A stretch of 64,000 nt of DNA from IMG/VR virus record IMGVR_UViG_3300021376_002797, positions 1 to 64,000 of that record. The stretch is one strand, 5' to 3'. How positions within the stretch are numbered: position 1 is the stretch's first letter; the number at the start of each line of letters is the position of its first letter. Of the stretch, positions 1-64,000 are shown piece by piece. This stretch comes from a virus. The notes beneath the pieces were generated by a model. That model did no database searches and had not been told where the DNA came from. It worked only from the letters and a program-made list of their open reading frames with translations. A program made the translations under genes and the position numbers.

Positions 1-40
1 CACAAAAAAAAATTCTGGAAAATTTTTCAGAAAATCGGAG

Positions 41-48
41 TATTTATA
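41..48 (+). promoter_or_regulatory. TATTTATA box, putative late promoter
   Basis: Box lies 16 nt before the ATG at 65. This is the first of about 30 such boxes in the window; finding on promoter spacing gives the general argument. Confidence 0.5.
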
Positions 49-64
49 ATTAAACAAATATATT

Positions 65-561
65 ATGAGAACAATTAATGAATATAAAAACAGATTCAAT
101 CAATTATTGGAAATGTGAAACCATTAATTATGGAACAGGGAAAAACCCTTGTTAAATTGTTAAAAGGAAAGGAGTTAACTGGTTTTAAAAAAGATTCAAT
201 ATTACCAGAAGGAAACGGTATTAATTTTCTTTCTGACGACAATGAAATTATAATTAAAATGAGGATGTATCCAAAAAAGGGTTATATCAGCACAATAATG
301 ATGACTTCAAGTTCAGGACATTCAAAAACGGTAAAAGCATTGTATGACTCATTGGTCAATGTAGGGGATTTTAAAGACGTAGATGGAAAATATGATGATT
401 TATATGGTTTTAAATATAATGATGAGGGAGATGGTTTGGTTGGTACTGACAAAGGTTTAGGAGTATATGCTATAATAAACAATTCAACTAATGAAATAAA
501 TAAAATTTTTGATACTTTGGCTACTACATATAATAATAATAGACCAACTACTCAAAATTGA
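65..561 (+). CDS. Tagged hypothetical protein, tag in two frames
   Basis: Two overlapping frames appear to make one gene. Frame 1 (65-118) reads MRTINEYKNRFNQLLEM and stops. Frame 2 starts at GTG 115 inside the ATGTGA overlap and reads VKPLIMEQGKT, then about 140 residues to 561. The intact gene at 2116 has the same parts in one frame (MKTILEYNKRFYQLI, then VKPLINES). The tag was therefore probably continuous once and is now broken by a -1 shift or an indel. Alternatively the GTGA overlap is translationally coupled. IME|Q would be the tag cleavage site. The body is a small alpha/beta protein that I do not recognise. Confidence 0.6.
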
Positions 562-587
562 TAATACGATGACACTTTAACCACAGC

Positions 588-620
588 CCCTCTTTAATTC
601 AACGAATGAGGGTTTTTTTT
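588..620 (+). terminator. Rho-independent terminator
   Basis: Stem CCCTC/GAGGG (588-592, 608-612) with an inner ATTC/GAAT extension and an eight-T run. It ends the first transcription unit. Confidence 0.8.
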
Positions 621-631
621 ATTTTATGGTA

Positions 632-639
632 TATTTATA
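632..639 (+). promoter_or_regulatory. TATTTATA box
   Basis: 13 nt before the ATG at 653, just after a terminator, as expected for a new transcription unit. Confidence 0.55.
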
Positions 640-652
640 TTAAAATAATAAT

Positions 653-985
653 ATGAAAAGAATAATTAGATTAACAGAATCAGATCTTACAAGAATTGTA
701 AGACGAGTAATTAATGAACAGAAGGAACTAGAATCGATTTTAAATCCACAAATCAAGTTACCTTCTGTGTCCGACGGATGTGAATCTGTTTGGGAAAAAA
801 TATCGAATAACGGAGATATTATAAGAAAAAAAGGTTTTATTTGTGAACAAAAAAGGGAGGATGTTCTCGAATACCTTGTAAAAGAAATGTCAAAAAAATA
901 CCCATCAAATAATATTCCAGAAGACATGAAAGACGAAATGATAGGATGTCTAACTAAAAAATTTACAGTTTGGTGTGAATCTTAG
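653..985 (+). CDS. Tagged hypothetical protein (MKRIIRLTESDL tag)
   Basis: 110 residues. The N-terminus MKRIIRLTESDLTRIV followed by RRVINEQ is almost identical, also at DNA level, to the starts of the genes at 40536 and 50901. Predicted processing is at INE|Q near residue 22. The remaining ~88 residues hold four Cys (CESVW, FICEQ, IGCLT, VWCES) that could form disulfides or bind metal; the fold is unknown. It is a single-gene unit bounded by a promoter box and the terminator at 1051. The body is unlike those of the other proteins with this tag, which supports the tag being an exchangeable module. Confidence 0.75.
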   Translation: MKRIIRLTESDLTRIVRRVINEQKELESILNPQIKLPSVSDGCESVWEKISNNGDIIRKKGFICEQKREDVLEYLVKEMSKKYPSNNIPEDMKDEMIGCLTKKFTVWCES

Positions 986-1005
986 GGTAAAATTTAAAAT
1001 TAATA

Positions 1006-1013
1006 TATTTATA
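1006..1013 (+). promoter_or_regulatory. TATTTATA box before a terminator
   Basis: The box lies downstream of the gene ending at 985 and only ~38 nt before the terminator at 1051. It may drive a very short transcript or be a relic. Confidence 0.3.
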
Positions 1014-1050
1014 AATAAAAAAACTTACAAAAAAATATTAATAAACTTAA

Positions 1051-1080
1051 CCCCCCTACAACAAATAGGGGGTTTTTTAT
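1051..1080 (+). terminator. Rho-independent terminator
   Basis: Stem CCCCCTA/TAGGGGG (1052-1058, 1066-1072), seven-base loop, six T. One of the strongest hairpins in the window. Confidence 0.88.
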
Positions 1081-1102
1081 TTCCTTCTATAATTATCTTT
1101 AA

Positions 1103-2029
1103 ATGAAAATCATTATTACAAAAGAACAATATAGACTCTTGGTTTTTTCTCTTCTTGAAACATTGGTTGGCAAACTTTCAATTAAAACCATTAAAGACAA
1201 ATGGAAAGAAAATAATGATAAATCTGACCATCATGATTTATATGATGAATCGGGTGAAGATATTGCAACCATTTGGGTTAAAGGTGATCTCCGTAATAAG
1301 GGTTGCAAAAAAGATTTAACACTTGAAAATGGTTTTACACAATCCCTTGAAAATTATATTCCATATTATAAACATGATATATTTTCTGAAGTTTTAATTG
1401 AATATGTTTATAAATATACAAAAATTAAATGTGACTGCATTCAATACGATTATGATTATAAACACCATGTTGAAAAAGATGATGATGGTGAAGAATATGA
1501 GTATACCGATGCTAAAACAAGAAAGTATAATGTAAAAAAGAAAAAGAAGATTAAAGAATCCGTTGATGGTAAATCTTCATTGGAAAATTTAATTCATCAA
1601 TTTTTAAATGATGACTTTAATCCTGATAAAGTAAGTGGTTTTGATACTAATTGGGGTGATCCTAAAATATTAGATTTATATCGTAAGCATGGTTCGCTTG
1701 CATTTTATATAAATGATTCTGCATCGTACATTTATTACAGTGATGGGACTTTGGAGATTATGCCTTGGGTTTTTGAAAAATTAGATTATTATTTTAATGA
1801 CCTTTGGTATCCATCATTTAAATCTTGGTTTGAAGAAAACTCTGGACTAAAAGTAAGTATGATGGTGGACTATAGAAACAACAATCGGTTGTTAGAAGAG
1901 TCCATTGATAATTCTAATATTGTTGAAAAAATAATGGAATATGCTGGCATTAAATATGATGGCCATGAGTTTCTTGGAAGATCCTATGATAATTTTGGTT
2001 TTGATTATACCGATAATGAAATTCCTTAA
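1103..2029 (+). CDS. Hypothetical protein with MKIIITKEQY-type N-terminus
   Basis: 308 residues. The start MKIIITKEQYRLLVFSLLE resembles the tag of the gene at 12991 (MKILITESQYQKLV) and contains LLE|T as a possible cleavage site. An acidic/basic linker near residues 120-150 (EYEYTDAK, VKKKKKIKE) divides two halves. The C-terminal half is rich in aromatic residues (YIYYSDGT, WYPSFKSWF). No family recognised. Unlike most tagged genes it has no TATTTATA box directly upstream; TATCTTTA, ending 2 nt before the ATG, may replace it. Confidence 0.7.
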   Translation: MKIIITKEQYRLLVFSLLETLVGKLSIKTIKDKWKENNDKSDHHDLYDESGEDIATIWVKGDLRNKGCKKDLTLENGFTQSLENYIPYYKHDIFSEVLIEYVYKYTKIKCDCIQYDYDYKHHVEKDDDGEEYEYTDAKTRKYNVKKKKKIKESVDGKSSLENLIHQFLNDDFNPDKVSGFDTNWGDPKILDLYRKHGSLAFYINDSASYIYYSDGTLEIMPWVFEKLDYYFNDLWYPSFKSWFEENSGLKVSMMVDYRNNNRLLEESIDNSNIVEKIMEYAGIKYDGHEFLGRSYDNFGFDYTDNEIP

Positions 2030-2115
2030 AAAACTAAAAATTGCCGAAATGGGGTTTAGATTTTTTGTTATATCAGATATTTATTTTGGAGAAAATGAGG
2101 ATTAATAATTATAAT

Positions 2116-3201
2116 ATGAAAACAATTTTAGAATATAATAAAAGATTTTATCAATTAATTGGGTCAACAATCGGTGATGTAAAACCATTAATTAATGAGT
2201 CTGAAAAAGATCCTGGAACAGGAATAAATACTTATGGTTATGCTATGGGTACTTACCCAACCTGTATTGGTGCCCGTGTCATCTGTCCAGGAGGAACCAA
2301 TGGTGATTGGGAGGGATCATTACCTAAAGTGTTGGAAATATGTAGTTTAACTAACTTAACACCAGGCTCTCAAAAAAGATGGAAAAAACTTAGTGCTTCA
2401 GGAAACATATCCAATCACTGGTGCGGTTTACCATATCAATATGGTGTTGATTTACCATGTAATCTAAATGATGGTGATAGAGGGTATGAAAATATTAAAG
2501 AGGGATTATTAGGTATGGGTTGGATAACAGAGACAGATGCTAAAAGTATCAATTGGAAACCCGCAAATAAAAATTATACAACATTTAGACATGACGGTTT
2601 TAAATGTCAAGTTTTATGGAGATGTGATGGGGATCATTTAGACCATATACATGTTGGTTGTAAAAAAGAAAACCCGTCAGTTGATAAAATGTCTGAAGAT
2701 TGTACATATAAAGATTCTATTAGTAACCCTAAATTAACCTTATCCAACTTTAAAAAAATATGGGAAGATAAAGTTGAAAAAGAAATAAAAAGTATGTTTT
2801 CAATTGAAAACCCTATAAGTTATGGACCCGATTTAATCAAGGTAGTTCCATTCAAAGATGCTTATTCAACTCTTGAGTATACATTTTTAGAGTATGCGAA
2901 CATATCATTTATTGGTGATGGTACGGTGGGTGTTAGTATAATTGCCTGGGGTGAAAGAAAAATTGATGAACTAACCCCTTTTATGTTTTTTATAGATGTT
3001 TACAAATCTGACAAAAATGGTATGAGTGTTGGAGAAATAAAAAGATTCGGATTTTTTGAAAACCAAAGTATTGGTACTTTAGAAACCGCAGCGGTTGACG
3101 CTAAAAATTACTTTTTTGGTCTTTGTAAACAATTTAAAGAGTACCCATATTCTAAAGAAGGACCGAAGGAATTTGAAAATGAAAATCCATTTGAAATTTA
3201 A
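2116..3201 (+). CDS. Tagged M15-like peptidase domain protein
   Basis: About 361 residues from ATG 2116. An upstream TTG at 2041 is open, but 2116 starts the recognisable tag MKTILEYNKRFYQLI...LINE|S. The domain after the tag is clearly paralogous to the minus-strand gene at 14782: TYPTCIGARVICPGGTNG, LTPGSQKRWKKLSASGNIS, NHWCGLPYQYGVDL and DHLDHIHVGC. The SxH....D and HxH arrangement resembles the zinc site of M15 D-Ala-D-Ala/L,D peptidases, so I infer a peptidoglycan peptidase. The C-terminal ~150 residues differ from the paralogue and are unrecognised. The many Cys suggest disulfides. Confidence 0.7.
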   Translation: MKTILEYNKRFYQLIGSTIGDVKPLINESEKDPGTGINTYGYAMGTYPTCIGARVICPGGTNGDWEGSLPKVLEICSLTNLTPGSQKRWKKLSASGNISNHWCGLPYQYGVDLPCNLNDGDRGYENIKEGLLGMGWITETDAKSINWKPANKNYTTFRHDGFKCQVLWRCDGDHLDHIHVGCKKENPSVDKMSEDCTYKDSISNPKLTLSNFKKIWEDKVEKEIKSMFSIENPISYGPDLIKVVPFKDAYSTLEYTFLEYANISFIGDGTVGVSIIAWGERKIDELTPFMFFIDVYKSDKNGMSVGEIKRFGFFENQSIGTLETAAVDAKNYFFGLCKQFKEYPYSKEGPKEFENENPFEI

Positions 3202-3242
3202 AATTGTTTGACATAATTTACTGATTTTTTTATTTTTGAGGT

Positions 3243-3761
3243 ATGTTTCACAATACCTTTAACCCAAACCACCTACCAAAAGTTAGTAGAACCTTTTCAA
3301 ATTCAAGATACCCATTTCAATATTATCATAGATTGATTGAAGAATTTTTTTCTTTTATGTATGAAGGGATTGATTTTAGAATTATTTCATATATAGAAGG
3401 TTATAAAATATTAATATTCGATGTTAATCTATATGAACTATATAACCCTGTTACTTTTGACCCATGTTATAAAGTAAAGTTGGGAATAGATTTTAAATAC
3501 ATAAGACAATTTGAATTTTTTGAAACCTTTTATTCGTATATTCCTGACATTGTCCCGTATCTAAAATTTAAACTTATTGTTCCAAGAGACTATCATTCAA
3601 CAATTATTAATATTGATCATAATGGTTGTTTTAAAGTATTTGATTTAAATGAATTTTATATCAGAGAGGAAGGTACTAGACAATATAGAAAAAATGAATA
3701 TAATATTGAAAATAGACCGAGTAACAATATGGTTAGATATGATGATTTTGGTTGGGGGTAA
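3243..3761 (+). CDS. Hypothetical protein
   Basis: 172 residues, no tag, no signal peptide, rich in Tyr/Phe (FEFFETFYSYIPD). It is the first of a closely packed run (3243, 3775, 4015) with 12-41 nt gaps. No family recognised. Confidence 0.65.
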   Translation: MFHNTFNPNHLPKVSRTFSNSRYPFQYYHRLIEEFFSFMYEGIDFRIISYIEGYKILIFDVNLYELYNPVTFDPCYKVKLGIDFKYIRQFEFFETFYSYIPDIVPYLKFKLIVPRDYHSTIINIDHNGCFKVFDLNEFYIREEGTRQYRKNEYNIENRPSNNMVRYDDFGWG

Positions 3762-3774
3762 TATTTATTTTTGA

Positions 3775-4002
3775 ATGAAAGATCAATTAAAAAAAATCCT
3801 TACAGTAGTATTAGAAGAAAAATATCCTGAAGTCAAAAATATTATTCTTGTACCTGATGAGTATACCCTAAATAAATTTGACTGTATATTAAATATTAAT
3901 TACGAAGACTTTTTGAACATGGATGCAGGAGAGTTGAAAAATTTAATAAAAGATTACGCGAGATATATGGGTGCAAAAATCGGTACGGTTGTGTTCTATT
4001 AA
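3775..4002 (+). CDS. Small hypothetical protein
   Basis: 75 residues, predicted alpha/beta, ending GAKIGTVVFY. It begins 13 nt after the upstream stop, so it is probably co-transcribed. Function unknown. Confidence 0.6.
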   Translation: MKDQLKKILTVVLEEKYPEVKNIILVPDEYTLNKFDCILNINYEDFLNMDAGELKNLIKDYARYMGAKIGTVVFY

Positions 4003-4003
4003 G

Positions 4004-4011
4004 TATTTATT
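4004..4011 (+). promoter_or_regulatory. TATTTATT box, leaderless spacing
   Basis: Only 3 nt separate the box from the ATG at 4015. A T4-like late start site would fall on or next to the A of ATG. Confidence 0.5.
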
Positions 4012-4014
4012 ATT

Positions 4015-4374
4015 ATGGATGAAAAAATAATCAAAATTTATTATGAAAATTTTTTGGAAGATGAATATGATTTTAATGGAATTATATTAACCCCTTATCT
4101 TAATAGAGAAGGAGATAAAATTGATTGGGTGGTAGATAACCCACAAAAATTATCTGTTTCTAAATCAATCATTTTAGATTTTGTCCATGATTTATTTTAT
4201 GATTTTTGTTTGTATGTTGCATCAGGAAAAAACGGACAAATGGAAACGTATCGTGAGCTACATAAAAAAGCAACTAATTTATCTCTTACATTTAGCTTTC
4301 CAAAAGGAGATGTTTTTTTAAATCAAAAAGATAAGTTAAAACTTTCAGCATCATTAGAAAAATTAATCAAATAA
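4015..4374 (+). CDS. Hypothetical protein
   Basis: 119 residues, acidic N-terminal half and a helical C-terminus (LSASLEKLIK). The reading frame that follows (to 4712) is in the -1 frame relative to this gene and has no normal start, so the two may once have been one gene. No family recognised. Confidence 0.6.
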   Translation: MDEKIIKIYYENFLEDEYDFNGIILTPYLNREGDKIDWVVDNPQKLSVSKSIILDFVHDLFYDFCLYVASGKNGQMETYRELHKKATNLSLTFSFPKGDVFLNQKDKLKLSASLEKLIK

Positions 4375-4712
4375 ATTCCAAAGTAAGGGGAGGTAATCAT
4401 TACATATTTGATATTGAAATTGAAGATTATGAGTTTGATAATACTTTTGGTGAGGATTTCTACTGTGCGTTTGAGGTTATTTTTTTATCAGGAACAAAAA
4501 ACGGAGAAAAAATAAAAGATAGTGAAATGGAAGAATGTATTGGTAATGTTTTTAGAGATGATAGTTTTATTGACTATCAGAATAATTTAATGTTTAAGTT
4601 TTGGGATTATATAGTATATAACCCACTTTTATTTAATAATAAATTAACTTATTATACTAATGATTTTATTCCTTATGATAAAAATGGAAAAAGAATTATT
4701 ATCAATTACTAA
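4371..4712 (+). CDS. Hypothetical protein with unclear start
   Basis: The first ATG is at 4527 (61 residues). The same frame stays open and protein-like back to at least 4377 (KVRGGNHYIFDIEIEDYEF, then GEDFYCAFEVIF) without any ATG, GTG or TTG. Only ATA/ATT codons overlap the upstream stop. Possible explanations are a non-canonical start, a -1 frameshift from the upstream gene, or loss of the start by mutation. Function unknown. Confidence 0.45.
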   Translation: MNSKVRGGNHYIFDIEIEDYEFDNTFGEDFYCAFEVIFLSGTKNGEKIKDSEMEECIGNVFRDDSFIDYQNNLMFKFWDYIVYNPLLFNNKLTYYTNDFIPYDKNGKRIIINY

Positions 4713-4713
4713 G

Positions 4714-4721
4714 TATTTATA
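4714..4721 (+). promoter_or_regulatory. TATTTATA box
   Basis: 13 nt before the ATG at 4735; it separates the untagged run 3243-4712 from the next tagged genes. Confidence 0.55.
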
Positions 4722-4734
4722 AAAAAAAGAAATT

Positions 4735-5031
4735 ATGAAAGCAACACAAAGACAACTAGAAAATTTAATTAGAAGAATAATTAAAGAACAAGAGGAAGGT
4801 GAAAATGAGTTAACAAACATTTTTGCTGAAAAAGGTTATTCTAACATTCCTGAAGCATGTAAATCAAAAACGGATCCTTCAACAGGAGAAGTAACATCAA
4901 ACGTAAAATTATGTTTTGAGGAATTCCAAAAAGCTAACCAACAAGTTATGGATATTGCAAACGCCTTGAAAGAACTTATGGATGAGAAAGGAATACAAAT
5001 GGAATCGAGAAGATTTAGAAGAAGATACTAA
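4735..5031 (+). CDS. Tagged small protein
   Basis: 98 residues. The tag MKATQRQLENLIRRIIKE|Q has the shared helix plus IKE|Q ending. The body is helical, with two Cys (PEACKSK, VKLCFEE) and a basic end (ESRRFRRRY). It runs into the next gene with a 3-nt gap. Function unknown; an internal head protein is inferred from the tag. Confidence 0.7.
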   Translation: MKATQRQLENLIRRIIKEQEEGENELTNIFAEKGYSNIPEACKSKTDPSTGEVTSNVKLCFEEFQKANQQVMDIANALKELMDEKGIQMESRRFRRRY

Positions 5032-5034
5032 TCT

Positions 5035-5967
5035 ATGAACAAACTCCTTATTGAAAATATCAATCGTATTAGGAGATTAATGCTTATAAGTGAGCAAATA
5101 GAAAAAGAATGCATACAAGGCGATTGTGAAAATGGAAAAGGTATTTTAAAAATACCTGAAGATGAAAACACAGCTTCTGAAGATTTTTATAGTTTATCTG
5201 AAAAATTATTTGATGGGTATTTTATTAATGGGGAACCATACCCGGAAAGTGGTTTCGATGTAACATATAAAACATCTTATGGTGATGTTAAATATTTTGG
5301 TCATATCAATAAAGAATTTGGTATGATTGAATATGGTGAATTAACATTCCCCGATGGGACAATTTATAAGGGTGTCTTTAATCAAGAAAAACTAGGGGAC
5401 CATGTAAAGTTAGATTGTGATCGTATAATAAAAGACAATATGGTCCAAAATTGGGATCCATACACACAGAAACATAAAAATGTCCAAATAGATGATTTAT
5501 ATGATTATCATTTTTTATTACCGTTAAGAGAAAAAGAGGAAGAAGACAAAAAAAAAAGTAGGGAAGAAGAGATTCAAAAAAATATAAAAAAAAGAAAAGA
5601 GGAAGAGGATAGACTAAAACAAGAAAAAGAAGAAGTAAAAAAATCAGATATTGAAAAAATAAAAAACCAACAAGATAAAATTGAAAGTTTACTACCTAAA
5701 TACGTTAGGGATGTTCAAAACTATATTGATAATAAAAAATGTAATTTATTATATGATAAAATTAAATCTATGGTAGAAACAGGTAAGATAGACACTATAG
5801 ATAAATACAATGATTTTGAAGAACTTTGTCAAACTAAATTGTCAATTGATACTCAAACAGGTGAGCCTTATTTAGAAAAGTACTCTAAATATAATAACGG
5901 TCTTTATGATGCGATAACAAAATCGTGTTTAGATTATGATTGGGATTTTTTATCTTTTGTAAAATAG
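5035..5967 (+). CDS. Tagged MORN-like/coiled-coil protein
   Basis: 310 residues. The tag MNKLLIENINRIRRLMLISE|Q is followed by a Cys pair (ECIQGDCENG). A MORN-like stretch follows (FGHINKEF, YGELTFPDGTIYKGVF, residues ~80-120). Then comes a highly charged coiled coil (residues ~165-220, EEEIQKNIKKRKEEEDRL) and a helical C-terminus. A similar MORN-like segment occurs in the tagged gene at 26693. MORN repeats often mediate lipid or protein contacts; no enzymatic motif is visible. Confidence 0.65.
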   Translation: MNKLLIENINRIRRLMLISEQIEKECIQGDCENGKGILKIPEDENTASEDFYSLSEKLFDGYFINGEPYPESGFDVTYKTSYGDVKYFGHINKEFGMIEYGELTFPDGTIYKGVFNQEKLGDHVKLDCDRIIKDNMVQNWDPYTQKHKNVQIDDLYDYHFLLPLREKEEEDKKKSREEEIQKNIKKRKEEEDRLKQEKEEVKKSDIEKIKNQQDKIESLLPKYVRDVQNYIDNKKCNLLYDKIKSMVETGKIDTIDKYNDFEELCQTKLSIDTQTGEPYLEKYSKYNNGLYDAITKSCLDYDWDFLSFVK

Positions 5968-5978
5968 TTTTACGAATT

Positions 5979-6413
5979 ATGTTTTCTGAAAAAGAAATAG
6001 AAAAAATTAATAGGTTTTTATCGGACCAAACTTTTGAGTGTTCTGTGCCATTTTTTGGAATTGATGGACCTAAATATGGGATTGAATATAGATTCAAGAT
6101 TGTTGGGGAAAGAAGGATGATTTCAGTTGGCGAGTACTATATGTATTCTGAAGTTGATATAGAAATTTTAGATATTGAAGAAAAATTTAAATTATACTTT
6201 AAAATAATGGGTAAAGATTTTGATAAAGATAGGTTGGTTAGAATATTTTTTGAAAAGGAGTACACATTTAACCATGGTATAAAACAATGTATCGATGAAA
6301 ATTTAAAATATTTTACGAATGGAGATTACCCAAGAGTGACTATAAAAAATATTACAATGTCTGATGAATTATACGAAAACATTATAAATAAAGATACTGA
6401 AAATACGGCTTAG
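5979..6413 (+). CDS. Hypothetical protein
   Basis: 144 residues from ATG 5979 (MFSEKEIEKINRFL). The upstream extension to 5940 overlaps the previous gene and looks non-coding. Predicted alpha/beta; similar in style to the other untagged proteins. No family recognised. Confidence 0.6.
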   Translation: MFSEKEIEKINRFLSDQTFECSVPFFGIDGPKYGIEYRFKIVGERRMISVGEYYMYSEVDIEILDIEEKFKLYFKIMGKDFDKDRLVRIFFEKEYTFNHGIKQCIDENLKYFTNGDYPRVTIKNITMSDELYENIINKDTENTA

Positions 6414-6436
6414 GACCGATATTGCTACGGCAATAA

Positions 6437-6475
6437 AAACCCCCATAAGTGTCGCTACCTGTGGGGGTTTATTAT
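6437..6475. terminator. Bidirectional terminator
   Basis: Stem AAACCCCCA/TGGGGGTTT (6437-6445, 6462-6470) with A-rich left and T-rich right sides. It serves the convergent genes ending at 6413 and 6478. Confidence 0.85.
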
Positions 6476-6477
6476 TT

Positions 6478-6903
6478 TTATTGAATATCTAAAACCTCTA
6501 AATCAAAAATAAGTTTTTGACCCGCCAAAGGATGATTGGCATCCAAAATAACACTCTCTTCTTTTATTTCTTTAACAATGAATTGAACAGGACCCATCTG
6601 TGTATCGGCTTGTAAATGCATACCAACCTCAACCTCACCTGGCATTTGTTCTTTTTTAACTTCTTGAATCATAAAATCATTGTACTTACCATATGCGTCT
6701 TCAGATTCAATCTCAACAGTTTTTTTCTCACCCACAAACATATCATGTAAACCTGACTCAAAACCTTTTATTAATTGACCTTGACCTAAAGTTGCTGTTA
6801 ATGGTTCTCTTCCTTCAACAACAGATGAATCAAAAATACTACCATCTTCTAACCTTCCTGTGTAATTGACAGTCACAGTACTGTTTGTTTCTACTTTTTT
6901 CAT
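6478..6903 (-). CDS. SlyD-like FKBP peptidyl-prolyl isomerase
   Basis: 141 residues. The N-terminus TVTVNYTGRLEDGSIFDSS, then LGQGQLIKGFESGL, is the FKBP core. An inserted IF-type flap (residues ~70-120) follows, then NHPLAGQKLIFDLEV, which is typical of SlyD. It lacks the His-rich metal-binding tail. Role: cytoplasmic prolyl cis-trans isomerase/chaperone; the phage could use it for folding virion proteins. It is untagged, opposite in strand to its neighbours and has no TATTTATA box in its own orientation, so it is probably expressed differently from the tagged genes. Confidence 0.93.
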   Translation of the reverse strand: MKKVETNSTVTVNYTGRLEDGSIFDSSVVEGREPLTATLGQGQLIKGFESGLHDMFVGEKKTVEIESEDAYGKYNDFMIQEVKKEQMPGEVEVGMHLQADTQMGPVQFIVKEIKEESVILDANHPLAGQKLIFDLEVLDIQ

Positions 6904-6952
6904 AAAATTATTTTTTTTATAATTGTATTAAATTTTTAATTAATTGTAAAAC

Positions 6953-6960
6953 TATTTATA
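6953..6960 (+). promoter_or_regulatory. TATTTATA box
   Basis: 12 nt before the ATG at 6973, in the divergent gap between the FKBP gene and the next tagged gene. Confidence 0.55.
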
Positions 6961-6972
6961 AAAAAAACTATT

Positions 6973-7233
6973 ATGAATCAAAGACAAAAAGAATTAATCA
7001 GACAAAAAAACATCCTTACTGAACTGGCATATTTCGAAAAGAAATATTTAAACGAAGATGTTAAATTTACAATGGGTGCCGACAAAAAAATAATAAAGGT
7101 GGTTAATGGTTTACCATCAAAAGATATTACTCCTGAAGAGAGTTCCGAGATTTCATTGGTGAAAACAACTGACGATGATGAAAACATTTTGGCGGCAGTT
7201 GAAAAACTTAATAGAAAGTTCAGAAAAAAGTAA
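6973..7233 (+). CDS. Tagged small protein
   Basis: 86 residues. The N-terminus MNQRQKELIRQKNILTE continues to KKYLNE|D and offers LTE|L and LNE|D as cleavage sites. The body is short and mixed-charge with a basic end (LNRKFRKK). Unknown function. Confidence 0.65.
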   Translation: MNQRQKELIRQKNILTELAYFEKKYLNEDVKFTMGADKKIIKVVNGLPSKDITPEESSEISLVKTTDDDENILAAVEKLNRKFRKK

Positions 7234-7241
7234 TTTTTTAT

Positions 7242-7249
7242 TATCTTTG
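7242..7249 (+). promoter_or_regulatory. Host-type -7 element TATCTTTG
   Basis: TATCTTTG followed by TATT and the ATG at 7254. The same TATCTTTGTATTATG string precedes the gene at 40453 on the other strand. No clear -33 TTTG is present here. Confidence 0.5.
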
Positions 7250-7253
7250 TATT

Positions 7254-7550
7254 ATGGAAAATTTAAACGACTTGGGATTACCCGAAATAAAATCACTTTG
7301 TAAAAAATACGATATAGGAACTGTTGGTGACAAAAAAGGTCTCATCAAAAAACTAAAGTATTTTTTGGATCCTGTGGAAGGAACATTAAATCAACACGCA
7401 GGAAGAAAACTACCACCTAATAAAAAAATTGTGGGACTTAAAATATCTGAAAAAGATAAGTTAAATCTAATCCTTAGGAATAAAGGAATTTTTCTTTATT
7501 ACTCATTTGGGTTTCAGTATTACATGGTGGATAAACAATTAGAAGTATGA
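7254..7550 (+). CDS. SAP-domain protein
   Basis: 98 residues. LGLPEIKSLCKKYDI then GDKKGLIKKLKYFL (residues 6-38) is a SAP helix-extension-helix DNA-binding motif. The C-terminal half (GLKISEKDKLNLILRNKG) is unrecognised. It is untagged and has a host-type promoter element, which fits an early DNA-associated protein rather than a virion component. Start chosen at the only ATG upstream of the SAP motif. Confidence 0.7.
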   Translation: MENLNDLGLPEIKSLCKKYDIGTVGDKKGLIKKLKYFLDPVEGTLNQHAGRKLPPNKKIVGLKISEKDKLNLILRNKGIFLYYSFGFQYYMVDKQLEV

Positions 7551-7552
7551 TG

Positions 7553-7560
7553 TATTTATA
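7553..7560 (+). promoter_or_regulatory. TATTTATA box, leaderless spacing
   Basis: 4 nt before the ATG at 7565. Confidence 0.5.
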
Positions 7561-7564
7561 GAAT

Positions 7565-8044
7565 ATGGAAGACTTATCAAAAAAATATGATGAAAGAACT
7601 CTAAGGTTAATTATTTCGACCTTATTAGAAGTATTCGAAGAAGAGAGTTTAGACTATGAAAACAATTTTGATGATACTATTTGTGATCATATAGATGACT
7701 CGTTAAAATATATTGGAATTAATATTAAAAATTGGGACGATTATACTTTTTATGTTCAACTTGTAAGAATTAACCCTAATTATAAAACTGAAAGTATTAA
7801 AGTTCCAGAATTAGGTAAGTATGAAGTGAATTTAGATGTTACACTAACTGAATCTGCGGTTGAAACTTGGAGACACGATGTTTATTCATATTTTGATCAA
7901 CAAAATTTAATTAAAGAACAATTAACAAATTATCCCGACCATTCATATTGGGAAGGTGAAATGATTGATAGAGACGTATATGACACTTACACAGATGATG
8001 TTAGAGTTTCTCACGTAGAAAGAGTTAATAAGTTTAGAAAATGA
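7565..8044 (+). CDS. Hypothetical protein
   Basis: 159 residues, acidic, no tag of the common type although STLLE|V occurs near residue 22. It ends in ATGA overlap with the next gene (8041), so the two are translationally coupled. No family recognised. Confidence 0.65.
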   Translation: MEDLSKKYDERTLRLIISTLLEVFEEESLDYENNFDDTICDHIDDSLKYIGINIKNWDDYTFYVQLVRINPNYKTESIKVPELGKYEVNLDVTLTESAVETWRHDVYSYFDQQNLIKEQLTNYPDHSYWEGEMIDRDVYDTYTDDVRVSHVERVNKFRK

Positions 8045-9201
8045 AAAGTAGATTTGTCATATCAGAAAATGATAGACGAAGTATTTTGTCTATGTATGGT
8101 TTATTGACTGAGCAAGTAAAAAAAACAATTTCAGGTAAAGTAGTTAGATTTGGTTATTATAGTGATATAATTAGTAATACACCGGCACCTAATGTTAAAG
8201 TAGACTTATTAAAATTGGTTTCTTTGGGGGACATAGATGAATTAAGTTTAGTTGATACTCAAGAAACTGATATGTTAGGAACATTCAAATTCGAAGGATT
8301 AGACAGCTTTGAAAATTTAATTATTAGATCAAATGAAAATGATTTTTACGAAGAAAAGGAATTAAATGTCCCAAATAAAAAAGAAAACGAACAAGAAATA
8401 ACCATTCAAGTTAAGTTCAAAGAAAATAAAGAACAAAAAAATATAGACCAAACAATAAAAGAACCTTGTCATAATTATACCTCAGACAAAAAAACATTTT
8501 ACGGTAAAGCTAAATCAGAAAAATTTAATCCTAATGACGATAAATATGTTTATGATCAAATAGTAATAGATGCGAAAATAGACGCATTAAAACAATATTT
8601 TATTATTTATAATGTGTTTTTCGATATAAAGGATGAATTAATAGAAAAAATAAAAAAAGAAGACTCAATTAAATTTAAAATCGTTTGCTCAGAAAGGATT
8701 CTAAATGAAAAAAACATTTCTGTAAAATATATTACAGTCAAAATAAATAAAGAAGATTTAGATAACTTTACAAAAGAAAAACCTAAAGATGAGACACCAA
8801 AAGTCGAAAAAATAAATTTTCAAAATATTAATTTTAGAGACCTAATAAAAAAATCAAAAGATGAAAATAAATTTGCTTTTATTTTAATGACTAATTTTGG
8901 TGAGGTGGTTAGTGAAGATATTTTAAATAGACTTAATATTAATCAAGAAATGGTTAATAAAATTAATAGTGACTATATTGCGGTAAATTACATAAACGAT
9001 GAGTCAGATAAAGAAGGATATGTTTTGGCATCTAACACCTTAAATGTGTATACAATACCTTCAATTTTAGTAATAAAAGGTATAAAAGATCCTTACCCAA
9101 TATCAGGTTCATTTAGAATTATCAGTAAGAACACTGACTTTAGTGATTATTTTAATGATTTTACTAATTATTTAGAAAGAGTTAATAATTTAATCAAATA
9201 A
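8041..9201 (+). CDS. Tagged protein with carboxypeptidase-regulatory-like and thioredoxin-like regions
   Basis: 386 residues. The tag MKSRFVISENDRRSILSMYG ends in LLTE|Q. Residues ~30-110 (ISGKVVRFG, NVKVDLLKL, DMLGTFKFEGL) look like a carboxypeptidase-regulatory beta-sandwich. A charged middle follows. Residues ~270-385 (FRDLIKKSKDENKFAFILMT, IPSILVIKG) resemble a thioredoxin-like fold without a CxxC pair. Together these suggest a binding/assembly protein, but function is unknown. It is coupled to the upstream gene by a 4-nt overlap. Confidence 0.6.
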   Translation: MKSRFVISENDRRSILSMYGLLTEQVKKTISGKVVRFGYYSDIISNTPAPNVKVDLLKLVSLGDIDELSLVDTQETDMLGTFKFEGLDSFENLIIRSNENDFYEEKELNVPNKKENEQEITIQVKFKENKEQKNIDQTIKEPCHNYTSDKKTFYGKAKSEKFNPNDDKYVYDQIVIDAKIDALKQYFIIYNVFFDIKDELIEKIKKEDSIKFKIVCSERILNEKNISVKYITVKINKEDLDNFTKEKPKDETPKVEKINFQNINFRDLIKKSKDENKFAFILMTNFGEVVSEDILNRLNINQEMVNKINSDYIAVNYINDESDKEGYVLASNTLNVYTIPSILVIKGIKDPYPISGSFRIISKNTDFSDYFNDFTNYLERVNNLIK

Positions 9202-9206
9202 TACAA

Positions 9207-9214
9207 TATTTATA
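9207..9214 (+). promoter_or_regulatory. TATTTATA box
   Basis: 13 nt before the ATG at 9228. Confidence 0.55.
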
Positions 9215-9227
9215 AAAAAAAACAATT

Positions 9228-9728
9228 ATGGAAAATTTAAAACAAGAGTTAAATGAAATGAAATTTTTATTTGGTTATAAACCAGGTAAAGTTATTTCAG
9301 AACAAAATATCCCTAACATGGACGAAGATATGGATGATGTTATGTTTGCAGATCCTGATGTTATGGAACCTGAAGTTAAACCTGACACCGATAGAGATGT
9401 TGAAGAAAGACCATCAAGACCAGGAAGACCTGACAGAGATCCAAGTAGATTGCCTTACACAGATCCTGATACTCACCCACAAGGTAGAAGAAGACCATCT
9501 ATGGATCATGATGAAATTGAATACGAATTAGAAATTGATAATAGACCAAGAGATGAAGTTGAATATGAATTAGAAATAGACGACGAGCCGATGATACCTA
9601 AAATTGCCGGTATGAGAAGAACAAACAGAGATGAAGTTAGTGAGCCTTTTGTTGATGATGTTGATTCTGAATATGAAAATAGTGATTTAGCAGATTTAGT
9701 AAAAAAATATTTAAGTAAGAGAGGTTAA
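9228..9728 (+). CDS. Tagged low-complexity Asp/Pro/Arg-rich protein
   Basis: 166 residues. The tag MENLKQELNEMKFLFGYKPG ends in KVISE|Q. The rest is almost all low-complexity: RPSRPGRPDRDP, then two copies of EYELEID and a DEPMIP stretch. Probably disordered. It is followed after 1 nt by the gene at 9730, so they form an operon. A role as flexible head filler or linker is a guess. Confidence 0.65.
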   Translation: MENLKQELNEMKFLFGYKPGKVISEQNIPNMDEDMDDVMFADPDVMEPEVKPDTDRDVEERPSRPGRPDRDPSRLPYTDPDTHPQGRRRPSMDHDEIEYELEIDNRPRDEVEYELEIDDEPMIPKIAGMRRTNRDEVSEPFVDDVDSEYENSDLADLVKKYLSKRG

Positions 9729-9729
9729 T

Positions 9730-10728
9730 ATGCGAAGAAATCGATTGATTTATGAAAGACCCGTAAGTGATTACTTACCTGATGAATTTAAAAAAGGAGC
9801 AAAAGAGGCTAGTAAAAGATTGTATGACGATCCTACTAATCCAGCACCATCAAGTAATCAAGTAGGTATGTTAATGATGGGTTTACCGAGAATGGAATCA
9901 GGTAAACAACAACAATTAGTTAATCTTGCATTGGAAACATTTTATGGAATGTACCCACACATTAAAAAATTAGTGGATCAAGGTAAGATTGTTATGGATG
10001 TTCAGTTAGGTAGTGCTAATGGTAGAATGAAAACACAAACACCCGCAAGACCTTCAATCGAAAAGGCAAAAGAAACAGATCCTGACTTTGACGAAAGAAT
10101 TAAACAAAGACATTTTATTAATTCTAAAACACAAGGTAAGGCTTGGTTAGATGGTTTTGGTGCAATTAAGAAAATGAAAAGTAAAATTGAGTCCATTGAC
10201 CCAAGTCTATATCAAAATTATGATGGATTTGTAAGAGGGGCTTCAAGATTTTATTGGGAAAACACAGAAATGTTAGAAAGAATGGCAGCATCAGGTGCTG
10301 GACGTATGGCATATTGTGATGTTTATCCCGACAAATCAAAAAAAGGTGTTTGGGTTATAGAAGTTAGAGCACCTCACCTTCCATTATTAATGCATGAATT
10401 AGTTAAAGGTGCAGAATACTACGATAGTTTATTTTCATTACCTGGTCAGAAGGAAGTTGGTGATGTTTTAATGGGTATTACTGACGTACACAAACACGAA
10501 ATACAAAATATGAACTACGGTAGGTCTCTTTGGTCTAAAATCCGTTACATCTTAGAAGAATTTGTAAGCGGTTATGATAGATCTATGGAAAGTGATATTA
10601 CTTTTATGTTAGAAAGTTTAGGTCCTAAAGTATATAATAGATATATGGATGGGATTGTTAATGATAGTAAAAAAGTTATTGAGGAATTTATTGATAAATG
10701 TGAAGAATTAGTAAAAGAATTAGAATGA
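9730..10728 (+). CDS. Conserved-looking hypothetical protein
   Basis: 332 residues, no tag, soluble and mostly helical, with well-formed hydrophobic core segments. Notable stretch: HLPLLMHELVKGAEYYDSLF (residues ~218-237), which contains HELVKG. A metal site is possible but there is no HExxH motif. It sits between two tagged genes, overlapping the next by 4 nt (ATGA), so its product may belong with them. Family not recognised. Confidence 0.65.
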   Translation: MRRNRLIYERPVSDYLPDEFKKGAKEASKRLYDDPTNPAPSSNQVGMLMMGLPRMESGKQQQLVNLALETFYGMYPHIKKLVDQGKIVMDVQLGSANGRMKTQTPARPSIEKAKETDPDFDERIKQRHFINSKTQGKAWLDGFGAIKKMKSKIESIDPSLYQNYDGFVRGASRFYWENTEMLERMAASGAGRMAYCDVYPDKSKKGVWVIEVRAPHLPLLMHELVKGAEYYDSLFSLPGQKEVGDVLMGITDVHKHEIQNMNYGRSLWSKIRYILEEFVSGYDRSMESDITFMLESLGPKVYNRYMDGIVNDSKKVIEEFIDKCEELVKELE

Positions 10729-10994
10729 AAAAAAATTTAACAGAATCAGACATCAATAGAATTGTCAAAAAAATTATTAATGAAGACGTTGATAGAGAAA
10801 AAATGATGGAAATGATTGACGATGTTGTCAACAGATTGAAAGAACATGGAATGAAATACTATTACGAACTAAATAAATTAAATTCTCAATACCCTACTGA
10901 AAAATATAAAAGAATGGCACCACCAAGAAGAGGTGAAATAGAACAAAGACCTGGTTTAAAAATCTCAAGATCTGTTTTTCCTGACGAAATTTAA
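10725..10994 (+). CDS. Tagged small protein
   Basis: 89 residues. The tag MKKNLTESDINRIVKKIINE|D is a short variant of the RLTESDLxRIVRRV type. The body is helical, then basic/proline-rich (RMAPPRRGEIEQRPG). Translationally coupled to 9730. Function unknown. Confidence 0.7.
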   Translation: MKKNLTESDINRIVKKIINEDVDREKMMEMIDDVVNRLKEHGMKYYYELNKLNSQYPTEKYKRMAPPRRGEIEQRPGLKISRSVFPDEI

Positions 10995-11010
10995 TATTTT
11001 TACATTATAA

Positions 11011-11018
11011 TATTTATT
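11011..11018 (+). promoter_or_regulatory. TATTTATT box, leaderless spacing
   Basis: 4 nt before the ATG at 11023. Confidence 0.5.
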
Positions 11019-11022
11019 ATTA

Positions 11023-11673
11023 ATGGAACCAACACAAGTTAAACAACTTTTTATTGCTCTATTTGGAAAAAAAATAGAAATTTACGGACTTTTTGTTGAA
11101 TTAATTTATGTTACTAAGTCTTTTTCTGATAATATGTATGATTTTGACTTTGAAATAAAAAATCCGAACGACGTTTCTTATTATGTTGGATCGATTGATT
11201 GGGAAATACAACAATTAATTGATGAATTTACTAAATATGTTGACGTTAGAGCTATATCTGCGTCGTTTTTAACAACAGGTCAAGGTGATTTATACTTTAA
11301 TAGAGAAAAAACTGAAGAAATTGAGAACGCATTTAAGAAAGTTAATACAATAAAGTTCACAACAGGTAGTCGTACTATTGGTTATAACCGTTATGAATTA
11401 AAAATTAAGTCAGTTGGTTTTAAAAAAGGGTATGAATACGAACAAATATGGTTAGATAATATTGTTGAACCCATAAGAGCCACTAAAAATGGTAAACCTT
11501 GTGATATTGACGAAGCAATTTTACAATTTTATGAAGAATATTTACCTCAACAAGAAACTTATTGGCAATCTGAATACCTCTATCAACATTTAGACCAAGT
11601 TTTATCATCAATTCCATCTATTGGTAACAACGATATACTTTTGGAATACTCAACAGATCTATTTCGTGAGTGA
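11023..11673 (+). CDS. Hypothetical protein
   Basis: 216 residues, untagged, alpha/beta with a segment IKFTTGSRTIGYNRYELKIK. It overlaps the 3' end of the convergent uvrC-like gene by 15 nt. No family recognised. Confidence 0.65.
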   Translation: MEPTQVKQLFIALFGKKIEIYGLFVELIYVTKSFSDNMYDFDFEIKNPNDVSYYVGSIDWEIQQLIDEFTKYVDVRAISASFLTTGQGDLYFNREKTEEIENAFKKVNTIKFTTGSRTIGYNRYELKIKSVGFKKGYEYEQIWLDNIVEPIRATKNGKPCDIDEAILQFYEEYLPQQETYWQSEYLYQHLDQVLSSIPSIGNNDILLEYSTDLFRE

Positions 11674-12972
11674 TTTACTACGTTTTTTACGGTGAAAAGT
11701 AATAACAAACCTGTGAACCTCATCTTGAATGGTTGCAAGCAGGTTAAAAAACTTAGAATTTTCAAATTTTACAATATTTCCGTCAGTAAAATGTAAAATA
11801 TCTGACTTGTGAGACGAATTTTTACTAATTGATACTAAATCTACCCTATTCAGTATAGAAAGTTCGTCAAAAACCCTCTTTGCTACCCCTAATTGTCCTT
11901 TACCACCATCAATAATAACCATATCAGGTAGTTTTTTCTTCTCAGATAGTAATCTTCGGAACCTGCGACGTAAAACTTCATCAAAAGAAGCGTAATCATC
12001 GGGACCTTCTACTGTTTTTATGTTAAATTTACGGTATTCAGAGGTATTTTTCTTACCATTTGTGTATCTAACAAGAGCAGATACCTGACAATCACCCCCT
12101 GTGTGTGAATTATCATACATTTCTATGTCAATAGGAGTGTTTTTTAACCCATAAGTGGTCTTAAACTCGTCTGCAAGTAGTAAATAACCACTAATTCTTG
12201 TGGTTTCTACACATTTTTCATACTTAGTAAGAGCATCTAACCTAAATTTGATGTCATTTGCCTTCTCAAACTCCAAATTCTTACTGTATTTTCCCATCAA
12301 ACGTGATAATTTACCCCTATATTGGTCAATATTAAAGGAAATTACCTGTTTTAGGTCAGTAATTGTTGAATTGTATACAAATTTATTGATATTATTAACA
12401 CATGGTGCGTCACATCTACCCATATGATACTCTAAACAAGTGGAAAACTTACTATTTTCAACATTTTCAGGTGTAATATCATAGGAACATGACCGTAAAT
12501 TAAATATATCATGTAATAATTCGTATAATTCATAGCAAATATTACTACTTGACACACAAATTAGTGGATCTGAGTCCAAATTGGCGTCATTTTTTACTTC
12601 TAAACGTGGAAAAACGTCATTTGATAAGGTTAAATACCATTTTTTTGACCGATCGTCCTTTAATTTGATGTTAAATTTAGGTTTATAGGTCTTAATTAGG
12701 TCATTTTCTAAAATAATGGCTCCATTTTCGTCTAAAGTAGTCAAAAAATCAACATCTGAGACGGTTTCTACCAATATTTTGGTCTTAGTTTGGTGATTTT
12801 TGTTAGAAAAGTACGATTTTACCCTATTTGGTAGGTATTTTGCCTTACCGATATAGATAATTTGACCTTTTTTGTCTTTAAAAAGGTAACAACCACTAGA
12901 TTTTGGGATATTCTTGAGTTTTTCTTCTAACATTTTAGCTAAAATACGCATTTTTATTGTGAAAACCAGCAT
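11659..12972 (-). CDS. uvrC: UvrC-like nuclease, truncated form
   Basis: 437 residues from ATG 12972; in-frame ATGs at 12951 and 12933 give starts closer to the usual UvrC N-terminus (MLEEKLKNIPKSSGCYLF). An N-terminal GIY-YIG nuclease domain (GCYLF...IIYIGKAKYLPNRVKSYF) is followed by a Cys-containing linker (CLEYHMGRCDAPC). A UVR-like helix pair (MGKYSKNLEFEKANDIKFRL) comes next, then the RNase H-like domain (IEMYDNSHTGGDCQVSALV, DMVIIDGGKGQLGVA). It ends soon after DEVHRFVITFHR, so the C-terminal HhH2 DNA-binding domain of cellular UvrC (~600 residues) is missing. Role: nucleotide excision repair incision or phage DNA processing. Confidence 0.9.
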   Translation of the reverse strand: MLVFTIKMRILAKMLEEKLKNIPKSSGCYLFKDKKGQIIYIGKAKYLPNRVKSYFSNKNHQTKTKILVETVSDVDFLTTLDENGAIILENDLIKTYKPKFNIKLKDDRSKKWYLTLSNDVFPRLEVKNDANLDSDPLICVSSSNICYELYELLHDIFNLRSCSYDITPENVENSKFSTCLEYHMGRCDAPCVNNINKFVYNSTITDLKQVISFNIDQYRGKLSRLMGKYSKNLEFEKANDIKFRLDALTKYEKCVETTRISGYLLLADEFKTTYGLKNTPIDIEMYDNSHTGGDCQVSALVRYTNGKKNTSEYRKFNIKTVEGPDDYASFDEVLRRRFRRLLSEKKKLPDMVIIDGGKGQLGVAKRVFDELSILNRVDLVSISKNSSHKSDILHFTDGNIVKFENSKFFNLLATIQDEVHRFVITFHRKKRSKSLTK

Positions 12973-12979
12973 TTTTGAC

Positions 12980-12987
12980 TATTTATT
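12980..12987 (+). promoter_or_regulatory. TATTTATT box, leaderless spacing
   Basis: 3 nt before the ATG at 12991. Confidence 0.5.
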
Positions 12988-12990
12988 TGT

Positions 12991-13539
12991 ATGAAAATAC
13001 TAATTACTGAGTCACAATACCAAAAATTGGTCGAAAATATCGAAATAATTGACGATATTTTGGATAAATTAGGTAAAATTGGGTATGAAAACCTCGAAAA
13101 TAGTGAAAAAATGACACTAAATAGGTACTCAGAATGGTTAAATTCGGGTAAAAAAGGTGAATTTATGGCTGAAATTACCCCCAAATACCCCAATTTTGAG
13201 GCTAAAATAGGTGAAAAATTTACAACAAATATGAGTGATGATAGTGAATTAACCTTTACCTACGATTACTCAGATATCTCAAAACATGAAAATATACATC
13301 ATGGTACTGTTGAATGGCATGGAGAAGAATGGATAGGATTAATAGCAACTGATAAAGATGATAAAATAGTTGAAATTGATTTTGTTATAGATCAAGATTT
13401 TTATTTAGGTGGCGAAGTTGATAGTTTTAGTGAGTATGACGACAGTAATGAAAAAAGACTACAAGACGAAATAGGAAAAGATTATAAAAGATTGGAATAT
13501 TTCTTCCAAGAAGAGGTGGTACCTTATTTAACTGATTAA
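12991..13539 (+). CDS. Tagged-type hypothetical protein
   Basis: 182 residues. The start MKILITESQYQKLVENIE resembles the tag of the gene at 1103, though no clear (I/L)xE-Q site follows. The middle is basic (WLNSGKKGEF). The C-terminal half is acidic with HHGTVEWHGEEWIGLI. It overlaps the end of the convergent PAP2 gene by 12 nt. Unknown function. Confidence 0.65.
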   Translation: MKILITESQYQKLVENIEIIDDILDKLGKIGYENLENSEKMTLNRYSEWLNSGKKGEFMAEITPKYPNFEAKIGEKFTTNMSDDSELTFTYDYSDISKHENIHHGTVEWHGEEWIGLIATDKDDKIVEIDFVIDQDFYLGGEVDSFSEYDDSNEKRLQDEIGKDYKRLEYFFQEEVVPYLTD

Positions 13540-14136
13540 TTTTTCTTTTTTTAAGTAATCAAATAAAGATTTAGCCAATTTTTCACCAAATTTTATGTCG
13601 CTTGGGTAATGAGCCTTTGCCATTTGTCTTGAATATACTATATCATCTTTGATTTTTTTCAATTCGGTTTTTAATTTAGGGTATTTGTAAGATAAAACTA
13701 AATATATTAGATTAGATTGAGTTGAATGTCCTGACGGGTATGCAAAACCTTCCATAGATTTTAAAATGGGGTCTGCCAATTTTGGATCAACCCTAAATGG
13801 TCTAGGTCTTTTATATAAGTTTTTTAATTGTAATATTATATATCTTACATCATTAACTAATTTATTTATTAATTTAGTTTCATTTATGTTTTTTTCTTCT
13901 AAAAAGTCTATAAAGTTTTGTGAAATATTATCTTTTTCTTGTACAAATTTTTTTTTAAGATCTATTTGTTTTAAGTATTGGATTTCTCTTTTTGTTTCTT
14001 GACTATTTTCAGATGATGGTGGATTTTCTTTAAATGGAGTCAAATTAAAATCTTTGAAAATATTATTTCTATGAACCTCAATTTCTTTAATGTTCATAAG
14101 TTTTTTCATTCTCAATATTTCTTCATTCAATAACAT
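13528..14136 (-). CDS. Tagged PAP2-type acid phosphatase
   Basis: 202 residues. All three PAP2 signature motifs are present: KRPRP (109-113), PSGHS (134-138), and SR-x5-H-x3-D (S169, R170, H176, D180), so the active site looks complete. There are no obvious membrane helices, which fits a soluble class A-like phosphatase. The N-terminus MLLNEEILRMKKLMNIKE|I is a member of the tag family. A TATTTATA box lies 3 nt from its ATG on this strand, like the other tagged genes. Substrate unknown: phosphomonoesters or lipid/undecaprenyl pyrophosphate are the family's usual ones. A head-carried phosphatase is inferred. Confidence 0.82.
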   Translation of the reverse strand: MLLNEEILRMKKLMNIKEIEVHRNNIFKDFNLTPFKENPPSSENSQETKREIQYLKQIDLKKKFVQEKDNISQNFIDFLEEKNINETKLINKLVNDVRYIILQLKNLYKRPRPFRVDPKLADPILKSMEGFAYPSGHSTQSNLIYLVLSYKYPKLKTELKKIKDDIVYSRQMAKAHYPSDIKFGEKLAKSLFDYLKKEKLIS

Positions 14137-14147
14137 ATTTATAAATA
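14136..14147. promoter_or_regulatory. Palindromic divergent late-type promoter
   Basis: TATTTATA on the plus strand (14136-14143) overlaps TATTTATA on the minus strand (14140-14147), inside a palindrome ATATTTATAAATAT. It can serve both the PAP2 gene (3-nt gap) and the gene at 14165. A further TATTTAC at 14154-14160 is 4 nt from the latter ATG. Confidence 0.5.
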
Positions 14148-14164
14148 TAAAAGTATTTACTATT

Positions 14165-14590
14165 ATGATAACAAAAAAAGATTTTTTAAACAGAGGTCTA
14201 TTATTAAGCGAACAAAAAAATACAAAAGGTGATTATGTTGAAATGATATCATTATTACTTCATTCTAGAACTCAGGCACACACATTACACTTACAAACTG
14301 AGTCTTACCCAGAACATAAAGCATTGAACGAATATTATGACGGTATTGTTGACATCATAGATGGTTTGGTTGAATCTTACCAAGGTAAATACGGAATTAT
14401 AAAGGGATATAAGTCCTATGCTTTAGTTGAATATAAATCAACAGATACAACTATTAAATATTTAAACGATTTGTGTGGTAAAGTTGAAAAGTTAAGAGAT
14501 TGTTGTAAAGATTCGTACATTCAAAATCAGATAGATACGGTATGTGAGTTAATTAACTCAACCTTATATAAACTAAGGTTTTTGAAATAA
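14165..14590 (+). CDS. Tagged DUF5856-like (ferritin/Dps-fold) protein
   Basis: 141 residues from ATG 14165; the frame is open further upstream to 14090 but that part overlaps the divergent gene. The tag MITKKDFLNRGLLLSE|Q is followed by a four-helix body: YVEMISLLLHSRTQAHTLHL, ALNEYYDGIVDIIDGLVES. This resembles the DUF5856 family, whose members look like Dps/ferritins. The metal ligands are not complete enough to claim ferroxidase activity. The tag implies it enters the head. Confidence 0.6.
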   Translation: MITKKDFLNRGLLLSEQKNTKGDYVEMISLLLHSRTQAHTLHLQTESYPEHKALNEYYDGIVDIIDGLVESYQGKYGIIKGYKSYALVEYKSTDTTIKYLNDLCGKVEKLRDCCKDSYIQNQIDTVCELINSTLYKLRFLK

Positions 14591-14751
14591 AAAAATTGGG
14601 ATAAATCCAAACGTCGGACCTATTAAATAGATTAACATAAAAGACAAAAAACAAACAAACTATTAAGTGAAAATCTTAATTTGTTTTCCCATAAACTAAT
14701 ATTGTTTTCATATTCTAAAATCTGAGAGTTTTTTATTTTGTCGTAATTCAT
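14573..14751 (-). pseudogene. Small two-helix membrane protein, apparently frameshifted
   Basis: ATG 14751 opens MNYDKIKNSQILEYENN followed by a hydrophobic helix (LRFSLNSLFVFCLLC) and stops at 14632. In the -1 frame a second hydrophobic stretch, MLIYLIGPTFGFIPIFLF, runs from 14638 to 14573. Joined, they give a ~60-residue protein with two membrane helices. A host-type -7 element (TATATTTG, 14766-14773 on the minus strand) lies 14 nt upstream. It may be a frameshifted gene, a programmed shift, or two coupled ORFs. Confidence 0.35.
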
Positions 14752-14781
14752 AATTTATATTTTTACAAATATAATAAAAAA

Positions 14782-16050
14782 TCAATAATTACCGGAATAT
14801 TGCTCAAAGAATTTTTTTGGTATATTGTCGTGATTATAAGTTTTATTATCACCAATTCTTTCAGAAAGACCAAACTCTTCCATTTTTTTTAACGCCTTCA
14901 TCATATTAGGGTAGTAGGACCAATTAGAGTGATTTGACATCATTTTTACATTTGCGGGTAATGATGTTCTTGCATATGATGTTGATGGGTCAATCAACCC
15001 TACAAATTCATAACCTGAATTTATTTCATTCCAAGTTTTTTCACCTCCCTTTGAAAAACCACTAACAGACCTAATACTGTAACCGTCACCCAATTCCTTT
15101 TTTAGTTTTTCTTTTAATGTTGAAACGCCATTTTCCCAATCCGAATAAATTATATTTTTATTACTGAGATATGAATCTCCTTGTACTTTCATAAAATTGG
15201 CACCATAAGATGTGGATGGGGTACCTCCCCAAACTATATTAAATTTTTCAGAACTAGGATCACCCAATTGAATAATGTAAGTTGATTTAGTTATTGTTTT
15301 ACCCTCACTTGTTATATTTTCTTTTTTGGGATCAACAATTTTAGATTTAACACCTAAATCAACGTTGTAATAAAGACAATCCTTAGATTCTATTGGGTTT
15401 TTTGGTGATAAATTTCTACATCCAACATGTATATGATCATAATGATCCGAGTCACTTTTCCATAAAACTTGACACTTAAAACCGTTATATTTGAAATACG
15501 GATAATTACCTACATTTTTTTCCCAAGAAAGATAATCAGGATCCGTATCACTCAACCAACCCAAATTTAATAACGCCTGTTTGATCTTTAAAAATTGTTC
15601 ATCCCCTTTACTTCCACTAACAGGTAAATCAGCGGCATATTGATAAGGTAGTCCACACCAATGGTTGGATATATTGCCGCTAGCGCTTAATTTTGTTGAT
15701 CTTTTTTGTGATCCTGGTGTTAAATCAGAAAGTTTTGCAATTTTCAAAACAAGTGGTAATGACCCATCCCAAGTACCGTTGGTTCCTCCAGGACATATAA
15801 CATTACCATCAATACAAGTTGGGTAAACCCCCGTCGGCCAACCGTAACTTTCTATATCAACATCTGAGAAATCAGAATAACTCTCACTTTCACCTTGACT
15901 AAGGACATCAGTTACAGTCATATCGTCACCAATCACTGCAGAGACGTAATACTCGCCAGCAGTTTTACCTTGTAAATCCACCATGTCTTTGAACTTACCA
16001 CCTTGTTCGGTGATTTGTTTTTTCAAAATATCTAAAAGATTTAAATGCAT
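14782..16050 (-). CDS. Tagged M15-like peptidase fused to a serine-hydrolase-like domain
   Basis: 422 residues. The tag MHLNLLDILKKQITE|Q is followed by a linker. The M15-like domain (residues ~70-215) shares TYPTCI/VYPTCI, GGTNGTWDGSLP, KLSASGNISNHWCGLPYQY, AADL and DHYDHIHVGC with the gene at 2116. The SxH...D...HxH pattern fits a zinc peptidase acting on peptidoglycan. The C-terminal half is different: SVSGFSKGGEKTW carries a GxSxG-type nucleophile elbow, followed by GLIDPSTSY and a late His (TYNHDN), as in alpha/beta hydrolases. It is on the opposite strand from most tagged genes yet keeps the late-type box. Confidence 0.68.
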   Translation of the reverse strand: MHLNLLDILKKQITEQGGKFKDMVDLQGKTAGEYYVSAVIGDDMTVTDVLSQGESESYSDFSDVDIESYGWPTGVYPTCIDGNVICPGGTNGTWDGSLPLVLKIAKLSDLTPGSQKRSTKLSASGNISNHWCGLPYQYAADLPVSGSKGDEQFLKIKQALLNLGWLSDTDPDYLSWEKNVGNYPYFKYNGFKCQVLWKSDSDHYDHIHVGCRNLSPKNPIESKDCLYYNVDLGVKSKIVDPKKENITSEGKTITKSTYIIQLGDPSSEKFNIVWGGTPSTSYGANFMKVQGDSYLSNKNIIYSDWENGVSTLKEKLKKELGDGYSIRSVSGFSKGGEKTWNEINSGYEFVGLIDPSTSYARTSLPANVKMMSNHSNWSYYPNMMKALKKMEEFGLSERIGDNKTYNHDNIPKKFFEQYSGNY

Positions 16051-16054
16051 AATA

Positions 16055-16062
16055 TATAAATA
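16055..16062 (-). promoter_or_regulatory. TATTTATA box, leaderless spacing
   Basis: Minus-strand box 4 nt upstream of the ATG at 16050. Confidence 0.5.
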
Positions 16063-16140
16063 AATATATAATATAGTGATTAACCTGTCTATAATGTTAA
16101 AGTTTTTCGGTAATTAGACAACAGTTTAAAAAATAATATA

Positions 16141-16148
16141 TATTTATA
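16141..16148 (+). promoter_or_regulatory. TATTTATA box
   Basis: 37 nt before the ATG at 16186, one of the few with a longer leader. Confidence 0.5.
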
Positions 16149-16185
16149 TATAAAAATAAAAATAAAAAAATAATAAAATTTAAAA

Positions 16186-16701
16186 ATGGCGACAAGGAAA
16201 GTTATATTAACCGAAAGAGAATTAACTTCTCTTATTGAAAGAATTATCAAAGAAACTGAAGAAATGGATTCTCATAGAGCAACTAAAAAAGACATGGTTC
16301 AAACTTTAGGTGCATTCTTTTCAAAATACAAAAATAAATTACGAGCAGATAAAGAAGATATTATGATCGCCGCCGATGAATTTGAATATGAAGAAATGAG
16401 CGAGGGTTATTTACACGAAGGTGACGAAGATGAAGATGAGGATATTGACAGTAGAAAATCTTCATTTAAATATAAAATGATGCAATTAGGTGGATTTACA
16501 ACAGCGGCTTTAGGATTTCTTGGGTTCATTGGAAGAACGATGGGTTGGTCTGAATTTGAGACAACCACTAAAATAAATCAATTTGTTGAGCAATTTGGCA
16601 CAGGAAATTATGCAGGACCAATTACTGTTGCTATGATTGTTGCTGGTTTAGGTATTGCTTTTAGAGGTATGGCTAGCAGATGGCACGAAAAAAATACATA
16701 A
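16186..16701 (+). CDS. Tagged protein with two membrane segments
   Basis: 171 residues. The tag MATRKVILTERELTSLIER ends in IIKE|T. A charged middle (residues ~35-95, EGDEDEDEDID) follows, then two hydrophobic segments: FTTAALGFLGFIGRTMG (~105-121) and ITVAMIVAGLGIAFRGM (~146-162). A tagged membrane protein could help cross the host membrane at infection, but that is inference. Ends at a terminator. Confidence 0.7.
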   Translation: MATRKVILTERELTSLIERIIKETEEMDSHRATKKDMVQTLGAFFSKYKNKLRADKEDIMIAADEFEYEEMSEGYLHEGDEDEDEDIDSRKSSFKYKMMQLGGFTTAALGFLGFIGRTMGWSEFETTTKINQFVEQFGTGNYAGPITVAMIVAGLGIAFRGMASRWHEKNT

Positions 16702-16721
16702 AAAAATATATTTTATAATTT

Positions 16722-16750
16722 AAAACCCATCATACAGATGGGTTTTTTGT
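16722..16750. terminator. Bidirectional terminator
   Basis: Stem ACCCATC/GATGGGT (16725-16731, 16737-16743), loop ATACA, T-run to the right and A-run to the left; between convergent genes ending at 16701 and 16730. Confidence 0.82.
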
Positions 16751-17074
16751 TTTTCTTTTTTCTAAATATGATTCAAGGATCACCACAATTTGATCCATTT
16801 CATTTTTTTCTTTATCTGTCACCAACTTCCAATTTTTTGTATCAAATAAATAAACATCAAAAAAATAGTAGTGACCAATTATTAACAAAATGAAAGTTAG
16901 TGGTGTTATCGGAAACATTGCAAAATATGTAATAAGCATAGATGTTAATGTAACAATAAAATTAAAAGATCTTGAGTTTGCCTTTATTAAAAATTTGTAC
17001 TCTCTAATAACTTTCTTGAGTTTTTTAGTTGGTAGGTCTTTGTAAAGGTTGGCTTCTTTTTCTATCTTTGTCAT
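16730..17074 (-). CDS. Small membrane protein
   Basis: 114 residues. Two adjacent membrane helices (FNFIVTLTSMLITYFAMF, PLTFILLIIGHYYFF) lie between basic N- and charged C-terminal parts. Untagged; TATATTTG (minus strand, 17091-17098) fits a host-type promoter. Function unknown. Confidence 0.65.
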   Translation of the reverse strand: MTKIEKEANLYKDLPTKKLKKVIREYKFLIKANSRSFNFIVTLTSMLITYFAMFPITPLTFILLIIGHYYFFDVYLFDTKNWKLVTDKEKNEMDQIVVILESYLEKRKTKNPSV

Positions 17075-17192
17075 AACGATTAATTTTATACAAATATATA
17101 AAAATTATTTTAATCTAAAAAATTAATATAGTTTTTTTAAATAAATATTTGGAATGCTAAACGATAAACGGTAGATAAAAACTTATTTTATT

Positions 17193-17300
17193 TTAGTATT
17201 TTTTTATTGTAATTTTTTTAAATATCTCAGATGATAACGTATTTAAATGATTATACGTTTCTTTGTCTTTTACTTTATATATTTTTAATCCCACCACCAT
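17193..17300 (-). CDS. Possible very small ORF coupled to 17285 gene
   Basis: 35 codons starting at ATG 17300 inside the end of the upstream gene (MVVGLKIYKVKDKETYNHL...). Charged, helical and uninterrupted, but with no independent support. The rest of the 17090-17285 gap shows only AT-rich sequence. Confidence 0.25.
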   Translation of the reverse strand: MVVGLKIYKVKDKETYNHLNTLSSEIFKKITIKKY

Positions 17301-17875
17301 TTCATTCTTTCTTTTAAAATTTTAAACAATAAATTATGCGCTTTTTCCTGATTATGTTTTGATACATAAAAGCATAAATCTTTTTTATCTAAATTAGGTC
17401 TTTCTTTCAATACTTTACGAGCACTTGATTGATATTTTTTTAAAAATTCATCATATCTTTCAGATAAAACACCAACTTCTAAAGAATGAAGGTTTTCGTT
17501 ATCTTCAATAGGTTCAAATCTAAAGTTAGAATCTTCGTAATCAAGATATTCAGTATTGTAAAATTCATCTTTAACCCTTTCAATAAGATTTAAAACAATT
17601 GTCATATCACGATTATCCCTATCAACATCAATGTGACGATTTGCATAGATTATTTCTTTTCTTTGGAATTCTATTTTCTTTTGTAAAATAGTGAAGATGT
17701 ACCAATCATCCCAATCTTTATCTTGATATAAAGTTGGTATCCATCTAAAGATATTTTTTATGCCTCCGATAAAGTATCTTATTCTCCAGTGTGTTTTTCG
17801 CCATATCCAAGCAAATACCCCTTTTCTGTTCCAAGCAGAATCTTCAGGTATTGTTAGTTTTTTGTAGTTTTTCAT
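17285..17875 (-). CDS. Hypothetical protein
   Basis: 196 residues, Trp-rich at both ends (FAWIWRKTHWRIRYFIGG, MKWWWD), otherwise helical and charged. Untagged. The upstream minus-strand sequence has TATATTTG with a TTTTTG further up, a host-type promoter although the spacing (~24) is long. Family not identified. Confidence 0.65.
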   Translation of the reverse strand: MKNYKKLTIPEDSAWNRKGVFAWIWRKTHWRIRYFIGGIKNIFRWIPTLYQDKDWDDWYIFTILQKKIEFQRKEIIYANRHIDVDRDNRDMTIVLNLIERVKDEFYNTEYLDYEDSNFRFEPIEDNENLHSLEVGVLSERYDEFLKKYQSSARKVLKERPNLDKKDLCFYVSKHNQEKAHNLLFKILKERMKWWWD

Positions 17876-18085
17876 TTTCTTCTTCTTTGTATTGCAAATA
17901 TAAAGAAAAAATAACTAATAAGTTAACAAAAATACATAAAAAAGTTTCAAATAACCAATGTCAGTCAGTTTGTGTCATTGATACGTGTGTGCCTAACCAC
18001 ATAAAAAGAACCATACTTATTCATTATCTCAATCAACAAATAGTTTAAAAATTTAACCATATTATTACTATTACGTTTATATTAA

Positions 18086-18093
18086 TATTTATC
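18086..18093 (+). promoter_or_regulatory. TATTTATC box, leaderless spacing
   Basis: 3 nt before the ATG at 18097. The rest of the 17876-18085 gap shows only the upstream promoter sequences of the divergent gene. Confidence 0.45.
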
Positions 18094-18096
18094 TAT

Positions 18097-18426
18097 ATGA
18101 GTAAACAAAACTTGAACGAACCAAACCCTAATTTAAAGGAAGGTGATAGAATCATTTTAATTCACATGGACGGAGAAGAAATATCGATAGGGTCAAAAGG
18201 AATTGTTGTTGGAATTAATGGTCAACCTAGATTTAGACCTACAGATTCTGGTATGGGTTATTGGGTTGAGTTTTATGATCCTGAAGATAATAAATTCATA
18301 TCCAAACTAACTTTAATTCCTGAAGTTGATGTATGGATTTATGATAAAGATTATTATGAAAATGAACATTTAAAAGAAAGTTTATTTACCATAACTAAAA
18401 AAAATATAAACAAAGTAAAATTATAA
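18097..18426 (+). CDS. Hypothetical protein, SH3-like
   Basis: 109 residues. LKEGDRIILIHMDGEE...GSKGIVVGING...YWVEFYD has the spacing of a small beta-barrel (SH3/KOW-like). No tag, although LNE|P occurs at residue 8. First gene of the packed run 18097-20826. Confidence 0.55.
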   Translation: MSKQNLNEPNPNLKEGDRIILIHMDGEEISIGSKGIVVGINGQPRFRPTDSGMGYWVEFYDPEDNKFISKLTLIPEVDVWIYDKDYYENEHLKESLFTITKKNINKVKL

Positions 18427-18428
18427 TT

Positions 18429-18947
18429 ATGAGAGGATTTTCAATGATGTCTGACGAAGAAAGAAAAAGAATAAAACAATTACATTCAACACTATATGAT
18501 GGATATGCTGTTGGTAATGTTCCAACAAATATGACACCTTTGACTGTGTATGACGCGGCACAAGATAAATTAGGTGTAACAGTAACTGCAAATGGTGACG
18601 TGAAACAATATCACAATCACAGAATTAATGAAATTGCTGCAAAAAATTTACATTATGATGAAATTGATCCGGCATATGAGTTTGATTCAGGAGGTCCTGG
18701 AGATGAAAATTTAGGATACGACGTGTATAACCAAACAAAACCAGCATATGATTTTGATTCAAAAGGTCCTGTTGATCCCTATTATGGTGGCGGTTACCAA
18801 ACAGGTGATGAAGATAGTGAAGAAACTGATTTTCAATTTGACATGGTTGATTTTGGGGATTATATTGATAGTGACAAAAAAGAAAACATTGAAGAGGGTT
18901 TAAATAAAACTATAGATATGTTTAAAAGATTTAAAAAATTTAACTAA
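18429..18947 (+). CDS. Hypothetical acidic protein, possible tag variant
   Basis: 172 residues. SDEERKRIKQLHSTLY near the N-terminus resembles the SEKRRILEMH type of tag, but no final (I/L)xE-Q is clear (RINE|I occurs at ~67). The body has a repeat: DPAYEFDSGGP and KPAYDFDSKGP. Probably disordered and acidic. It overlaps the next start by 1 nt. Confidence 0.6.
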   Translation: MRGFSMMSDEERKRIKQLHSTLYDGYAVGNVPTNMTPLTVYDAAQDKLGVTVTANGDVKQYHNHRINEIAAKNLHYDEIDPAYEFDSGGPGDENLGYDVYNQTKPAYDFDSKGPVDPYYGGGYQTGDEDSEETDFQFDMVDFGDYIDSDKKENIEEGLNKTIDMFKRFKKFN

Positions 18948-19252
18948 TGGAAGTTATAGAAATTTTATCACATTATATCGATAAAACACAAAATTTAATA
19001 AACGTTGAGTTTAGATTAGTTGGTGATAGTGATGAGGTTATACGTGAAGATTTAATTGAATATAGTTTTTATGAAGAATTCGGGTTTGATAACAAAAAGG
19101 ATTTTGAAATTTTTAATGAAATTTTAGAAGAAGACGAGGAGTGGGGTTTAGATGATGTTGATTATATAGATAATGAAGATTATTTAATCTCTTTTTTAAA
19201 TGAATACTATATTGTTTATCCTAAAAAATTACCAAAAGCAGATTATAGATAA
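18947..19252 (+). CDS. Small acidic hypothetical protein
   Basis: 101 residues, strongly acidic (EILEEDEEWGLDDVDYIDNED). Tight overlap on both sides (TAATG). Function unknown. Confidence 0.6.
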   Translation: MEVIEILSHYIDKTQNLINVEFRLVGDSDEVIREDLIEYSFYEEFGFDNKKDFEIFNEILEEDEEWGLDDVDYIDNEDYLISFLNEYYIVYPKKLPKADYR

Positions 19253-20826
19253 TGAATTTATTAGAACAAATAAGAGAAATAAGAAAGTTAATTAACATAA
19301 TGGAAAATACCAAAATAGGTAGTAACGTTATGGTTATTGGAGATAGGTACGCAAGTCTACTTAGAGAAAGTGATTTTAATATCATCAATGATTTAATCAA
19401 TGAAGATATGACCATTGATATGTTAATTAACAAAATATCAAATCAAGAACTAAATGACAAAATTGATGAAATTTTTATTTCAATAGGGACAAATGATTTA
19501 TTTGATCCCGAAAGCAATATTGGTGGTTTAGTTAACATACTTTACGATTTTTACCCTAATGCTAGGTTACACCTCATTAAAGGATATGTGAATATTTTTG
19601 AATTTAATTTAAATGAATACATTGTCGAGGATGTAAAAAAAGATTCAATAACTTTTTTTGAACTTTTTAAAAAGGATGGTGTCGAATTAATTGGTGGTGA
19701 AATTACTGGAAAATTTTCATGTGTTGGTGACGATATTATAAAAACCAACTCTAATTTTATAGAAAAACTTAGGTCTTACATATTGGGATTTGTCTTCAAT
19801 TTTGAAATAAAGGACACTGCTGAAGTGGATAACAACATTTTTACTGATTTGGATATTGATGAAAAAACAGATTTTGATACAATATATGAATTTCTAGAAA
19901 TTTTTGAAAAAATTGTAAAATCAAATAACACGTATAGTGATATTTTGAATGGTAAATATGTTGGTGATGTTGAAGTTATACAAATTGCACTAATGTTTTT
20001 AGGGTATAGTGATGGTGTTATTGCAAACGGTAAATATGATGCAAACACAAAAGACGCTGTATACGATTTTCAAAGAGATAATAATTTAACAGAAACAGGA
20101 ATAGCAAATAAAGAAACGTTAACTGAAATACTTTGGGAGTTAAAGGCTAAAGGTTTTGATGAAGAAGATTTAGCACAATTTATTACAGGTTTAAAAGAAA
20201 AGAAAAAAACATACGATATTGACTCTTATAATTTAGAAAACTATTGTGACATAATCATAAATAAAATCGAGGGTGGTTATGCAAATAAGGCTCATTTTAG
20301 TAAGTTTGCAGAAACTGAAAAAAATCCAGATATGAGAAAAGCATTTGAGAACTCATCTGAAACCATGTTTGGTATTGATAGACTTGCCGGTAATTGGGAT
20401 AGTCATCCGGTTGGTGGAGATTTTTGGGATTTAATAGATGAAAATAGTGGATGGTCACCAAAATCTTCAGATAAACCAAAATGGCCTCATGGTCACATGG
20501 GCGGGTCTTTAGAGAGTAGACTTAGAAGTTATGTGTATGACATGATGTTACCAATTTTTTCTGATTTAAAAAACAAAAATTTGGATTCTGAAACTAAAAA
20601 ATTGGTGGAAGAAGACAAAAGATTAACCATGCACTTACTTTACGCTTGTTGGAATGGGTCTGGGTTTTTTGAGCAATTTTCAAATGTTTTAAATAATGAA
20701 GTTTCTAATGGTAACACAGATAGGGACTCATTATATGAGGTTGCGATTAATTCTAGAAAAAATCATAGTAATGATGCAATAAAAAAGAATGGAGTAAAAG
20801 TTGAAAATATGATCAATAGAATTTAA
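19252..20826 (+). CDS. Tagged lysozyme-like protein with peptidoglycan-binding domain
   Basis: 524 residues. The tag MNLLEQIREIRKLINIME|N comes first. A GDSL/SGNH-like region follows (VMVIGDRYASLL, FISIGTNDLFDP, ~residues 25-100). A peptidoglycan-binding_1 domain lies at residues ~240-285 (VIQIALMFLGYSDGVI, then KYDANTKDAVYDFQRDNNL). The C-terminal ~190 residues begin IINKIEGGYANKAHF and contain SSETMFGIDRLAG, a lysozyme-like pattern with a likely catalytic Glu in EGGY. I infer a peptidoglycan-degrading virion enzyme. It overlaps the upstream stop by one base. Confidence 0.65.
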   Translation: MNLLEQIREIRKLINIMENTKIGSNVMVIGDRYASLLRESDFNIINDLINEDMTIDMLINKISNQELNDKIDEIFISIGTNDLFDPESNIGGLVNILYDFYPNARLHLIKGYVNIFEFNLNEYIVEDVKKDSITFFELFKKDGVELIGGEITGKFSCVGDDIIKTNSNFIEKLRSYILGFVFNFEIKDTAEVDNNIFTDLDIDEKTDFDTIYEFLEIFEKIVKSNNTYSDILNGKYVGDVEVIQIALMFLGYSDGVIANGKYDANTKDAVYDFQRDNNLTETGIANKETLTEILWELKAKGFDEEDLAQFITGLKEKKKTYDIDSYNLENYCDIIINKIEGGYANKAHFSKFAETEKNPDMRKAFENSSETMFGIDRLAGNWDSHPVGGDFWDLIDENSGWSPKSSDKPKWPHGHMGGSLESRLRSYVYDMMLPIFSDLKNKNLDSETKKLVEEDKRLTMHLLYACWNGSGFFEQFSNVLNNEVSNGNTDRDSLYEVAINSRKNHSNDAIKKNGVKVENMINRI

Positions 20827-20846
20827 ATATAAAAACTATTTTCGTG

Positions 20847-21122
20847 ATGAAAACAATATATGTAAATTTATGTGCGAAGATATTAATAAAAAAAACTAAG
20901 TACTTTGGGTTTGTTAAAAAATACGCCTTAATCGTAGTAATACCGTCATTAAAAATAGCGAAAATAGACACAAACATTGATAATTTACCATTTATAGAAA
21001 AAGAAATTTTAATACTAGAAAAATTAAAATTATTTTCAGAAAAAAATAAATACAAAGTACAGTATCAAACAAATAACAAAAAACTAAAAAGAATATTAGA
21101 TTCCTATGGCTTTATTTTTTAG
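20847..21122 (+). CDS. Small hypothetical protein
   Basis: 91 residues from ATG 20847 (a GTG precedes it directly). Lys/Ile-rich, with a short hydrophobic stretch (YALIVVIPSLKIA) too weak for a certain membrane helix. The antisense frame is also open, so the strand is moderately uncertain. Confidence 0.45.
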   Translation: MKTIYVNLCAKILIKKTKYFGFVKKYALIVVIPSLKIAKIDTNIDNLPFIEKEILILEKLKLFSEKNKYKVQYQTNNKKLKRILDSYGFIF

Positions 21123-21133
21123 GCCTTTTGAAC

Positions 21134-21141
21134 TATTTATA
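21134..21141 (+). promoter_or_regulatory. TATTTATA box
   Basis: 5 nt before the ATG at 21147; start of the operon 21147-23026. Confidence 0.5.
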
Positions 21142-21146
21142 AAATT

Positions 21147-21404
21147 ATGAATAGTCTTGATAAAAATATTAAAAGGATTATTGACCTAATGGAAAAAAAC
21201 ACCACTAAGAAAGAAGTGGATTTTGAAGTTGAGGAAGAGATAAGTGAGGAAGGAGAAACCGCTGGCGGAGGTTCTGCACCTTCAACGGGATACCCTACAG
21301 TTACAAAATGGGAAACAGGACTAACAAGAGGACCTGGGAATCCTATTGGAAACGCAAAAAGACAGGATAAAACAGCAAGAGGTAAAGCAAATAGACTAAT
21401 ATGA
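21147..21404 (+). CDS. Tagged small protein
   Basis: 85 residues. The tag MNSLDKNIKRIIDLME|K is followed by an acidic stretch and then a Gly/Pro/Arg-rich disordered part (GGGSAPSTGYPTVTKW). It overlaps the next gene by ATGA, suggesting coupled production with the large protein. Confidence 0.65.
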   Translation: MNSLDKNIKRIIDLMEKNTTKKEVDFEVEEEISEEGETAGGGSAPSTGYPTVTKWETGLTRGPGNPIGNAKRQDKTARGKANRLI

Positions 21405-23026
21405 AAAATTTAGAAAAAGAATTACTAGAACAAATTAGACTTATGAATTATGATAGGTCAAAAATTTTATCTGAACAAAAACCCGATAATTTAATGCCAT
21501 ACCAATCAGACTATGGATTATCACCGAATTATACTCCCGCTGAATTAGCCGCAAATGCTCAAAAACAAGCGGAAAGACTTAAAGAGATTGATCCACACAT
21601 GATGTTACCATTACTTTCAGTAATGACTATTTGGTTACCTCCTCTCTCAGCGGCATTTGAACTTGCGGACGCAGCATTATATTTGGCAGAAGGAAAATAT
21701 TACGAAGCGGGATTAGCGGCTGCTTTCGCACTAATACCTGGAGGGGCATTTGGTACCTTAGCTAGAGGGTTTTCAAAAGCAGAAAAAGAAGTTTTAGGTG
21801 AACTTTTAGAAAGACAGGCAAAAGGTGAAACGGTTGAATTTACAGCAAAACAACAAAAACTTTTAAAGGAATTGTCAAAAAAGGAAACTCAAAATCAAAT
21901 AAAAAGAAGATTGGCTATTCAGGGATTAAAACAACTTTTTAAAGAAGCGATGTCAATAAGTGTGTTACATAGAATTATTTACAAATTAGTGACTATTGGT
22001 TATTTACCTGTAAAATTTTTAACAACTATGGGATTAACTATTGGTACCGTTTTTTATACTTGGGATGCCATAGGTAAATCACTTGGTTTATGTAATCCAG
22101 CCTCTTTGAAAATGTTACTTTTATCAGATAAAGAATGGGTTAAAAAAATTGGTGAAATTGGTCAATATTTACAACCATTTACAACCCCTTGTGAACAAGA
22201 AGCAATACTTAAAGAACTCCTTAAAAAAGGGCAAGAACCCGGATTAACAAAGGAAATGGTTTTAAACAGATTGAAGTTTATTGAAGAACAACAAAACACA
22301 TTAATTTTATCTGACGAAAATTATTCAAACATTGAAAGTCAAGAAACATTATCGGTACAAATAGCATTAAGGGCGTTAGGATATACAAAATTTACTGAAG
22401 TAAAAACAAAAATTACTAAAGTACCATACTATGTACCAAATTTTGAAAATAACAATATTGATATTAAGGCTAATTCAGGTGCCGGTAAATATAATGATTA
22501 TGACCCTTCAGGTGGTATTGGTAGGGCAAGAGCACAAACAACCGGACTTGCATCAACTGGAAGTATAAAGTCTGACCAAGCAGCAACAATGAAATTATTA
22601 TACAGAGATGAACCTATAGAAGAAAGAAAAGATGTAAATGTTAATTTCAAATGGGGTTATTATGACTACAACACCGATATGGTAGTTAGAGAATTTCAGA
22701 AAAAAAATGGTTTATCGGTTGATGGTAGTGTTGGTGTTAATACTGCAAAAAAACTATGGGAAAAAGTAAATGGCTTAAGTAGTGTTTCAGATTACGGAAC
22801 AAAAATTCAAACTTGGACAGATAAAGATAGAGAAAAACTAAAACAAGAACTTATTAAGAAAGTTAAAGAATTAGAAAATCAAAAAACACCACCAGTAGAT
22901 CTTTTAAATCAAAAAGCAACAGAAGAGCAAATTAAAAAATTAACAAAAGAAGTAGAACAAAACGCAACCGACAATATTGAAAATATGAATCCTGAAGATT
23001 GGGCCGAGGAATTAGGAATAAAATAA
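21401..23026 (+). CDS. Tagged large protein with membrane-active region and peptidoglycan-binding domain
   Basis: 541 residues. The tag MKNLEKELLEQIRLMNYDRS ends in KILSE|Q. Residues ~65-115 (PLLSVMTIWLPPLSAAFEL, then AAFALIPGGAFGTLAR) and ~180-220 are hydrophobic, like the pretoxin/pore-type segments seen in secreted toxins and ejected phage proteins. A peptidoglycan-binding-like segment lies near residues 425-450 (MVVREFQKKNGLSVDGSVG). The C-terminus is a charged helix. An ejection or pilot protein that crosses the envelope is my inference. Confidence 0.65.
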   Translation: MKNLEKELLEQIRLMNYDRSKILSEQKPDNLMPYQSDYGLSPNYTPAELAANAQKQAERLKEIDPHMMLPLLSVMTIWLPPLSAAFELADAALYLAEGKYYEAGLAAAFALIPGGAFGTLARGFSKAEKEVLGELLERQAKGETVEFTAKQQKLLKELSKKETQNQIKRRLAIQGLKQLFKEAMSISVLHRIIYKLVTIGYLPVKFLTTMGLTIGTVFYTWDAIGKSLGLCNPASLKMLLLSDKEWVKKIGEIGQYLQPFTTPCEQEAILKELLKKGQEPGLTKEMVLNRLKFIEEQQNTLILSDENYSNIESQETLSVQIALRALGYTKFTEVKTKITKVPYYVPNFENNNIDIKANSGAGKYNDYDPSGGIGRARAQTTGLASTGSIKSDQAATMKLLYRDEPIEERKDVNVNFKWGYYDYNTDMVVREFQKKNGLSVDGSVGVNTAKKLWEKVNGLSSVSDYGTKIQTWTDKDREKLKQELIKKVKELENQKTPPVDLLNQKATEEQIKKLTKEVEQNATDNIENMNPEDWAEELGIK

Positions 23027-23031
23027 GCACA

Positions 23032-23039
23032 TATTTATA
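23032..23039 (+). promoter_or_regulatory. TATTTATA box
   Basis: 11 nt before the ATG at 23051. Confidence 0.55.
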
Positions 23040-23050
23040 AAATAAATAAA

Positions 23051-25783
23051 ATGAAAAGTAGTGTATTAGAAGAAATAAATAGAAATAGACAACTCATGGG
23101 ATTATCTTTAATCACAGAACAAGGGGTTGCTTGGTTAGATGATTTAATAAGAAAAGGGTATCAGAGGTTTACTGGTTTAGATAATATAATAAAAAAATTA
23201 GGCCTTAAAGGTAAGGATTTAACAGATGCTGATATAGATAAAATTATTGATGAACTTCCTGATGAATTAGTTGATAGTGAGCTTAAATTAGCAGTTAAGC
23301 AAACATTAAAAAATGAAGAAAATCTTAAAAGTGCGTTAAAAAATGGTAATGATAATTTTTTATTAGAATTAAGAAAATATAAAAACGCTTCTGCTTTTAA
23401 AAATATCGTAAATCTAACGGCCGATGAAGTAAAGGCGATAGTAAAAAGGACAGTAACTAAAATGTTAGACGACGCATCGTCAAGTCTATCAATAGGATTT
23501 GATAACCTTGATTTAGCGATGACAGAACTTGTTGAAGCTTCTTTAAAAAATAGTGGGTCAAAACTAAGAAATGTTGATGAAATTTATGATATTGCAGAGG
23601 CTAGAATACAAGACATTTTAAAAGGAAAAATTAAAAATGGTATGGATTTTAATGTTGCAGAAGAAGTATTCAATAATTATAGAACTAAACTTAGAACTGA
23701 CTCTAAATTAAAAACAAAATTAGATGAAATTTCTAGTTCAGGTAGAAATTCTAATCTACAAAAAAGAACAAAGTCAATAACCGATTTTAATTCTAAAGTA
23801 GATTTACCTGAAGAATTGTTATCTAAACAAAATTGGATTGATGATACAGTGCCACCTGTTAGAGATGGTGGAGATGTTCCACCTGTTAGAGATGGTGGTG
23901 ATGTTCCACCTGTTAGAAATGGTGGTGATGTTCCATCAACCATAGATGAAGTTGATAATTATTTAGATGAAATTGATCCTCCAGGTCCTACAAGAATAGA
24001 TTTGTTCCCTGGAGGTGTACCTGATCCTACCTTTTTTACTAATTTTTGGTTCAAGTGGTGTAAAATGGGATTTTGTGAAGTTTTAATAGATTTTATTAGA
24101 TCTTTAGGAAAGACGCCAGCCGATTTTGCCGACGACATGATAAGTACTCAGGCTAGAATAACCGATTTAGTTGACAGATTAGGTAGAATGAATCCAGGTG
24201 ATGCTGGTTATACCAATTTAAAATTTGAACTTGATGGTTGGGTTAACAGGTTAAAAAGTAACACAAAAATGGTGTCAACACCACAAACAGGATTCATATC
24301 TCAGTGGGAAAATGTTAAAAATAATATAAGAACAACTTTAGGTCCGGAACACAGAGACTTAGCTGAACAAGTAATACAATACTGTGAAAATAGAGCGGTA
24401 ACTTCAGGTAATGAAACAATTGGTGAGTTTATATTATTGCTAAATCAAAAATCATCAGGGCTTGATCTTCCATTACTTTTAGATTTGAGAAAAGTTGCAA
24501 CCCCCGAATATTGGGCAAATTGGAGCAAAACAAGGGTTGTTAAATACGCTAACGAGGTTAAGGACCATTATAGAGCAGCATCCCAAAAATTTGGTGGTTG
24601 GTTTAGGGGTTTTATTACTAGTGTTGGAAAAATTTTAAAAGATTTCTTTGAAGCGGTACTTAAAAGAACTGCAAATTTTATGACTTTTGGAACTTTTAGG
24701 TATTACAAGGATTTAGTAAAAAGACTAAGAATGGGATCTTTTACTAACGCCGAAGGTTTAAAAAGATATATGTTACTATATGTTGAATTGACAATAATCG
24801 CAAACGTTGTTGGTCCATTTATCGAATACGCCGAAGATTTAATAAAAACGGCACTTGAAGTTGGAGATATAATGGAAACAGACGAAGAAAAAAAGACACC
24901 AATAGAAAATTTGTACGAAAATCTTTTAGAAAGAATTCCTGGGTTTGGTAATGAATTTGAATGGAATCCGTTATTCAACCCTCTTGGTTTTGTTCCAGGA
25001 TCAAGAGAAATCGGCGACTATTTAGGGTTTGAGCCAGCACCGCTTCCGGAATACATAGTAAGGGGAATAAGATTTATTTTTGAAAAAATAGGTTGGTTGA
25101 GTAATCAAAATAGGGCTAAGGATGTTAATGAAACAAGAAGACGGCAGTTACAATCACAATTTGAAGATATGACAAATAATTACATAAACACTATCAATGA
25201 TCAATCAGTAAGAGAATATGAAGCAAACAAAAGTCAGGTTGAAGCGAGAAATGGAAAAGAAAAAGTATTTAAAACAATTGAAAACTATTCAAACCCTATA
25301 TTCACACTTTACTACCCCGATTTTGATTTACTAACTATTGACGAAGTCAAAAGATTAAGAGATGCGTTAGTCTTCCAACCAGGTATTTCACCAGAAACTA
25401 AAAATTCTATCTTAAATAGAGAAAGAAACAAAAAAAGGTCAGTGAAAGATAAAAATGGTAAATTGGTGGGATTCTATTACCCAACAGAAAGTATAAATAA
25501 ATTCATACCTAATGATTTAGGCGAGAAAGACGGATTAAAACCATCCCCTACCGCACCTAAAGATACTAAAGTTGAATACCCTGATGTTGATTCTATGTTG
25601 AGTGATTTAAAAAATAATAACGGATACTGGGCTTTAAAAGGTTCTGATGGTAAATTATATTTATTAAAACCTAATGAAAGTGGGTTTATGTATTATTTGA
25701 CCCCATCAATTGATGAAATTGAAAAAGACCCAAATGTTAAAGTAAAACAAAATGATTTACAGAAATTTGTAGATAAATTATAA
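23051..25783 (+). CDS. Tagged very large internal-type protein
   Basis: 910 residues, the largest tagged product. The tag MKSSVLEEINRNRQLMGLSL ends in ITE|Q. The N-terminal ~270 residues are helical. Three tandem PPVRDGGDV-type repeats (23867-23940) form a hinge. The second half has amphipathic and hydrophobic stretches (MLLYVELTIIANVVGPFIEY, ~residues 575-594). The C-terminus contains LKNNNGYWALKGSDGKLYLL. Size, tag and membrane-like part resemble proteins ejected with DNA, but no named family was recognised. Confidence 0.7.
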   Translation: MKSSVLEEINRNRQLMGLSLITEQGVAWLDDLIRKGYQRFTGLDNIIKKLGLKGKDLTDADIDKIIDELPDELVDSELKLAVKQTLKNEENLKSALKNGNDNFLLELRKYKNASAFKNIVNLTADEVKAIVKRTVTKMLDDASSSLSIGFDNLDLAMTELVEASLKNSGSKLRNVDEIYDIAEARIQDILKGKIKNGMDFNVAEEVFNNYRTKLRTDSKLKTKLDEISSSGRNSNLQKRTKSITDFNSKVDLPEELLSKQNWIDDTVPPVRDGGDVPPVRDGGDVPPVRNGGDVPSTIDEVDNYLDEIDPPGPTRIDLFPGGVPDPTFFTNFWFKWCKMGFCEVLIDFIRSLGKTPADFADDMISTQARITDLVDRLGRMNPGDAGYTNLKFELDGWVNRLKSNTKMVSTPQTGFISQWENVKNNIRTTLGPEHRDLAEQVIQYCENRAVTSGNETIGEFILLLNQKSSGLDLPLLLDLRKVATPEYWANWSKTRVVKYANEVKDHYRAASQKFGGWFRGFITSVGKILKDFFEAVLKRTANFMTFGTFRYYKDLVKRLRMGSFTNAEGLKRYMLLYVELTIIANVVGPFIEYAEDLIKTALEVGDIMETDEEKKTPIENLYENLLERIPGFGNEFEWNPLFNPLGFVPGSREIGDYLGFEPAPLPEYIVRGIRFIFEKIGWLSNQNRAKDVNETRRRQLQSQFEDMTNNYINTINDQSVREYEANKSQVEARNGKEKVFKTIENYSNPIFTLYYPDFDLLTIDEVKRLRDALVFQPGISPETKNSILNRERNKKRSVKDKNGKLVGFYYPTESINKFIPNDLGEKDGLKPSPTAPKDTKVEYPDVDSMLSDLKNNNGYWALKGSDGKLYLLKPNESGFMYYLTPSIDEIEKDPNVKVKQNDLQKFVDKL

Positions 25784-25797
25784 TAAATAAAAAAAAA

Positions 25798-26661
25798 ATG
25801 AGCGGAAAAAGATTTGACGAAGACAATTTTAAACATTGGAAAGACACATTCAAGTTTCAATCTTATGATCCTGAAACAGGTGAATACAAAAAAGTTAAAA
25901 TAAAGACAGATGATGTAATGGACAGAATTAACCATTACAGAAAAAAATATGATGAGGATGATGCCTTTGTTCGTGCGGTTATTGATACTCACGAAGACGT
26001 TGTTAAAATCATGTTTACAAAAGATTTAGCACATTTAACAGAATCGACAACACTAGTTGGTTTAGCGAGTGTTTTACAAAGTTTAAGAGAAGGTCGTGGT
26101 GAAATGGAAATATGGTCAGTTGCTAGACCCGCAGATGGGAACTGGTTTTTGGTAAAAGGTTCTTTTAATAAAAAAGAATTAGCTAATATGGATCTTCACA
26201 AAAAAGAACCAAAAAATAGAGATACAGAAAAAATAGAAAAACCTGAAGAAGGTTTAAAAAAAAAAGAAGAAACCGCACTACAAAGACTGAAGACTAATGA
26301 AGTTTCAGGGTTAGATGGGTTACCTGTTAGAGTAAAACAAAAAGTAAGAGAAAAAATGTCACAGGGGTGGACAACAGAACCACCCCTTGAATTTTTTAAT
26401 GAATATTATACCGAAAGTGAAATAAATTCAGTATTCAACGATAAGATCAAAATTTATAAATTAAAACCAACTCAAGAATTTTTTAGTTCATTGGTTCAAA
26501 ACTCCGCTAAATTAAATTTAAAAAGGGGTTTTTGTAGATCAATTTATTTAGCTAAATCGGATAATGATATTAATGAAAAATCAAAAAAAGTTATTGACCA
26601 TATTTTAATTAAATGTAACAATAGGTATGATAATAAATTAGGAGTTTATTCTAAATTCTAA
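25798..26661 (+). CDS. Hypothetical protein
   Basis: 287 residues. The untagged N-terminus (MSGKRFDEDNFKHWKDTFKF) leads to a helical domain, a charged linker (~residues 135-165) and a helical C-terminal domain with two Cys. It follows the 910-residue protein by 14 nt and is probably co-transcribed; it may act with it. Family unknown. Confidence 0.6.
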   Translation: MSGKRFDEDNFKHWKDTFKFQSYDPETGEYKKVKIKTDDVMDRINHYRKKYDEDDAFVRAVIDTHEDVVKIMFTKDLAHLTESTTLVGLASVLQSLREGRGEMEIWSVARPADGNWFLVKGSFNKKELANMDLHKKEPKNRDTEKIEKPEEGLKKKEETALQRLKTNEVSGLDGLPVRVKQKVREKMSQGWTTEPPLEFFNEYYTESEINSVFNDKIKIYKLKPTQEFFSSLVQNSAKLNLKRGFCRSIYLAKSDNDINEKSKKVIDHILIKCNNRYDNKLGVYSKF

Positions 26662-26680
26662 TAATAAAATTTTTTTCTAA

Positions 26681-26688
26681 TATTTATT
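26681..26688 (+). promoter_or_regulatory. TATTTATT box, leaderless spacing
   Basis: 4 nt before the ATG at 26693. Confidence 0.5.
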
Positions 26689-26692
26689 ATTG

Positions 26693-28540
26693 ATGTCAAA
26701 AAAGTTTAACATAACGGAAGAAGAAAAATTATACATATTAAAAAAATATAATTTGTTAAACGAGAGTGATTATGAAAAAATAATATATACCGACAAATTA
26801 CGTAAAACTTTTGAAGGTTGTTTTGTGAAAGGAATAACACATGTTTTTGATGGTTCAAACGGACAAAAAGATTATGGTTACCAAAAGGATATTCCTGAAC
26901 TTGGTTGGGTAAAATACGAAGGTGAATTAGACGGAAAACAAGTTAAAATTCACGGTTGTTGGGATAAATTCAAAATAATAATAGGCAAAGAAACTGGTGA
27001 AAGGGGAGACTTTGATGGTAATTATTATACAAAAAGTAATAAAGCATTTTTTGAGGGAGACGAAAGTAGGGCAAATAAATTTATGTTAGGTAAACTTAAA
27101 AATTCACCTGACTATAATTTTTATGATGAAGAATGGGAATATGTTGGTTATTTTATAAATGGTATTATTGATAATAATGATATATCTTCAGAAACTATAC
27201 CATTATCATACGATGCGGGTGCGATTTCTATAGGTGAAGAAATATCACAAATAAAATTTTCAGACGGAAACATATATACTGGTAGTTTTATTGATGGACA
27301 AATAGACGGTAGAGGTACATTTATTTTTAATAATGGTTTAAGACTAACAGGTGATTTTAAATTAAATCAAGAATTTGAAGGAATAACTTATAGTGTTGTT
27401 TTAGATAATGGTCAAAAAATAAATAATATTTTTGATTATGCGAATAAATACAAATCAGATTCTAAAAATTTAACTAAGGATGAAAGTTTGGGTTTATTAA
27501 AATCAGGTATTTTACAAGGTACGACATATTATAACATAAATTTATCGGACGAAAAAGAAAAAGTTACTAAAAAAGGAGTTTTACCTAAAGCGTTTATAAG
27601 GATTACAAATTTGGAAGATAATAAAATCTTTTTTGAACAAGTTTCAGATGATAAAGGAAAGTTCACTTTTAATGATGTCCCATATGGTAAATATTCTCTT
27701 GTTTCAAACATAAATAACACTAAAGATTTATCATTGAATGTCGAATCTTTTGAATTAAAACAAAGAGTAAAAGACGTAAATATTTTCCTTAAACCAAATG
27801 ATTCATATCAAAGATTTATAAATAGAGAATTAAAAAGGTTAAGAAATCCAGAAACGGGCGGATATAGTGTAACTGTACTTGGTAGTCCTAAATTATCGGA
27901 ATTAAATAATGAAGACATTATTGAGTACTTATTTGCTCCTGTTTATTATAATGATAAAAATGATACATGGATTTCAGATATATTAAACGGTAGATTTGAA
28001 CAAAAGTACGGGACAATAACAGATAAAGAAATGTGTATTACGCAATTGAAAAATTATGCGGATTTAATTAGAAAAATACAAAATGGCGAATTAGGTTTGG
28101 AGATGGTTAAAAATGTCGGTTTAAAATTAAGACCAACAAAAAAATATATACAAAATTGTTGGAGAACTTACCCTGACGAAATGGAAAAAAGAAAATCTGA
28201 CTTTCTTCTTGTAAGAAATCCGGGTGGAGACATTATAGAATATGCCATTGTGTTGGAAAATACAAATAAACAAGATTTTTATAATAAAAATAGTATGGGA
28301 CTCAAAAATACTATATCTAGTGTTATACACGGTTATAACGAATTGAAGACAAGAAAAATTCAAGAAAACCAAATTATTAAAAATAGGTTAAATTTTGTTA
28401 TTAATGAAAATGTTGATTCAGTAATAAATTTAATAAACGAAAAAAATATACTTTTAGAAAAAGGTTATGATGAGGATTTAATAAATTACAATTACGATAA
28501 AATAATACAAAAAAAATATCGCAGTGTTGGCGGCGATTGA
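26693..28540 (+). CDS. Tagged MORN and carboxypeptidase-regulatory-like protein
   Basis: 615 residues from ATG 26693. The tag MSKKFNITEEEKLYILKKYN ends in LLNE|S. MORN-type repeats appear at residues ~190-230 (GNIYTGSFIDGQIDGRGTF). A carboxypeptidase-regulatory beta-sandwich spans ~295-355 (KAFIRITNLEDNKIFF, KGKFTFNDVPYGKYSLV). The remaining 250 residues are helical with four Cys in total. It combines the domain types found singly in the genes at 5035 and 8041. Function unknown; adhesion or structural role suspected. Confidence 0.65.
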   Translation: MSKKFNITEEEKLYILKKYNLLNESDYEKIIYTDKLRKTFEGCFVKGITHVFDGSNGQKDYGYQKDIPELGWVKYEGELDGKQVKIHGCWDKFKIIIGKETGERGDFDGNYYTKSNKAFFEGDESRANKFMLGKLKNSPDYNFYDEEWEYVGYFINGIIDNNDISSETIPLSYDAGAISIGEEISQIKFSDGNIYTGSFIDGQIDGRGTFIFNNGLRLTGDFKLNQEFEGITYSVVLDNGQKINNIFDYANKYKSDSKNLTKDESLGLLKSGILQGTTYYNINLSDEKEKVTKKGVLPKAFIRITNLEDNKIFFEQVSDDKGKFTFNDVPYGKYSLVSNINNTKDLSLNVESFELKQRVKDVNIFLKPNDSYQRFINRELKRLRNPETGGYSVTVLGSPKLSELNNEDIIEYLFAPVYYNDKNDTWISDILNGRFEQKYGTITDKEMCITQLKNYADLIRKIQNGELGLEMVKNVGLKLRPTKKYIQNCWRTYPDEMEKRKSDFLLVRNPGGDIIEYAIVLENTNKQDFYNKNSMGLKNTISSVIHGYNELKTRKIQENQIIKNRLNFVINENVDSVINLINEKNILLEKGYDEDLINYNYDKIIQKKYRSVGGD

Positions 28541-28622
28541 AAAGGTAGACCAACAAGAAGCTTTGAGTAGAATCCTAGTTTCATAAACCTTAAAGAAAGG
28601 GGGGGGTGTTCCAAAATCTAAG

Positions 28623-28655
28623 AAAGGTATTCCGAAAGGAATACCTTTTCTTTTA
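28623..28655 (+). terminator. Rho-independent terminator
   Basis: Perfect 11-bp stem AAAGGTATTCC/GGAATACCTTT with GAAA loop (28623-28648). The 28541-28620 stretch before it contains a poly-G run (GGGGGGG) and no ORF. Confidence 0.85.
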
Positions 28656-28661
28656 TCGGGG

Positions 28662-28669
28662 TATTTATT
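28662..28669 (+). promoter_or_regulatory. TATTTATT box, leaderless spacing
   Basis: 4 nt before the ATG at 28674; starts the fibre operon. Confidence 0.5.
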
Positions 28670-28673
28670 GTAT

Positions 28674-29447
28674 ATGGAATTTAATATCAGAAAAAAATCA
28701 ACATTACCATATTTAGAGGTGGATTTGTTTAAATCAGGAAGATTGGATTATAATTTTAAAAATACTAATTTATCTGATGCAACGATTTATTTATATATGA
28801 AAAATATCGAAACGAATGTCTATAAAATTGCAAAAGGTTTTTGTGTTTATTCTGAAGAAAGTAAATCAATTTATTATCAATTGACAAAAAAAAATACATC
28901 AGATATTGGAAGATTTGAAGTAGAGTTTAGAGTATCGAACGAACAAGGTGAAATTACACTACCATTAACTGAAAAAATTTTTGTCAACATTTTGGAATCT
29001 TTTTCAAACAGCGACTTTTGTTGTGGCCCTAATGCGGTCACCCCTGTAATCACGCAAACCCCAACACCACCAACACCGACACCAACACCGACACCGACAC
29101 CAACACCTGGACCTGCAAATCCGAATATTTACTATGGTAAATTTACAGGATCAACAATTACATCAGGTAATGTTTCAACACTTAATATTAGATATACAAA
29201 TACTGCGGTAGATACGTATGTTGATTTTGCAAATGGTTTAGGATATGGTTACATATTAATACCAACAACATTTACACAACCTTCTAATTTTGTTAATAGT
29301 GTCGGTGGATGTGATGGAATAATAATTCCAACAAATAATATAGGTTCTGTTGTTGTAAACGACATAAATGGATTCCCAGTAACATATAATGTTTATAGAA
29401 CATTTAATAGTTTTGTGGGTCAGGTATATAGTTATATGTGTATATAA
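28674..29447 (+). CDS. Baseplate/fibre-like protein
   Basis: 257 residues from ATG 28674 (TTG 28668 is less likely). The N-terminal ~105 residues (LPYLEVDLFKSGRLDYNF, then IGRFEVEFRVSN) resemble the beta-sandwich at the start of phage baseplate/fibre proteins such as BppU. A (TP)n linker (residues ~125-145) follows. The C-terminal ~110-residue domain begins YYGKFTGSTITSGNVSTLN and has two Cys. It probably attaches fibre components. The fibre gene starts directly after its stop codon. Confidence 0.65.
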   Translation: MEFNIRKKSTLPYLEVDLFKSGRLDYNFKNTNLSDATIYLYMKNIETNVYKIAKGFCVYSEESKSIYYQLTKKNTSDIGRFEVEFRVSNEQGEITLPLTEKIFVNILESFSNSDFCCGPNAVTPVITQTPTPPTPTPTPTPTPTPGPANPNIYYGKFTGSTITSGNVSTLNIRYTNTAVDTYVDFANGLGYGYILIPTTFTQPSNFVNSVGGCDGIIIPTNNIGSVVVNDINGFPVTYNVYRTFNSFVGQVYSYMCI

Positions 29448-32400
29448 ATGGGAAGTTTTAGTTTATCTGGCGGTGTTGAAATTATTGGGTTCATTTCCCC
29501 TACTGATAGTTTAGACACGTATGCTGTTATTGATCCATTATATGGGGTTGATGGGTTCAGGAATGTTAATTTATTAAGTGATTTAGATTTAATACCTGAA
29601 GCAAGAAGACGTGCGGGTATGGTTGTTGGTGTTAGTGGTGGAACATCATATTATAAACTTAATTCTTCGCCTTGGAATTATGACTTTTCTGATTGGTCTG
29701 TTTTTAATACTGGTGGTGGAGTATTCACAGGTGGAACTGTAACAGGTAATACAATTTTTACACAAGGAGTAACTGCAAATACGTTTTCAGCAACTACATA
29801 CGAAAATTTACCTGTAAGTGCAGTTACAAGTGGAACAGGAATATCAGCATCTACAAGTAATGGAACCGTAACAATAACAAATACTGCTCCTGATCAAACA
29901 GTAACAATTAGTGGTGGAACAGGAATCACAACAGGTGGGACATATCCAAACTTTATATTAGTTAACTCAGCACCTGATCAAACTGTTACGATATCAGGAG
30001 GGACGGGAATCACAACAGGTGGGACATATCCAAACTTTACATTAGTTAACTCAGCACCTGATCAAACTGTAACTATTAGTGGTGGCACAAATATACAAAT
30101 TCAGGGGACATATCCAAATTTTGGAATTGACTTTACAGGTACATCAGGATCTTCAGGAACTTCCGGTACTAGTGGAACAGATGGAACATCAGGTTCAAGT
30201 GGATCTTCGGGGACATCAGGATCTTCAGGAACTTCAGGTACTAGCGGAAGTGACGGTACATCAGGAACAAGCGGAACATCAGGTAGCGATGGAACATCAG
30301 GCACTAGTGGAATAGACGGAACATCAGGAACAAGCGGATCTTCTGGAACCAGCGGTAGTGACGGTACTTCAGGCACAAGCGGATCAGATGGTACTTCAGG
30401 AACTTCAGGTTCAGACGGAACTTCGGGTACTTCAGGTTCAGACGGAACTTCGGGTACTTCAGGAACTTCCGGTACTAGTGGTTCGTCTGGTACTAGTGGA
30501 ACAGATGGGACATCAGGTTCAGACGGAACTTCGGGAACATCAGGAACTTCCGGTACTAGTGGTTCGTCTGGTACTAGTGGGACATCAGGATCTTCAGGGA
30601 CAAGTGGTACAGACGGCACAAGCGGAACATCAGGATCTTCAGGAACTTCAGGTACTAGTGGAACATCGGGTACAAGTGGTACTAGTGGAACATCAGGTTC
30701 TAGCGGAACATCAGGATCTTCAGGAACATCAGGATTAGATGGAAGTAGTGGTACATCAGGATTAGATGGAAGTTCAGGTACAAGCGGATTAAATGGAAGT
30801 AGTGGTACTAGTGGTTCAAGTGGAACTAGCGGTTCTTCAGGAACATCAGGATTAGATGGAAGTAGTGGTACTAGTGGTTCAAGTGGAACTAGCGGTTCTT
30901 CAGGAACATCAGGATTAGATGGAAGTAGTGGTACATCAGGTTCAAGTGGCTCAAGTGGCTCAAGTGGTACAAGCGGATTAAATGGAAGTAGCGGTACATC
31001 AGGATTAGATGGAAGTAGTGGTACATCAGGTTCTAGTGGCTCAAGTGGCTCAAGTGGTACAAGCGGATTAAATGGAAGTAGCGGAACTTCAGGTTCAAGT
31101 GGAACTAGCGGTTCTTCAGGAACATCAGGATTAGATGGAAGTAGTGGTACATCAGGTTCTAGCGGTACTAGCGGTTCTTCAGGTACATCAGGATTAAATG
31201 GAAGTAGCGGTACATCAGGTTCTAGCGGAACTTCAGGTTCAAGTGGAACTAGCGGTTCTTCAGGTACATCAGGATTAAATGGAAGTAGCGGTACTAGTGG
31301 TTCAAGTGGCTCAAGCGGATTAAATGGAAGTAGCGGAACTTCAGGTTCTAGCGGAACTTCAGGTACTAGTGGAACATCAGGTATTGATGGAACATCGGGA
31401 ACATCGGGTACAAGTGGAACATCAGGTTCTAGCGGAACATCGGGAACTAGTGGTACTAGTGGAACATCAGGTTCTTCAGGTATTAATGGAACATCGGGAA
31501 CATCGGGTACACGTGGTACTAGTGGGACATCAGGATCTTCAGGGACAAGTGGTACTAGCGGCATATCAGGTAATGATGGGGCAAATTCATCAAGATACAT
31601 TTATGATAATGATGAATCGGCACCTGCAGATCCAGGATCAGCTCATTTTGTTGCCGACACTAACACTATTGGTAGTGTGACAACGTTCTCAATTAGTAAA
31701 GACGATATAAATAATGTCGACTTATATGCGTGGTGGTTAGTTTTAGATGACCAAATTAATAACAAGAATAGACCGGCATTTTTACAAATTATAAGAGTTA
31801 ATGATAATAGTAAATTTGGATATTTTCAAATTGATGGCATTGCTGATCAGGGAACTTATTTTGACTTAACTGTTACGTATTTAGCAGGTAACACGAGCTT
31901 ACTCAATAAAACTGCGTTTACTATAACTTGGAATACGGACGGATCAAATGGAATTGATGGAACTAGTGGTACATCAGGTAGTTCAGGAACAAGTGGTACT
32001 AGTGGAACATCAGGTATTAATGGAACATCGGGAACATCGGGTACACGTGGTACTAGCGGAAGTTCAGGTTCAAGTGGATTATCTGGTATTCATGCGGCAA
32101 GAATTCCAGGATCTGGTGGATTCATAAACGCATTAATGGTAACCAACCAACAGTTACTTTCAGTTGCACAAGGAGTAAATGCACTGAGATGTTTTCCATT
32201 TTTTCCAATGAAAACTTTTACAATAGTTAGTTATTCATTTAATGTTGTTACGGCAGTTGCAAGTTCAAATGCTAGAATATTATTTTATAGTGATCTAAAC
32301 GGCGCTCCTGATACAAAATTACACGAGTCTGCAGACATATCCACAAGTACAACAGGTGTTAAGACAACTTCACAATCATTCACATTCAATGCTGGGACAG

Positions 32401-32618
32401 CCTATTGGCTTTGCATTCAGACAAGTGCAGCTATTACCGTTAGTTGTTTTGGACACGCCGGAGGATTTGGTTGGGCTCAAACAACAGCAGGTACCCAACC
32501 AACAAATAGTATTTTATACACATACGCATTAGGTTCTGCACCATCAACGTTAACAACAACTGGTGCAAGTTATCCCTCAATAGGAGTTAACATTTTGCAA
32601 TTAATATTCACTTTGTAA
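29448..32618 (+). CDS. Long collagen-like tail fibre
   Basis: 1056 residues. The N-terminal ~230 residues are fibre-like, with three tandem PDQTVTISGGTGI/TNI units. Residues ~231-711 are continuous Gly-X-Y triplets, nearly all GTS, GSS, GTD, GLD or GLN, and a shorter block lies at ~832-880. This is a collagen-like stalk with almost no proline. A globular beta-domain interrupts the blocks (~715-830). The C-terminal ~175 residues (HAARIPGSGGFINALMV onward) form the likely receptor-binding tip. The Ser/Thr density and the adjoining sugar-transferase cassette suggest glycosylation. The final stop overlaps the next ATG (TAATG). Confidence 0.85.
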   Translation: MGSFSLSGGVEIIGFISPTDSLDTYAVIDPLYGVDGFRNVNLLSDLDLIPEARRRAGMVVGVSGGTSYYKLNSSPWNYDFSDWSVFNTGGGVFTGGTVTGNTIFTQGVTANTFSATTYENLPVSAVTSGTGISASTSNGTVTITNTAPDQTVTISGGTGITTGGTYPNFILVNSAPDQTVTISGGTGITTGGTYPNFTLVNSAPDQTVTISGGTNIQIQGTYPNFGIDFTGTSGSSGTSGTSGTDGTSGSSGSSGTSGSSGTSGTSGSDGTSGTSGTSGSDGTSGTSGIDGTSGTSGSSGTSGSDGTSGTSGSDGTSGTSGSDGTSGTSGSDGTSGTSGTSGTSGSSGTSGTDGTSGSDGTSGTSGTSGTSGSSGTSGTSGSSGTSGTDGTSGTSGSSGTSGTSGTSGTSGTSGTSGSSGTSGSSGTSGLDGSSGTSGLDGSSGTSGLNGSSGTSGSSGTSGSSGTSGLDGSSGTSGSSGTSGSSGTSGLDGSSGTSGSSGSSGSSGTSGLNGSSGTSGLDGSSGTSGSSGSSGSSGTSGLNGSSGTSGSSGTSGSSGTSGLDGSSGTSGSSGTSGSSGTSGLNGSSGTSGSSGTSGSSGTSGSSGTSGLNGSSGTSGSSGSSGLNGSSGTSGSSGTSGTSGTSGIDGTSGTSGTSGTSGSSGTSGTSGTSGTSGSSGINGTSGTSGTRGTSGTSGSSGTSGTSGISGNDGANSSRYIYDNDESAPADPGSAHFVADTNTIGSVTTFSISKDDINNVDLYAWWLVLDDQINNKNRPAFLQIIRVNDNSKFGYFQIDGIADQGTYFDLTVTYLAGNTSLLNKTAFTITWNTDGSNGIDGTSGTSGSSGTSGTSGTSGINGTSGTSGTRGTSGSSGSSGLSGIHAARIPGSGGFINALMVTNQQLLSVAQGVNALRCFPFFPMKTFTIVSYSFNVVTAVASSNARILFYSDLNGAPDTKLHESADISTSTTGVKTTSQSFTFNAGTAYWLCIQTSAAITVSCFGHAGGFGWAQTTAGTQPTNSILYTYALGSAPSTLTTTGASYPSIGVNILQLIFTL
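30138..31581 (+). repeat. Gly-Thr/Ser collagen-like minisatellite
   Basis: About 480 triplets of Gly-X-Y coded by 9-27 bp units such as GGAACATCAGGTACTAGT. Higher-order units (GLDGSSGTSG, GLNGSSGTSG) indicate expansion by recombination. A second, ~150-bp block is at 31941-32088. Confidence 0.95.
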
Positions 32619-32779
32619 TGAAAGTAAGACACGAAATATACGATGAAAATGGACTTGTAAGAGTTGAGTACATTGAAATTGATGAGCCATCTATAGAGGA
32701 GTTGATTGCACAAAAAGAGGCTGAGTTATTGGCAATGTATGAAGAATTAGAAAAATTAAAGAAAAGTAGAGAAGTCTGA
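32618..32779 (+). CDS. Small fibre-associated protein
   Basis: 53 residues (MKVRHEIYDENGLVRVEYIE, then a helix AELLAMYEELEKLKKSREV). It starts in TAATG overlap with the fibre gene. The acidic helical end resembles the C-termini of small fibre-assembly proteins. A 3'-fragment of the same gene is found at 38256-38336, on the far side of the glycosylation cassette. Confidence 0.7.
   Translation: MKVRHEIYDENGLVRVEYIEIDEPSIEELIAQKEAELLAMYEELEKLKKSREV
32711..32772 (+). repeat. Direct repeat, left copy
   Basis: 62 bp, matching 38268-38329 at 55 of 62 positions, including a 29-bp identical core. The two copies flank the minus-strand cassette. Confidence 0.85.
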
Positions 32780-32781
32780 CA

Positions 32782-35064
32782 TTATTGATTTATAATTTTT
32801 TCTATTTCCGAAATGACCATTTCGGAAGTTATTTCTTTAGTACACTCAAATTGTCTATCAGTCCCTTTATGGTAAGGGCACCAATTCCAATCTCCGGCAT
32901 TTAGTTTTTCTTTATTAAAACAACCGTGACAAACGTTTTCATTAATAACCCTGTGACAATTTGATGACATTTCTGCAAACTTTTCACTAAAACCTGAAAT
33001 TAACACTACAGGTAAGTCACATGCCCAAGCCAACCATGATAGTCCTGAACCTAAACCAATGAAGAATTCACACGATGGAAAATCCTCAATAAGTTCTTCT
33101 AACTTGTTACCTTTAAATTTAGTTGTACCCATCGGGTAAAAATTATCCATATAACCATCTTCTTCTTTGGAATAAACCATGACTTCGTAACCAAGATTTC
33201 TTAAATAATTTACCACTTCTTGCCAACCACTTGGGTTATTCCAATATTTTGCCTGTGTTGTAGATTGCATACCTATACCTACCTTTTTCTTTTTTGGTGC
33301 TTTACTTTTTTTTACGAGTGGTTTAACCTCATTATATTCCAAACCTAAAATATCAGAGGCTGTCTGTTGTAAAGGAATACTTTTAAAATCATTTGGGTGT
33401 AAGTTTTTGTTATAGTAATCACCATCATAGAACCAACCAATTCTATATATCGCATAAATATTATGAACCGACTCACCTGGATTAACAAACTTTATGTGTG
33501 GATATTGATCAATAAAAAGATGGTTCAAAAATGTCGAAACTATTAATTCACAGTTATGTTTTTTTCTAAATTCATCAACATAAGGTATCCAAGCTAGCGA
33601 GTCACCTAAAGCAGAAGATTCAAAAGTTATCAAAACTCTTTGACCGGCAAGGTCTAAATCATATTCAAACCTATCTTCGTCATTCTCAGCAATTATTTTC
33701 CACGGAACAAAATACTGAAGACTTGTTTTAGCCCAGGTATTATTTTGTAAAGTCAAATTATAAACTACTTTTTGATTTTCAGTATCAATAAACTTAACAT
33801 CAAAATCTTTTAGGGTATCTTTAATTTCTAAAAACGCGCCATCGTGAAACAATACTGAAAATTTTGGCTTAAGTTTTTTTATAGATTTGTTTGAGTTTAT
33901 GTTATTATAAAAATCAACTAATTTATCTTTAAATTTAGCCTCATCATTTACTCCTACTTCTGTTCTATAGATTATTTTATTTATGTTATCAGCAATATCA
34001 CACTCTTTTACACAGTGAAATAATAGTATATCATCCTTATCAAACGGAATATGAGATTGGCTAAAATGACCCAATCCCCAATCATTCATATCAAGTAGAA
34101 AGTCTCCTGTTAAATTTGGATGTTGATAGAAAAAATTAACATCTTTTTCATTTCTAACATTCAGACCAACAGTAACAAGGTTTGGTGGCATTTTATGTTT
34201 CCAAAGTAGACAATTTAATAAAAGCTCATCGTGCAGAAACTCTGTTTTTCTAATTACTTGTATCTCATCAGAAAAACATATTTGTTTCCATTCCCTAAAC
34301 AGCTCTAAGTGAGTATGGTTGAATATAACTAAAAATGTTATACCATTAGGATAAGGTTGTTTGAAATTTTCTTGTTGAAATCCCATAAACTCAGAGACTT
34401 GTGGCCCTGGAATATACATACCATTAGTAATTACATAATTCCATCTTTGTTTTTGTATTATTGGACCTTCTGTAATATGAGGAATATCAAATAACGAATC
34501 TATATTAGGTCTAACTAAAATATCGGAATCAATAAATACTGCTTTTTGAACCCCTCTCTCAATCGAATCAATAAAACAAGGAGGTTTCATAAACTGCATA
34601 TACTGTGGATCCGACTCACCGTCAAAGTCTAATCTAATATTAGTAAGATTGGTAGATTTAATCCCACTATCATAATTTATGTTATAATGAATTATTGGGA
34701 TATTTGAATATCTTTCCAAACCATCAATCAATTTTTGAGTAATCCCCTCATACTTATCATTTGATATTAGTATATAAGCCTTTTCAATACCAATTGAAAC
34801 ATAATCATCTATCACCTTTACACCATTTTCATATACTCTTAAGTTCATTTTATTTTCTAAATCAACAGAATGAAATGGTGTATAGTTTAAGTCAATTATA
34901 ATTTCTTGATTTGATTCAAAAGTATAATCATTAAATATTTTACTTTGATATGAAATACTTGTTAAAACCACTTTAGATTTTACCGAATAACTTCTTAAAT
35001 TAGTAATGGAAAGTTTATTATCTACTAATCTATATTTATATAACTTGCTCTGCATAAATAACAC
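32782..35064 (-). CDS. Two-domain glycosyltransferase with TibC-like heptosyltransferase end
   Basis: 760 residues from GTG 35064 (757 from ATG 35055). The N-terminal part (~residues 90-380) looks like a GT8-type fold: AYILISNDKYEG, then VFIDSDILVRP with a DxD metal site. The C-terminal ~300 residues resemble autotransporter O-heptosyltransferases (TibC/Aah type): RVLITFESSALGDSLAWIPY, GMQSTTQAKYWNNPSGW, FFIGLGSGLSWLAWA. They end with four Cys at ~712, 715, 729 and 741, spaced much like the iron-finger of that family. Those enzymes glycosylate Ser residues in repetitive surface proteins, which suggests the neighbouring fibre as substrate. Overlaps the upstream gene by 29 nt. Confidence 0.8.
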   Translation of the reverse strand: MLFMQSKLYKYRLVDNKLSITNLRSYSVKSKVVLTSISYQSKIFNDYTFESNQEIIIDLNYTPFHSVDLENKMNLRVYENGVKVIDDYVSIGIEKAYILISNDKYEGITQKLIDGLERYSNIPIIHYNINYDSGIKSTNLTNIRLDFDGESDPQYMQFMKPPCFIDSIERGVQKAVFIDSDILVRPNIDSLFDIPHITEGPIIQKQRWNYVITNGMYIPGPQVSEFMGFQQENFKQPYPNGITFLVIFNHTHLELFREWKQICFSDEIQVIRKTEFLHDELLLNCLLWKHKMPPNLVTVGLNVRNEKDVNFFYQHPNLTGDFLLDMNDWGLGHFSQSHIPFDKDDILLFHCVKECDIADNINKIIYRTEVGVNDEAKFKDKLVDFYNNINSNKSIKKLKPKFSVLFHDGAFLEIKDTLKDFDVKFIDTENQKVVYNLTLQNNTWAKTSLQYFVPWKIIAENDEDRFEYDLDLAGQRVLITFESSALGDSLAWIPYVDEFRKKHNCELIVSTFLNHLFIDQYPHIKFVNPGESVHNIYAIYRIGWFYDGDYYNKNLHPNDFKSIPLQQTASDILGLEYNEVKPLVKKSKAPKKKKVGIGMQSTTQAKYWNNPSGWQEVVNYLRNLGYEVMVYSKEEDGYMDNFYPMGTTKFKGNKLEELIEDFPSCEFFIGLGSGLSWLAWACDLPVVLISGFSEKFAEMSSNCHRVINENVCHGCFNKEKLNAGDWNWCPYHKGTDRQFECTKEITSEMVISEIEKIINQ

Positions 35065-36610
35065 CCATTTTATTTTCTATAATATAATCACCACAAGAAG
35101 GACTCCACTTAGATAATTTAAATTTAAAATTATTCTTTGTTAGTTTAGTAATTATATCCATTGCTTTATAATCATCATTATTATGATATTCTATAATAAA
35201 TCTTTTAACCTTTTTGATATTTTCATCTGTTATTGATTCAAAAAAATCATACTCAGCTCCTTCTATGTCAATCTTCATTAAATCAATGAAATCTTCATCA
35301 ACATAATCTTCAATGAATTTATTTGGAGTAATTGATTCAACAACTACTTTTTTACGATCGAGATTATTACCATTAGCATCAACTTCATATAAAGAAGAAA
35401 CAACAGAACCGATTCCAGGACTTAAATAAAATTCAATTTCACCGTTTTTGTTTGATATTGCCTTATCTATTATTCTAATTTTAGAGTTATTACTCCATAG
35501 TTTATTTAAAATATCTACATTAGTAGAATCAGCCTCGACCATATAAGTTTTAATTCCTCTTTCAACAAAAGAAATACTTGACATTCCATAATTTGCACCA
35601 ATATCAACATAATTTTTTATCAAAGTTATATCAAAGTCAAAAACATCATAGATACTCATATCATTAAAATCAGAAAACTCGTTAAATTTAACTTCTTTAT
35701 CTTTAATTAATTTAAACTTTTTTGATAAAGGATGCTTCCAATAAAAATCTTTGACTGAAATATTTTTAACAATAGTCTTTTCTTCTGTATAAATTTCCAA
35801 ATAGTATCCATTTTTTGAACTTTTAACATTATGCATAAATGGAGGAACAATCCAAAAAGTAACTCCATTTGACAATCCAAAATCTCTATTTAAATAAATA
35901 CAAACATCCGTGTAATAGTCAAAAATTCTTAAATGATACTCGCCATCAAGTGTAGATTTAATGAAAAATCTTTCTTCATCTTCTGAATACCAAAATTCAA
36001 CCTGACCATAATCATAAAATAGTCTATCAATTTTATTAACTCCATAAAATGATTTCTTATCAGAAAATGAATATATTCTACTTAATAAATTTTTTCTTCT
36101 CAAATCATACTCCCAACAGTTTTCTAATACATTATTTATAGAAAACATCTCATCAACCGTCTTATAAAATGTTATGTTTTCTAATAAGAAACCAACATTA
36201 GAATAAAAAGAGTTTGTGCATATCACATTACTTCCCCAATTACAGGAAACAAAATCACAACCATCTACTCTCCATTTTAGAAACTCATTAACATCATTAA
36301 TTTCTATATCATAAGTTGCTTTATAAGTCCAGTCTATATTTTGTTCCTTTAAATGATTTAATGAAATTTCAATTAAATTGCTTTCAGCCACTCCATGTGA
36401 ATACTTTCTATCATCTACTATGTTTTTTGATTGGTAAAAATACCAATCACAAAGAGATTGTAGTTCAACATCAACAGGTGAGTGACTGGCTAATATTAAA
36501 TAATAGTTTTCTCTTGATAGAATTCTAATATTTTCTTTTAATATTTCCAAACCCTCTTTGGAGTTGTGAAAATAAGTAACGATAAATCCGGTTTTAGTGT
36601 CTGTCTTCAT
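35036..36610 (-). CDS. FkbM-type methyltransferase with N-terminal transferase-like domain
   Basis: 524 residues. The C-terminal ~180 residues show an FkbM methyltransferase: KNYVDIGANYGMSSISF (SAM-binding), TYMVEADSTN, DLMKIDIEGAEYDF. The N-terminal ~170 residues (GFIVTYFHNSKEGLEILKEN, IDWTYKATYDIEIND) look like a nucleotide-sugar transferase fold. The middle is beta-rich. Likely role: O-methylation (and perhaps transfer) of sugars in the fibre glycan. Ends overlap both neighbours in the three-gene operon. Confidence 0.78.
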   Translation of the reverse strand: MKTDTKTGFIVTYFHNSKEGLEILKENIRILSRENYYLILASHSPVDVELQSLCDWYFYQSKNIVDDRKYSHGVAESNLIEISLNHLKEQNIDWTYKATYDIEINDVNEFLKWRVDGCDFVSCNWGSNVICTNSFYSNVGFLLENITFYKTVDEMFSINNVLENCWEYDLRRKNLLSRIYSFSDKKSFYGVNKIDRLFYDYGQVEFWYSEDEERFFIKSTLDGEYHLRIFDYYTDVCIYLNRDFGLSNGVTFWIVPPFMHNVKSSKNGYYLEIYTEEKTIVKNISVKDFYWKHPLSKKFKLIKDKEVKFNEFSDFNDMSIYDVFDFDITLIKNYVDIGANYGMSSISFVERGIKTYMVEADSTNVDILNKLWSNNSKIRIIDKAISNKNGEIEFYLSPGIGSVVSSLYEVDANGNNLDRKKVVVESITPNKFIEDYVDEDFIDLMKIDIEGAEYDFFESITDENIKKVKRFIIEYHNNDDYKAMDIITKLTKNNFKFKLSKWSPSCGDYIIENKMGVIYAEQVI

Positions 36611-38222
36611 TGTGAATTTTATCTAAAATTGAATAGCCAGCCGATTGTTTAGTAACTGGAAACTCAAATATTCCTGTTTTATACTGATTTAATTTTTCAG
36701 AAAACAATAAATCAGTTACATTCCATTTACAAGTCTGATACATATTATCAATAACCTCAAATGAACGTTTTGGTATTATATAAGCGTGTGCTCCGTAAAA
36801 TTTATTAACAATCCAATAGTCCTGTTTTTTATCAACAATGTTAGTATTATTATGAAAACCAAAGGAGAACATCAATAACTCCTCATTATTGTTAAGAACT
36901 TCACAAGCAAAATTCATTTTTTTAATAAACTCAGTATAACTAACATCAATAACAGCATCACACTCAAAAATTAGTATAAAATCACTATCAGTGTTTATAC
37001 CCTGATAAAAAGCTGATTTATGAGCCAAATAACAACCATAATGACCAGGTGTTAATTTACCACCAGGTTCCAAAGAAATCTTATCGGGATATTCACAGTT
37101 TTCAGCAGGAGGTAATTCAGTATATCTCTTGTTGATACAAGTGTTATAAGTTATTCCATAGTCAGAAAGTTTTGATAAGGAAATTAAAGAAGAAATTTCT
37201 CTATCACTATCAATATCGGTTAACATGTGGTAGGCTGATGTTTTGAAATTTTCTTTAGACTGCGCTACTTCTTTAGACTGGATTTTTTTAGTCTGTGATT
37301 TTATACCTAAACTATGTTTGATTTTTTCAACATTTTCTTGTTTATTAGTTGATAAAAAACTAATATTTGGGTTATCGAAAATATTTGAATAATTTGGTAA
37401 CCACTTCATTAAAATTGGTAAATTATAGTTAAGTGCCTCAGTTATACATAATGGTTTATTCTCGAGATTCGAGGTAAATAAAAACAAATCACAAATAGTG
37501 TAAAATTTATAAACATCAGACCGCTCGCCCCAAACTCGGCAATTAGTAGGTTTATTTTCCATAAGTGGTTTCCAATATGACTCAAAATTTCCTGCTTGAT
37601 TTCCTAAAAAGTGAAACTGAACACTATCATCAAAACTTCTAGCTATTTCAAATATTTCTGCTTGATTTTTTCCAGGAGTAAATAGACCAACATTTAAGAC
37701 ATGTTTTTTGTTTGTATCAAGTCCTAATTCTGTTAAAAACATTCTTTTAATTTCATCACTTTTAACAGGATATTCAATTAAGTCAAAGTCTGAGGACTTG
37801 TCAAAATATTGAAATAAATTATACTTTGAAACAAAAAGAGATTTATCAGGAGTCGTAATTTTTTCAGAATGGTTGAATAAAGTTCCGTGAGTAGTTTCAC
37901 AAATCTTATAGTCTGACTTGTATAGTATATCTAAATATTGATGAGGTATAAAAGTTTCAGGAAACTCTTCAAAGTGTATAACATCTGGTTTTATTTCATC
38001 AACAACAGAAATAAACTTTTGTTTATCATCCATTGTAATTAATTTATTTCCAAGCAAAGACTGTATTTGAGTTCTCTGAACGACCAGTTGGCCTCCGGTT
38101 ATATTATCCCATTCAATACACCAAATATCAAATTCGTTATTTAAAACTTCTATTTTTTTTAATAAAAATTGAGGCAAACCACCTGTTGAAAGGTGTGGTG
38201 CGATGAAAAGGATCTTTTTCAT
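36594..38222 (-). CDS. GT4-GT25 fusion glycosyltransferase
   Basis: 542 residues. The N-terminal ~320 residues are a GT-B glycosyltransferase: ILFIAPHLSTGGLPQFLLKK, HVLNVGLFTPGKNQAEIFE and a C-terminal LFLFTSNLENKPLCITEAL (GT4). The C-terminal ~190 residues resemble GT25 LPS-type transferases: LTPGHYGCYLAHKSAFYQ, ILIFECDAVIDVSY, GAHAYIIPKRSFEVID. First gene of the cassette. TACCTTTG (minus strand, ~29 nt upstream of the ATG) could be a host-type promoter; no exact TATTTATA is present. Confidence 0.82.
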   Translation of the reverse strand: MKKILFIAPHLSTGGLPQFLLKKIEVLNNEFDIWCIEWDNITGGQLVVQRTQIQSLLGNKLITMDDKQKFISVVDEIKPDVIHFEEFPETFIPHQYLDILYKSDYKICETTHGTLFNHSEKITTPDKSLFVSKYNLFQYFDKSSDFDLIEYPVKSDEIKRMFLTELGLDTNKKHVLNVGLFTPGKNQAEIFEIARSFDDSVQFHFLGNQAGNFESYWKPLMENKPTNCRVWGERSDVYKFYTICDLFLFTSNLENKPLCITEALNYNLPILMKWLPNYSNIFDNPNISFLSTNKQENVEKIKHSLGIKSQTKKIQSKEVAQSKENFKTSAYHMLTDIDSDREISSLISLSKLSDYGITYNTCINKRYTELPPAENCEYPDKISLEPGGKLTPGHYGCYLAHKSAFYQGINTDSDFILIFECDAVIDVSYTEFIKKMNFACEVLNNNEELLMFSFGFHNNTNIVDKKQDYWIVNKFYGAHAYIIPKRSFEVIDNMYQTCKWNVTDLLFSEKLNQYKTGIFEFPVTKQSAGYSILDKIHNEDRH

Positions 38223-38255
38223 AATAAAAATATATAAAAAAACAAAGGTAAAACA

Positions 38256-38336
38256 AAGTATTTATCTCAAAAAGATGCAGAACTTTTAGCAATGTATGAA
38301 GAATTAGAAAAATTAAAAAAAAGTAGAGATGAATAA
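38256..38336 (+). pseudogene. 3' fragment of the small fibre-associated gene
   Basis: Reads SQKDAELLAMYEELEKL then KKSRDE and a stop; no upstream start in frame. Homologous to the end of the 53-residue gene at 32618. Probably left by insertion or recombination of the glycosylation cassette. Confidence 0.7.
38268..38329 (+). repeat. Direct repeat, right copy
   Basis: Partner of 32711-32772; differs at seven positions. Confidence 0.85.
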
Positions 38337-38369
38337 AAGTAGAGATATTTGATATTTTATTTTCTTGTG

Positions 38370-38377
38370 TATTTATT
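38370..38377 (+). promoter_or_regulatory. TATTTATT box
   Basis: 12 nt before the ATG at 38390. Confidence 0.55.
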
Positions 38378-38389
38378 AAATAAAGTTTT

Positions 38390-39421
38390 ATGGCTGACAA
38401 AAAAATATCTGAATTACCATATATTAGTGGTGGTCAAATTTCAGGAAACACTCTTGTTCCTTTAGTTACGTATTTTAGTGCGGTGTCAGGGAATACTGTA
38501 CACACATATGTTTCAGATTTAGAAAATTATTTAACAAGTGGTATTACTGTTAGTGGTAATTATTTACCATTAAGTGGTGGGACAGTAACAGGTAGCACGA
38601 GTTTCCAAAGTGGATTAACGGCAACAACAATATCTGCAACAACGTATTTAAATTTACCACAATTTAGTGGAGGTTCAGGAAACTGTATAAATGATTTTTA
38701 TGTGTCAAATATTCATTCGTGTTCACCATTAAGAATTAATCCGTTAAACGAAGGTAATGTTTATTTTGGGTTAACAAGTGGTATAACAATAGATCTAACA
38801 AACACTAGATTAGGTATTGGAACCGAGACACCTTCAGCAAACCTTGATGTTAGTGGAAAAATAAAAACAACAAATTTCCAAATGACATCAGGGGCAACCA
38901 ATGGATATGTTTTAACATCGGACGCAAGTGGTAATGCGAGTTGGCAAACATCAAGTGGTGGGTCGTTTATTAGTGGTAATCGAGGGGCTTTTTTATCAAC
39001 GCAAGATCAAATTATTGCAAGTGCAGGACAGTTAAAATCTGTAAGTGCTGACACAACGGTTGTTAGTTCAGGTATTACATTATCTGCAAATACTAGATAC
39101 ATAATTTCTAATGTTGGAAATTATAATATACAATATACGGTTCAAGTACAAAAAACTTCACCAGTATTATCAAACACATATATATGGATGCAAAAAAATG
39201 GAACGGATATTGCAAATTCAACAACTATTACAACATTAACAGGGGATACCATATTTAGAGTTGTTACAAAAAACTTTATAGAAACTGTAACCACACCAAA
39301 CACATATTATGAGTTATATTGGACCTCAGACGATAACGACACACAACTTGGTAAGGAAACAACACCACCATATGGTATTCCGGCATCACCATCAGTTTAT
39401 GTGACCATTAATCAAATTTAA
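38390..39421 (+). CDS. Second tail fibre protein
   Basis: 343 residues. The N-terminus MADKKISELPYISGGQISGN is typical of phage fibre attachment domains. A repeated SGGTVTG-type beta region follows, then TRLGIGTETPSANLDVSGKI, the pattern common before fibre chaperone or tip domains. The C-terminal ~150 residues are a beta-rich tip. Its middle (GGTVTGSTSFQSGLTATTIS) is similar to the N-terminal part of the long fibre. Followed by the remnant of a glycosyltransferase gene. Confidence 0.78.
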   Translation: MADKKISELPYISGGQISGNTLVPLVTYFSAVSGNTVHTYVSDLENYLTSGITVSGNYLPLSGGTVTGSTSFQSGLTATTISATTYLNLPQFSGGSGNCINDFYVSNIHSCSPLRINPLNEGNVYFGLTSGITIDLTNTRLGIGTETPSANLDVSGKIKTTNFQMTSGATNGYVLTSDASGNASWQTSSGGSFISGNRGAFLSTQDQIIASAGQLKSVSADTTVVSSGITLSANTRYIISNVGNYNIQYTVQVQKTSPVLSNTYIWMQKNGTDIANSTTITTLTGDTIFRVVTKNFIETVTTPNTYYELYWTSDDNDTQLGKETTPPYGIPASPSVYVTINQI

Positions 39422-39472
39422 AAAATATGATATTTAACTTCATTTATTTTTATATTTTCATATTTTTAATTT

Positions 39473-39952
39473 ATGAAAATATTTGTTCAAATTGCGTCAT
39501 ATAGAGATCCTGAATTACTGCCCACAATTAGGGATTGTATAAGTAAGGCAAAATATCCTGAAAACTTAACTTTCTGTATTTGTTGGTAAAGAGACGAAAC
39601 AGAATCAATGGAAGAATTTACAAATGATGATAGATTTAAAATATTAGACTATCATTGGACACAAAGTAAAGGACTTTGTTGGGCTCGTTCAGAAATTCAA
39701 AAATTATGGAATAGTGAAGAATACACTATGCAATTGGATTCACACCATAGATTTATAGTAAATTGGGATGAAGAGTTAATTGAAATGATAAAAATGACAG
39801 GCTCAGAAAAACCAATTATCACATCATATGCAGGCATGTATCGACCATCAGACAATCAATTATTAAATATTGAACCATACAAAATGAATGCGTCTAATTT
39901 CACACTAGGAGAGACAATTCTTTTTATGTTAAAACAAATACCTCTTGGGTAA
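39473..39952 (+). pseudogene. Glycosyltransferase gene broken by a stop codon and truncated
   Basis: From ATG 39473 the frame reads MKIFVQIASYRDPELLPTIR, a start typical of GlcNAc-transferase-like GT2 enzymes. It meets TAA at 39587 where CAA would give the expected CWQRDET. The same frame then continues for 121 codons (GLCWARSEIQKLW, YTMQLDSHHRF) and ends at 39952, about half the usual length. Both the nonsense codon and the short 3' end point to decay. A restart at ATG 39608 would lack the nucleotide-binding part. Confidence 0.8.
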
Positions 39953-39979
39953 AATTTACAGGACTAACATCGTGATAGG

Positions 39980-40453
39980 TTAAAAAAAAACACGTTCTTT
40001 GCTACCAACTATTTGTTTATACCACATACCTTTATCATCTAACCAAACATAAGGATCATCAGGAATGTCGGTCCAACCATGTTTTGTGTAGTATTCAAAA
40101 TCTTTACGTAAAAGGTTTGCTCTATGAGATGAGTGAAATTCTTCACAACCTAACCAATTAGGTAAAATAAATTCACCTTCGATGACTTCATATTCCATGT
40201 TATTTTTAAAACCACGAGATTTCCACACGTCAATAGAGTCGTTGTAATATTGTTTAAGTGCGTTTACATAATCACGCCACATTACAGAACACGGATGATT
40301 TAACCAACCCTTATATGGTTTACCATCTTTACGTAAACGACCTGTGATTGCTGATATAATTTGATAAGCCTCAACACGTTGTTTACCTAAACGTTTATTG
40401 TCTAATGATTCTAATGATTTTCTAAAATCTGAATAAGGAAGAAATGTTTGCAT
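39980..40453 (-). CDS. Pyrimidine-dimer DNA glycosylase family protein
   Basis: 157 residues. MQTFLPYSDFRKSLESLDNK, then RLGKQRVEAYQI, NHPCSVMWRDY, and HSSHRANLLRKDFEYY match the MSMEG_6728-type pyrimidine-dimer glycosylase/endonuclease V family. Predicted role: base excision repair of UV damage in phage DNA. Untagged, minus strand, host-type promoter with ideal spacing and no leader. Together with the UvrC-like protein it suggests a small phage repair set. Confidence 0.85.
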   Translation of the reverse strand: MQTFLPYSDFRKSLESLDNKRLGKQRVEAYQIISAITGRLRKDGKPYKGWLNHPCSVMWRDYVNALKQYYNDSIDVWKSRGFKNNMEYEVIEGEFILPNWLGCEEFHSSHRANLLRKDFEYYTKHGWTDIPDDPYVWLDDKGMWYKQIVGSKERVFF

Positions 40454-40457
40454 AATA

Positions 40458-40489
40458 CAAAGATATAGTTTTTTTTTCTTTTATACAAA
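40458..40489 (-). promoter_or_regulatory. Host-type promoter
   Basis: Minus strand: TTTG (40486-40489), 20-nt spacer, TATCTTTG (40458-40465), then four nt to the ATG at 40453. This is the Bacteroidota -33/-7 pattern and predicts a leaderless mRNA. Confidence 0.7.
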
Positions 40490-40507
40490 CTTTTTTATTT
40501 ATTGATA

Positions 40508-40515
40508 TATTTATA
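40508..40515 (+). promoter_or_regulatory. TATTTATA box
   Basis: 20 nt before the ATG at 40536. Confidence 0.55.
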
Positions 40516-40535
40516 TGTAAAAGAAATAAAAAATT

Positions 40536-40991
40536 ATGAAAAGAATTATTAGATTAACTGAATCGGATCTTACAAGAATTGTAAGAAGAGTAATTAGCGA
40601 ATCAGAAAAACCAGCAGCAAAGGATTATTTTGTTAACGAAAATTACACTTCAATGCCAGGAGGAACAAACTTTTATGCGGTAACAAGTGTTGGTGCAGCA
40701 ACCCCAATTAATGATGCAAAAGGTAAAAGTTTCCAAGTAACAGTTTCAGGTGTTATGTATTATAGTAATAATGGTACATGGCAAAAAACCGGTACCTTCA
40801 GTGAAACACTACAACACAGATGTGGTGCCAAATCTAACTTTTGGGCGGCAGAGTGGAATGGTGGTCTTCCAGAAGTAGATACTGGATCTGCAGGATATGT
40901 ATCAAAAATAGGTGGAGGATTAGAAACAGCGTCAAATACCTACTGTAATTCAAAAGGAGTTAAAAACCAATCAAGTATGGGAATTATATAA
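40536..40991 (+). CDS. Tagged hypothetical protein (MKRIIRLTESDL tag)
   Basis: 151 residues. The same tag as at 653 and 50901, ending RRVISE|S. The body is beta-rich (FQVTVSGVMYYSNNGTW, LQHRCGAKSNFWAAEWNGG) with two Cys and a Gly/Ser-rich end; no family known. Single-gene unit between a promoter box and a terminator. Confidence 0.72.
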   Translation: MKRIIRLTESDLTRIVRRVISESEKPAAKDYFVNENYTSMPGGTNFYAVTSVGAATPINDAKGKSFQVTVSGVMYYSNNGTWQKTGTFSETLQHRCGAKSNFWAAEWNGGLPEVDTGSAGYVSKIGGGLETASNTYCNSKGVKNQSSMGII

Positions 40992-41010
40992 TAAAAAATT
41001 CGATAAAATA

Positions 41011-41040
41011 AAAAAACCCTCTATGGAGGGTTTTTTATTT
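41011..41040. terminator. Bidirectional terminator
   Basis: CCCTC-TATG-GAGGG (41017-41030) flanked by A6 and T6, between convergent genes ending at 40991 and 41059. Confidence 0.85.
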
Positions 41041-41058
41041 TATTAATAGAGTTCTTAA

Positions 41059-41610
41059 TTATTTGTCAAAGATACTTGTATTATTATCGTTGAACATTTC
41101 ATTGAAGTCTCTTGTATCTACAGAGTATACCCCTTTGTATTCGTCACCATCCTTCCAAATAATTTGTAATTTAGGGTAGTTAGGGTTATCATTCAAGTTG
41201 ATGATCATTACTTTTTCTGTGATATCATTGTAGTACCCTGTTTTATCTGTTACTGAAAACATTGCAAAATCAGTGTTAGATTTGATCATTTTAATATCTA
41301 AAATGTATGTTTTATCAACTACAGAATCATTTTCATCGTAGTCATAAAAATGATGACTTAATATGTTCTTATCAAAATCAAAAGTATACATTTGGAATCC
41401 CTCGGTAATAGAATCACTAACTTTGTTTTTGAACGACCCAACAGACGTTGGAGATTCGGTATGATCAATTTGTTTAGTTGAATTAACAAAAATTTGTTTA
41501 GTTCCTGCCAAAGGTTGTGATTTTGGTCCTGTGAATACTCCTTTACTAACAAAAGATGAGAAAAGTACTACAGAAAAAAGTACGAAGATGGATTTGATGA
41601 TTGTTTTCAT
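41059..41610 (-). CDS. Exported hypothetical protein
   Basis: 183 residues. A clear signal peptide (MKTIIKSIFVLFSVVLFSSF, cleavage near VSKG) is followed by a small beta-rich domain that contains MYTFDFDKNILSHHFYDYD. The genes at 47168 and 51212 have the same layout and similar phrases (FDLDSSLLKIS; MIDFDKKIITTKLG), so the three may be distant paralogues. Untagged and driven by a host-type promoter. Acts outside the cytoplasm; function unknown. Confidence 0.72.
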   Translation of the reverse strand: MKTIIKSIFVLFSVVLFSSFVSKGVFTGPKSQPLAGTKQIFVNSTKQIDHTESPTSVGSFKNKVSDSITEGFQMYTFDFDKNILSHHFYDYDENDSVVDKTYILDIKMIKSNTDFAMFSVTDKTGYYNDITEKVMIINLNDNPNYPKLQIIWKDGDEYKGVYSVDTRDFNEMFNDNNTSIFDK

Positions 41611-41646
41611 AGGTCTTTATTTTTTAGTTATTAATTATTTACAATA

Positions 41647-41679
41647 CAAATATATAGCTTTTATTTTAATTTACAAAAA
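41647..41679 (-). promoter_or_regulatory. Host-type promoter
   Basis: Minus strand: TTTTTG (41674-41679), 19-nt spacer, TATATTTG (41647-41654). Confidence 0.72.
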
Positions 41680-41735
41680 CAAAATTTATTTTTTTTTCTT
41701 TTTTTTATCCCCACCATATAGATGGGGATTTTAAT

Positions 41736-42143
41736 TGGTGGACCTAGAGGGCTCCGACTCCCTCGTCCGGATCATCTTGTTTAAAAGACGACTACATGTT
41801 TAGGTTGGCATTTTCTAATACCCCAAAATATTTGATTTTATCTTGATCAAAAACAAGTATGGTTTGTTCTTCACTATCGTAAACCAAAAACCAATAGACC
41901 ACTCAATTTCGGGTTTAGTGGTAATCTACCTTAGTCACTCCTGTTCCTGAGCGTATGTGATCCGGCTCGCGTATCCGTAAACTTCTTAAGCTACAGTTAC
42001 TTCTTGAGTTGAGATTAGACCCAAAGTCTCAAGGTTGTTTAGCACATTGCCATTTAAAATGTGAATCAGTTTTTAACGAGATTAATTCAGTCCCGACATG
42101 CTTCTTTTATTCAACCAATGCCCGTCAAATCCAATATAGGCCC
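41736..42143 (-). ncRNA. ssrA: tmRNA (transfer-messenger RNA)
   Basis: About 408 nt. The 5' end GGGCCTA pairs with TAGGTCC just before the encoded ACCA 3' end (7 bp with the G-U at pair 3 usual in tmRNA). TTGGATTTGACGGGC matches the conserved 5' tmRNA segment. AGCATGTCGGGACTG, then TCTCGTTAAAAACTG, corresponds to pseudoknot 1. A resume codon GGC after TTTAAAT opens a tag frame of 21 codons, from GNVLNN to QEVTVA and TAA, with the stop inside a GTAAC/GTTTAC hairpin. The T-arm (stem GAGGG/CCCTC) has an eight-base loop rather than the usual seven. Role: rescue of stalled ribosomes and tagging of the products. This fills the otherwise gene-free 41611-42222 gap. Confidence 0.9.
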
Positions 42144-42176
42144 CTATATCGTAATTTTATTTTCAAAGAACTTATA

Positions 42177-42184
42177 CAAAGATA
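42177..42184 (-). promoter_or_regulatory. Possible -7 element of the tmRNA promoter
   Basis: TATCTTTG on the minus strand, 33 nt upstream of the mature 5' end, which would need 5' processing (e.g. RNase P). No clear -33 element. Confidence 0.4.
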
Positions 42185-42209
42185 ATATATTTGTTTTGAT
42201 TATCCAATA

Positions 42210-42217
42210 TATTTATA
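42210..42217 (+). promoter_or_regulatory. TATTTATA box, leaderless spacing
   Basis: 5 nt before the ATG at 42223; it supports this start over the longer frame from 42061, which runs across the tmRNA gene. Confidence 0.5.
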
Positions 42218-42222
42218 TAAAT

Positions 42223-43401
42223 ATGTTGAGAAAAAAATTTATCTTTGAAACTGACGAAGAAAAAGATGTTGATGAAATGTCTGACTATGAAAAAATCATA
42301 CGTTTAGCAAAAGGTAGACTTAGTCCTCGTGAAGTTTATTTTGAAGATTCAAACGGTAAAGATTATGGTGACATTATTGAAGTCACTTATGATGGTATTA
42401 TTTTTACTTTTGATGGTTTATCTGATTATTTACAATTCTTTTTTCCTGAAGAATATGAAGAAGGTAGTGATGGTGAATATGATGCAAGAAATTATGAAGC
42501 GATGTATTCAGGAAATTGGTCTTGGTATGAAGAGTTTTACGATAGGGATAGTCAAGATTGGGTAGAAGGGTATGTTACAGAAAGATTTAGAAAAAACCAT
42601 TTAGAATTAGTTAGAGATATTGCAAGATTTTTATCACCAACGATTTATACAAAACTTTCAAAAGTTTTAGAAGGAAAGGCGGAGTTTGATTCAGAATTAA
42701 ATATTGAAATAAGAGATTTTTTAGATACAATAAATATTGGTGATGAAATAACAGAGGCTTATACAGATGCAAATCATGCGGCAATTGTAGACGAAGTACC
42801 AAAAGGAATTGAAGATACATATTGTGATTGTTTAAGAAATGTTGGTGTTGAAAGATATAGTCAAAAATATTGTTTTTGGAAATATGAAATGGATTGGGCT
42901 TCTTGTGTAATGTTATTTGCTCGTTTTGGTACCGACGAAGATAATTTTTTAGATCTACTATTTAATGCAATTAAAAAAGAAAATATTTCACATTTACCTG
43001 AGTATTATGAAATGCAGTATCAATTTTGGGACGCCGAAAAATTTGAAAGTACTTGGAATAGTGGTGTTGAAGAAGTATTAGAAAGAAAATTAGAGGATAT
43101 ACAAACTAATACTGAAAATTATAATGAAAAATATAAAGAAATTATAGATAAAGTATCTCAAATTGGAGGAATTAATAATTGGATCTCAACAAAAGATAAA
43201 AAATACCAAATTCTTATAGATGTTATAGATCCATCTACAGGTCAAATTACATATAAAATTAAAAAACCAAATGAATGGAACACTAAGGTAGGAAAAACAG
43301 ATATTGATGGAATAATTAATATAATTTATAACGAAAAATTATTTAATATGATGGAGCACCTTGATAGATTTTCAATACTTAGAAATAAGACGTTCCTTTA
43401 G
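42223..43401 (+). CDS. Hypothetical protein, possible tag
   Basis: 392 residues from ATG 42223. MLRKKFIFETDEEKD has IFE|T as a possible short tag site. The protein is acidic, with aromatic-rich helices (YSGNWSWYEEFYDRDSQDW), four Cys in the middle (TYCDCLRNVG, KYCFWK, WASCVM) and a helical end. It overlaps the convergent peptidase gene by 30 nt. No family recognised. Confidence 0.65.
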   Translation: MLRKKFIFETDEEKDVDEMSDYEKIIRLAKGRLSPREVYFEDSNGKDYGDIIEVTYDGIIFTFDGLSDYLQFFFPEEYEEGSDGEYDARNYEAMYSGNWSWYEEFYDRDSQDWVEGYVTERFRKNHLELVRDIARFLSPTIYTKLSKVLEGKAEFDSELNIEIRDFLDTINIGDEITEAYTDANHAAIVDEVPKGIEDTYCDCLRNVGVERYSQKYCFWKYEMDWASCVMLFARFGTDEDNFLDLLFNAIKKENISHLPEYYEMQYQFWDAEKFESTWNSGVEEVLERKLEDIQTNTENYNEKYKEIIDKVSQIGGINNWISTKDKKYQILIDVIDPSTGQITYKIKKPNEWNTKVGKTDIDGIINIIYNEKLFNMMEHLDRFSILRNKTFL

Positions 43402-44418
43402 TATCTCATATAAATACACCAAATCATCATCATTTATAAAAAGTGAATTACCATAAAAAATATCTGATATTGTAATACCATCTTTTTCTTCAATAACATC
43501 GATGCTTTCTAATTGATGAACAGGGTAATCCTCAATTTCTTCATCGTCTTCAAATTGAAGTAATGAGTTCATAACTGTTTGTGGTGTATATACAATTGGT
43601 TTATATTCATACTTATATTTTTTCAAACCCAATTCTTTAACCATATTTAATCCTGCTGTAATTGCATTTTCAACATCTTCTATTGAAACAAATTCTTGAT
43701 TTGAATGCATGTTATAATAACCACATGACATGTTGATACAACAAACATCAATTTTCTTTTTTAACTGTGATATGTCTGTATAAGGGTGAGATTGAACAAG
43801 CATTTCATTTTTAAATGCATTTTCAATAGCGTCAATTGATTTAATAAAAAATTCACTATCACGTTCAAATAAACGAACTCCCGAGCATATCTCGGAGATT
43901 AAGTGATTACCAGGTGCGTCGTATTGTGTGATATACCCGACATCTTGTAAAAAGTTTTCATCACATTTTGAAGAACCGTGACAACCTGTTTCTTCTGAAA
44001 CAAAAAGACCAATTTTTACTTTATCTAATGTTTTTAATAACTCTAAACAAATAAAAATACCACATTTATCATCACCACCAATACCTGTTGGATTACCGTC
44101 TTCGGTGTAAGCTTTTAAACATGGAACCTCATCGTTACCAAACGATTTACCAAATGTATTTGGTCTAATTAGGTTTTCTTCTTTTACTATGATTTTATCT
44201 ACTTTATGATGAACGGTGTCCGTGTGTGAAATAAACATTGGATAAAATTCACCTTCGTTTAATTCACCTTTAGTTGCATATATATTCATCATACCATCTC
44301 GGTAGTAGGAGACGCCTGGAATTGTGTCTAATTCATTACAAAGATATTCTACCATATCTTCTTCTTGATATGTTTTAGAAGGGACAGATAATATTTCTTT
44401 GAATTTATTTATGTTCAT
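43372..44418 (-). CDS. M20/M42-type zinc aminopeptidase
   Basis: 348 residues. Zinc-site motifs of PepT-like peptidases are visible: MFISHTDTVHH (H and D), GIGGDDKCGIFICLELL (bridging D), LFVSEETGCHGSS (EE pair), and a late His in YYNMHSNQEFVS. The length is slightly short for PepT (~400), probably with a reduced lid domain. Role: cleavage of short peptides or amino-acid release, possibly for phage protein synthesis. Untagged, minus strand; TATCTTTA upstream may be a host-type -7 element. Confidence 0.82.
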   Translation of the reverse strand: MNINKFKEILSVPSKTYQEEDMVEYLCNELDTIPGVSYYRDGMMNIYATKGELNEGEFYPMFISHTDTVHHKVDKIIVKEENLIRPNTFGKSFGNDEVPCLKAYTEDGNPTGIGGDDKCGIFICLELLKTLDKVKIGLFVSEETGCHGSSKCDENFLQDVGYITQYDAPGNHLISEICSGVRLFERDSEFFIKSIDAIENAFKNEMLVQSHPYTDISQLKKKIDVCCINMSCGYYNMHSNQEFVSIEDVENAITAGLNMVKELGLKKYKYEYKPIVYTPQTVMNSLLQFEDDEEIEDYPVHQLESIDVIEEKDGITISDIFYGNSLFINDDDLVYLYEILKERLISKY

Positions 44419-44441
44419 TTAATTTTTTTATAAAGATAGTA

Positions 44442-44449
44442 TATTTATA
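44442..44449 (+). promoter_or_regulatory. TATTTATA box
   Basis: 17 nt before the ATG at 44467. Confidence 0.55.
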
Positions 44450-44466
44450 TAATAAAAACAAAAAAT

Positions 44467-45051
44467 ATGAAAAATATTTTATCAAGTTTAAATGAATATA
44501 AAAAAAGAAGGATTTTAGAGATGCATACAAATAAAAAATCATTTTTATTTGAGGCTGTTGAAAATAAAACAGTTCAATTGGATTGTGTCGCAAAAACGGT
44601 TAATGGTATTGTTGTTAGTCAGGCCGATTTATTGGCTAATTTATGTCCAGCAGCTAAAAATACAACAACCACACAAGCAGGTGCAGGTACAACACCTTTA
44701 GATACCTACGTTAGTAACATGGTTGATTGGAGAAGTAGTGTTATTAATGATAAACTTGCTTCTTTTGGGGGATCTAAAGTTAATGTTAGTGGGTCTGACA
44801 GTAATAAAATTGTTAGTTCGGTTTATATTGAAATGAAAAACCCGAAAGAGGACCCAAAAATGCAAAATTTAATAGCAACACCTACATATAATTGTGTAGC
44901 TCAGGGTACTAATTTAGCGGGAAGCGCACAATATTACGACCTATATTTCAAAAAAGGTAGTCCTGAATATAATGAATTTATGGCCGCTTGTAAATTACAA
45001 TGTCAGGCATCACAGAAAAAAATACAACAAGTTAAATATACAAAACAATAA
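44467..45051 (+). CDS. Tagged hypothetical protein (MKNILSSLNE tag)
   Basis: 194 residues. MKNILSSLNEYKKRRILEMH is shared with the gene at 46341; probable cleavage at LFE|A (~residue 26). The body has five Cys and QLDCVAKTVNGIVVSQADL, similar to TVDCTAKTLD in the following gene, so the two bodies are distantly related. Forms an operon with 45061. Confidence 0.7.
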   Translation: MKNILSSLNEYKKRRILEMHTNKKSFLFEAVENKTVQLDCVAKTVNGIVVSQADLLANLCPAAKNTTTTQAGAGTTPLDTYVSNMVDWRSSVINDKLASFGGSKVNVSGSDSNKIVSSVYIEMKNPKEDPKMQNLIATPTYNCVAQGTNLAGSAQYYDLYFKKGSPEYNEFMAACKLQCQASQKKIQQVKYTKQ

Positions 45052-45060
45052 ATAAATAAT

Positions 45061-45591
45061 ATGAAAAGAAAAATTAGATTAACGGAATCAGAACTTTATA
45101 GATTAATAAGAAGGGTTATATCTGAACAAACAACAAAACAAGTAACAGTAACTGTTGATTGTACTGCAAAAACATTAGACACAATGGCAATGACAGCACC
45201 AATGATTACTAAATACTGTACAGAGACGAAGGGTACAACAACTCAAACATTAGCTCAAGAATATAAAATGACTAGAAAGGATCAAATTATTTTAACAAGA
45301 GCCGAATTAGATTCAATTGGCGCCTTTAGTGCTGAGGTTATAATAGATAGTTCTGATAAAGTTTCAGGTGTTTCTTTTAAAATGAAAAAAGAATTAACTA
45401 ACCCGTCAAGTATGGGTGGTGGTATTGCACAACCTTTTTATTCTACCGCCGATGGTGCAGGACAAGGAACAGGTAGAGTTGCGGGTGGAGTAACACAAAT
45501 TAAACCGTATGTTGATGCGGGAGTAACGACTGCAGAAGCGGTAAGAAAATTAGGTGAAAAACAAGCTAAGGCTTCCCAAAGCTTTAAATAA
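45061..45591 (+). CDS. Tagged hypothetical protein (MKRKIRLTESEL tag)
   Basis: 176 residues. The tag MKRKIRLTESELYRLIRRVISE|Q combines an RLTES-type N-terminus with a body related to the previous gene, which carries the other tag class. This mix of tag and body is good evidence for tag exchange. Ser/Thr/Gly-rich C-terminus. Function unknown. Confidence 0.7.
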   Translation: MKRKIRLTESELYRLIRRVISEQTTKQVTVTVDCTAKTLDTMAMTAPMITKYCTETKGTTTQTLAQEYKMTRKDQIILTRAELDSIGAFSAEVIIDSSDKVSGVSFKMKKELTNPSSMGGGIAQPFYSTADGAGQGTGRVAGGVTQIKPYVDAGVTTAEAVRKLGEKQAKASQSFK

Positions 45592-45603
45592 AAAAACAAT
45601 AAT

Positions 45604-45638
45604 AAAAAAAAAGGAACCAATTTGGTTCCTTTTTTTAT
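45604..45638. terminator. Bidirectional terminator
   Basis: AAGGAACCA/TGGTTCCTT (45611-45631) with A-run and T-run, between convergent genes. Confidence 0.85.
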
Positions 45639-46237
45639 TTATATAACATTCTAATAACTTCTTTATCTATTTTAGATAATTGTTGTGTTGTGGTGTAACC
45701 TTCGTAAAAGATACTATCTTCGTAAGTCCAAGAGTCGTTTGCTAAACCTAACGATTGTGTAATTTCTTCAATTATTGCATGTTTTTTATCTAAAGATGAA
45801 ACATCATTTCTAATAAAAATTTTTACATTATCGATAATAATAGTACCACTATAACTATAAATTAAACAATACCCATTACAACTAACGTATTGTAACTGAT
45901 TATAAACATATTTAGAGTTAAAATTATTAAAATCACCAAAATAAACAATTGAATTTGCTTCCGATTTATTTTTTACAATTGTAATTTTTATACTACCAAT
46001 TAATGTATTTAATTCTGTTATTAGACTTTTTACATTGATTAAATCTTGGTTAGTGTAGTAACCATCCAAATACATTTTAATATCTTTATCCCACTTTGTT
46101 ATTTTATTAGTATTATCACCTTTCATTTGATCACTACCATAAGCAACCTCATTGAAATAAGATTTAATTTGTTCTTGTGTTTGACAAACAGAAAATAAAG
46201 TCATAAATAAAAATAAAGAAAGAATAAAAATTTTCAT
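45635..46237 (-). CDS. Exported DUF2927-like protein
   Basis: 200 residues. A signal peptide (MKIFILSLFLFMTLFSVCQT) is followed by a domain with KHAIIEEITQSLGLANDSWT, then SIFYEGYTTTQQLSKIDKEV. This is the pattern of DUF2927, a secreted, peptidase-like family. Cys 18 may be the lipidation site, but the SVCQ context is only a weak lipobox. Untagged, host-type promoter. It may modify the host envelope; exact role unknown. Confidence 0.72.
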   Translation of the reverse strand: MKIFILSLFLFMTLFSVCQTQEQIKSYFNEVAYGSDQMKGDNTNKITKWDKDIKMYLDGYYTNQDLINVKSLITELNTLIGSIKITIVKNKSEANSIVYFGDFNNFNSKYVYNQLQYVSCNGYCLIYSYSGTIIIDNVKIFIRNDVSSLDKKHAIIEEITQSLGLANDSWTYEDSIFYEGYTTTQQLSKIDKEVIRMLYK

Positions 46238-46263
46238 ATGAGTTATATTAAATAATTATAATA

Positions 46264-46295
46264 CAAACTTACGAAAACTTTTTATATCTACAAAA
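46264..46295 (-). promoter_or_regulatory. Host-type promoter
   Basis: Minus strand: TTTTG (46291-46295), 19-nt spacer, TAAGTTTG (46264-46271). The surrounding 40 bp resemble those at 47641-47680. Confidence 0.72.
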
Positions 46296-46315
46296 CTATT
46301 TTTTAAAAAAAGATA

Positions 46316-46323
46316 TATTTATT
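46316..46323 (+). promoter_or_regulatory. TATTTATT box
   Basis: 17 nt before the ATG at 46341. Confidence 0.5.
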
Positions 46324-46340
46324 AATAAAATACAAATTTT

Positions 46341-47120
46341 ATGAAAAATATTTTATCAAGTTTAAACGAATCTGAAAAAAGAAGGATTCTTGAGATGCAT
46401 TATAGGACATCGGGTAGACATTATTTGAATGAACAAACACCAGACACAACACCAGCATTCCCAACATCCGGTGTTGAAAAGGATCTTAATTTTCCTGTGG
46501 ATCAAAACATAATAACAAGCCTCAAGGTTAATACTAATGAATTTACAACAAAGGTACGAGTTACTTTTAATCACGATACAGGGGCATCTACCGCAATGTT
46601 AGTTGGAACACCTAAAACAGGACCGTCAACGACATGGAAATCGTCATTTGATTGTAAATGTCCTACATCAACTAGTCCAGACGCAGATATAAGTTCAACT
46701 TACGGATTTATAGAAAAAACATCTGGTTTTAATGGAACTAAAGAAAATCTTAATGCCAATACTACAGTTTCAGGTCCAATGATTCAAAAATGGATTAAGG
46801 AGAGATGTGTTGCGTATTTAAAAGATAAAAAAAAATGTGGACCAGTTCTTGCAACAAGAGGTGAACTGAACGCTCTTTACACAAGGACAACACCAACGGA
46901 TATTCAACCGGGTGACAGAAAAACAATTTGTACATTTGTTAGGGCAAAACAAGGATTTATTGGAATGGATTACCTTTACGATCAAAGAAAAATAATGGAT
47001 AATTTTCTAAGTAATATTGCATTTTATGCTCCTGGAACAGATCAAGAAACTTTTGATAACACTAGCTCTCAAGATTTAAGTGATAAAGGAGAACTATTTT
47101 GTAAAGGTTGGGGATTATAA
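46341..47120 (+). CDS. Tagged hypothetical protein (MKNILSSLNE tag)
   Basis: 259 residues. The tag MKNILSSLNESEKRRILEMH continues to HYLNE|Q. The body contains a Cys pair (DCKCPTST) and further Cys later (RCVAYLKDKKKCG), so disulfides are likely if it leaves the reducing cytoplasm. No family recognised. Single-gene unit with its own terminator. Confidence 0.72.
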   Translation: MKNILSSLNESEKRRILEMHYRTSGRHYLNEQTPDTTPAFPTSGVEKDLNFPVDQNIITSLKVNTNEFTTKVRVTFNHDTGASTAMLVGTPKTGPSTTWKSSFDCKCPTSTSPDADISSTYGFIEKTSGFNGTKENLNANTTVSGPMIQKWIKERCVAYLKDKKKCGPVLATRGELNALYTRTTPTDIQPGDRKTICTFVRAKQGFIGMDYLYDQRKIMDNFLSNIAFYAPGTDQETFDNTSSQDLSDKGELFCKGWGL

Positions 47121-47140
47121 ACCCAATAAAATAATAAAAT

Positions 47141-47172
47141 TAACCCACCCCAATAAGGGTGGGTTTTCTATT
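47141..47172. terminator. Bidirectional terminator
   Basis: AACCCACCC/GGGTGGGTT (47142-47150, 47157-47165), loop CAATAA, between convergent genes. Confidence 0.84.
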
Positions 47173-47617
47173 TACGTAAATTAAAATGATTTACAATTAA
47201 CAATGTTGATTCATTATTTACAATATCATAAAATAAAAGATGAATGTATGAATCGTTATCATCTATATTAAATTTTGCGATAAAACTATAGGATATTTCT
47301 TTTTTATTTAATTTTATTTTTGATTCCACTGTAATACTATCATTATTTTTGATAACACTATCAATCTTGAATGTTCTTATTTCTGTTTCAGTATTAGGGT
47401 AAGAACTTATTTTAAGTAAAGACGAATCTAAATCAAATATAAAAATTTCTTTTAGTTTTATGTCTTTTTCTGTTTCTGTGTAATCACAAATTGGTGTTTG
47501 AAACGAGGACCGACCTAATTTACCATATAAATCAACTCTATATATTTCAAATATGATTTTTTGTGAAAATGAAAAAAAGGATGTGAATACTAATAAAAAT
47601 AAAAAAAAAGTTTTCAT
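47168..47617 (-). CDS. Exported hypothetical protein
   Basis: 149 residues. Signal peptide MKTFFLFLLVFTSFFSFSQ with likely cleavage at SFSQK, then a beta-rich domain (IFIFDLDSSLLKISSYPN). Resembles the exported proteins at 41059 and 51212 in length and layout. Function unknown. Confidence 0.7.
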   Translation of the reverse strand: MKTFFLFLLVFTSFFSFSQKIIFEIYRVDLYGKLGRSSFQTPICDYTETEKDIKLKEIFIFDLDSSLLKISSYPNTETEIRTFKIDSVIKNNDSITVESKIKLNKKEISYSFIAKFNIDDNDSYIHLLFYDIVNNESTLLIVNHFNLRK

Positions 47618-47643
47618 AAATAGTTTATTAAATGATTATAATA

Positions 47644-47675
47644 CAAATATATAAAAACTTTTAATATTTACAAAA
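47644..47675 (-). promoter_or_regulatory. Host-type promoter
   Basis: Minus strand: TTTTG (47671-47675), 19-nt spacer, TATATTTG (47644-47651). Confidence 0.72.
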
Positions 47676-49892
47676 CTATTTTTTACGTTTTGTTGGTTTT
47701 TTTATTTTAACTTCAGTTTTTTTATCTTTTTCGTTATATGATAAAATGAATTTTGAACCTTTTTCAGGGTTGTCACTAATTACTTTATCAGTAACCGCAT
47801 CATCGACCCACTTTTGAATGGTTCTTTTCAATATACGAGCACCGAATCTAGTGTCAGTACCAACACCTATAATGTGTTTTTTTAATGTCTCATCGACCTC
47901 CAATTCAAAATCAATTAAAGAAACTCTTTCATACACTTTTTCAAGTTCCAAATCAACAATTTTTAATAGGTCGGTCTCATTAAGATCTTTAAAATAAATA
48001 ATTTCATCAAACCTATTTATAAATTCAGGTGCAAACTTTTTAAATAATTCTTTTTCTAATAGAGATTTTATCTCCTCTTCCTTTTTCTCAACTTTTGAAT
48101 TTGTTGCAAATCCAACACCTGTACCAAAATCTTGAACTATCTTTGTTCCAACATTAGATGTCATTAAAATAATACAGTTTTTGAAATTGATTTTTCTTCC
48201 GTGACCATCAGTTAAAAATCCTTCATCTAACATTTGTAAAAATACGTTAAATATTTCAGGATGTGCCTTTTCAATCTCATCTAACAAAATAACAGAATAT
48301 GGTTTGTTTTTAATTTTATTTAAAAATGGTGATCCATCTTCATACCCAACATAGCCTGGTGATGTTCCTGTGAGTTTTGATGTTGCAATCTTATCTGAAA
48401 ATTCACTCATATCTAATCTAATAAGTGCGTCTTCAGTATTAAACATATGTTTCGCTAATTGCTTAGCCAACTCAGTTTTACCAACACCTGAATTACCAAT
48501 TAATAATCCACTAAATATTGGTTTTTTAGGGTCATTTAATCCGACCTTATTTCTTTGTATTGCTTTTGATATTTTTGCAACTGCATCATCTTGACCAATA
48601 ACTTTTGTTGATAGCGTATCTTTGAGTGTTTTTAATTGTTCTGTCTCATCTGTTGATATTTTTGATATTGGTATTTTTGTAATAAGTGACGCGACATCAT
48701 ATACAATATCTTCTGTAACTTCTCTTTTGAATAAATTTCTATTTTTTTCAAATTCCGCCTTTTCTCTTTCTAAATCATTCAAAACTTTTCTTTCCTTATC
48801 TCTAAGATTTGCCGCTTCCTCGTATCTTTGACTGTTTATTACTATAACCTTTTCTTCTTTGATTTCTTGAGCCTGTCTTTTTAAATCTTCAATAATTTCA
48901 GGTAATTTTATTTCAACTTGTGATCTAGCTCCAACCTCATCAATAATATCAAACGCCTTATCAGGAAACTCTCTATCTGTGATGTAACGGTCCGCTAACT
49001 CAACACATAGTTTTAATATATCATCACTATAAGTTACTTTATGGTGATCTTCATATCTATCTTTTGAATTTTGAAGTATCTGTAAGGTCTCTTCTTTTGT
49101 TGAAGGGTCCACCATTACTTTTTGGAATCTCCTTTCAAGTGCACCATCTTTTTCAATATTTTTTCTATATTCTTCTAAAGTAGTTGCACCAATACATTGT
49201 AGTTCTCCTCTTGAAAGTGCAGGTTTAAATATATTTGAAGCATCCATCGATCCTGAGGCATTTCCCGCACCAATCATTGTATGGATTTCATCAATAAAAA
49301 TTATAATATCGGGGTTATTGTATAATTCTTCCATAATCACTTTCATTCTTTCTTCAAATTGTCCTCTATATTTTGTTCCAGCAACAATTGATGTCATATC
49401 TAATGAAACAATCCTTTTACCTGATAAATTTTGAGGACAATCACCCTCAAATATTTTCTTTGCTAAACCTTCAACAATTGCCGTTTTACCACAGTTATGT
49501 GAAACCACACCATTTGATATGTATTTTCTTTCATTATCTAACACCTCAAGATCAAAAGTATTATGAACACCAATCTCTTCTTTCTCAATAACCTCATGTA
49601 GGTTATTATCTTCAAAATAAATTGAGTTTCCAACATTTAAATTTTTTAATCTTAACCAATATGAATCATTCATAAATTCAACAAAATCATTATCACTTGT
49701 TTGCCCAACTTCAACTAAATGGTCTTCAGATCCTGAAAGTTCAGACCCGTTTGATAGTTTTATTTTAAAACAATTTTTATTTTGTTTTTTATATAAATTA
49801 CCAACAAGTTTATAACCCGACGGAGTTTTAATTTTGTATGTCCCACCTTCGTTTTTTACAAGGTTAAAAAATTCTTCAATTTTAATTTTCAT
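47676..49892 (-). CDS. Split-intein C-part fused to ClpC-like ATPase C-terminal part
   Basis: 738 residues. Residues 1-133 are the C-terminal part of a split intein ending NGVVSHN. Residue 134 (Cys) starts the C-extein CGKTAIVEGLA, the second half of a Walker A motif. The ATPase follows: Walker B IIIFIDEIHTMIG, Arg-finger region ERRFQKVMVD, a UVR-type middle (YEEAANLRDKERKVL), second AAA+ module with GNSGVGKTELAK and VILLDEIEKAHP, and MTSNVG...GVGFAT, where ClpP-binding loops usually lie. The UVR motif places it with ClpC. After splicing with the 49917 product a 678-residue Clp unfoldase without N-domain would form. Confidence 0.9.
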   Translation of the reverse strand: MKIKIEEFFNLVKNEGGTYKIKTPSGYKLVGNLYKKQNKNCFKIKLSNGSELSGSEDHLVEVGQTSDNDFVEFMNDSYWLRLKNLNVGNSIYFEDNNLHEVIEKEEIGVHNTFDLEVLDNERKYISNGVVSHNCGKTAIVEGLAKKIFEGDCPQNLSGKRIVSLDMTSIVAGTKYRGQFEERMKVIMEELYNNPDIIIFIDEIHTMIGAGNASGSMDASNIFKPALSRGELQCIGATTLEEYRKNIEKDGALERRFQKVMVDPSTKEETLQILQNSKDRYEDHHKVTYSDDILKLCVELADRYITDREFPDKAFDIIDEVGARSQVEIKLPEIIEDLKRQAQEIKEEKVIVINSQRYEEAANLRDKERKVLNDLEREKAEFEKNRNLFKREVTEDIVYDVASLITKIPISKISTDETEQLKTLKDTLSTKVIGQDDAVAKISKAIQRNKVGLNDPKKPIFSGLLIGNSGVGKTELAKQLAKHMFNTEDALIRLDMSEFSDKIATSKLTGTSPGYVGYEDGSPFLNKIKNKPYSVILLDEIEKAHPEIFNVFLQMLDEGFLTDGHGRKINFKNCIILMTSNVGTKIVQDFGTGVGFATNSKVEKKEEEIKSLLEKELFKKFAPEFINRFDEIIYFKDLNETDLLKIVDLELEKVYERVSLIDFELEVDETLKKHIIGVGTDTRFGARILKRTIQKWVDDAVTDKVISDNPEKGSKFILSYNEKDKKTEVKIKKPTKRKK
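49494..49892 (-). other. C-intein (IntC), ~133 residues
   Basis: Block B-like GSEDHLVEV (His in place), block F VHNTFDLEVLDNERKYISNG, block G VVSHN followed by Cys+1. No endonuclease domain. Confidence 0.9.
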
Positions 49893-49916
49893 ATTTTTTA
49901 TTTAATTTTTTTTATT

Positions 49917-50210
49917 TCACATAGTTTCAATATTGTGACTATCTGCGTCAGAAACTTTTTCAATTTCAATCCAAGTATCGCCTAAAACACAACCTGGTTC
50001 ACCTAATATAATAGGGTTATTTTTCTTTCTTCTTGAAAGGATTTGTGCAATTCTATTAATCTCATTTTCTCTACCTACAACAGGATCTAATTTTCCTTCT
50101 TCAGCTAGTTTTATAAGGTCTCTTGAAAAGTTATCTAAAACAGGGGTTTTAGTTTTTGTTTCTGTTTGTTTATTTTTTGATTTTTCCATATCGTCAAATG
50201 ATTCAATCAT
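49917..50210 (-). CDS. ClpC-like N-terminal part fused to short N-intein
   Basis: 97 residues. Residues 1-73 form the start of a Clp ATPase module ([27 protein letters not shown]), breaking off in the middle of Walker A. Residues 74-97 ([12 protein letters not shown]...NIETM) match intein block A with Cys1. A stop codon and 24 nt separate it from the second part. It cannot be an active ATPase alone. The Clp N-domain (~140 residues in ClpC/ClpB) is absent; only ~20 charged residues precede the module. Confidence 0.9.
49920..49991 (-). other. N-intein (IntN), 24 residues
   Basis: Starts with Cys1 directly after GEPG; block A pattern C-x-x-G-D-T-x-I. Unusually short, so this is an atypically split intein with the break close to the N-terminus. 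Confidence 0.88.
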
Positions 50211-50407
50211 AATAATCTTTTTAATTTTTTATTTGTTTAAAAGTTAATTAAATAAAGACCAATAATCAATATTTTTTATTTTTTTGTCATCATGTCAGAT
50301 ATACTGACATTTTGTCATGTTATAATTTGAAAACATTAAAATTTACTTATTTGGCATTTATTTGGTGTAAAATCTTACCAAAATAAACTTATAAATAAAA
50401 TAAAATT

Positions 50408-50773
50408 ATGTTTAGTAGAAATTTTGAAAAATTATTTAATGAACTATGGTCATCAGATCCATTTTTTAATGGTGATAATTGGGAAAGAAAAAACTATAAG
50501 TCCGAAGATGGTAGTATTTCATTTACTTACATTACAAACAAACGAGGAGGACTGAATAAACAAGATGAAATATCATTATTAAAACAAAAACTTGATATTG
50601 CAGTTGATGAACAAAATTTTGAGGAGGCGGTAGAACTCAGAGACAAAATTAAAAATTTAGAGAAAAATAAAGAAGAATTTACAAAACTTAATAAAGAACT
50701 AGATGAATGTTTAAAAAAACAAGATTTTGAAAATGCAATCAAATTAAGAGATAAAATTAGAAGTTTAAAATAA
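50408..50773 (+). CDS. Protein with two UVR motifs
   Basis: 121 residues. Two tandem UVR helix pairs: LLKQKLDIAVDEQNFEEAVE (RDKIKNLE follows) and LNKELDECLKKQDFENAIKL (RDKIRSLK). The ~50-residue N-terminal part (LFNELWSSDPFFNGDNWERK) is unknown. UVR motifs mediate UvrB-UvrC and McsA-ClpC contacts. As it is transcribed divergently from the ClpC-like genes, an adaptor for that ATPase is plausible; an interaction with the phage UvrC-like protein is the alternative. Confidence 0.75.
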   Translation: MFSRNFEKLFNELWSSDPFFNGDNWERKNYKSEDGSISFTYITNKRGGLNKQDEISLLKQKLDIAVDEQNFEEAVELRDKIKNLEKNKEEFTKLNKELDECLKKQDFENAIKLRDKIRSLK

Positions 50774-50795
50774 AAATGTTCTTATTTTAGTTTTG

Positions 50796-50826
50796 AACCT
50801 GTCCGTGAGGATGGGTTTTTTTTTGA
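50796..50826 (+). terminator. Rho-independent terminator
   Basis: AACCTGTCC-GTGA-GGATGGGTT (50796-50817) with G-T pairs, then a T-run. Confidence 0.8.
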
Positions 50827-50852
50827 TTTATGGTTTTTTTTATTAATCGTTA

Positions 50853-50860
50853 TATTTATT
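50853..50860 (+). promoter_or_regulatory. TATTTATT box
   Basis: 40 nt before the ATG at 50901. Confidence 0.45.
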
Positions 50861-50900
50861 ATAAAAAGATAATAAAAAAATAAAAATAACAAAAAAAATT

Positions 50901-51215
50901 ATGAAAAGAGTTATTAGATTAACAGAATCAGATCTTACAAGAATTGTAAGACGAGTTATTAAAGAATCAAAAGGGGTTATAAATGAGGCGTATGAGCCTG
51001 GTGCCACATTCGAAGTGGGCGAAATAACATACACTATTGAAGGTAGAGGCACTTTAGGACCTAATGGAGAACAATGTTTTTTCACAATGCAATTCAATGG
51101 TGGCGGTAAAAGATATGACGTAAGTGAAAAAACAATCAATAATATTCAAGATGCGAATTTAAAAGCGACTCTTCAAACTATTATGAGAACAGTAAAGAGA
51201 GAAATAGGTTGTTAA
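50901..51215 (+). CDS. Tagged hypothetical protein (MKRVIRLTESDL tag)
   Basis: 104 residues. Third near-identical copy of the RLTESDLTRIV tag, ending VIKE|S with a second possible site INE|A nine residues later. The body is a small beta-rich domain (EVGEITYTIEGRGTLGPNG, FFTMQFNGGGKRYDVSE) resembling small tail/head decoration or DUF-type folds; not assigned. Overlaps the convergent gene by 4 nt. Confidence 0.7.
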   Translation: MKRVIRLTESDLTRIVRRVIKESKGVINEAYEPGATFEVGEITYTIEGRGTLGPNGEQCFFTMQFNGGGKRYDVSEKTINNIQDANLKATLQTIMRTVKREIGC

Positions 51216-51649
51216 TTTAAGATAAGTAAATTATTTTTATTTGCAAATTTTAAAGTCGTTGAGTTATAATCTTTTTCAAAATAAAATTGTTTTACACTTT
51301 TTTCATTCTTATTAAGATTAATAGTTAAACTAATATATATTTTTGATGAGGGGTCTGAAGATCCCTCATTGTATTTTATATTAAATACGTTATAACTAAT
51401 CGTATCAATTGATAATATTTTATCAACACTTTTGAATTTACCTAGTTTAGTTGTAATTATTTTTTTATCAAAATCAATCATAAAAGTTTGATTTATATCA
51501 ATATTAAATCCATTACCTAATAAATTTTTTTCACCGACATTACCAAAAGATGATGAAAAATTAAAACTGGAAACAATCACAAAAATTGATTGGGACATTA
51601 AATTAAGTGATGCGATTGTAAATAATAAAGTTAAAATCAAATTTTTCAT
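51212..51649 (-). CDS. Exported hypothetical protein
   Basis: 145 residues. Signal peptide MKNLILTLLFTIASLNLMSQ, then a beta-rich domain (TFMIDFDKKIITTKLGKF). Fourth exported minus-strand protein. TATATTTG (51683-51690) is present upstream, but the -33 part is TTTTTT rather than TTTG. Confidence 0.68.
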   Translation of the reverse strand: MKNLILTLLFTIASLNLMSQSIFVIVSSFNFSSSFGNVGEKNLLGNGFNIDINQTFMIDFDKKIITTKLGKFKSVDKILSIDTISYNVFNIKYNEGSSDPSSKIYISLTINLNKNEKSVKQFYFEKDYNSTTLKFANKNNLLILN

Positions 51650-51742
51650 GAGGTTTAATTTTTTAGGTGAATAATTATACTACAAATATAATCATTTTTC
51701 TTGATTTAAAAAACTTTTCTAATATTTTTAGAATAAAAAATT

Positions 51743-51991
51743 ATGGCAATTAAAAGAACTGATATTAACGGAACCAAAATTACTTGTGAAATAGAATCAA
51801 GTAACCTTAAAACAACTATATACGACACCGAATCTAATAAATTAATAGTGGAGTTCAAAAACGGATTTAAATACGAATACGATGAGGTCCCCCATAATAT
51901 CTACGCACAGTTTAGATTATCGGATTCCCAAGGTAAATTTTTCAATACCCAAATTGCAAAAACATTCAAATACAAAAAATTAGATAAATAA
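51743..51991 (+). CDS. KTSC-domain protein
   Basis: 82 residues. FKYEYDEVPHNIYAQFRLSD followed by GKFFNTQIAKTFKYKKL matches the KTSC domain, a small domain often linked to lysyl-tRNA synthetases or nucleic-acid enzymes and common in phages. Exact function unknown. Untagged. Confidence 0.78.
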   Translation: MAIKRTDINGTKITCEIESSNLKTTIYDTESNKLIVEFKNGFKYEYDEVPHNIYAQFRLSDSQGKFFNTQIAKTFKYKKLDK

Positions 51992-52002
51992 TTTTCACGC
52001 CA

Positions 52003-52010
52003 TATTTATA
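52003..52010 (+). promoter_or_regulatory. TATTTATA box, leaderless spacing
   Basis: 3 nt before the ATG at 52014. Confidence 0.5.
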
Positions 52011-52013
52011 TAC

Positions 52014-52766
52014 ATGGCAAGTTCTGAAAAAATAATAAATAGTTTTTATCTTCAAGACGAATTTAACCCAAATGTGTGGGATAATTCCGACAATCCAAAA
52101 ACGGTAAAACTAAAACCTGAAATTAGAGAAAGACTTTTAAGAGTTGCAAATCTTTTTATTGAATTTTTAGATACGGATCTTTTTATTCAAGATGTCATTT
52201 TTGTAGGTTCACTTGTTGGTTACAATTGGAGTGAATTTTCCGATTTTGACATCCATATATTAATCGATCTTGATGAATCAGAAAATAGAGAAATGACAGA
52301 AGAGTTGTTCAGACTTAAAAAAACAGTGTTTAACGCAGCTCACGACATTTTTATAAAGGGTTCTGAAACGGAATTATATGTACAAGACGCAAATGAAAAA
52401 AATGAAAGTCAAGGGGTTTATTCTTTATTAAATGACGAGTGGTTAAAAATACCAAAAAAAGAAAATTTCAAAGTAGATAAGAAAAAATTAATGACCAAAG
52501 TTGACCAATGGATGGATATTATTGATGGTGTTTTGGAAAATGCCGAAGATGAAGATATTGAAGATGCTGTTAAACTTGTAAAAAAATATAGAGAAAAATT
52601 AAGAAAATATAGAACTTGTGGATTACAAAAAGAGGGTGAATATTCTTATGAAAATTTGGTCTTTAAATTTTTAAGAAGAAACGGTTATATAGGAAAATTA
52701 GAAAACTTTAAAAACGAGTTTATAGATAAAAAACTATCTTTAGAACAAGAAAATAAAGAATACTAA
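52014..52766 (+). CDS. Nucleotidyltransferase-fold protein
   Basis: 250 residues. IFVGSLVGYNWSEFSDFDIH then ILIDLDES (residues ~63-90) is the GS...DxD signature of pol-beta-type nucleotidyltransferases. The rest is helical with a basic stretch (KYREKLRKYRTC). Substrate unknown: a nucleotide transfer to RNA, protein or small molecule is possible. It precedes the head operon. Confidence 0.72.
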   Translation: MASSEKIINSFYLQDEFNPNVWDNSDNPKTVKLKPEIRERLLRVANLFIEFLDTDLFIQDVIFVGSLVGYNWSEFSDFDIHILIDLDESENREMTEELFRLKKTVFNAAHDIFIKGSETELYVQDANEKNESQGVYSLLNDEWLKIPKKENFKVDKKKLMTKVDQWMDIIDGVLENAEDEDIEDAVKLVKKYREKLRKYRTCGLQKEGEYSYENLVFKFLRRNGYIGKLENFKNEFIDKKLSLEQENKEY

Positions 52767-52787
52767 ATAAATTACTATTTATTGATA

Positions 52788-52795
52788 TATTTATA
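52788..52795 (+). promoter_or_regulatory. TATTTATA box
   Basis: 11 nt before the ATG at 52807; probably starts the long unit through the terminase. Confidence 0.55.
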
Positions 52796-52806
52796 TATAA
52801 AAAACT

Positions 52807-52998
52807 ATGCCGACAACTGCTTGTACAGATAATTATTATAACACCGTAGTAGTAGGGTATGTCCCTGGAACAGGTGATACGGTAGGTCAAGTAGTAACAT
52901 TTACTACACCTAAACCTGAATGGACAGACGCAAATAACCAACAGGCAAAACAGTGTAATGCAGTTGCTCTTGGCGGATTTAATGGACTAAACAATTAA
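52807..52998 (+). CDS. Small hypothetical protein
   Basis: 63 residues, Thr/Val/Asn-rich with two Cys (TTACTDNYYN, AKQCNAV). 12 nt before the next gene. Possibly a small virion protein; no family recognised. Confidence 0.55.
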   Translation: MPTTACTDNYYNTVVVGYVPGTGDTVGQVVTFTTPKPEWTDANNQQAKQCNAVALGGFNGLNN

Positions 52999-53010
52999 AA
53001 AAACAAAAAA

Positions 53011-54339
53011 ATGGCAGATTTAAAACCTTTAGGTAGTGAAAAATTACAAGGTATGGAAAAAATTAACCGTATCATGGAGATTGCTAGATATAAAGAAACA
53101 CCTAAAAATTTAGTCAACGAAGTTTCATCAGTTGATTATACTATAACTTTGGCTGACGGTAAGACTTATGGTATAGTTAAAGAAAAATTAGGTTATATAA
53201 TTAAAAGTGGATTGAATGAATCAACAATGGATTATGTTGATATTATGAGACACAGAAAACACTACAGGTCATATTCTGAAGCTATGAAAAAACTAAACTT
53301 GATGGCATCTGAAATCAATAGAGTTACAGGTTATGATGAAAATATTTCGTTAATTGGTGAGCAAACTGACTTAAAAAAAAAATTCGTATTAAAACTTCCT
53401 AAACCAAAAGCAGATAAACCCGCTGGAGAAACCACACCACCAGCACCTCCTACTGGTGATATGGGAGCACCACCTGCGTCTTCTGAACCCCCTGCACCTC
53501 CTGCCGGTGATATGGATATGGGTGCACCACCTGCACCTCCTGCCGGTGATATGGATATGGGTGCACCACCTACTGGTGATACAGGAACACCACCAACAGA
53601 CGATATGGGATCACCCAATGATGATAACATGGGAATGCCACCAACAGATGATATGGGAATGGCTGAAACACCTCCACCCCCTATGGATGATATAGGAATG
53701 GAAGACGAAGGTGAAGAAGAGCCACAAGGACCAACTGGTTTAAAATCAATTCAAAAATTAACAGGTAGATTAAGTCAAAAAATTCGTGCCTTTGAAAAAG
53801 AAAAGGGTATGGATTCTCAAGACATTAAATATGTTTTAAATTCAATAATTTCAGCATTAGAACTTGAAAACTTAGACGAAGACGATAAAGATGATATAAT
53901 CTCTAAATTTGACGAGTCTGATGAGTATGGTGAAGAAGGTGCAGGAGAATTGGATTTAGGAGATGAAGATACAGGTATAGAAGATAATATGGATATGGGT
54001 AATGATATGGGAGGTACTCCACCCCCACCACCAGCAAATAATATGATGGAATCAAAAGTAGATAAATTATTAAAATCATACTTCAAAATTTCTGAAAAAG
54101 AAAAACCAATTTTAGAAGAAAAGAAAAAGAAAGACTTCTTAAAACAAAAACTACAAAGACTTGATGTAAAAAAAGAATTTGTAAAATTAAGTGAAAGTTT
54201 ATCACAATTAGAAGCGGCAAACGAATTTCACAAAAAATATAAAAACGCTAAATTTATTGGTAAAACAAATAAAGAAAATTTAGTTTTTGTTGTTGAAGGA
54301 AAACAATATAGAATAACACCAAGAGGGAGGGTTATATGA
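53011..54339 (+). CDS. Head-operon protein with proline-rich repeats
   Basis: 442 residues. The N-terminal ~120 residues are folded (VDYTITLADGKTYGIVKEKL, YRSYSEAMKKLNLMASEINR). Residues ~130-250 are low-complexity PPAPPAGDMDMGAP-type repeats. A helical segment (~250-300) and acidic linker follow. The C-terminal ~90 residues (QLEAANEFHKKYKNAKFIGK) form a second small domain. SLIGE|Q near residue 118 resembles the tag cleavage site, so it may be processed too. Probably a prohead or neck component; not assigned to a T4 gene. Overlaps the next gene by 4 nt. Confidence 0.65.
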   Translation: MADLKPLGSEKLQGMEKINRIMEIARYKETPKNLVNEVSSVDYTITLADGKTYGIVKEKLGYIIKSGLNESTMDYVDIMRHRKHYRSYSEAMKKLNLMASEINRVTGYDENISLIGEQTDLKKKFVLKLPKPKADKPAGETTPPAPPTGDMGAPPASSEPPAPPAGDMDMGAPPAPPAGDMDMGAPPTGDTGTPPTDDMGSPNDDNMGMPPTDDMGMAETPPPPMDDIGMEDEGEEEPQGPTGLKSIQKLTGRLSQKIRAFEKEKGMDSQDIKYVLNSIISALELENLDEDDKDDIISKFDESDEYGEEGAGELDLGDEDTGIEDNMDMGNDMGGTPPPPPANNMMESKVDKLLKSYFKISEKEKPILEEKKKKDFLKQKLQRLDVKKEFVKLSESLSQLEAANEFHKKYKNAKFIGKTNKENLVFVVEGKQYRITPRGRVI

Positions 54340-54755
54340 ATTTAGTTTATGTTAATGAATTAGGTCCTAACTATAAAGGTGATAATATATATGAGTTTAT
54401 ATTTTCTGATTTAGATGACGTGTGGGGAGATGATTGGGATGCAGAACCGGCATCAGGAAAACCATCACCTCCTGATATTAACTATATAAAAAGAGTTGGG
54501 GCATTAAAAAATTCAGAAATTGAGTTAGAATTAATTCAAAACTCGGATTATTTTGGTGTTTACGACGCAATTGACGGTGTTATATCTTTAGCGTGGGAAA
54601 AGAGTGATAGTGATGAGATATTAATTAATAAAAGAAAAAGACTTGTTTTTCAATACGGAGAAAGTGTTGAAAGTGTTGAAAACAAATTATATGAACGAGA
54701 CATCGTATTAAAATGGGAAAAAAACTTAGTACAAGATGAAACATATGAATCCTAA
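54336..54755 (+). CDS. Hypothetical head-operon protein
   Basis: 139 residues, acidic, with DDVWGDDWDAEPASGKPSPP near the N-terminus. Overlaps both neighbours (ATGA upstream; 20 nt downstream), which indicates tight coupled translation. Unknown function. Confidence 0.62.
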   Translation: MNLVYVNELGPNYKGDNIYEFIFSDLDDVWGDDWDAEPASGKPSPPDINYIKRVGALKNSEIELELIQNSDYFGVYDAIDGVISLAWEKSDSDEILINKRKRLVFQYGESVESVENKLYERDIVLKWEKNLVQDETYES

Positions 54756-55509
54756 AATGGTTAGACTACTACATGAAGGGTTTTCTATCTCAACTTTAGA
54801 AAACTTAACTGAAGGTCAGTTAAATTTGTTGTATGAAAAGACTAAAAAGGTAAAAAAGGAACCTAAAGAGGCCGAACAAGTAACAAAAACTATTACCGCA
54901 ACAAAATATAAACCCGAAGAAATAGCACAGTTTAAAAATCCTGATGGTTCCTATAGCATACCCCAATCTGAAGGGGAAGTAACGGAAAGAGCAAAATCAA
55001 AAAAACAACAACAGTTTTTTGGTATTGTAAGAGGTATGCAAAAAGGAGAAATACCTAAAAAAGGTGAAGCAGGAAAAAAAGCCAAAGAGATGGATCCTAA
55101 AGATGTTAAAGATTTTGCGTCAACAAAACACAAAGGTTTACCAAAAAAAGTTGAATCAAAAGAAGGTTCAGAAAAATTTATTCAAAAAGCAACTAAAAAA
55201 ATAGAAAAAAAAGGAACTGAAGGCAAATTCGGTAGATGGTGTAAAAAAGAAGGTTTGGATTCTGACGGTGAAGTTACTAAAAAATGTATTTCAGCAGCAA
55301 TGAAATCAGATGATCCTGCGGTTGTTAAAATGGCAAATTTTGCAAAAAACATCGGTGGTTTTAAAGGTTCAGAACACAAGAAAAAAACAGAGTCAAAAGA
55401 AAATGTAAAAAAACTTGAAGAAAACATTTTAAGACTTATTGAAGATTATTTACCTCCACATACAACAAAAGGTGAATTATTAAGAACAATTAAAAGTATT
55501 AAAAGATAA
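54736..55509 (+). CDS. DUF3008-like protein
   Basis: 257 residues, very Lys/Glu-rich. Residues ~87-140 (KSKKQQQFFGIVRGMQKGEI, AKEMDPKDVKDFASTKHKGL) match the DUF3008 pattern found in phage and bacterial proteins. A second part (FGRWCKKEGLDSDGEVTKKC) follows. It directly precedes the terminase. A DNA- or scaffold-associated role is a guess. Confidence 0.68.
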   Translation: MKHMNPKMVRLLHEGFSISTLENLTEGQLNLLYEKTKKVKKEPKEAEQVTKTITATKYKPEEIAQFKNPDGSYSIPQSEGEVTERAKSKKQQQFFGIVRGMQKGEIPKKGEAGKKAKEMDPKDVKDFASTKHKGLPKKVESKEGSEKFIQKATKKIEKKGTEGKFGRWCKKEGLDSDGEVTKKCISAAMKSDDPAVVKMANFAKNIGGFKGSEHKKKTESKENVKKLEENILRLIEDYLPPHTTKGELLRTIKSIKR

Positions 55510-55512
55510 TGA

Positions 55513-57288
55513 ATGTCTTTATCAAGGGAACAAGCCTTATTGGAATACGCCAAATGTGTAAATGATACTCCTTACGCACTTAAAACATATTTACAAACTT
55601 ACGACAATACACAATCAAAATATGTCCCGTTAGAATTATTTATCGACCAAGTTACGTTAGTAAAGGATTATGATAGTTACGAAGAGAACATCGCATTAAA
55701 ATACCGTCAGGCTGGTGTTTCTACAGTAACATCAGCATGGGCATCAAAGAGGTTGGTATTTGCTAAAAAAGAAAAACCTGAAAAAATCCTGATAATTGCA
55801 AACAAAATGGACACTGCCGTTGAGATGGCAAATAAAGTAAGAGCGTTTGTAGATCAATGGCCGAAATGGATGGGTGTTGGTTTTTCTGTTGAAAAAAACT
55901 CACAAAGACATTTTAAACTAACAAACGGTTGTGAAGTGAAGGCGGTTGCAACATCAAAAGACGCTTTACGTGGTTATACACCAACTATATTGATATTTGA
56001 TGAGGCGGCATATATTAATGCCGACGAAGACTTTTGGTCTGCATGTATGGCGTCTCTTTCAACCGGAGGTAAAGTTATAGTAATATCAACACCAAATGGA
56101 TTCGACCCAATTTATTATTCTATATATAGTCAGTCTGTTAAAGGTATGAATGACTTTAGAATTACTGAAATGTATTGGTTTAGGGATCCTAGATATTCTA
56201 AAGATTTAAAACTCATTAAATGTCGTGATATTGTGCATTATATGTTAAATAGGGCCGACTATAAAGATGAAGAAATAACCATTGATTATGGTAACATTAA
56301 AGTTAATGAAAGAAACTTTGAAGAAATTAAACAAAAAATAGAAAATGGTGGGTATAAGGCTTATAGTTCATGGTTTGAGGCCATGGCTAAAAAGTTAAAA
56401 TTTGATAGAAGGAAAATATCACAAGAACTTGAATGTAACTTCTTAGGTTCAGGAGATAATGTAATTCCTGCAGAAACTATGAAAAAAATTAAAGATAAAC
56501 ATATTAAAGAACCTGAAAATAAATTTATGGGTGGAGTTCTATGGCAATGGAAAGAACCTGTTGCCGATCACCGATATATAATGGGTATGGACGTTTCACG
56601 AGGCGATAGTGAAGATTTTACAACATTTACTATTATTGATTTTGATGAAAGAGAACAGGTTTTGGAATATTTAGGAAAGGTTCCACCTGATGTTGTGGCA
56701 GAAATTGCATATAAATGGGCAACCATGTATAATGCATTTATTGTGACCGATATTACAGGAGGTATGGGTGTTGCAACATCAAGAAAACTACAAGAACTAG
56801 GATATAAAAATTTATATGTCGATGGAGTGAATCCCACAGATAAATGGAAATGGGACCCTAAAGCAAACGAAAAGATACCAGGAATTAATTTTAATTCCAA
56901 AAGAGTTCAAATTGTTGCGGCATTTGAAGAAGCGTTAAGACACGATTTTGGTGTTAGGTCTCAAAGATTATATAATGAATTAAACACATTTGTTTATGTA
57001 AACGGTAGGCCTGATCACCAAAAAGGGCAACACGATGATTTGATTATGTCATTAGCAATGGCTTTATATGTTGCAGAAACATCTTTTTCAAAATTAGAAA
57101 AAGCAACGGAACACGCAAAGGCAATGATTGATTCGTGGACAACGGATAAAAATGAATATAAAGATTCCTCGGCCAATTTTAATCCCGGTTTACCTGTTAT
57201 GACAGGATTACACGAATACTCTAGTGGTCAGGTTAGTAAAAGTGATTATGAAAAGTATTTATGGTTATTCGGAGGAAAAAGAGTTTAG
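55513..57288 (+). CDS. terL: Terminase large subunit (T4 gp17-like)
   Basis: 591 residues. ATPase domain: Walker A-like YRQAGVST (64-71; the usual Lys is replaced, as in several phage terminases), Walker B ILIFDEAA (159-166), motif III STPNG (~192-196). RNase H-type nuclease: MGMDVSRGD (~357), VTDITGGMG (~411) and a final HDDL (~506). It packages DNA through the portal and cuts concatemers. Start at ATG 55513, 3 nt after the upstream gene; the alternative ATG at 55510 is out of frame. Length is close to T4 gp17 (610). Confidence 0.95.
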   Translation: MSLSREQALLEYAKCVNDTPYALKTYLQTYDNTQSKYVPLELFIDQVTLVKDYDSYEENIALKYRQAGVSTVTSAWASKRLVFAKKEKPEKILIIANKMDTAVEMANKVRAFVDQWPKWMGVGFSVEKNSQRHFKLTNGCEVKAVATSKDALRGYTPTILIFDEAAYINADEDFWSACMASLSTGGKVIVISTPNGFDPIYYSIYSQSVKGMNDFRITEMYWFRDPRYSKDLKLIKCRDIVHYMLNRADYKDEEITIDYGNIKVNERNFEEIKQKIENGGYKAYSSWFEAMAKKLKFDRRKISQELECNFLGSGDNVIPAETMKKIKDKHIKEPENKFMGGVLWQWKEPVADHRYIMGMDVSRGDSEDFTTFTIIDFDEREQVLEYLGKVPPDVVAEIAYKWATMYNAFIVTDITGGMGVATSRKLQELGYKNLYVDGVNPTDKWKWDPKANEKIPGINFNSKRVQIVAAFEEALRHDFGVRSQRLYNELNTFVYVNGRPDHQKGQHDDLIMSLAMALYVAETSFSKLEKATEHAKAMIDSWTTDKNEYKDSSANFNPGLPVMTGLHEYSSGQVSKSDYEKYLWLFGGKRV

Positions 57289-57326
57289 TTTAATTTTTAT
57301 CTGACTATTTTTAAAATAAAAAAAAT

Positions 57327-59120
57327 ATGGCACAAGAAAAATATACGGTTTGGCAAAGGTTAGGTAGAGTGTTCGGTCCTAATTCAACAATGGACCAACA
57401 ACCACCTGTTTTTAAATTCGATAAAAAAGAATTATTAAAAACAACAAACAAGCAAGAATATGAAACTGAAAAATTACAGTCTCAACAAACAATGTACATT
57501 GGTAAGCAATGGCAAAAAGTAGAAAGTAATTTATATCAACAAGCGGTTTATTATGAACCAACAAGAATGGCGTCATATTATGATTATGAATCTATGGAGT
57601 ATACTCCTGAGATTTCTGCCGCTTTGGATGTATATGCTGAAGAATCGACTACACCTGACCAAGATGGTTATATTTTAAGAGTCTATTCAGAATCGAAAAG
57701 AATCAAACAAGTGTTAACAGATCTTTTTACAAATAAGTTAGATATAAACACTAATTTACCTATGTGGATAAGAAACACATGTAAATTCGGTGATAATTTT
57801 ATTTATTTAAAATTGGACCCTGAAAATGGTGTTGTAGGTTGTCAACAATTACCAAATATCCAAATAGAAAGATTGGAAAAGGGTATGAGATTCCAGCCCG
57901 ACAAGTATTCACAAGAAATGGAAAATGATGCGTTAAAATTTGTTTGGAAAGAAAAAAACATGGAATTCAACACATGGGAAATTGGCCATTTTAGAATTTT
58001 AGGTGACGATAGAAAATTACCATACGGAACTTCAATGTTAGAAAAAGCGAGACGTATTTGGAAACAATTACTTCTATGTGAAGATGCCATGTTAATATAT
58101 CGTTTATCGAGAGCACCTGAAAGAAGAGTTTTTAAAGTATTTGTTGGTAATATGGATGACAAAGATGTTGATGCATACGTACAAAAAGTTGCAAGTAAAT
58201 TTAAAAGAGACCAAATATTAGATTCAAAGACAGGTAATGTGGATATGAGATATAATCAAATGGCGGTTGACCAAGATTATTTTATTCCTGTTAGAGATCC
58301 AGCAGCATCAAATCCTATAGAAACATTGGCAGGTGCTGCAAACATGGCAGAAATTGCAGATATCGAATATATTCAAAAGAAATTAGTTACAGCATTAAGA
58401 ATACCTAAGGCTTATTTAGGTTTTGAAGAAGCGGTTGGTGATGGTAAAAATTTATCATTATTAGATATTAGATTTGCAAGAACAATTAATAGAATACAAA
58501 AATCTATGATTGCAGAATTAAATAAAATTGCAATTATACATTTATTTTTATTAGGATTTGAAGATGAATTAACAAACTTTACATTATCATTAAATAACCC
58601 ATCCAAACAAGGTGAATTATTGTCATTAGAGATTTGGAAAGAAAAAATAACACTATATAAAGATGCGACCGCAGAGATTGCAAAATCATTATCACCTGTT
58701 TCAGCATCTTGGGCTAAAAAACATATATTAGGATTTTCGGATGAAGAAATCAGATTAGATGTTCAACAACAAAGAGTCGAGCGAGCAGTTTATGCTGAGT
58801 TAGAAAAAACTGCAGAAGTTATTACAAAAACAGGTTTATTTGATAATATCGACAAACTTTATGGTAAAAAAGAGGGTGAACCTGCGGGAGATGCCGCCGC
58901 AGCAGGTGCACCACCTGAAGGAGGGGCACCACCACCACCTGAATCAGGAGAAGAAGCACCACCACCACCTGCAATGCCAACAGAAAGATTAGTTAGAAAA
59001 GATTTAGATTTATTATTAGAAGAAACCTTAATTAGTGGTTCTGACTACATGGATTTATCTAAAGGAAGACTATCTTTGGACTTAATTGATAAAAAATTGA
59101 AAGATTTAATCGATAAGTAA
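57327..59120 (+). CDS. Portal protein (T4 gp20-like)
   Basis: 597 residues. ALDVYAEESTTPDQDGYIL and YRLSRAPERRVFKVFVGN, then DQILDSKTGNVDMRYNQMAV, DYFIPVRD and IPKAYLGFEEAVGDGKNLS, follow the gp20 core closely. It forms the dodecameric ring for DNA passage and head-tail joining. The C-terminal region has an Ala/Pro-rich insert (residues ~525-560) absent from T4, then a short helical end. It follows terL directly, without the T4 sheath/tube genes between. Confidence 0.95.
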   Translation: MAQEKYTVWQRLGRVFGPNSTMDQQPPVFKFDKKELLKTTNKQEYETEKLQSQQTMYIGKQWQKVESNLYQQAVYYEPTRMASYYDYESMEYTPEISAALDVYAEESTTPDQDGYILRVYSESKRIKQVLTDLFTNKLDINTNLPMWIRNTCKFGDNFIYLKLDPENGVVGCQQLPNIQIERLEKGMRFQPDKYSQEMENDALKFVWKEKNMEFNTWEIGHFRILGDDRKLPYGTSMLEKARRIWKQLLLCEDAMLIYRLSRAPERRVFKVFVGNMDDKDVDAYVQKVASKFKRDQILDSKTGNVDMRYNQMAVDQDYFIPVRDPAASNPIETLAGAANMAEIADIEYIQKKLVTALRIPKAYLGFEEAVGDGKNLSLLDIRFARTINRIQKSMIAELNKIAIIHLFLLGFEDELTNFTLSLNNPSKQGELLSLEIWKEKITLYKDATAEIAKSLSPVSASWAKKHILGFSDEEIRLDVQQQRVERAVYAELEKTAEVITKTGLFDNIDKLYGKKEGEPAGDAAAAGAPPEGGAPPPPESGEEAPPPPAMPTERLVRKDLDLLLEETLISGSDYMDLSKGRLSLDLIDKKLKDLIDK

Positions 59121-59128
59121 TATTTATA
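59121..59128 (+). promoter_or_regulatory. TATTTATA box
   Basis: 13 nt before the ATG at 59142, overlapping the portal stop codon region. Confidence 0.55.
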
Positions 59129-59141
59129 TATAAAAAATATT

Positions 59142-59873
59142 ATGAGTACTTTTGGGAACATCAAAACAAACATAGAAAATACTGCGGTAGAATTGGCTAA
59201 AAAATCAAGTTTTAAAAGATTTATTAGTGAATTCAATTGGTTAGTTTTAAAAAATAAAGACCTTTCTGAGTTATACTACATTTATGATGATTTATCATCT
59301 AAAAACGGAATATCGGAAGACATTGCAAATGAATACATCAATGAATCTATAGAATATTCACAAATATTAATAGAAAATCAAACAAGAAACATTAACCAAT
59401 TAAATCTTTGGATTAACTCTTGGAATGAATCAATAGAAAATAATTACTCAGACATAGACAATGCAATTTATAAAAATGGGATAAAAAATTTAGAGTCAAT
59501 TTTAGAATCCAAAAAAAATATTAAAAATATTATAACAAAAGAAGAAAAAATAAAAAACATTACTAAAAGTGTAAAAATACCAATTTCTTCTATGGTGAAA
59601 ATTGCTAACCAAAATTTAAAAAAGGAAGTTGAAAATTTAAATGAAAACGATAAAAAAGAATTACAAGAAGTTTTAAATTTAACTAACGAGGATTTAAAAG
59701 AAAATTTCAATAACTTGAAAAAAGTGGTGTTGGAAAATTTGAAAGGGTCTATTAACGAATCAACTGATAGTGATTTACAAAACACCATAAATGAAACAAT
59801 TAATAAGATTAAGGAATCTAAATGTAGTCATTATGATTATTATAAATTAAAAAAATTAAATTCAGGATTATGA
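59142..59873 (+). CDS. Helical hypothetical protein
   Basis: 243 residues, almost entirely helical and charged (KKEVENLNENDKKELQEVLN). It lies between the portal and protease genes, where T4 carries the small prohead core genes 67/68, so a core or scaffold role is suggested by position only. Ends in a 4-nt overlap with the next gene. Confidence 0.6.
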   Translation: MSTFGNIKTNIENTAVELAKKSSFKRFISEFNWLVLKNKDLSELYYIYDDLSSKNGISEDIANEYINESIEYSQILIENQTRNINQLNLWINSWNESIENNYSDIDNAIYKNGIKNLESILESKKNIKNIITKEEKIKNITKSVKIPISSMVKIANQNLKKEVENLNENDKKELQEVLNLTNEDLKENFNNLKKVVLENLKGSINESTDSDLQNTINETINKIKESKCSHYDYYKLKKLNSGL

Positions 59874-60124
59874 TAAAATTTTTCAAATCATTACTCGGTT
59901 CGGGCACCCAAACACTTTCTTCAAAAAGATTTACAGGAATTATTTGTGTTATTTCGTTAGTTATTGCACTATTTGTTTCTATGTTTTCTGGAGGTAAATA
60001 TTGTGCTAACGACGGATTGGTTGAGGTAGTTGGTTTATTAGCATTCGGGTCTTTGGGATTAACCTCAACAGAGTCTATTTTTGGAAAAAAATACGACAGT
60101 GATAAAAATCAAGAATCCAATTGA
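59870..60124 (+). CDS. Small membrane protein
   Basis: 84 residues. Two hydrophobic segments (FTGIICVISLVIALFVSMF; LVEVVGLLAFGSLGLTS) with a short loop containing one Cys. Holin-like size and topology, but its place in the head operon makes another role equally possible. Overlaps the 3' end of the convergent bS21 gene by 16 nt. Confidence 0.62.
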   Translation: MIKFFKSLLGSGTQTLSSKRFTGIICVISLVIALFVSMFSGGKYCANDGLVEVVGLLAFGSLGLTSTESIFGKKYDSDKNQESN

Positions 60125-60297
60125 TTCTTTTGTTTATATTTTGCTTTTTTAATCTGAGCCCTTCTTTTTACGGAGGGTTTTTTATATTCTTGTCTTTCTT
60201 GTAGTTTTTGAATTTGTTTAGTTTTATATATTTTAAATTTATATAACTTTAAGGCCTGCTCAATCGACTTTTCATTTTTTACTTCAACTATAATCAT
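60109..60297 (-). CDS. rpsU: Ribosomal protein bS21
   Basis: 62 residues from ATG 60297; the frame is open upstream to 60435 but only this start gives a bS21 length. MIIVEVKNEKSIEQALKLYK, then QERQEYKKPSVKRRAQIKKA, aligns along the whole length with Bacteroidota bS21. It binds the 30S platform near the anti-Shine-Dalgarno end of 16S rRNA and could replace host bS21 in phage-infected cells. Its minus-strand TATTTATA box suggests expression together with virion genes. It stands alone against the direction of the head operon. Confidence 0.92.
   Translation of the reverse strand: MIIVEVKNEKSIEQALKLYKFKIYKTKQIQKLQERQEYKKPSVKRRAQIKKAKYKQKNQLDS
60111..60129. terminator. Bidirectional terminator inside overlapping gene ends
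   Basis: AAGAATC-CAATT-GATTCTT lies within the last codons of both the 59870 gene and bS21. AAAAA stands on the left, but the right side is only TTGTTT, so the hairpin may work better for the minus strand. Confidence 0.5.
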
Positions 60298-60316
60298 AAA
60301 TTTTTTTGGTTTGAAA

Positions 60317-60324
60317 TATAAATA
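60317..60324 (-). promoter_or_regulatory. TATTTATA box for bS21
   Basis: Minus strand, 19 nt upstream of the ATG at 60297. Confidence 0.5.
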
Positions 60325-60403
60325 TAAGTAATTTTTCAAATTTTGACAACATATAAAAATTTTATTATAATTGTAAAAAACATAAACTTGTAAGGTATGA
60401 AAA

Positions 60404-60853
60404 ATGAAAAAAGGAAAAACATCAAAATTAAACATTTTTGATGATGCAAAATGTCACTACGGAACAGTGGACTCAAAAGAATTAAGATCACTGTATATAG
60501 TATTACAAACATGGGTAGAACCAATAGTCGATGGGGAAAATTGGACAAAAATAACAGGATTAATTAAAAGACAAATTTTACACACATTATTGGAAGTCGT
60601 TGATTTTACAACTTTTGAAAAAAAACAAATAGTTGATTTAGATTTAAGAACAAGCGGAATCCAAAGAAACAAAAAAAGTTTTTTAAACTTAGAAATTACA
60701 TTATTTGTTCATAATAATAAAACAGATTTTAAATCACTAATTTTACGTTCAAAATTAAAAAAAATCATATCATCAGTATATCATGATGATTTAAAAAAAT
60801 CAAAGTATTTTACTTTAAGCCTTACAAAAAATAAAGAAACACAATTAATATAA
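60404..60853 (+). CDS. Hypothetical head-operon protein
   Basis: 149 residues. Basic start (MKKGKTSKLNIFDDAKCHYG), then a helical/beta domain (SLYIVLQTWVEPIVDGENWT, LNLEITLFVHNN). It lies between bS21 and the protease. No T4 counterpart recognised. Confidence 0.62.
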   Translation: MKKGKTSKLNIFDDAKCHYGTVDSKELRSLYIVLQTWVEPIVDGENWTKITGLIKRQILHTLLEVVDFTTFEKKQIVDLDLRTSGIQRNKKSFLNLEITLFVHNNKTDFKSLILRSKLKKIISSVYHDDLKKSKYFTLSLTKNKETQLI

Positions 60854-60861
60854 TATTTATC
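60854..60861 (+). promoter_or_regulatory. TATTTATC box
   Basis: 12 nt before the ATG at 60874. Confidence 0.55.
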
Positions 60862-60873
60862 ATAAAAAACATT

Positions 60874-61584
60874 ATGAAAATATTAGGACCAAATGATACA
60901 GGTAAGGGCATCCTTGTCGAATGGGATGCCGGAGTTATTAACCCACATGAATATAGAAACAGGCAAGTAATAAAAGAATCTTACGGTCAGTTAGACTATT
61001 CTAAACCCTTTGTTTTTTATGCAACTTTACAAAAATACGGTGTTCCAAATAGAAACGGGAGAATATACCCAAAAAAAATTCTTGAAAGGGAAGCAGAAAA
61101 ATATAAGGAAATGATTAATCGCGGTATGTCGATATCCGAACTTAACCACCCTGAATCTTCACTTATTGATTTAGATAGGGTTGCACATCTCATAACCGAC
61201 GTATGGTGGGAAGATAATATATTAATGGGTAAAATTAAATTATTAACTTCACCAGGCTTTCATGAAAGAGGTATTATTTCATCTAAAGGCGATGTTGCGG
61301 CAAATATGATGAGACAAGGTGTAACTATGGGGGTCTCTTCTCGTGGTGTCGGATCACTAGTCAAAAAAGGGGAACAAAATGAAGTTCAGGATGACTTTGA
61401 ATTGATTTGTTTTGACTTAGTTTCTTCTCCGTCAACACCTGGAGCATATCTTTATTTAAATAAAGAAGATAGACCAAAATATGAAGAAAAACTTACTGAG
61501 CACGAAAATATAGAAATTTCATCAAATCCTTTAGGTAAATCTGTTGACTTAATGAGAAGATTATCCGATTATTTGGATAAATAA
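60874..61584 (+). CDS. Prohead core protease (T4 gp21-like)
   Basis: 236 residues. Likely catalytic residues stand in the family's order: His92 in SELNHPESS, Ser155/156 in TMGVSSRGVGS, and Asp181 in ICFDLVSSPS. These enzymes are activated in the prohead and cleave scaffold, capsid and internal proteins, in T4 after (L/I)-x-E. The same signature closes the N-terminal tags of about 20 proteins in this window and occurs in the capsid protein. Followed by a small gene and the scaffold, as in T4. Confidence 0.92.
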   Translation: MKILGPNDTGKGILVEWDAGVINPHEYRNRQVIKESYGQLDYSKPFVFYATLQKYGVPNRNGRIYPKKILEREAEKYKEMINRGMSISELNHPESSLIDLDRVAHLITDVWWEDNILMGKIKLLTSPGFHERGIISSKGDVAANMMRQGVTMGVSSRGVGSLVKKGEQNEVQDDFELICFDLVSSPSTPGAYLYLNKEDRPKYEEKLTEHENIEISSNPLGKSVDLMRRLSDYLDK

Positions 61585-61596
61585 AAAAATTGAATT

Positions 61597-61806
61597 ATGG
61601 ATGAAAAATATTTTGTAGCAAGAGTAACAACCGATATGGTCGATGAAAACACAGGAAAAGTCAAAAAAATTAAAGAAGAAAAATTGGTTAGAGCCTTTTC
61701 ACCAACAGACGTTGAAGCAAAAATCACAAAGGCTTATGAAACTTACAAAATGGATTGGAGAATTACTGCGGTTGTAGAAAGTAAAATTGATGAAGTAATC
61801 GAATAA
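61597..61806 (+). CDS. Small DUF4494-like protein
   Basis: 69 residues. YFVARVTTDMVDENTGKVKK, then LVRAFSPTDVEAKITKAY and RITAVVESKIDEVI, resembles DUF4494, a small family common in Bacteroidota phages. Function unknown. Ends before a terminator. Confidence 0.6.
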   Translation: MDEKYFVARVTTDMVDENTGKVKKIKEEKLVRAFSPTDVEAKITKAYETYKMDWRITAVVESKIDEVIE

Positions 61807-61837
61807 AAAAACTAAAAAAAATATAAATTGTTTTTCG

Positions 61838-61868
61838 AGGTGACCTTACAGTCACCTTTTTTATTTTA
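61838..61868 (+). terminator. Rho-independent terminator
   Basis: AGGTGAC/GTCACCT (61838-61844, 61851-61857), then a T-rich run. Separates the protease unit from the scaffold unit. Confidence 0.82.
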
Positions 61869-61909
61869 TTCTATTTTTTCTAAACCCCTAACTTTTTACA
61901 ACATTGATA

Positions 61910-61917
61910 TATTTATT
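61910..61917 (+). promoter_or_regulatory. TATTTATT box, long leader
   Basis: 41 nt before the ATG at 61959. The capsid gene has almost the same distance (42 nt), so both most abundant head proteins seem to have a ~35-nt leader. Confidence 0.55.
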
Positions 61918-61958
61918 GATAAATAAACGATTAGCGTAATGCAAATTTATTGAAGAAC

Positions 61959-63485
61959 ATGGAAAATAGTAAATCGATAGTTGAAAACACTTTATTACAA
62001 ATTAAAGCGGTTGAAGATGCTATCAGCGAAAACGCAAAAGGAATACTTGCTTCAACAATGAAGGAAGAAATCAGCGAACTTGTAAGAGAATCATTAGGTT
62101 CTAAAAAAAGAAAAATTCGCGAACAAGAAGAAAACGAACCTGAAGCAGAAGTAGATGCTGAGGTTGAAACTGAAGAGGATCCGGAAGGAACAGAAGAACC
62201 TGAAGTTGATGTCGATGTCGATGTTGATGATGAGGGTGAAGAGCCTATGATGGGTCAAGAACCTGTGATGGGTGATAATGAGATGCCTCCGTTAGATATG
62301 ACATCTGCACCTATGAGTGACGTACTTAAAGTATTTAAAGCGATGGGTGATCAAGATGGTATTATTGTTGCCAAAGATGAAGACGATTTTTATCTTAAAG
62401 ATGGTGAAAATGAATATATTATAAGAACGGGAGCCGATGAAACAAATACTCAAACACAAATGGGACAAACGATGGCAGAGAGTGTTTTGTATGAATTAGT
62501 TTTGAATGAAGATTCAGTACCTCAAGCAGATTTTAATGAAGATTTAGATACGTTTGGAAGTGATTTTGAAAATTTAGAAACTCACATAGAAGAAGACGAT
62601 TCAATTTATGAATTAAATTTTAATGAGGGTGAAACTTACGAAGAAGTAGATGGCGTTTCTTGGTACGAGGATTTAGGCGAAGAAGAATACAACGAACAAA
62701 AACGAGATTCTATGATGTCTGAACAACCTAATGTTCCACCTACATACGAAGTCGATATGGACGAATTAGCAAATGTAATGGAATCGTTCAAGGATAAAGG
62801 AATTGGGGTGGGTAAAGCTAAATTTTCTTACGAAAAACAAAAGGGAGGTTTTAAAGAAGACAAAAAATATGCTGGAAAAACATCATCTAAAGGTCCTAAA
62901 TTTAATTACCCTAAAATCAAACATGGAGTTACTGAAACTGAAATGGATGAGGAGGAATTCGAAGGATGGGACAGAGAAGAAAACGAGGGTATGATGATGG
63001 AACCTAAAGAAGCATCAAGAACTATGACATATAGAAGGAGAGCTGAAAGAGGTAGAGTGACCGCACCTAAACAAGTAAGAAAAGAGTCAGTAGATGTTGA
63101 ATTAAATTTATTGAGAGAGAAAAATGAAGAATATAAAAAGGCTTTAGATTTCTTTAGAACTAAATTAAATGAAGTTGCGGTCTTTAATTCAAACTTAGCA
63201 TATTCCACAAGATTGTTCACAGAACATTCAACTACAAAACAAGAAAAAATAAATATTTTAAGAAGATTTGACGGAGTTGAGTCTTTGAAAGAATCAAAAA
63301 ACCTTTACCAATCAATTAAAAAAGAATTAGATGGAAATACTAATGTTGGTGTTGTGACTGAATCTATACAGAGAAAAGTTGTTAAAACACCACAAACAGG
63401 TTCCGCAGCTAATTTAATTGAAAGTAAAACTTATGAGAATCCACAATTCTTGAGAATGAAGGATTTGATGACAAAAATTAAATAA
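61959..63485 (+). CDS. Prohead scaffold/core protein (T4 gp22-like by position)
   Basis: 508 residues from ATG 61959; TTG 61950 is in frame but less likely. Very acidic with long coiled-coil-like helices. Residues ~50-110 are Glu/Asp-rich (EPEVDVDVDVDDEGEEP); a globular insert (LKVFKAMGDQDGIIVAKDED) follows. LVRE|S and IRE|Q near residues 45-55, and LILR-free helical C-terminal parts, fit a protein cut by the protease. The position between protease and capsid genes equals T4 gene 22, though it is about twice as long as gp22 (~270). Confidence 0.78.
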   Translation: MENSKSIVENTLLQIKAVEDAISENAKGILASTMKEEISELVRESLGSKKRKIREQEENEPEAEVDAEVETEEDPEGTEEPEVDVDVDVDDEGEEPMMGQEPVMGDNEMPPLDMTSAPMSDVLKVFKAMGDQDGIIVAKDEDDFYLKDGENEYIIRTGADETNTQTQMGQTMAESVLYELVLNEDSVPQADFNEDLDTFGSDFENLETHIEEDDSIYELNFNEGETYEEVDGVSWYEDLGEEEYNEQKRDSMMSEQPNVPPTYEVDMDELANVMESFKDKGIGVGKAKFSYEKQKGGFKEDKKYAGKTSSKGPKFNYPKIKHGVTETEMDEEEFEGWDREENEGMMMEPKEASRTMTYRRRAERGRVTAPKQVRKESVDVELNLLREKNEEYKKALDFFRTKLNEVAVFNSNLAYSTRLFTEHSTTKQEKINILRRFDGVESLKESKNLYQSIKKELDGNTNVGVVTESIQRKVVKTPQTGSAANLIESKTYENPQFLRMKDLMTKIK

Positions 63486-63510
63486 AAATAAACTTTTTTA
63501 AAAAACTGTA

Positions 63511-63518
63511 TATTTATA
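63511..63518 (+). promoter_or_regulatory. TATTTATA box, long leader
   Basis: 42 nt before the capsid ATG at 63561. Confidence 0.6.
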
Positions 63519-63560
63519 TACATAAAATAAAAAAAATAAACTCTAATTAAAAATAAAAAA

Positions 63561-64000
63561 ATGGGAGCATTATTAGAATCAGGTCTTGTTGGTAACATAG
63601 GTTTGAAACACCTTAAAGTTATCAAAGAAGATACAATTAACAAATGGGATAGATTAGGATTCCTAGACGGTCTTAAAGGACACGTTAAAGAGAACATGGC
63701 ACAATTATATGAAAATCAAGCATCTCACCTAATTAACGAAGCGGCTGCGACTGATAGCTCAGGTTCATTTGAAACTGTAGTTTTCCCAATCGTAAGACGC
63801 GTATTTTCTAAATTATTGGCTAATGATTTAGTATCAGTACAAGCAATGAACTTACCTATCGGTAAATTGTTCTACTTCGTACCTAAAATTCAAAGTTATC
63901 AAGCGGCAGGATCAAACTCTATTGATCATTATCCACCAATCGGCGGACCAACTTCTCCAAATTCAGATCCTACTCAAGGGTACACTGACGGAAGTAAAAA
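63561..64000 (+). CDS. Major capsid protein (T4 gp23-like), 5' part
   Basis: First 146 codons; the gene runs off the window. The N-terminal ~60 residues are a helical propeptide (LESGLVGNIGLKHLKVIKED) ending in ASHLINE|AAATD. T4 gp23 is cut at a comparable place (after Glu65). TVVFPIVRRVFSKLLANDLV then SVQAMNLPIGKLFYFVPKI matches the start of the mature HK97-type fold of gp23. It forms the head shell. Strong promoter box with a 42-nt leader. Confidence 0.95.
   Translation, partial: MGALLESGLVGNIGLKHLKVIKEDTINKWDRLGFLDGLKGHVKENMAQLYENQASHLINEAAATDSSGSFETVVFPIVRRVFSKLLANDLVSVQAMNLPIGKLFYFVPKIQSYQAAGSNSIDHYPPIGGPTSPNSDPTQGYTDGSK

Follow-up and report, generated by a model that had tools for sequence, protein, structure and literature searches.

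A phage tmRNA with a non-canonical T-loop and a VxVA tag, linked to genes for a ClpC-type unfoldase and a peptidase

The stretch of viral DNA analysed here (the window; 64,000 nucleotides, positions 1 to 64,000 of IMG/VR record IMGVR_UViG_3300021376_002797) carries a full-length tmRNA gene (ssrA) of 408 nt at 41736-42143 on the minus strand. We consider it likely, with a probability of about 0.85, that this gene specifies a functional one-piece tmRNA of a T4-like Bacteroidota phage that acts in ribosome rescue. This reading draws on the score of the tmRNA covariance model RF00023, a helix test among relatives, the G3-U70 pair, constraint on the tag, a promoter box and T-runs, synteny with ClpC and peptidase genes, and the presence of SmpB and ClpP in one related contig. 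Phage tmRNAs are already known; what appears new is the T-loop, the type of tag and the ClpC-peptidase linkage. In the open-access literature we found no prior report of the AGUCGGAG T-loop, of VxVA tags or of a linkage between ClpC, peptidase and tmRNA.

Results

Identity and anatomy of the tmRNA gene

The sequence-only reading had placed a phage tmRNA at these coordinates and proposed a covariance-model search as a check. Using cmscan, RF00023 matched exactly 41736-42143 (minus strand) from end to end (model positions 1-374) with 83.3 bits (E 8e-31), compared to a gathering score of 47, which far exceeds a chance match. RF00023 also matched in 20 of 24 contigs tested. The parts listed in the earlier reading were recovered: the 7-bp acceptor stem, in which GGGCCTA (42137-42143) pairs with TAGGTCC (41740-41746) and includes the G3-U70 alanine identity pair; the encoded CCA (41736-41738); the TTGGATTTGACGGG segment; and, upstream of the resume codon, pseudoknot 1 (PK1; 42062-42095), with helices H3 (CGGGA/TCTCG) and H4 (TGAAT/ATTCA). 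The gene also contains a D-loop-like segment (TGGATTTGACGGG; 42121-42133) whose columns are nearly invariant in the alignment of relatives, a long helix H2, an internal tag frame (GNVLNNLETLGLISTQEVTVA plus a TAA stop; 41986-42051) and pseudoknot 2 (PK2; GAGC/GCTC with TCAC/GTGA; 41935-41968), all on the minus strand. The window tmRNA has neither a canonical T-loop (TTCRANY) nor an ALAA-type tag end. The T-arm (41747-41764) is GAGGG-AGTCGGAG-CCCTC, with an 8-nt loop (41752-41759) that the earlier reading had passed over.

A family of related viral tmRNAs

The window belongs to a virus record of 95,278 bases with a T4-like portal and terminase. These genes, together with the retention of structure and tag in more than 100 viral contigs, bear out the phage origin that had been proposed. 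Patterns (exact and degenerate) derived from the window tmRNA matched 14, 49, 113, 39 and 56 viral-contig stretches in overlapping sets, and 103 complete copies with tag were extracted. Loci L094, L083 and L095 were discarded as chance matches of the tag pattern. Neither the window tmRNA nor a relative with a canonical loop, used as nucleotide queries, found a similar sequence among isolate phages (50,697 records for the window tmRNA), and short variant-arm queries of isolate phages gave weak partial matches only.

Base pairing was tested in 33 sequences that differ by at least 10%, against 300 controls that matched a 5' strand with the 3' strand from a different sequence. PK1 H3 was paired in 100% of cells compared to a control mean of 87%, with AT, CG and GC compensatory types, and H4 in 99% compared to 95%. 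Pairing also exceeded the controls for H2a (98.5% vs 89%), H2b (100% vs 91%), both PK2 stems (100% and 94% vs 91% and 75%) and the last pseudoknot stem (100% vs 81%), and the T-stem covaries among family copies. The sequence-only reading had described a tag frame ending in a hairpin. The frame stands, but the hairpin (H5) is unsupported as a structural element: 56% of its cells were paired, hardly above the control mean of 52% and equal to the control maximum of 56%.

Acceptor stems occur in 14 distinct 5'/3' combinations, with 7 of 7 pairs formed in 102 of 105 stems and G3-U70 in all 105. The stretch from PK2 to the last stem (the PK3/PK4 region) is mosaic between contigs. Two copies with mismatched acceptor ends (L011 and L072) may be recombinants or assembly chimeras.

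The tag is conserved at the amino-acid level

The tag is (A)GNVLNNLETLGLISTQEVTVA followed by a stop, 21 codons long. All 103 complete copies end in V-x-V-A, the window copy in EVTVA. Fourteen different tag peptides were seen, and residues G1, V3, L4, G11, V18, V20 and A21 are invariant in 21-residue tags. Conservation acts on the peptide: among 24 distinct nucleotide versions, 14, 6 and 19 of 21 columns vary at the three codon positions, respectively, and 40% of codon differences are synonymous in frame, compared to 21% and 1% when the two shifted frames are read. The usual tmRNA tag has about 10 residues and an ALAA end. Ten is also the commonest length on record, and tag-less and odd-tag tmRNAs have been reported, so the ALAA end is common rather than universal (PMC11915505).

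A variant T-loop shared by unrelated viral tmRNAs

The 8-nt loop of the window tmRNA sits on covarying stems in place of the universal TTCRANY. This variant loop was found in 51 of the 103 copies (two of these as AGTCAGAG), and the other 52 have canonical TTCGANN. Since canonical-loop relatives bear the same kind of tag, the variant loop is typical of the family without defining it. CCA is encoded in 51/51 variant-loop copies versus 33/52 canonical ones. The variant loop occurs on five stems (GAGGG, CGGGG, GTGAG, GTGGG and GCGGG), and on GGGAG in a permuted tmRNA, all perfectly paired. It is also present in three unrelated viral tmRNAs: L133 (tag ANNDVEIDDFAIAA), L134 (tag ANDNAFAPVAQAA) and L136 (permuted; RF04321). 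Searching 1.36 Mb with hairpins carrying 30 shuffled loops gave no matches, compared to 67 for the variant hairpin; 64 of these lie in a GGAC T-arm context, and the remaining 3, all AT-rich, look like chance.

The L133 tmRNA (L133:2809-3261) also contains a 61-aa ORF (MSNKESGYGIRADLLTLARDIL...) with a ribosome-binding-like site, located in the pseudoknot region between tag and T-arm. This ORF had no match in PHROGs.

Across genomes of 84,980 species of bacteria and archaea, the pattern GGAC-N5-AGTCRGAG-N9-TCCACCA had 7 matches, none of them a tmRNA by Rfam, in a scan that tmRNAs without GGAC and TCCACCA escape; the 7 were dismissed as chance or coding. With a canonical loop substituted, the pattern served as a positive control and matched 95 of 150 genomes from a single bacterial phylum (that of a Pseudomonas). 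Aligned with one additional A ahead of position 54, the variant loop would preserve U55-C56-R57, and the G/A variation at R57 fits this alignment. Because this core is kept, we infer that the AGUCGGAG loop is a T-loop substitute. It is possible that AGTCGGAG arose when a canonical T-hairpin was inverted: read on the other strand it is CTCCGACT, which resembles TTCGACT.

Promoter, terminator and host

A box at 42177-42184 (minus strand; TATCTTTG) conforms to TAnnTTTG, the known -7 promoter motif of Bacteroidota. TAnnTTTG lies upstream of 96 of the 103 tmRNAs (shuffled mean 12.9, maximum 21), and T-runs lie downstream of 97; the window copy shows no clear T-run after its downstream hairpin. From these signals, the tmRNA is probably transcribed.

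The box supports a Bacteroidota host. In four relatives (L062, L096, L114 and L127) a group I intron interrupts the T-loop after the TT of TTCGAGT; the intron has an Rfam match in the last three and the same arrangement in L062. This is apparently the T-loop subsite that has been reported only for Bacteroidia (PMC11915505), so the introns agree with a Bacteroidota host. These four relatives resemble known intron-containing tmRNA genes, unlike the window tmRNA, whose T-loop has neither an intron nor a TT^CGA site. The hosts are probably Bacteroidota bacteria. The portal's closest isolate relatives, 37-40% identical, are from Microcystis phage Mel-JY01 and immuto-group Flavobacterium phages.

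ARAGORN misses the family

ARAGORN reported no tmRNA in the window and misses nearly all family members. The altered T-loop as sole cause of this is ruled out, as 28 of 30 canonical-loop loci were missed too; the other 2 were assigned a wrong tag. The claim that tmRNA genes are rare in phages therefore holds only in part: ARAGORN found tmRNA in 402 of 18,146 phage genomes (PMC9004378), a count made with a program that misses this family. Elsewhere, phage tmRNAs account for 79 unique sequences among 97,179 (PMC11915505), and a huge-phage survey reported tmRNA and SmpB (PMC7162821). That survey also used ARAGORN, and as the program misses nearly all members of this family, phage tmRNAs are undercounted. 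As a separate observation, Stenotrophomonas phage DLP_6 (KU682439.2) has an apparent unannotated permuted tmRNA (L146:1430-1650) with a canonical T-loop and a tag-like frame, ANDDSFAPMAIAA.

Linkage to a ClpC-type unfoldase and a peptidase

Next to the window tmRNA is a divergent conserved ORF (MLRKKFIF...; 42223-43401, plus strand) without a confident Pfam match; a similar ORF adjoins the tmRNA in relatives. Genes for a peptidase, a ClpC-type unfoldase and a UVR-motif protein all lie within 8.7 kb upstream of the tmRNA. The M42/M20-like metallopeptidase (43372-44418, minus strand) matches PF05343 with 27.3 bits, above the cut-off, and has counterparts between or beside tmRNA and Clp in all 8 mapped neighbourhoods of relatives (in L186 by sequence resemblance only). 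The ClpC-type AAA+ unfoldase is encoded in two parts on the minus strand, C-terminal (47676-49892) and N-terminal (49917-50210). Its closest solved relative is ClpC (best PDB matches 2e-176), and two AAA domains and a D2-small domain were seen, with no N-domain seen. Among 12 Clp proteins, 11 have a VGF loop of the type that docks on ClpP. The protein encoded at 50408-50773 (plus strand) has two UVR motifs (PF02151, 59.1 bits, two stretches), a McsA-like motif, and is a possible ClpC partner.

In all 17 family contigs tested, which are related and in some cases nearly identical so that synteny counts are not independent, a ClpC-type gene lies 1.8-5.6 kb upstream of the tmRNA on the same strand. 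The linkage extends to tmRNAs with as little as 54% identity (L132). Hsp70 or Hsp20 adjoins Clp in some relatives. The earlier grouping of the tmRNA with Clp was thus borne out by synteny, more strongly than the sequence alone could show. The bS21 homologue is real (60130-60288, minus strand; PF01165, 40.4 bits) but lies about 18 kb from the tmRNA, and bS21 is present in most family contigs without being next to the tmRNA.

SmpB and ClpP were not found in the window's contig (a 95-kb record, maybe a fragment), the 31 kb outside the window having been searched with the family models. Within the family they occur in one contig only, a 296-kb relative (G013, with L087/L179) that encodes SmpB (143 bits) and ClpP alongside its tmRNA. 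This indicates that the phage usually has to rely on its host for SmpB and ClpP.

Several other features of these genomes were observed. The window's Clp gene (47676-50210, minus strand) is split into two ORFs within Walker A by intein-like sequence (MKIKIEEFF...VVSHN/CGKT). The N-terminal part ends, after GEPG of Walker A, in an N-intein-like segment, and the C-terminal part is preceded by a C-intein-like segment (~132 aa; TIGR01443, 17.0 bits). With an N-part of ~24 aa, the element looks like an atypically split intein. Clp is interrupted in this way in three contigs (window, L179 and L181) and uninterrupted in L180, L182-L184 and L186. In 13 of 24 phage contigs (L022, L096, L112 and L127; contigs G003, G005, G006, G008-G014 and G016-G018), GOLLD RNA (RF02032), an RNA forming 14-mer cages, is encoded on the strand opposite to the tmRNA, at a distance of ~0.1-3 kb; a search of the window's contig did not find it; the GOLLD paper mentions tRNA islands, not tmRNA (PMC12286853). 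Finally, many small ORFs sharing the N-terminus MKR(I/V)IRLTESDLTRIVRRVI (window 40536, 45061 and 50901, and in relatives) form a paralogous family scattered through the genomes.

Discussion

The window tmRNA resembles the bacterial one-piece tmRNA (ssrA, RF00023) in its G3-U70 acceptor with CCA, D-like loop, H2, PK1, internal tag frame, further pseudoknots and T-arm. It differs in having the 8-nt AGUCGGAG loop instead of UUCRANY, a 21-residue VTVA tag instead of an ALAA tag of about 10 residues, and a mosaic PK3/PK4 region. As in the mycobacteriophage Bxz1 group, Bacillus phage G, Streptomyces BE phages and OM43 phage Melnitz, a complete tmRNA resides in a phage genome (PMC4131195, PMC9004378); unlike those, the present family combines the altered T-loop with a linked ClpC-type unfoldase and peptidase.

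What the sequences show directly is a conserved tmRNA that has every part trans-translation requires, a constrained tag, and a stable linkage to unfoldase and peptidase genes. In the proposed pathway, the phage tmRNA would be transcribed from its own promoter, and host AlaRS would recognise G3-U70 and charge it with alanine. Non-stop messages would arise during infection through phage nucleases and the decay of host mRNA, and the tmRNA would reach the stalled ribosomes with the help of EF-Tu and SmpB from the host (in one relative, SmpB is phage-encoded). There it would add Ala and the 21-residue tag, and this rescue would free ribosomes for phage translation. The tag may then serve as a degron for the phage ClpC, which keeps the VGF loop, on host ClpP, and the M20/M42-like peptidase may recycle the products and return amino acids. 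We put forward the ClpC step tentatively, at somewhat less than even odds. Points that count against the overall reading are the absence from the tag of the LAA end known for ClpX, the lack of SmpB and ClpP in the window's contig, the relatedness of the linked contigs and the window copy's lack of a clear T-run.

A serious competitor, which we rate at a little under one half, is a working tmRNA whose tag is recognised by the host's proteases alone, with ClpC and peptidase serving unrelated roles such as virion assembly or general proteostasis and with a neutral change of the T-loop. Like LVA-type degrons, this tag has Ala at its C-terminus, preceded by a hydrophobic residue; phage gene order is kept for many reasons, and the Hsp70 or Hsp20 genes beside ClpC point to general proteostasis. 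However, the linkage to ClpC holds for tmRNAs as divergent as L132, and neutral drift sits poorly with a loop that is nearly invariant on six stems and in unrelated tmRNA scaffolds.

Phage DS6A provides a precedent for another role. Its tmRNA derivative is phage-borne and consists of the tRNA-like domain only (PMC11915505), and such an RNA inhibits endogenous tmRNA (PMC4131195, PMC11915505). By analogy, the window RNA could be a decoy that blocks host trans-translation, its altered T-loop impairing normal use while still binding SmpB. We regard this as very improbable: DS6A has no tag, whereas this family keeps a constrained tag, the mRNA domain and the pseudoknots, none of which a decoy needs, and about half of its members have a canonical T-loop. 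Least likely of all, to the point of being negligible, is a captured host tmRNA that has decayed and lost function. The unusual T-loop, the modest model score and the ARAGORN miss would fit decay, but it is already disfavoured by the covariation, the conserved tag, the promoter and the synteny seen in more than 100 contigs. We retain the reading of a functional tmRNA that acts in ribosome rescue.

The TTCRANY loop ranks among the best conserved motifs in RNA. A speculative and rather doubtful extension is that AGUCRGAG, found on varied stems and in unrelated one-piece and permuted tmRNAs and absent from bacterial ones, is the phages' own class of tRNA-like T-loop. It may shield the gene or the RNA from elements or enzymes that target TTCGA (group I introns, integrases, T-loop modification), and would here be part of a phage-owned pathway in which the tmRNA's private tag leads to phage ClpC and aminopeptidase. 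A conserved replacement of the T-loop, seen in this analysis only in viral tmRNAs, offers a natural test of the need for this loop in charging, EF-Tu and SmpB binding, and ribosome entry.

A role of phage tmRNA in recycling host protein was proposed earlier for Melnitz (PMC9004378). In the family described here, the gene linkage of tmRNA, unfoldase and peptidase suggests a virus-owned tag-and-recycle pathway. If this is true, a private tag linked to phage ClpC would constitute a phage-owned protein-marking pathway that could be tested with purified parts.
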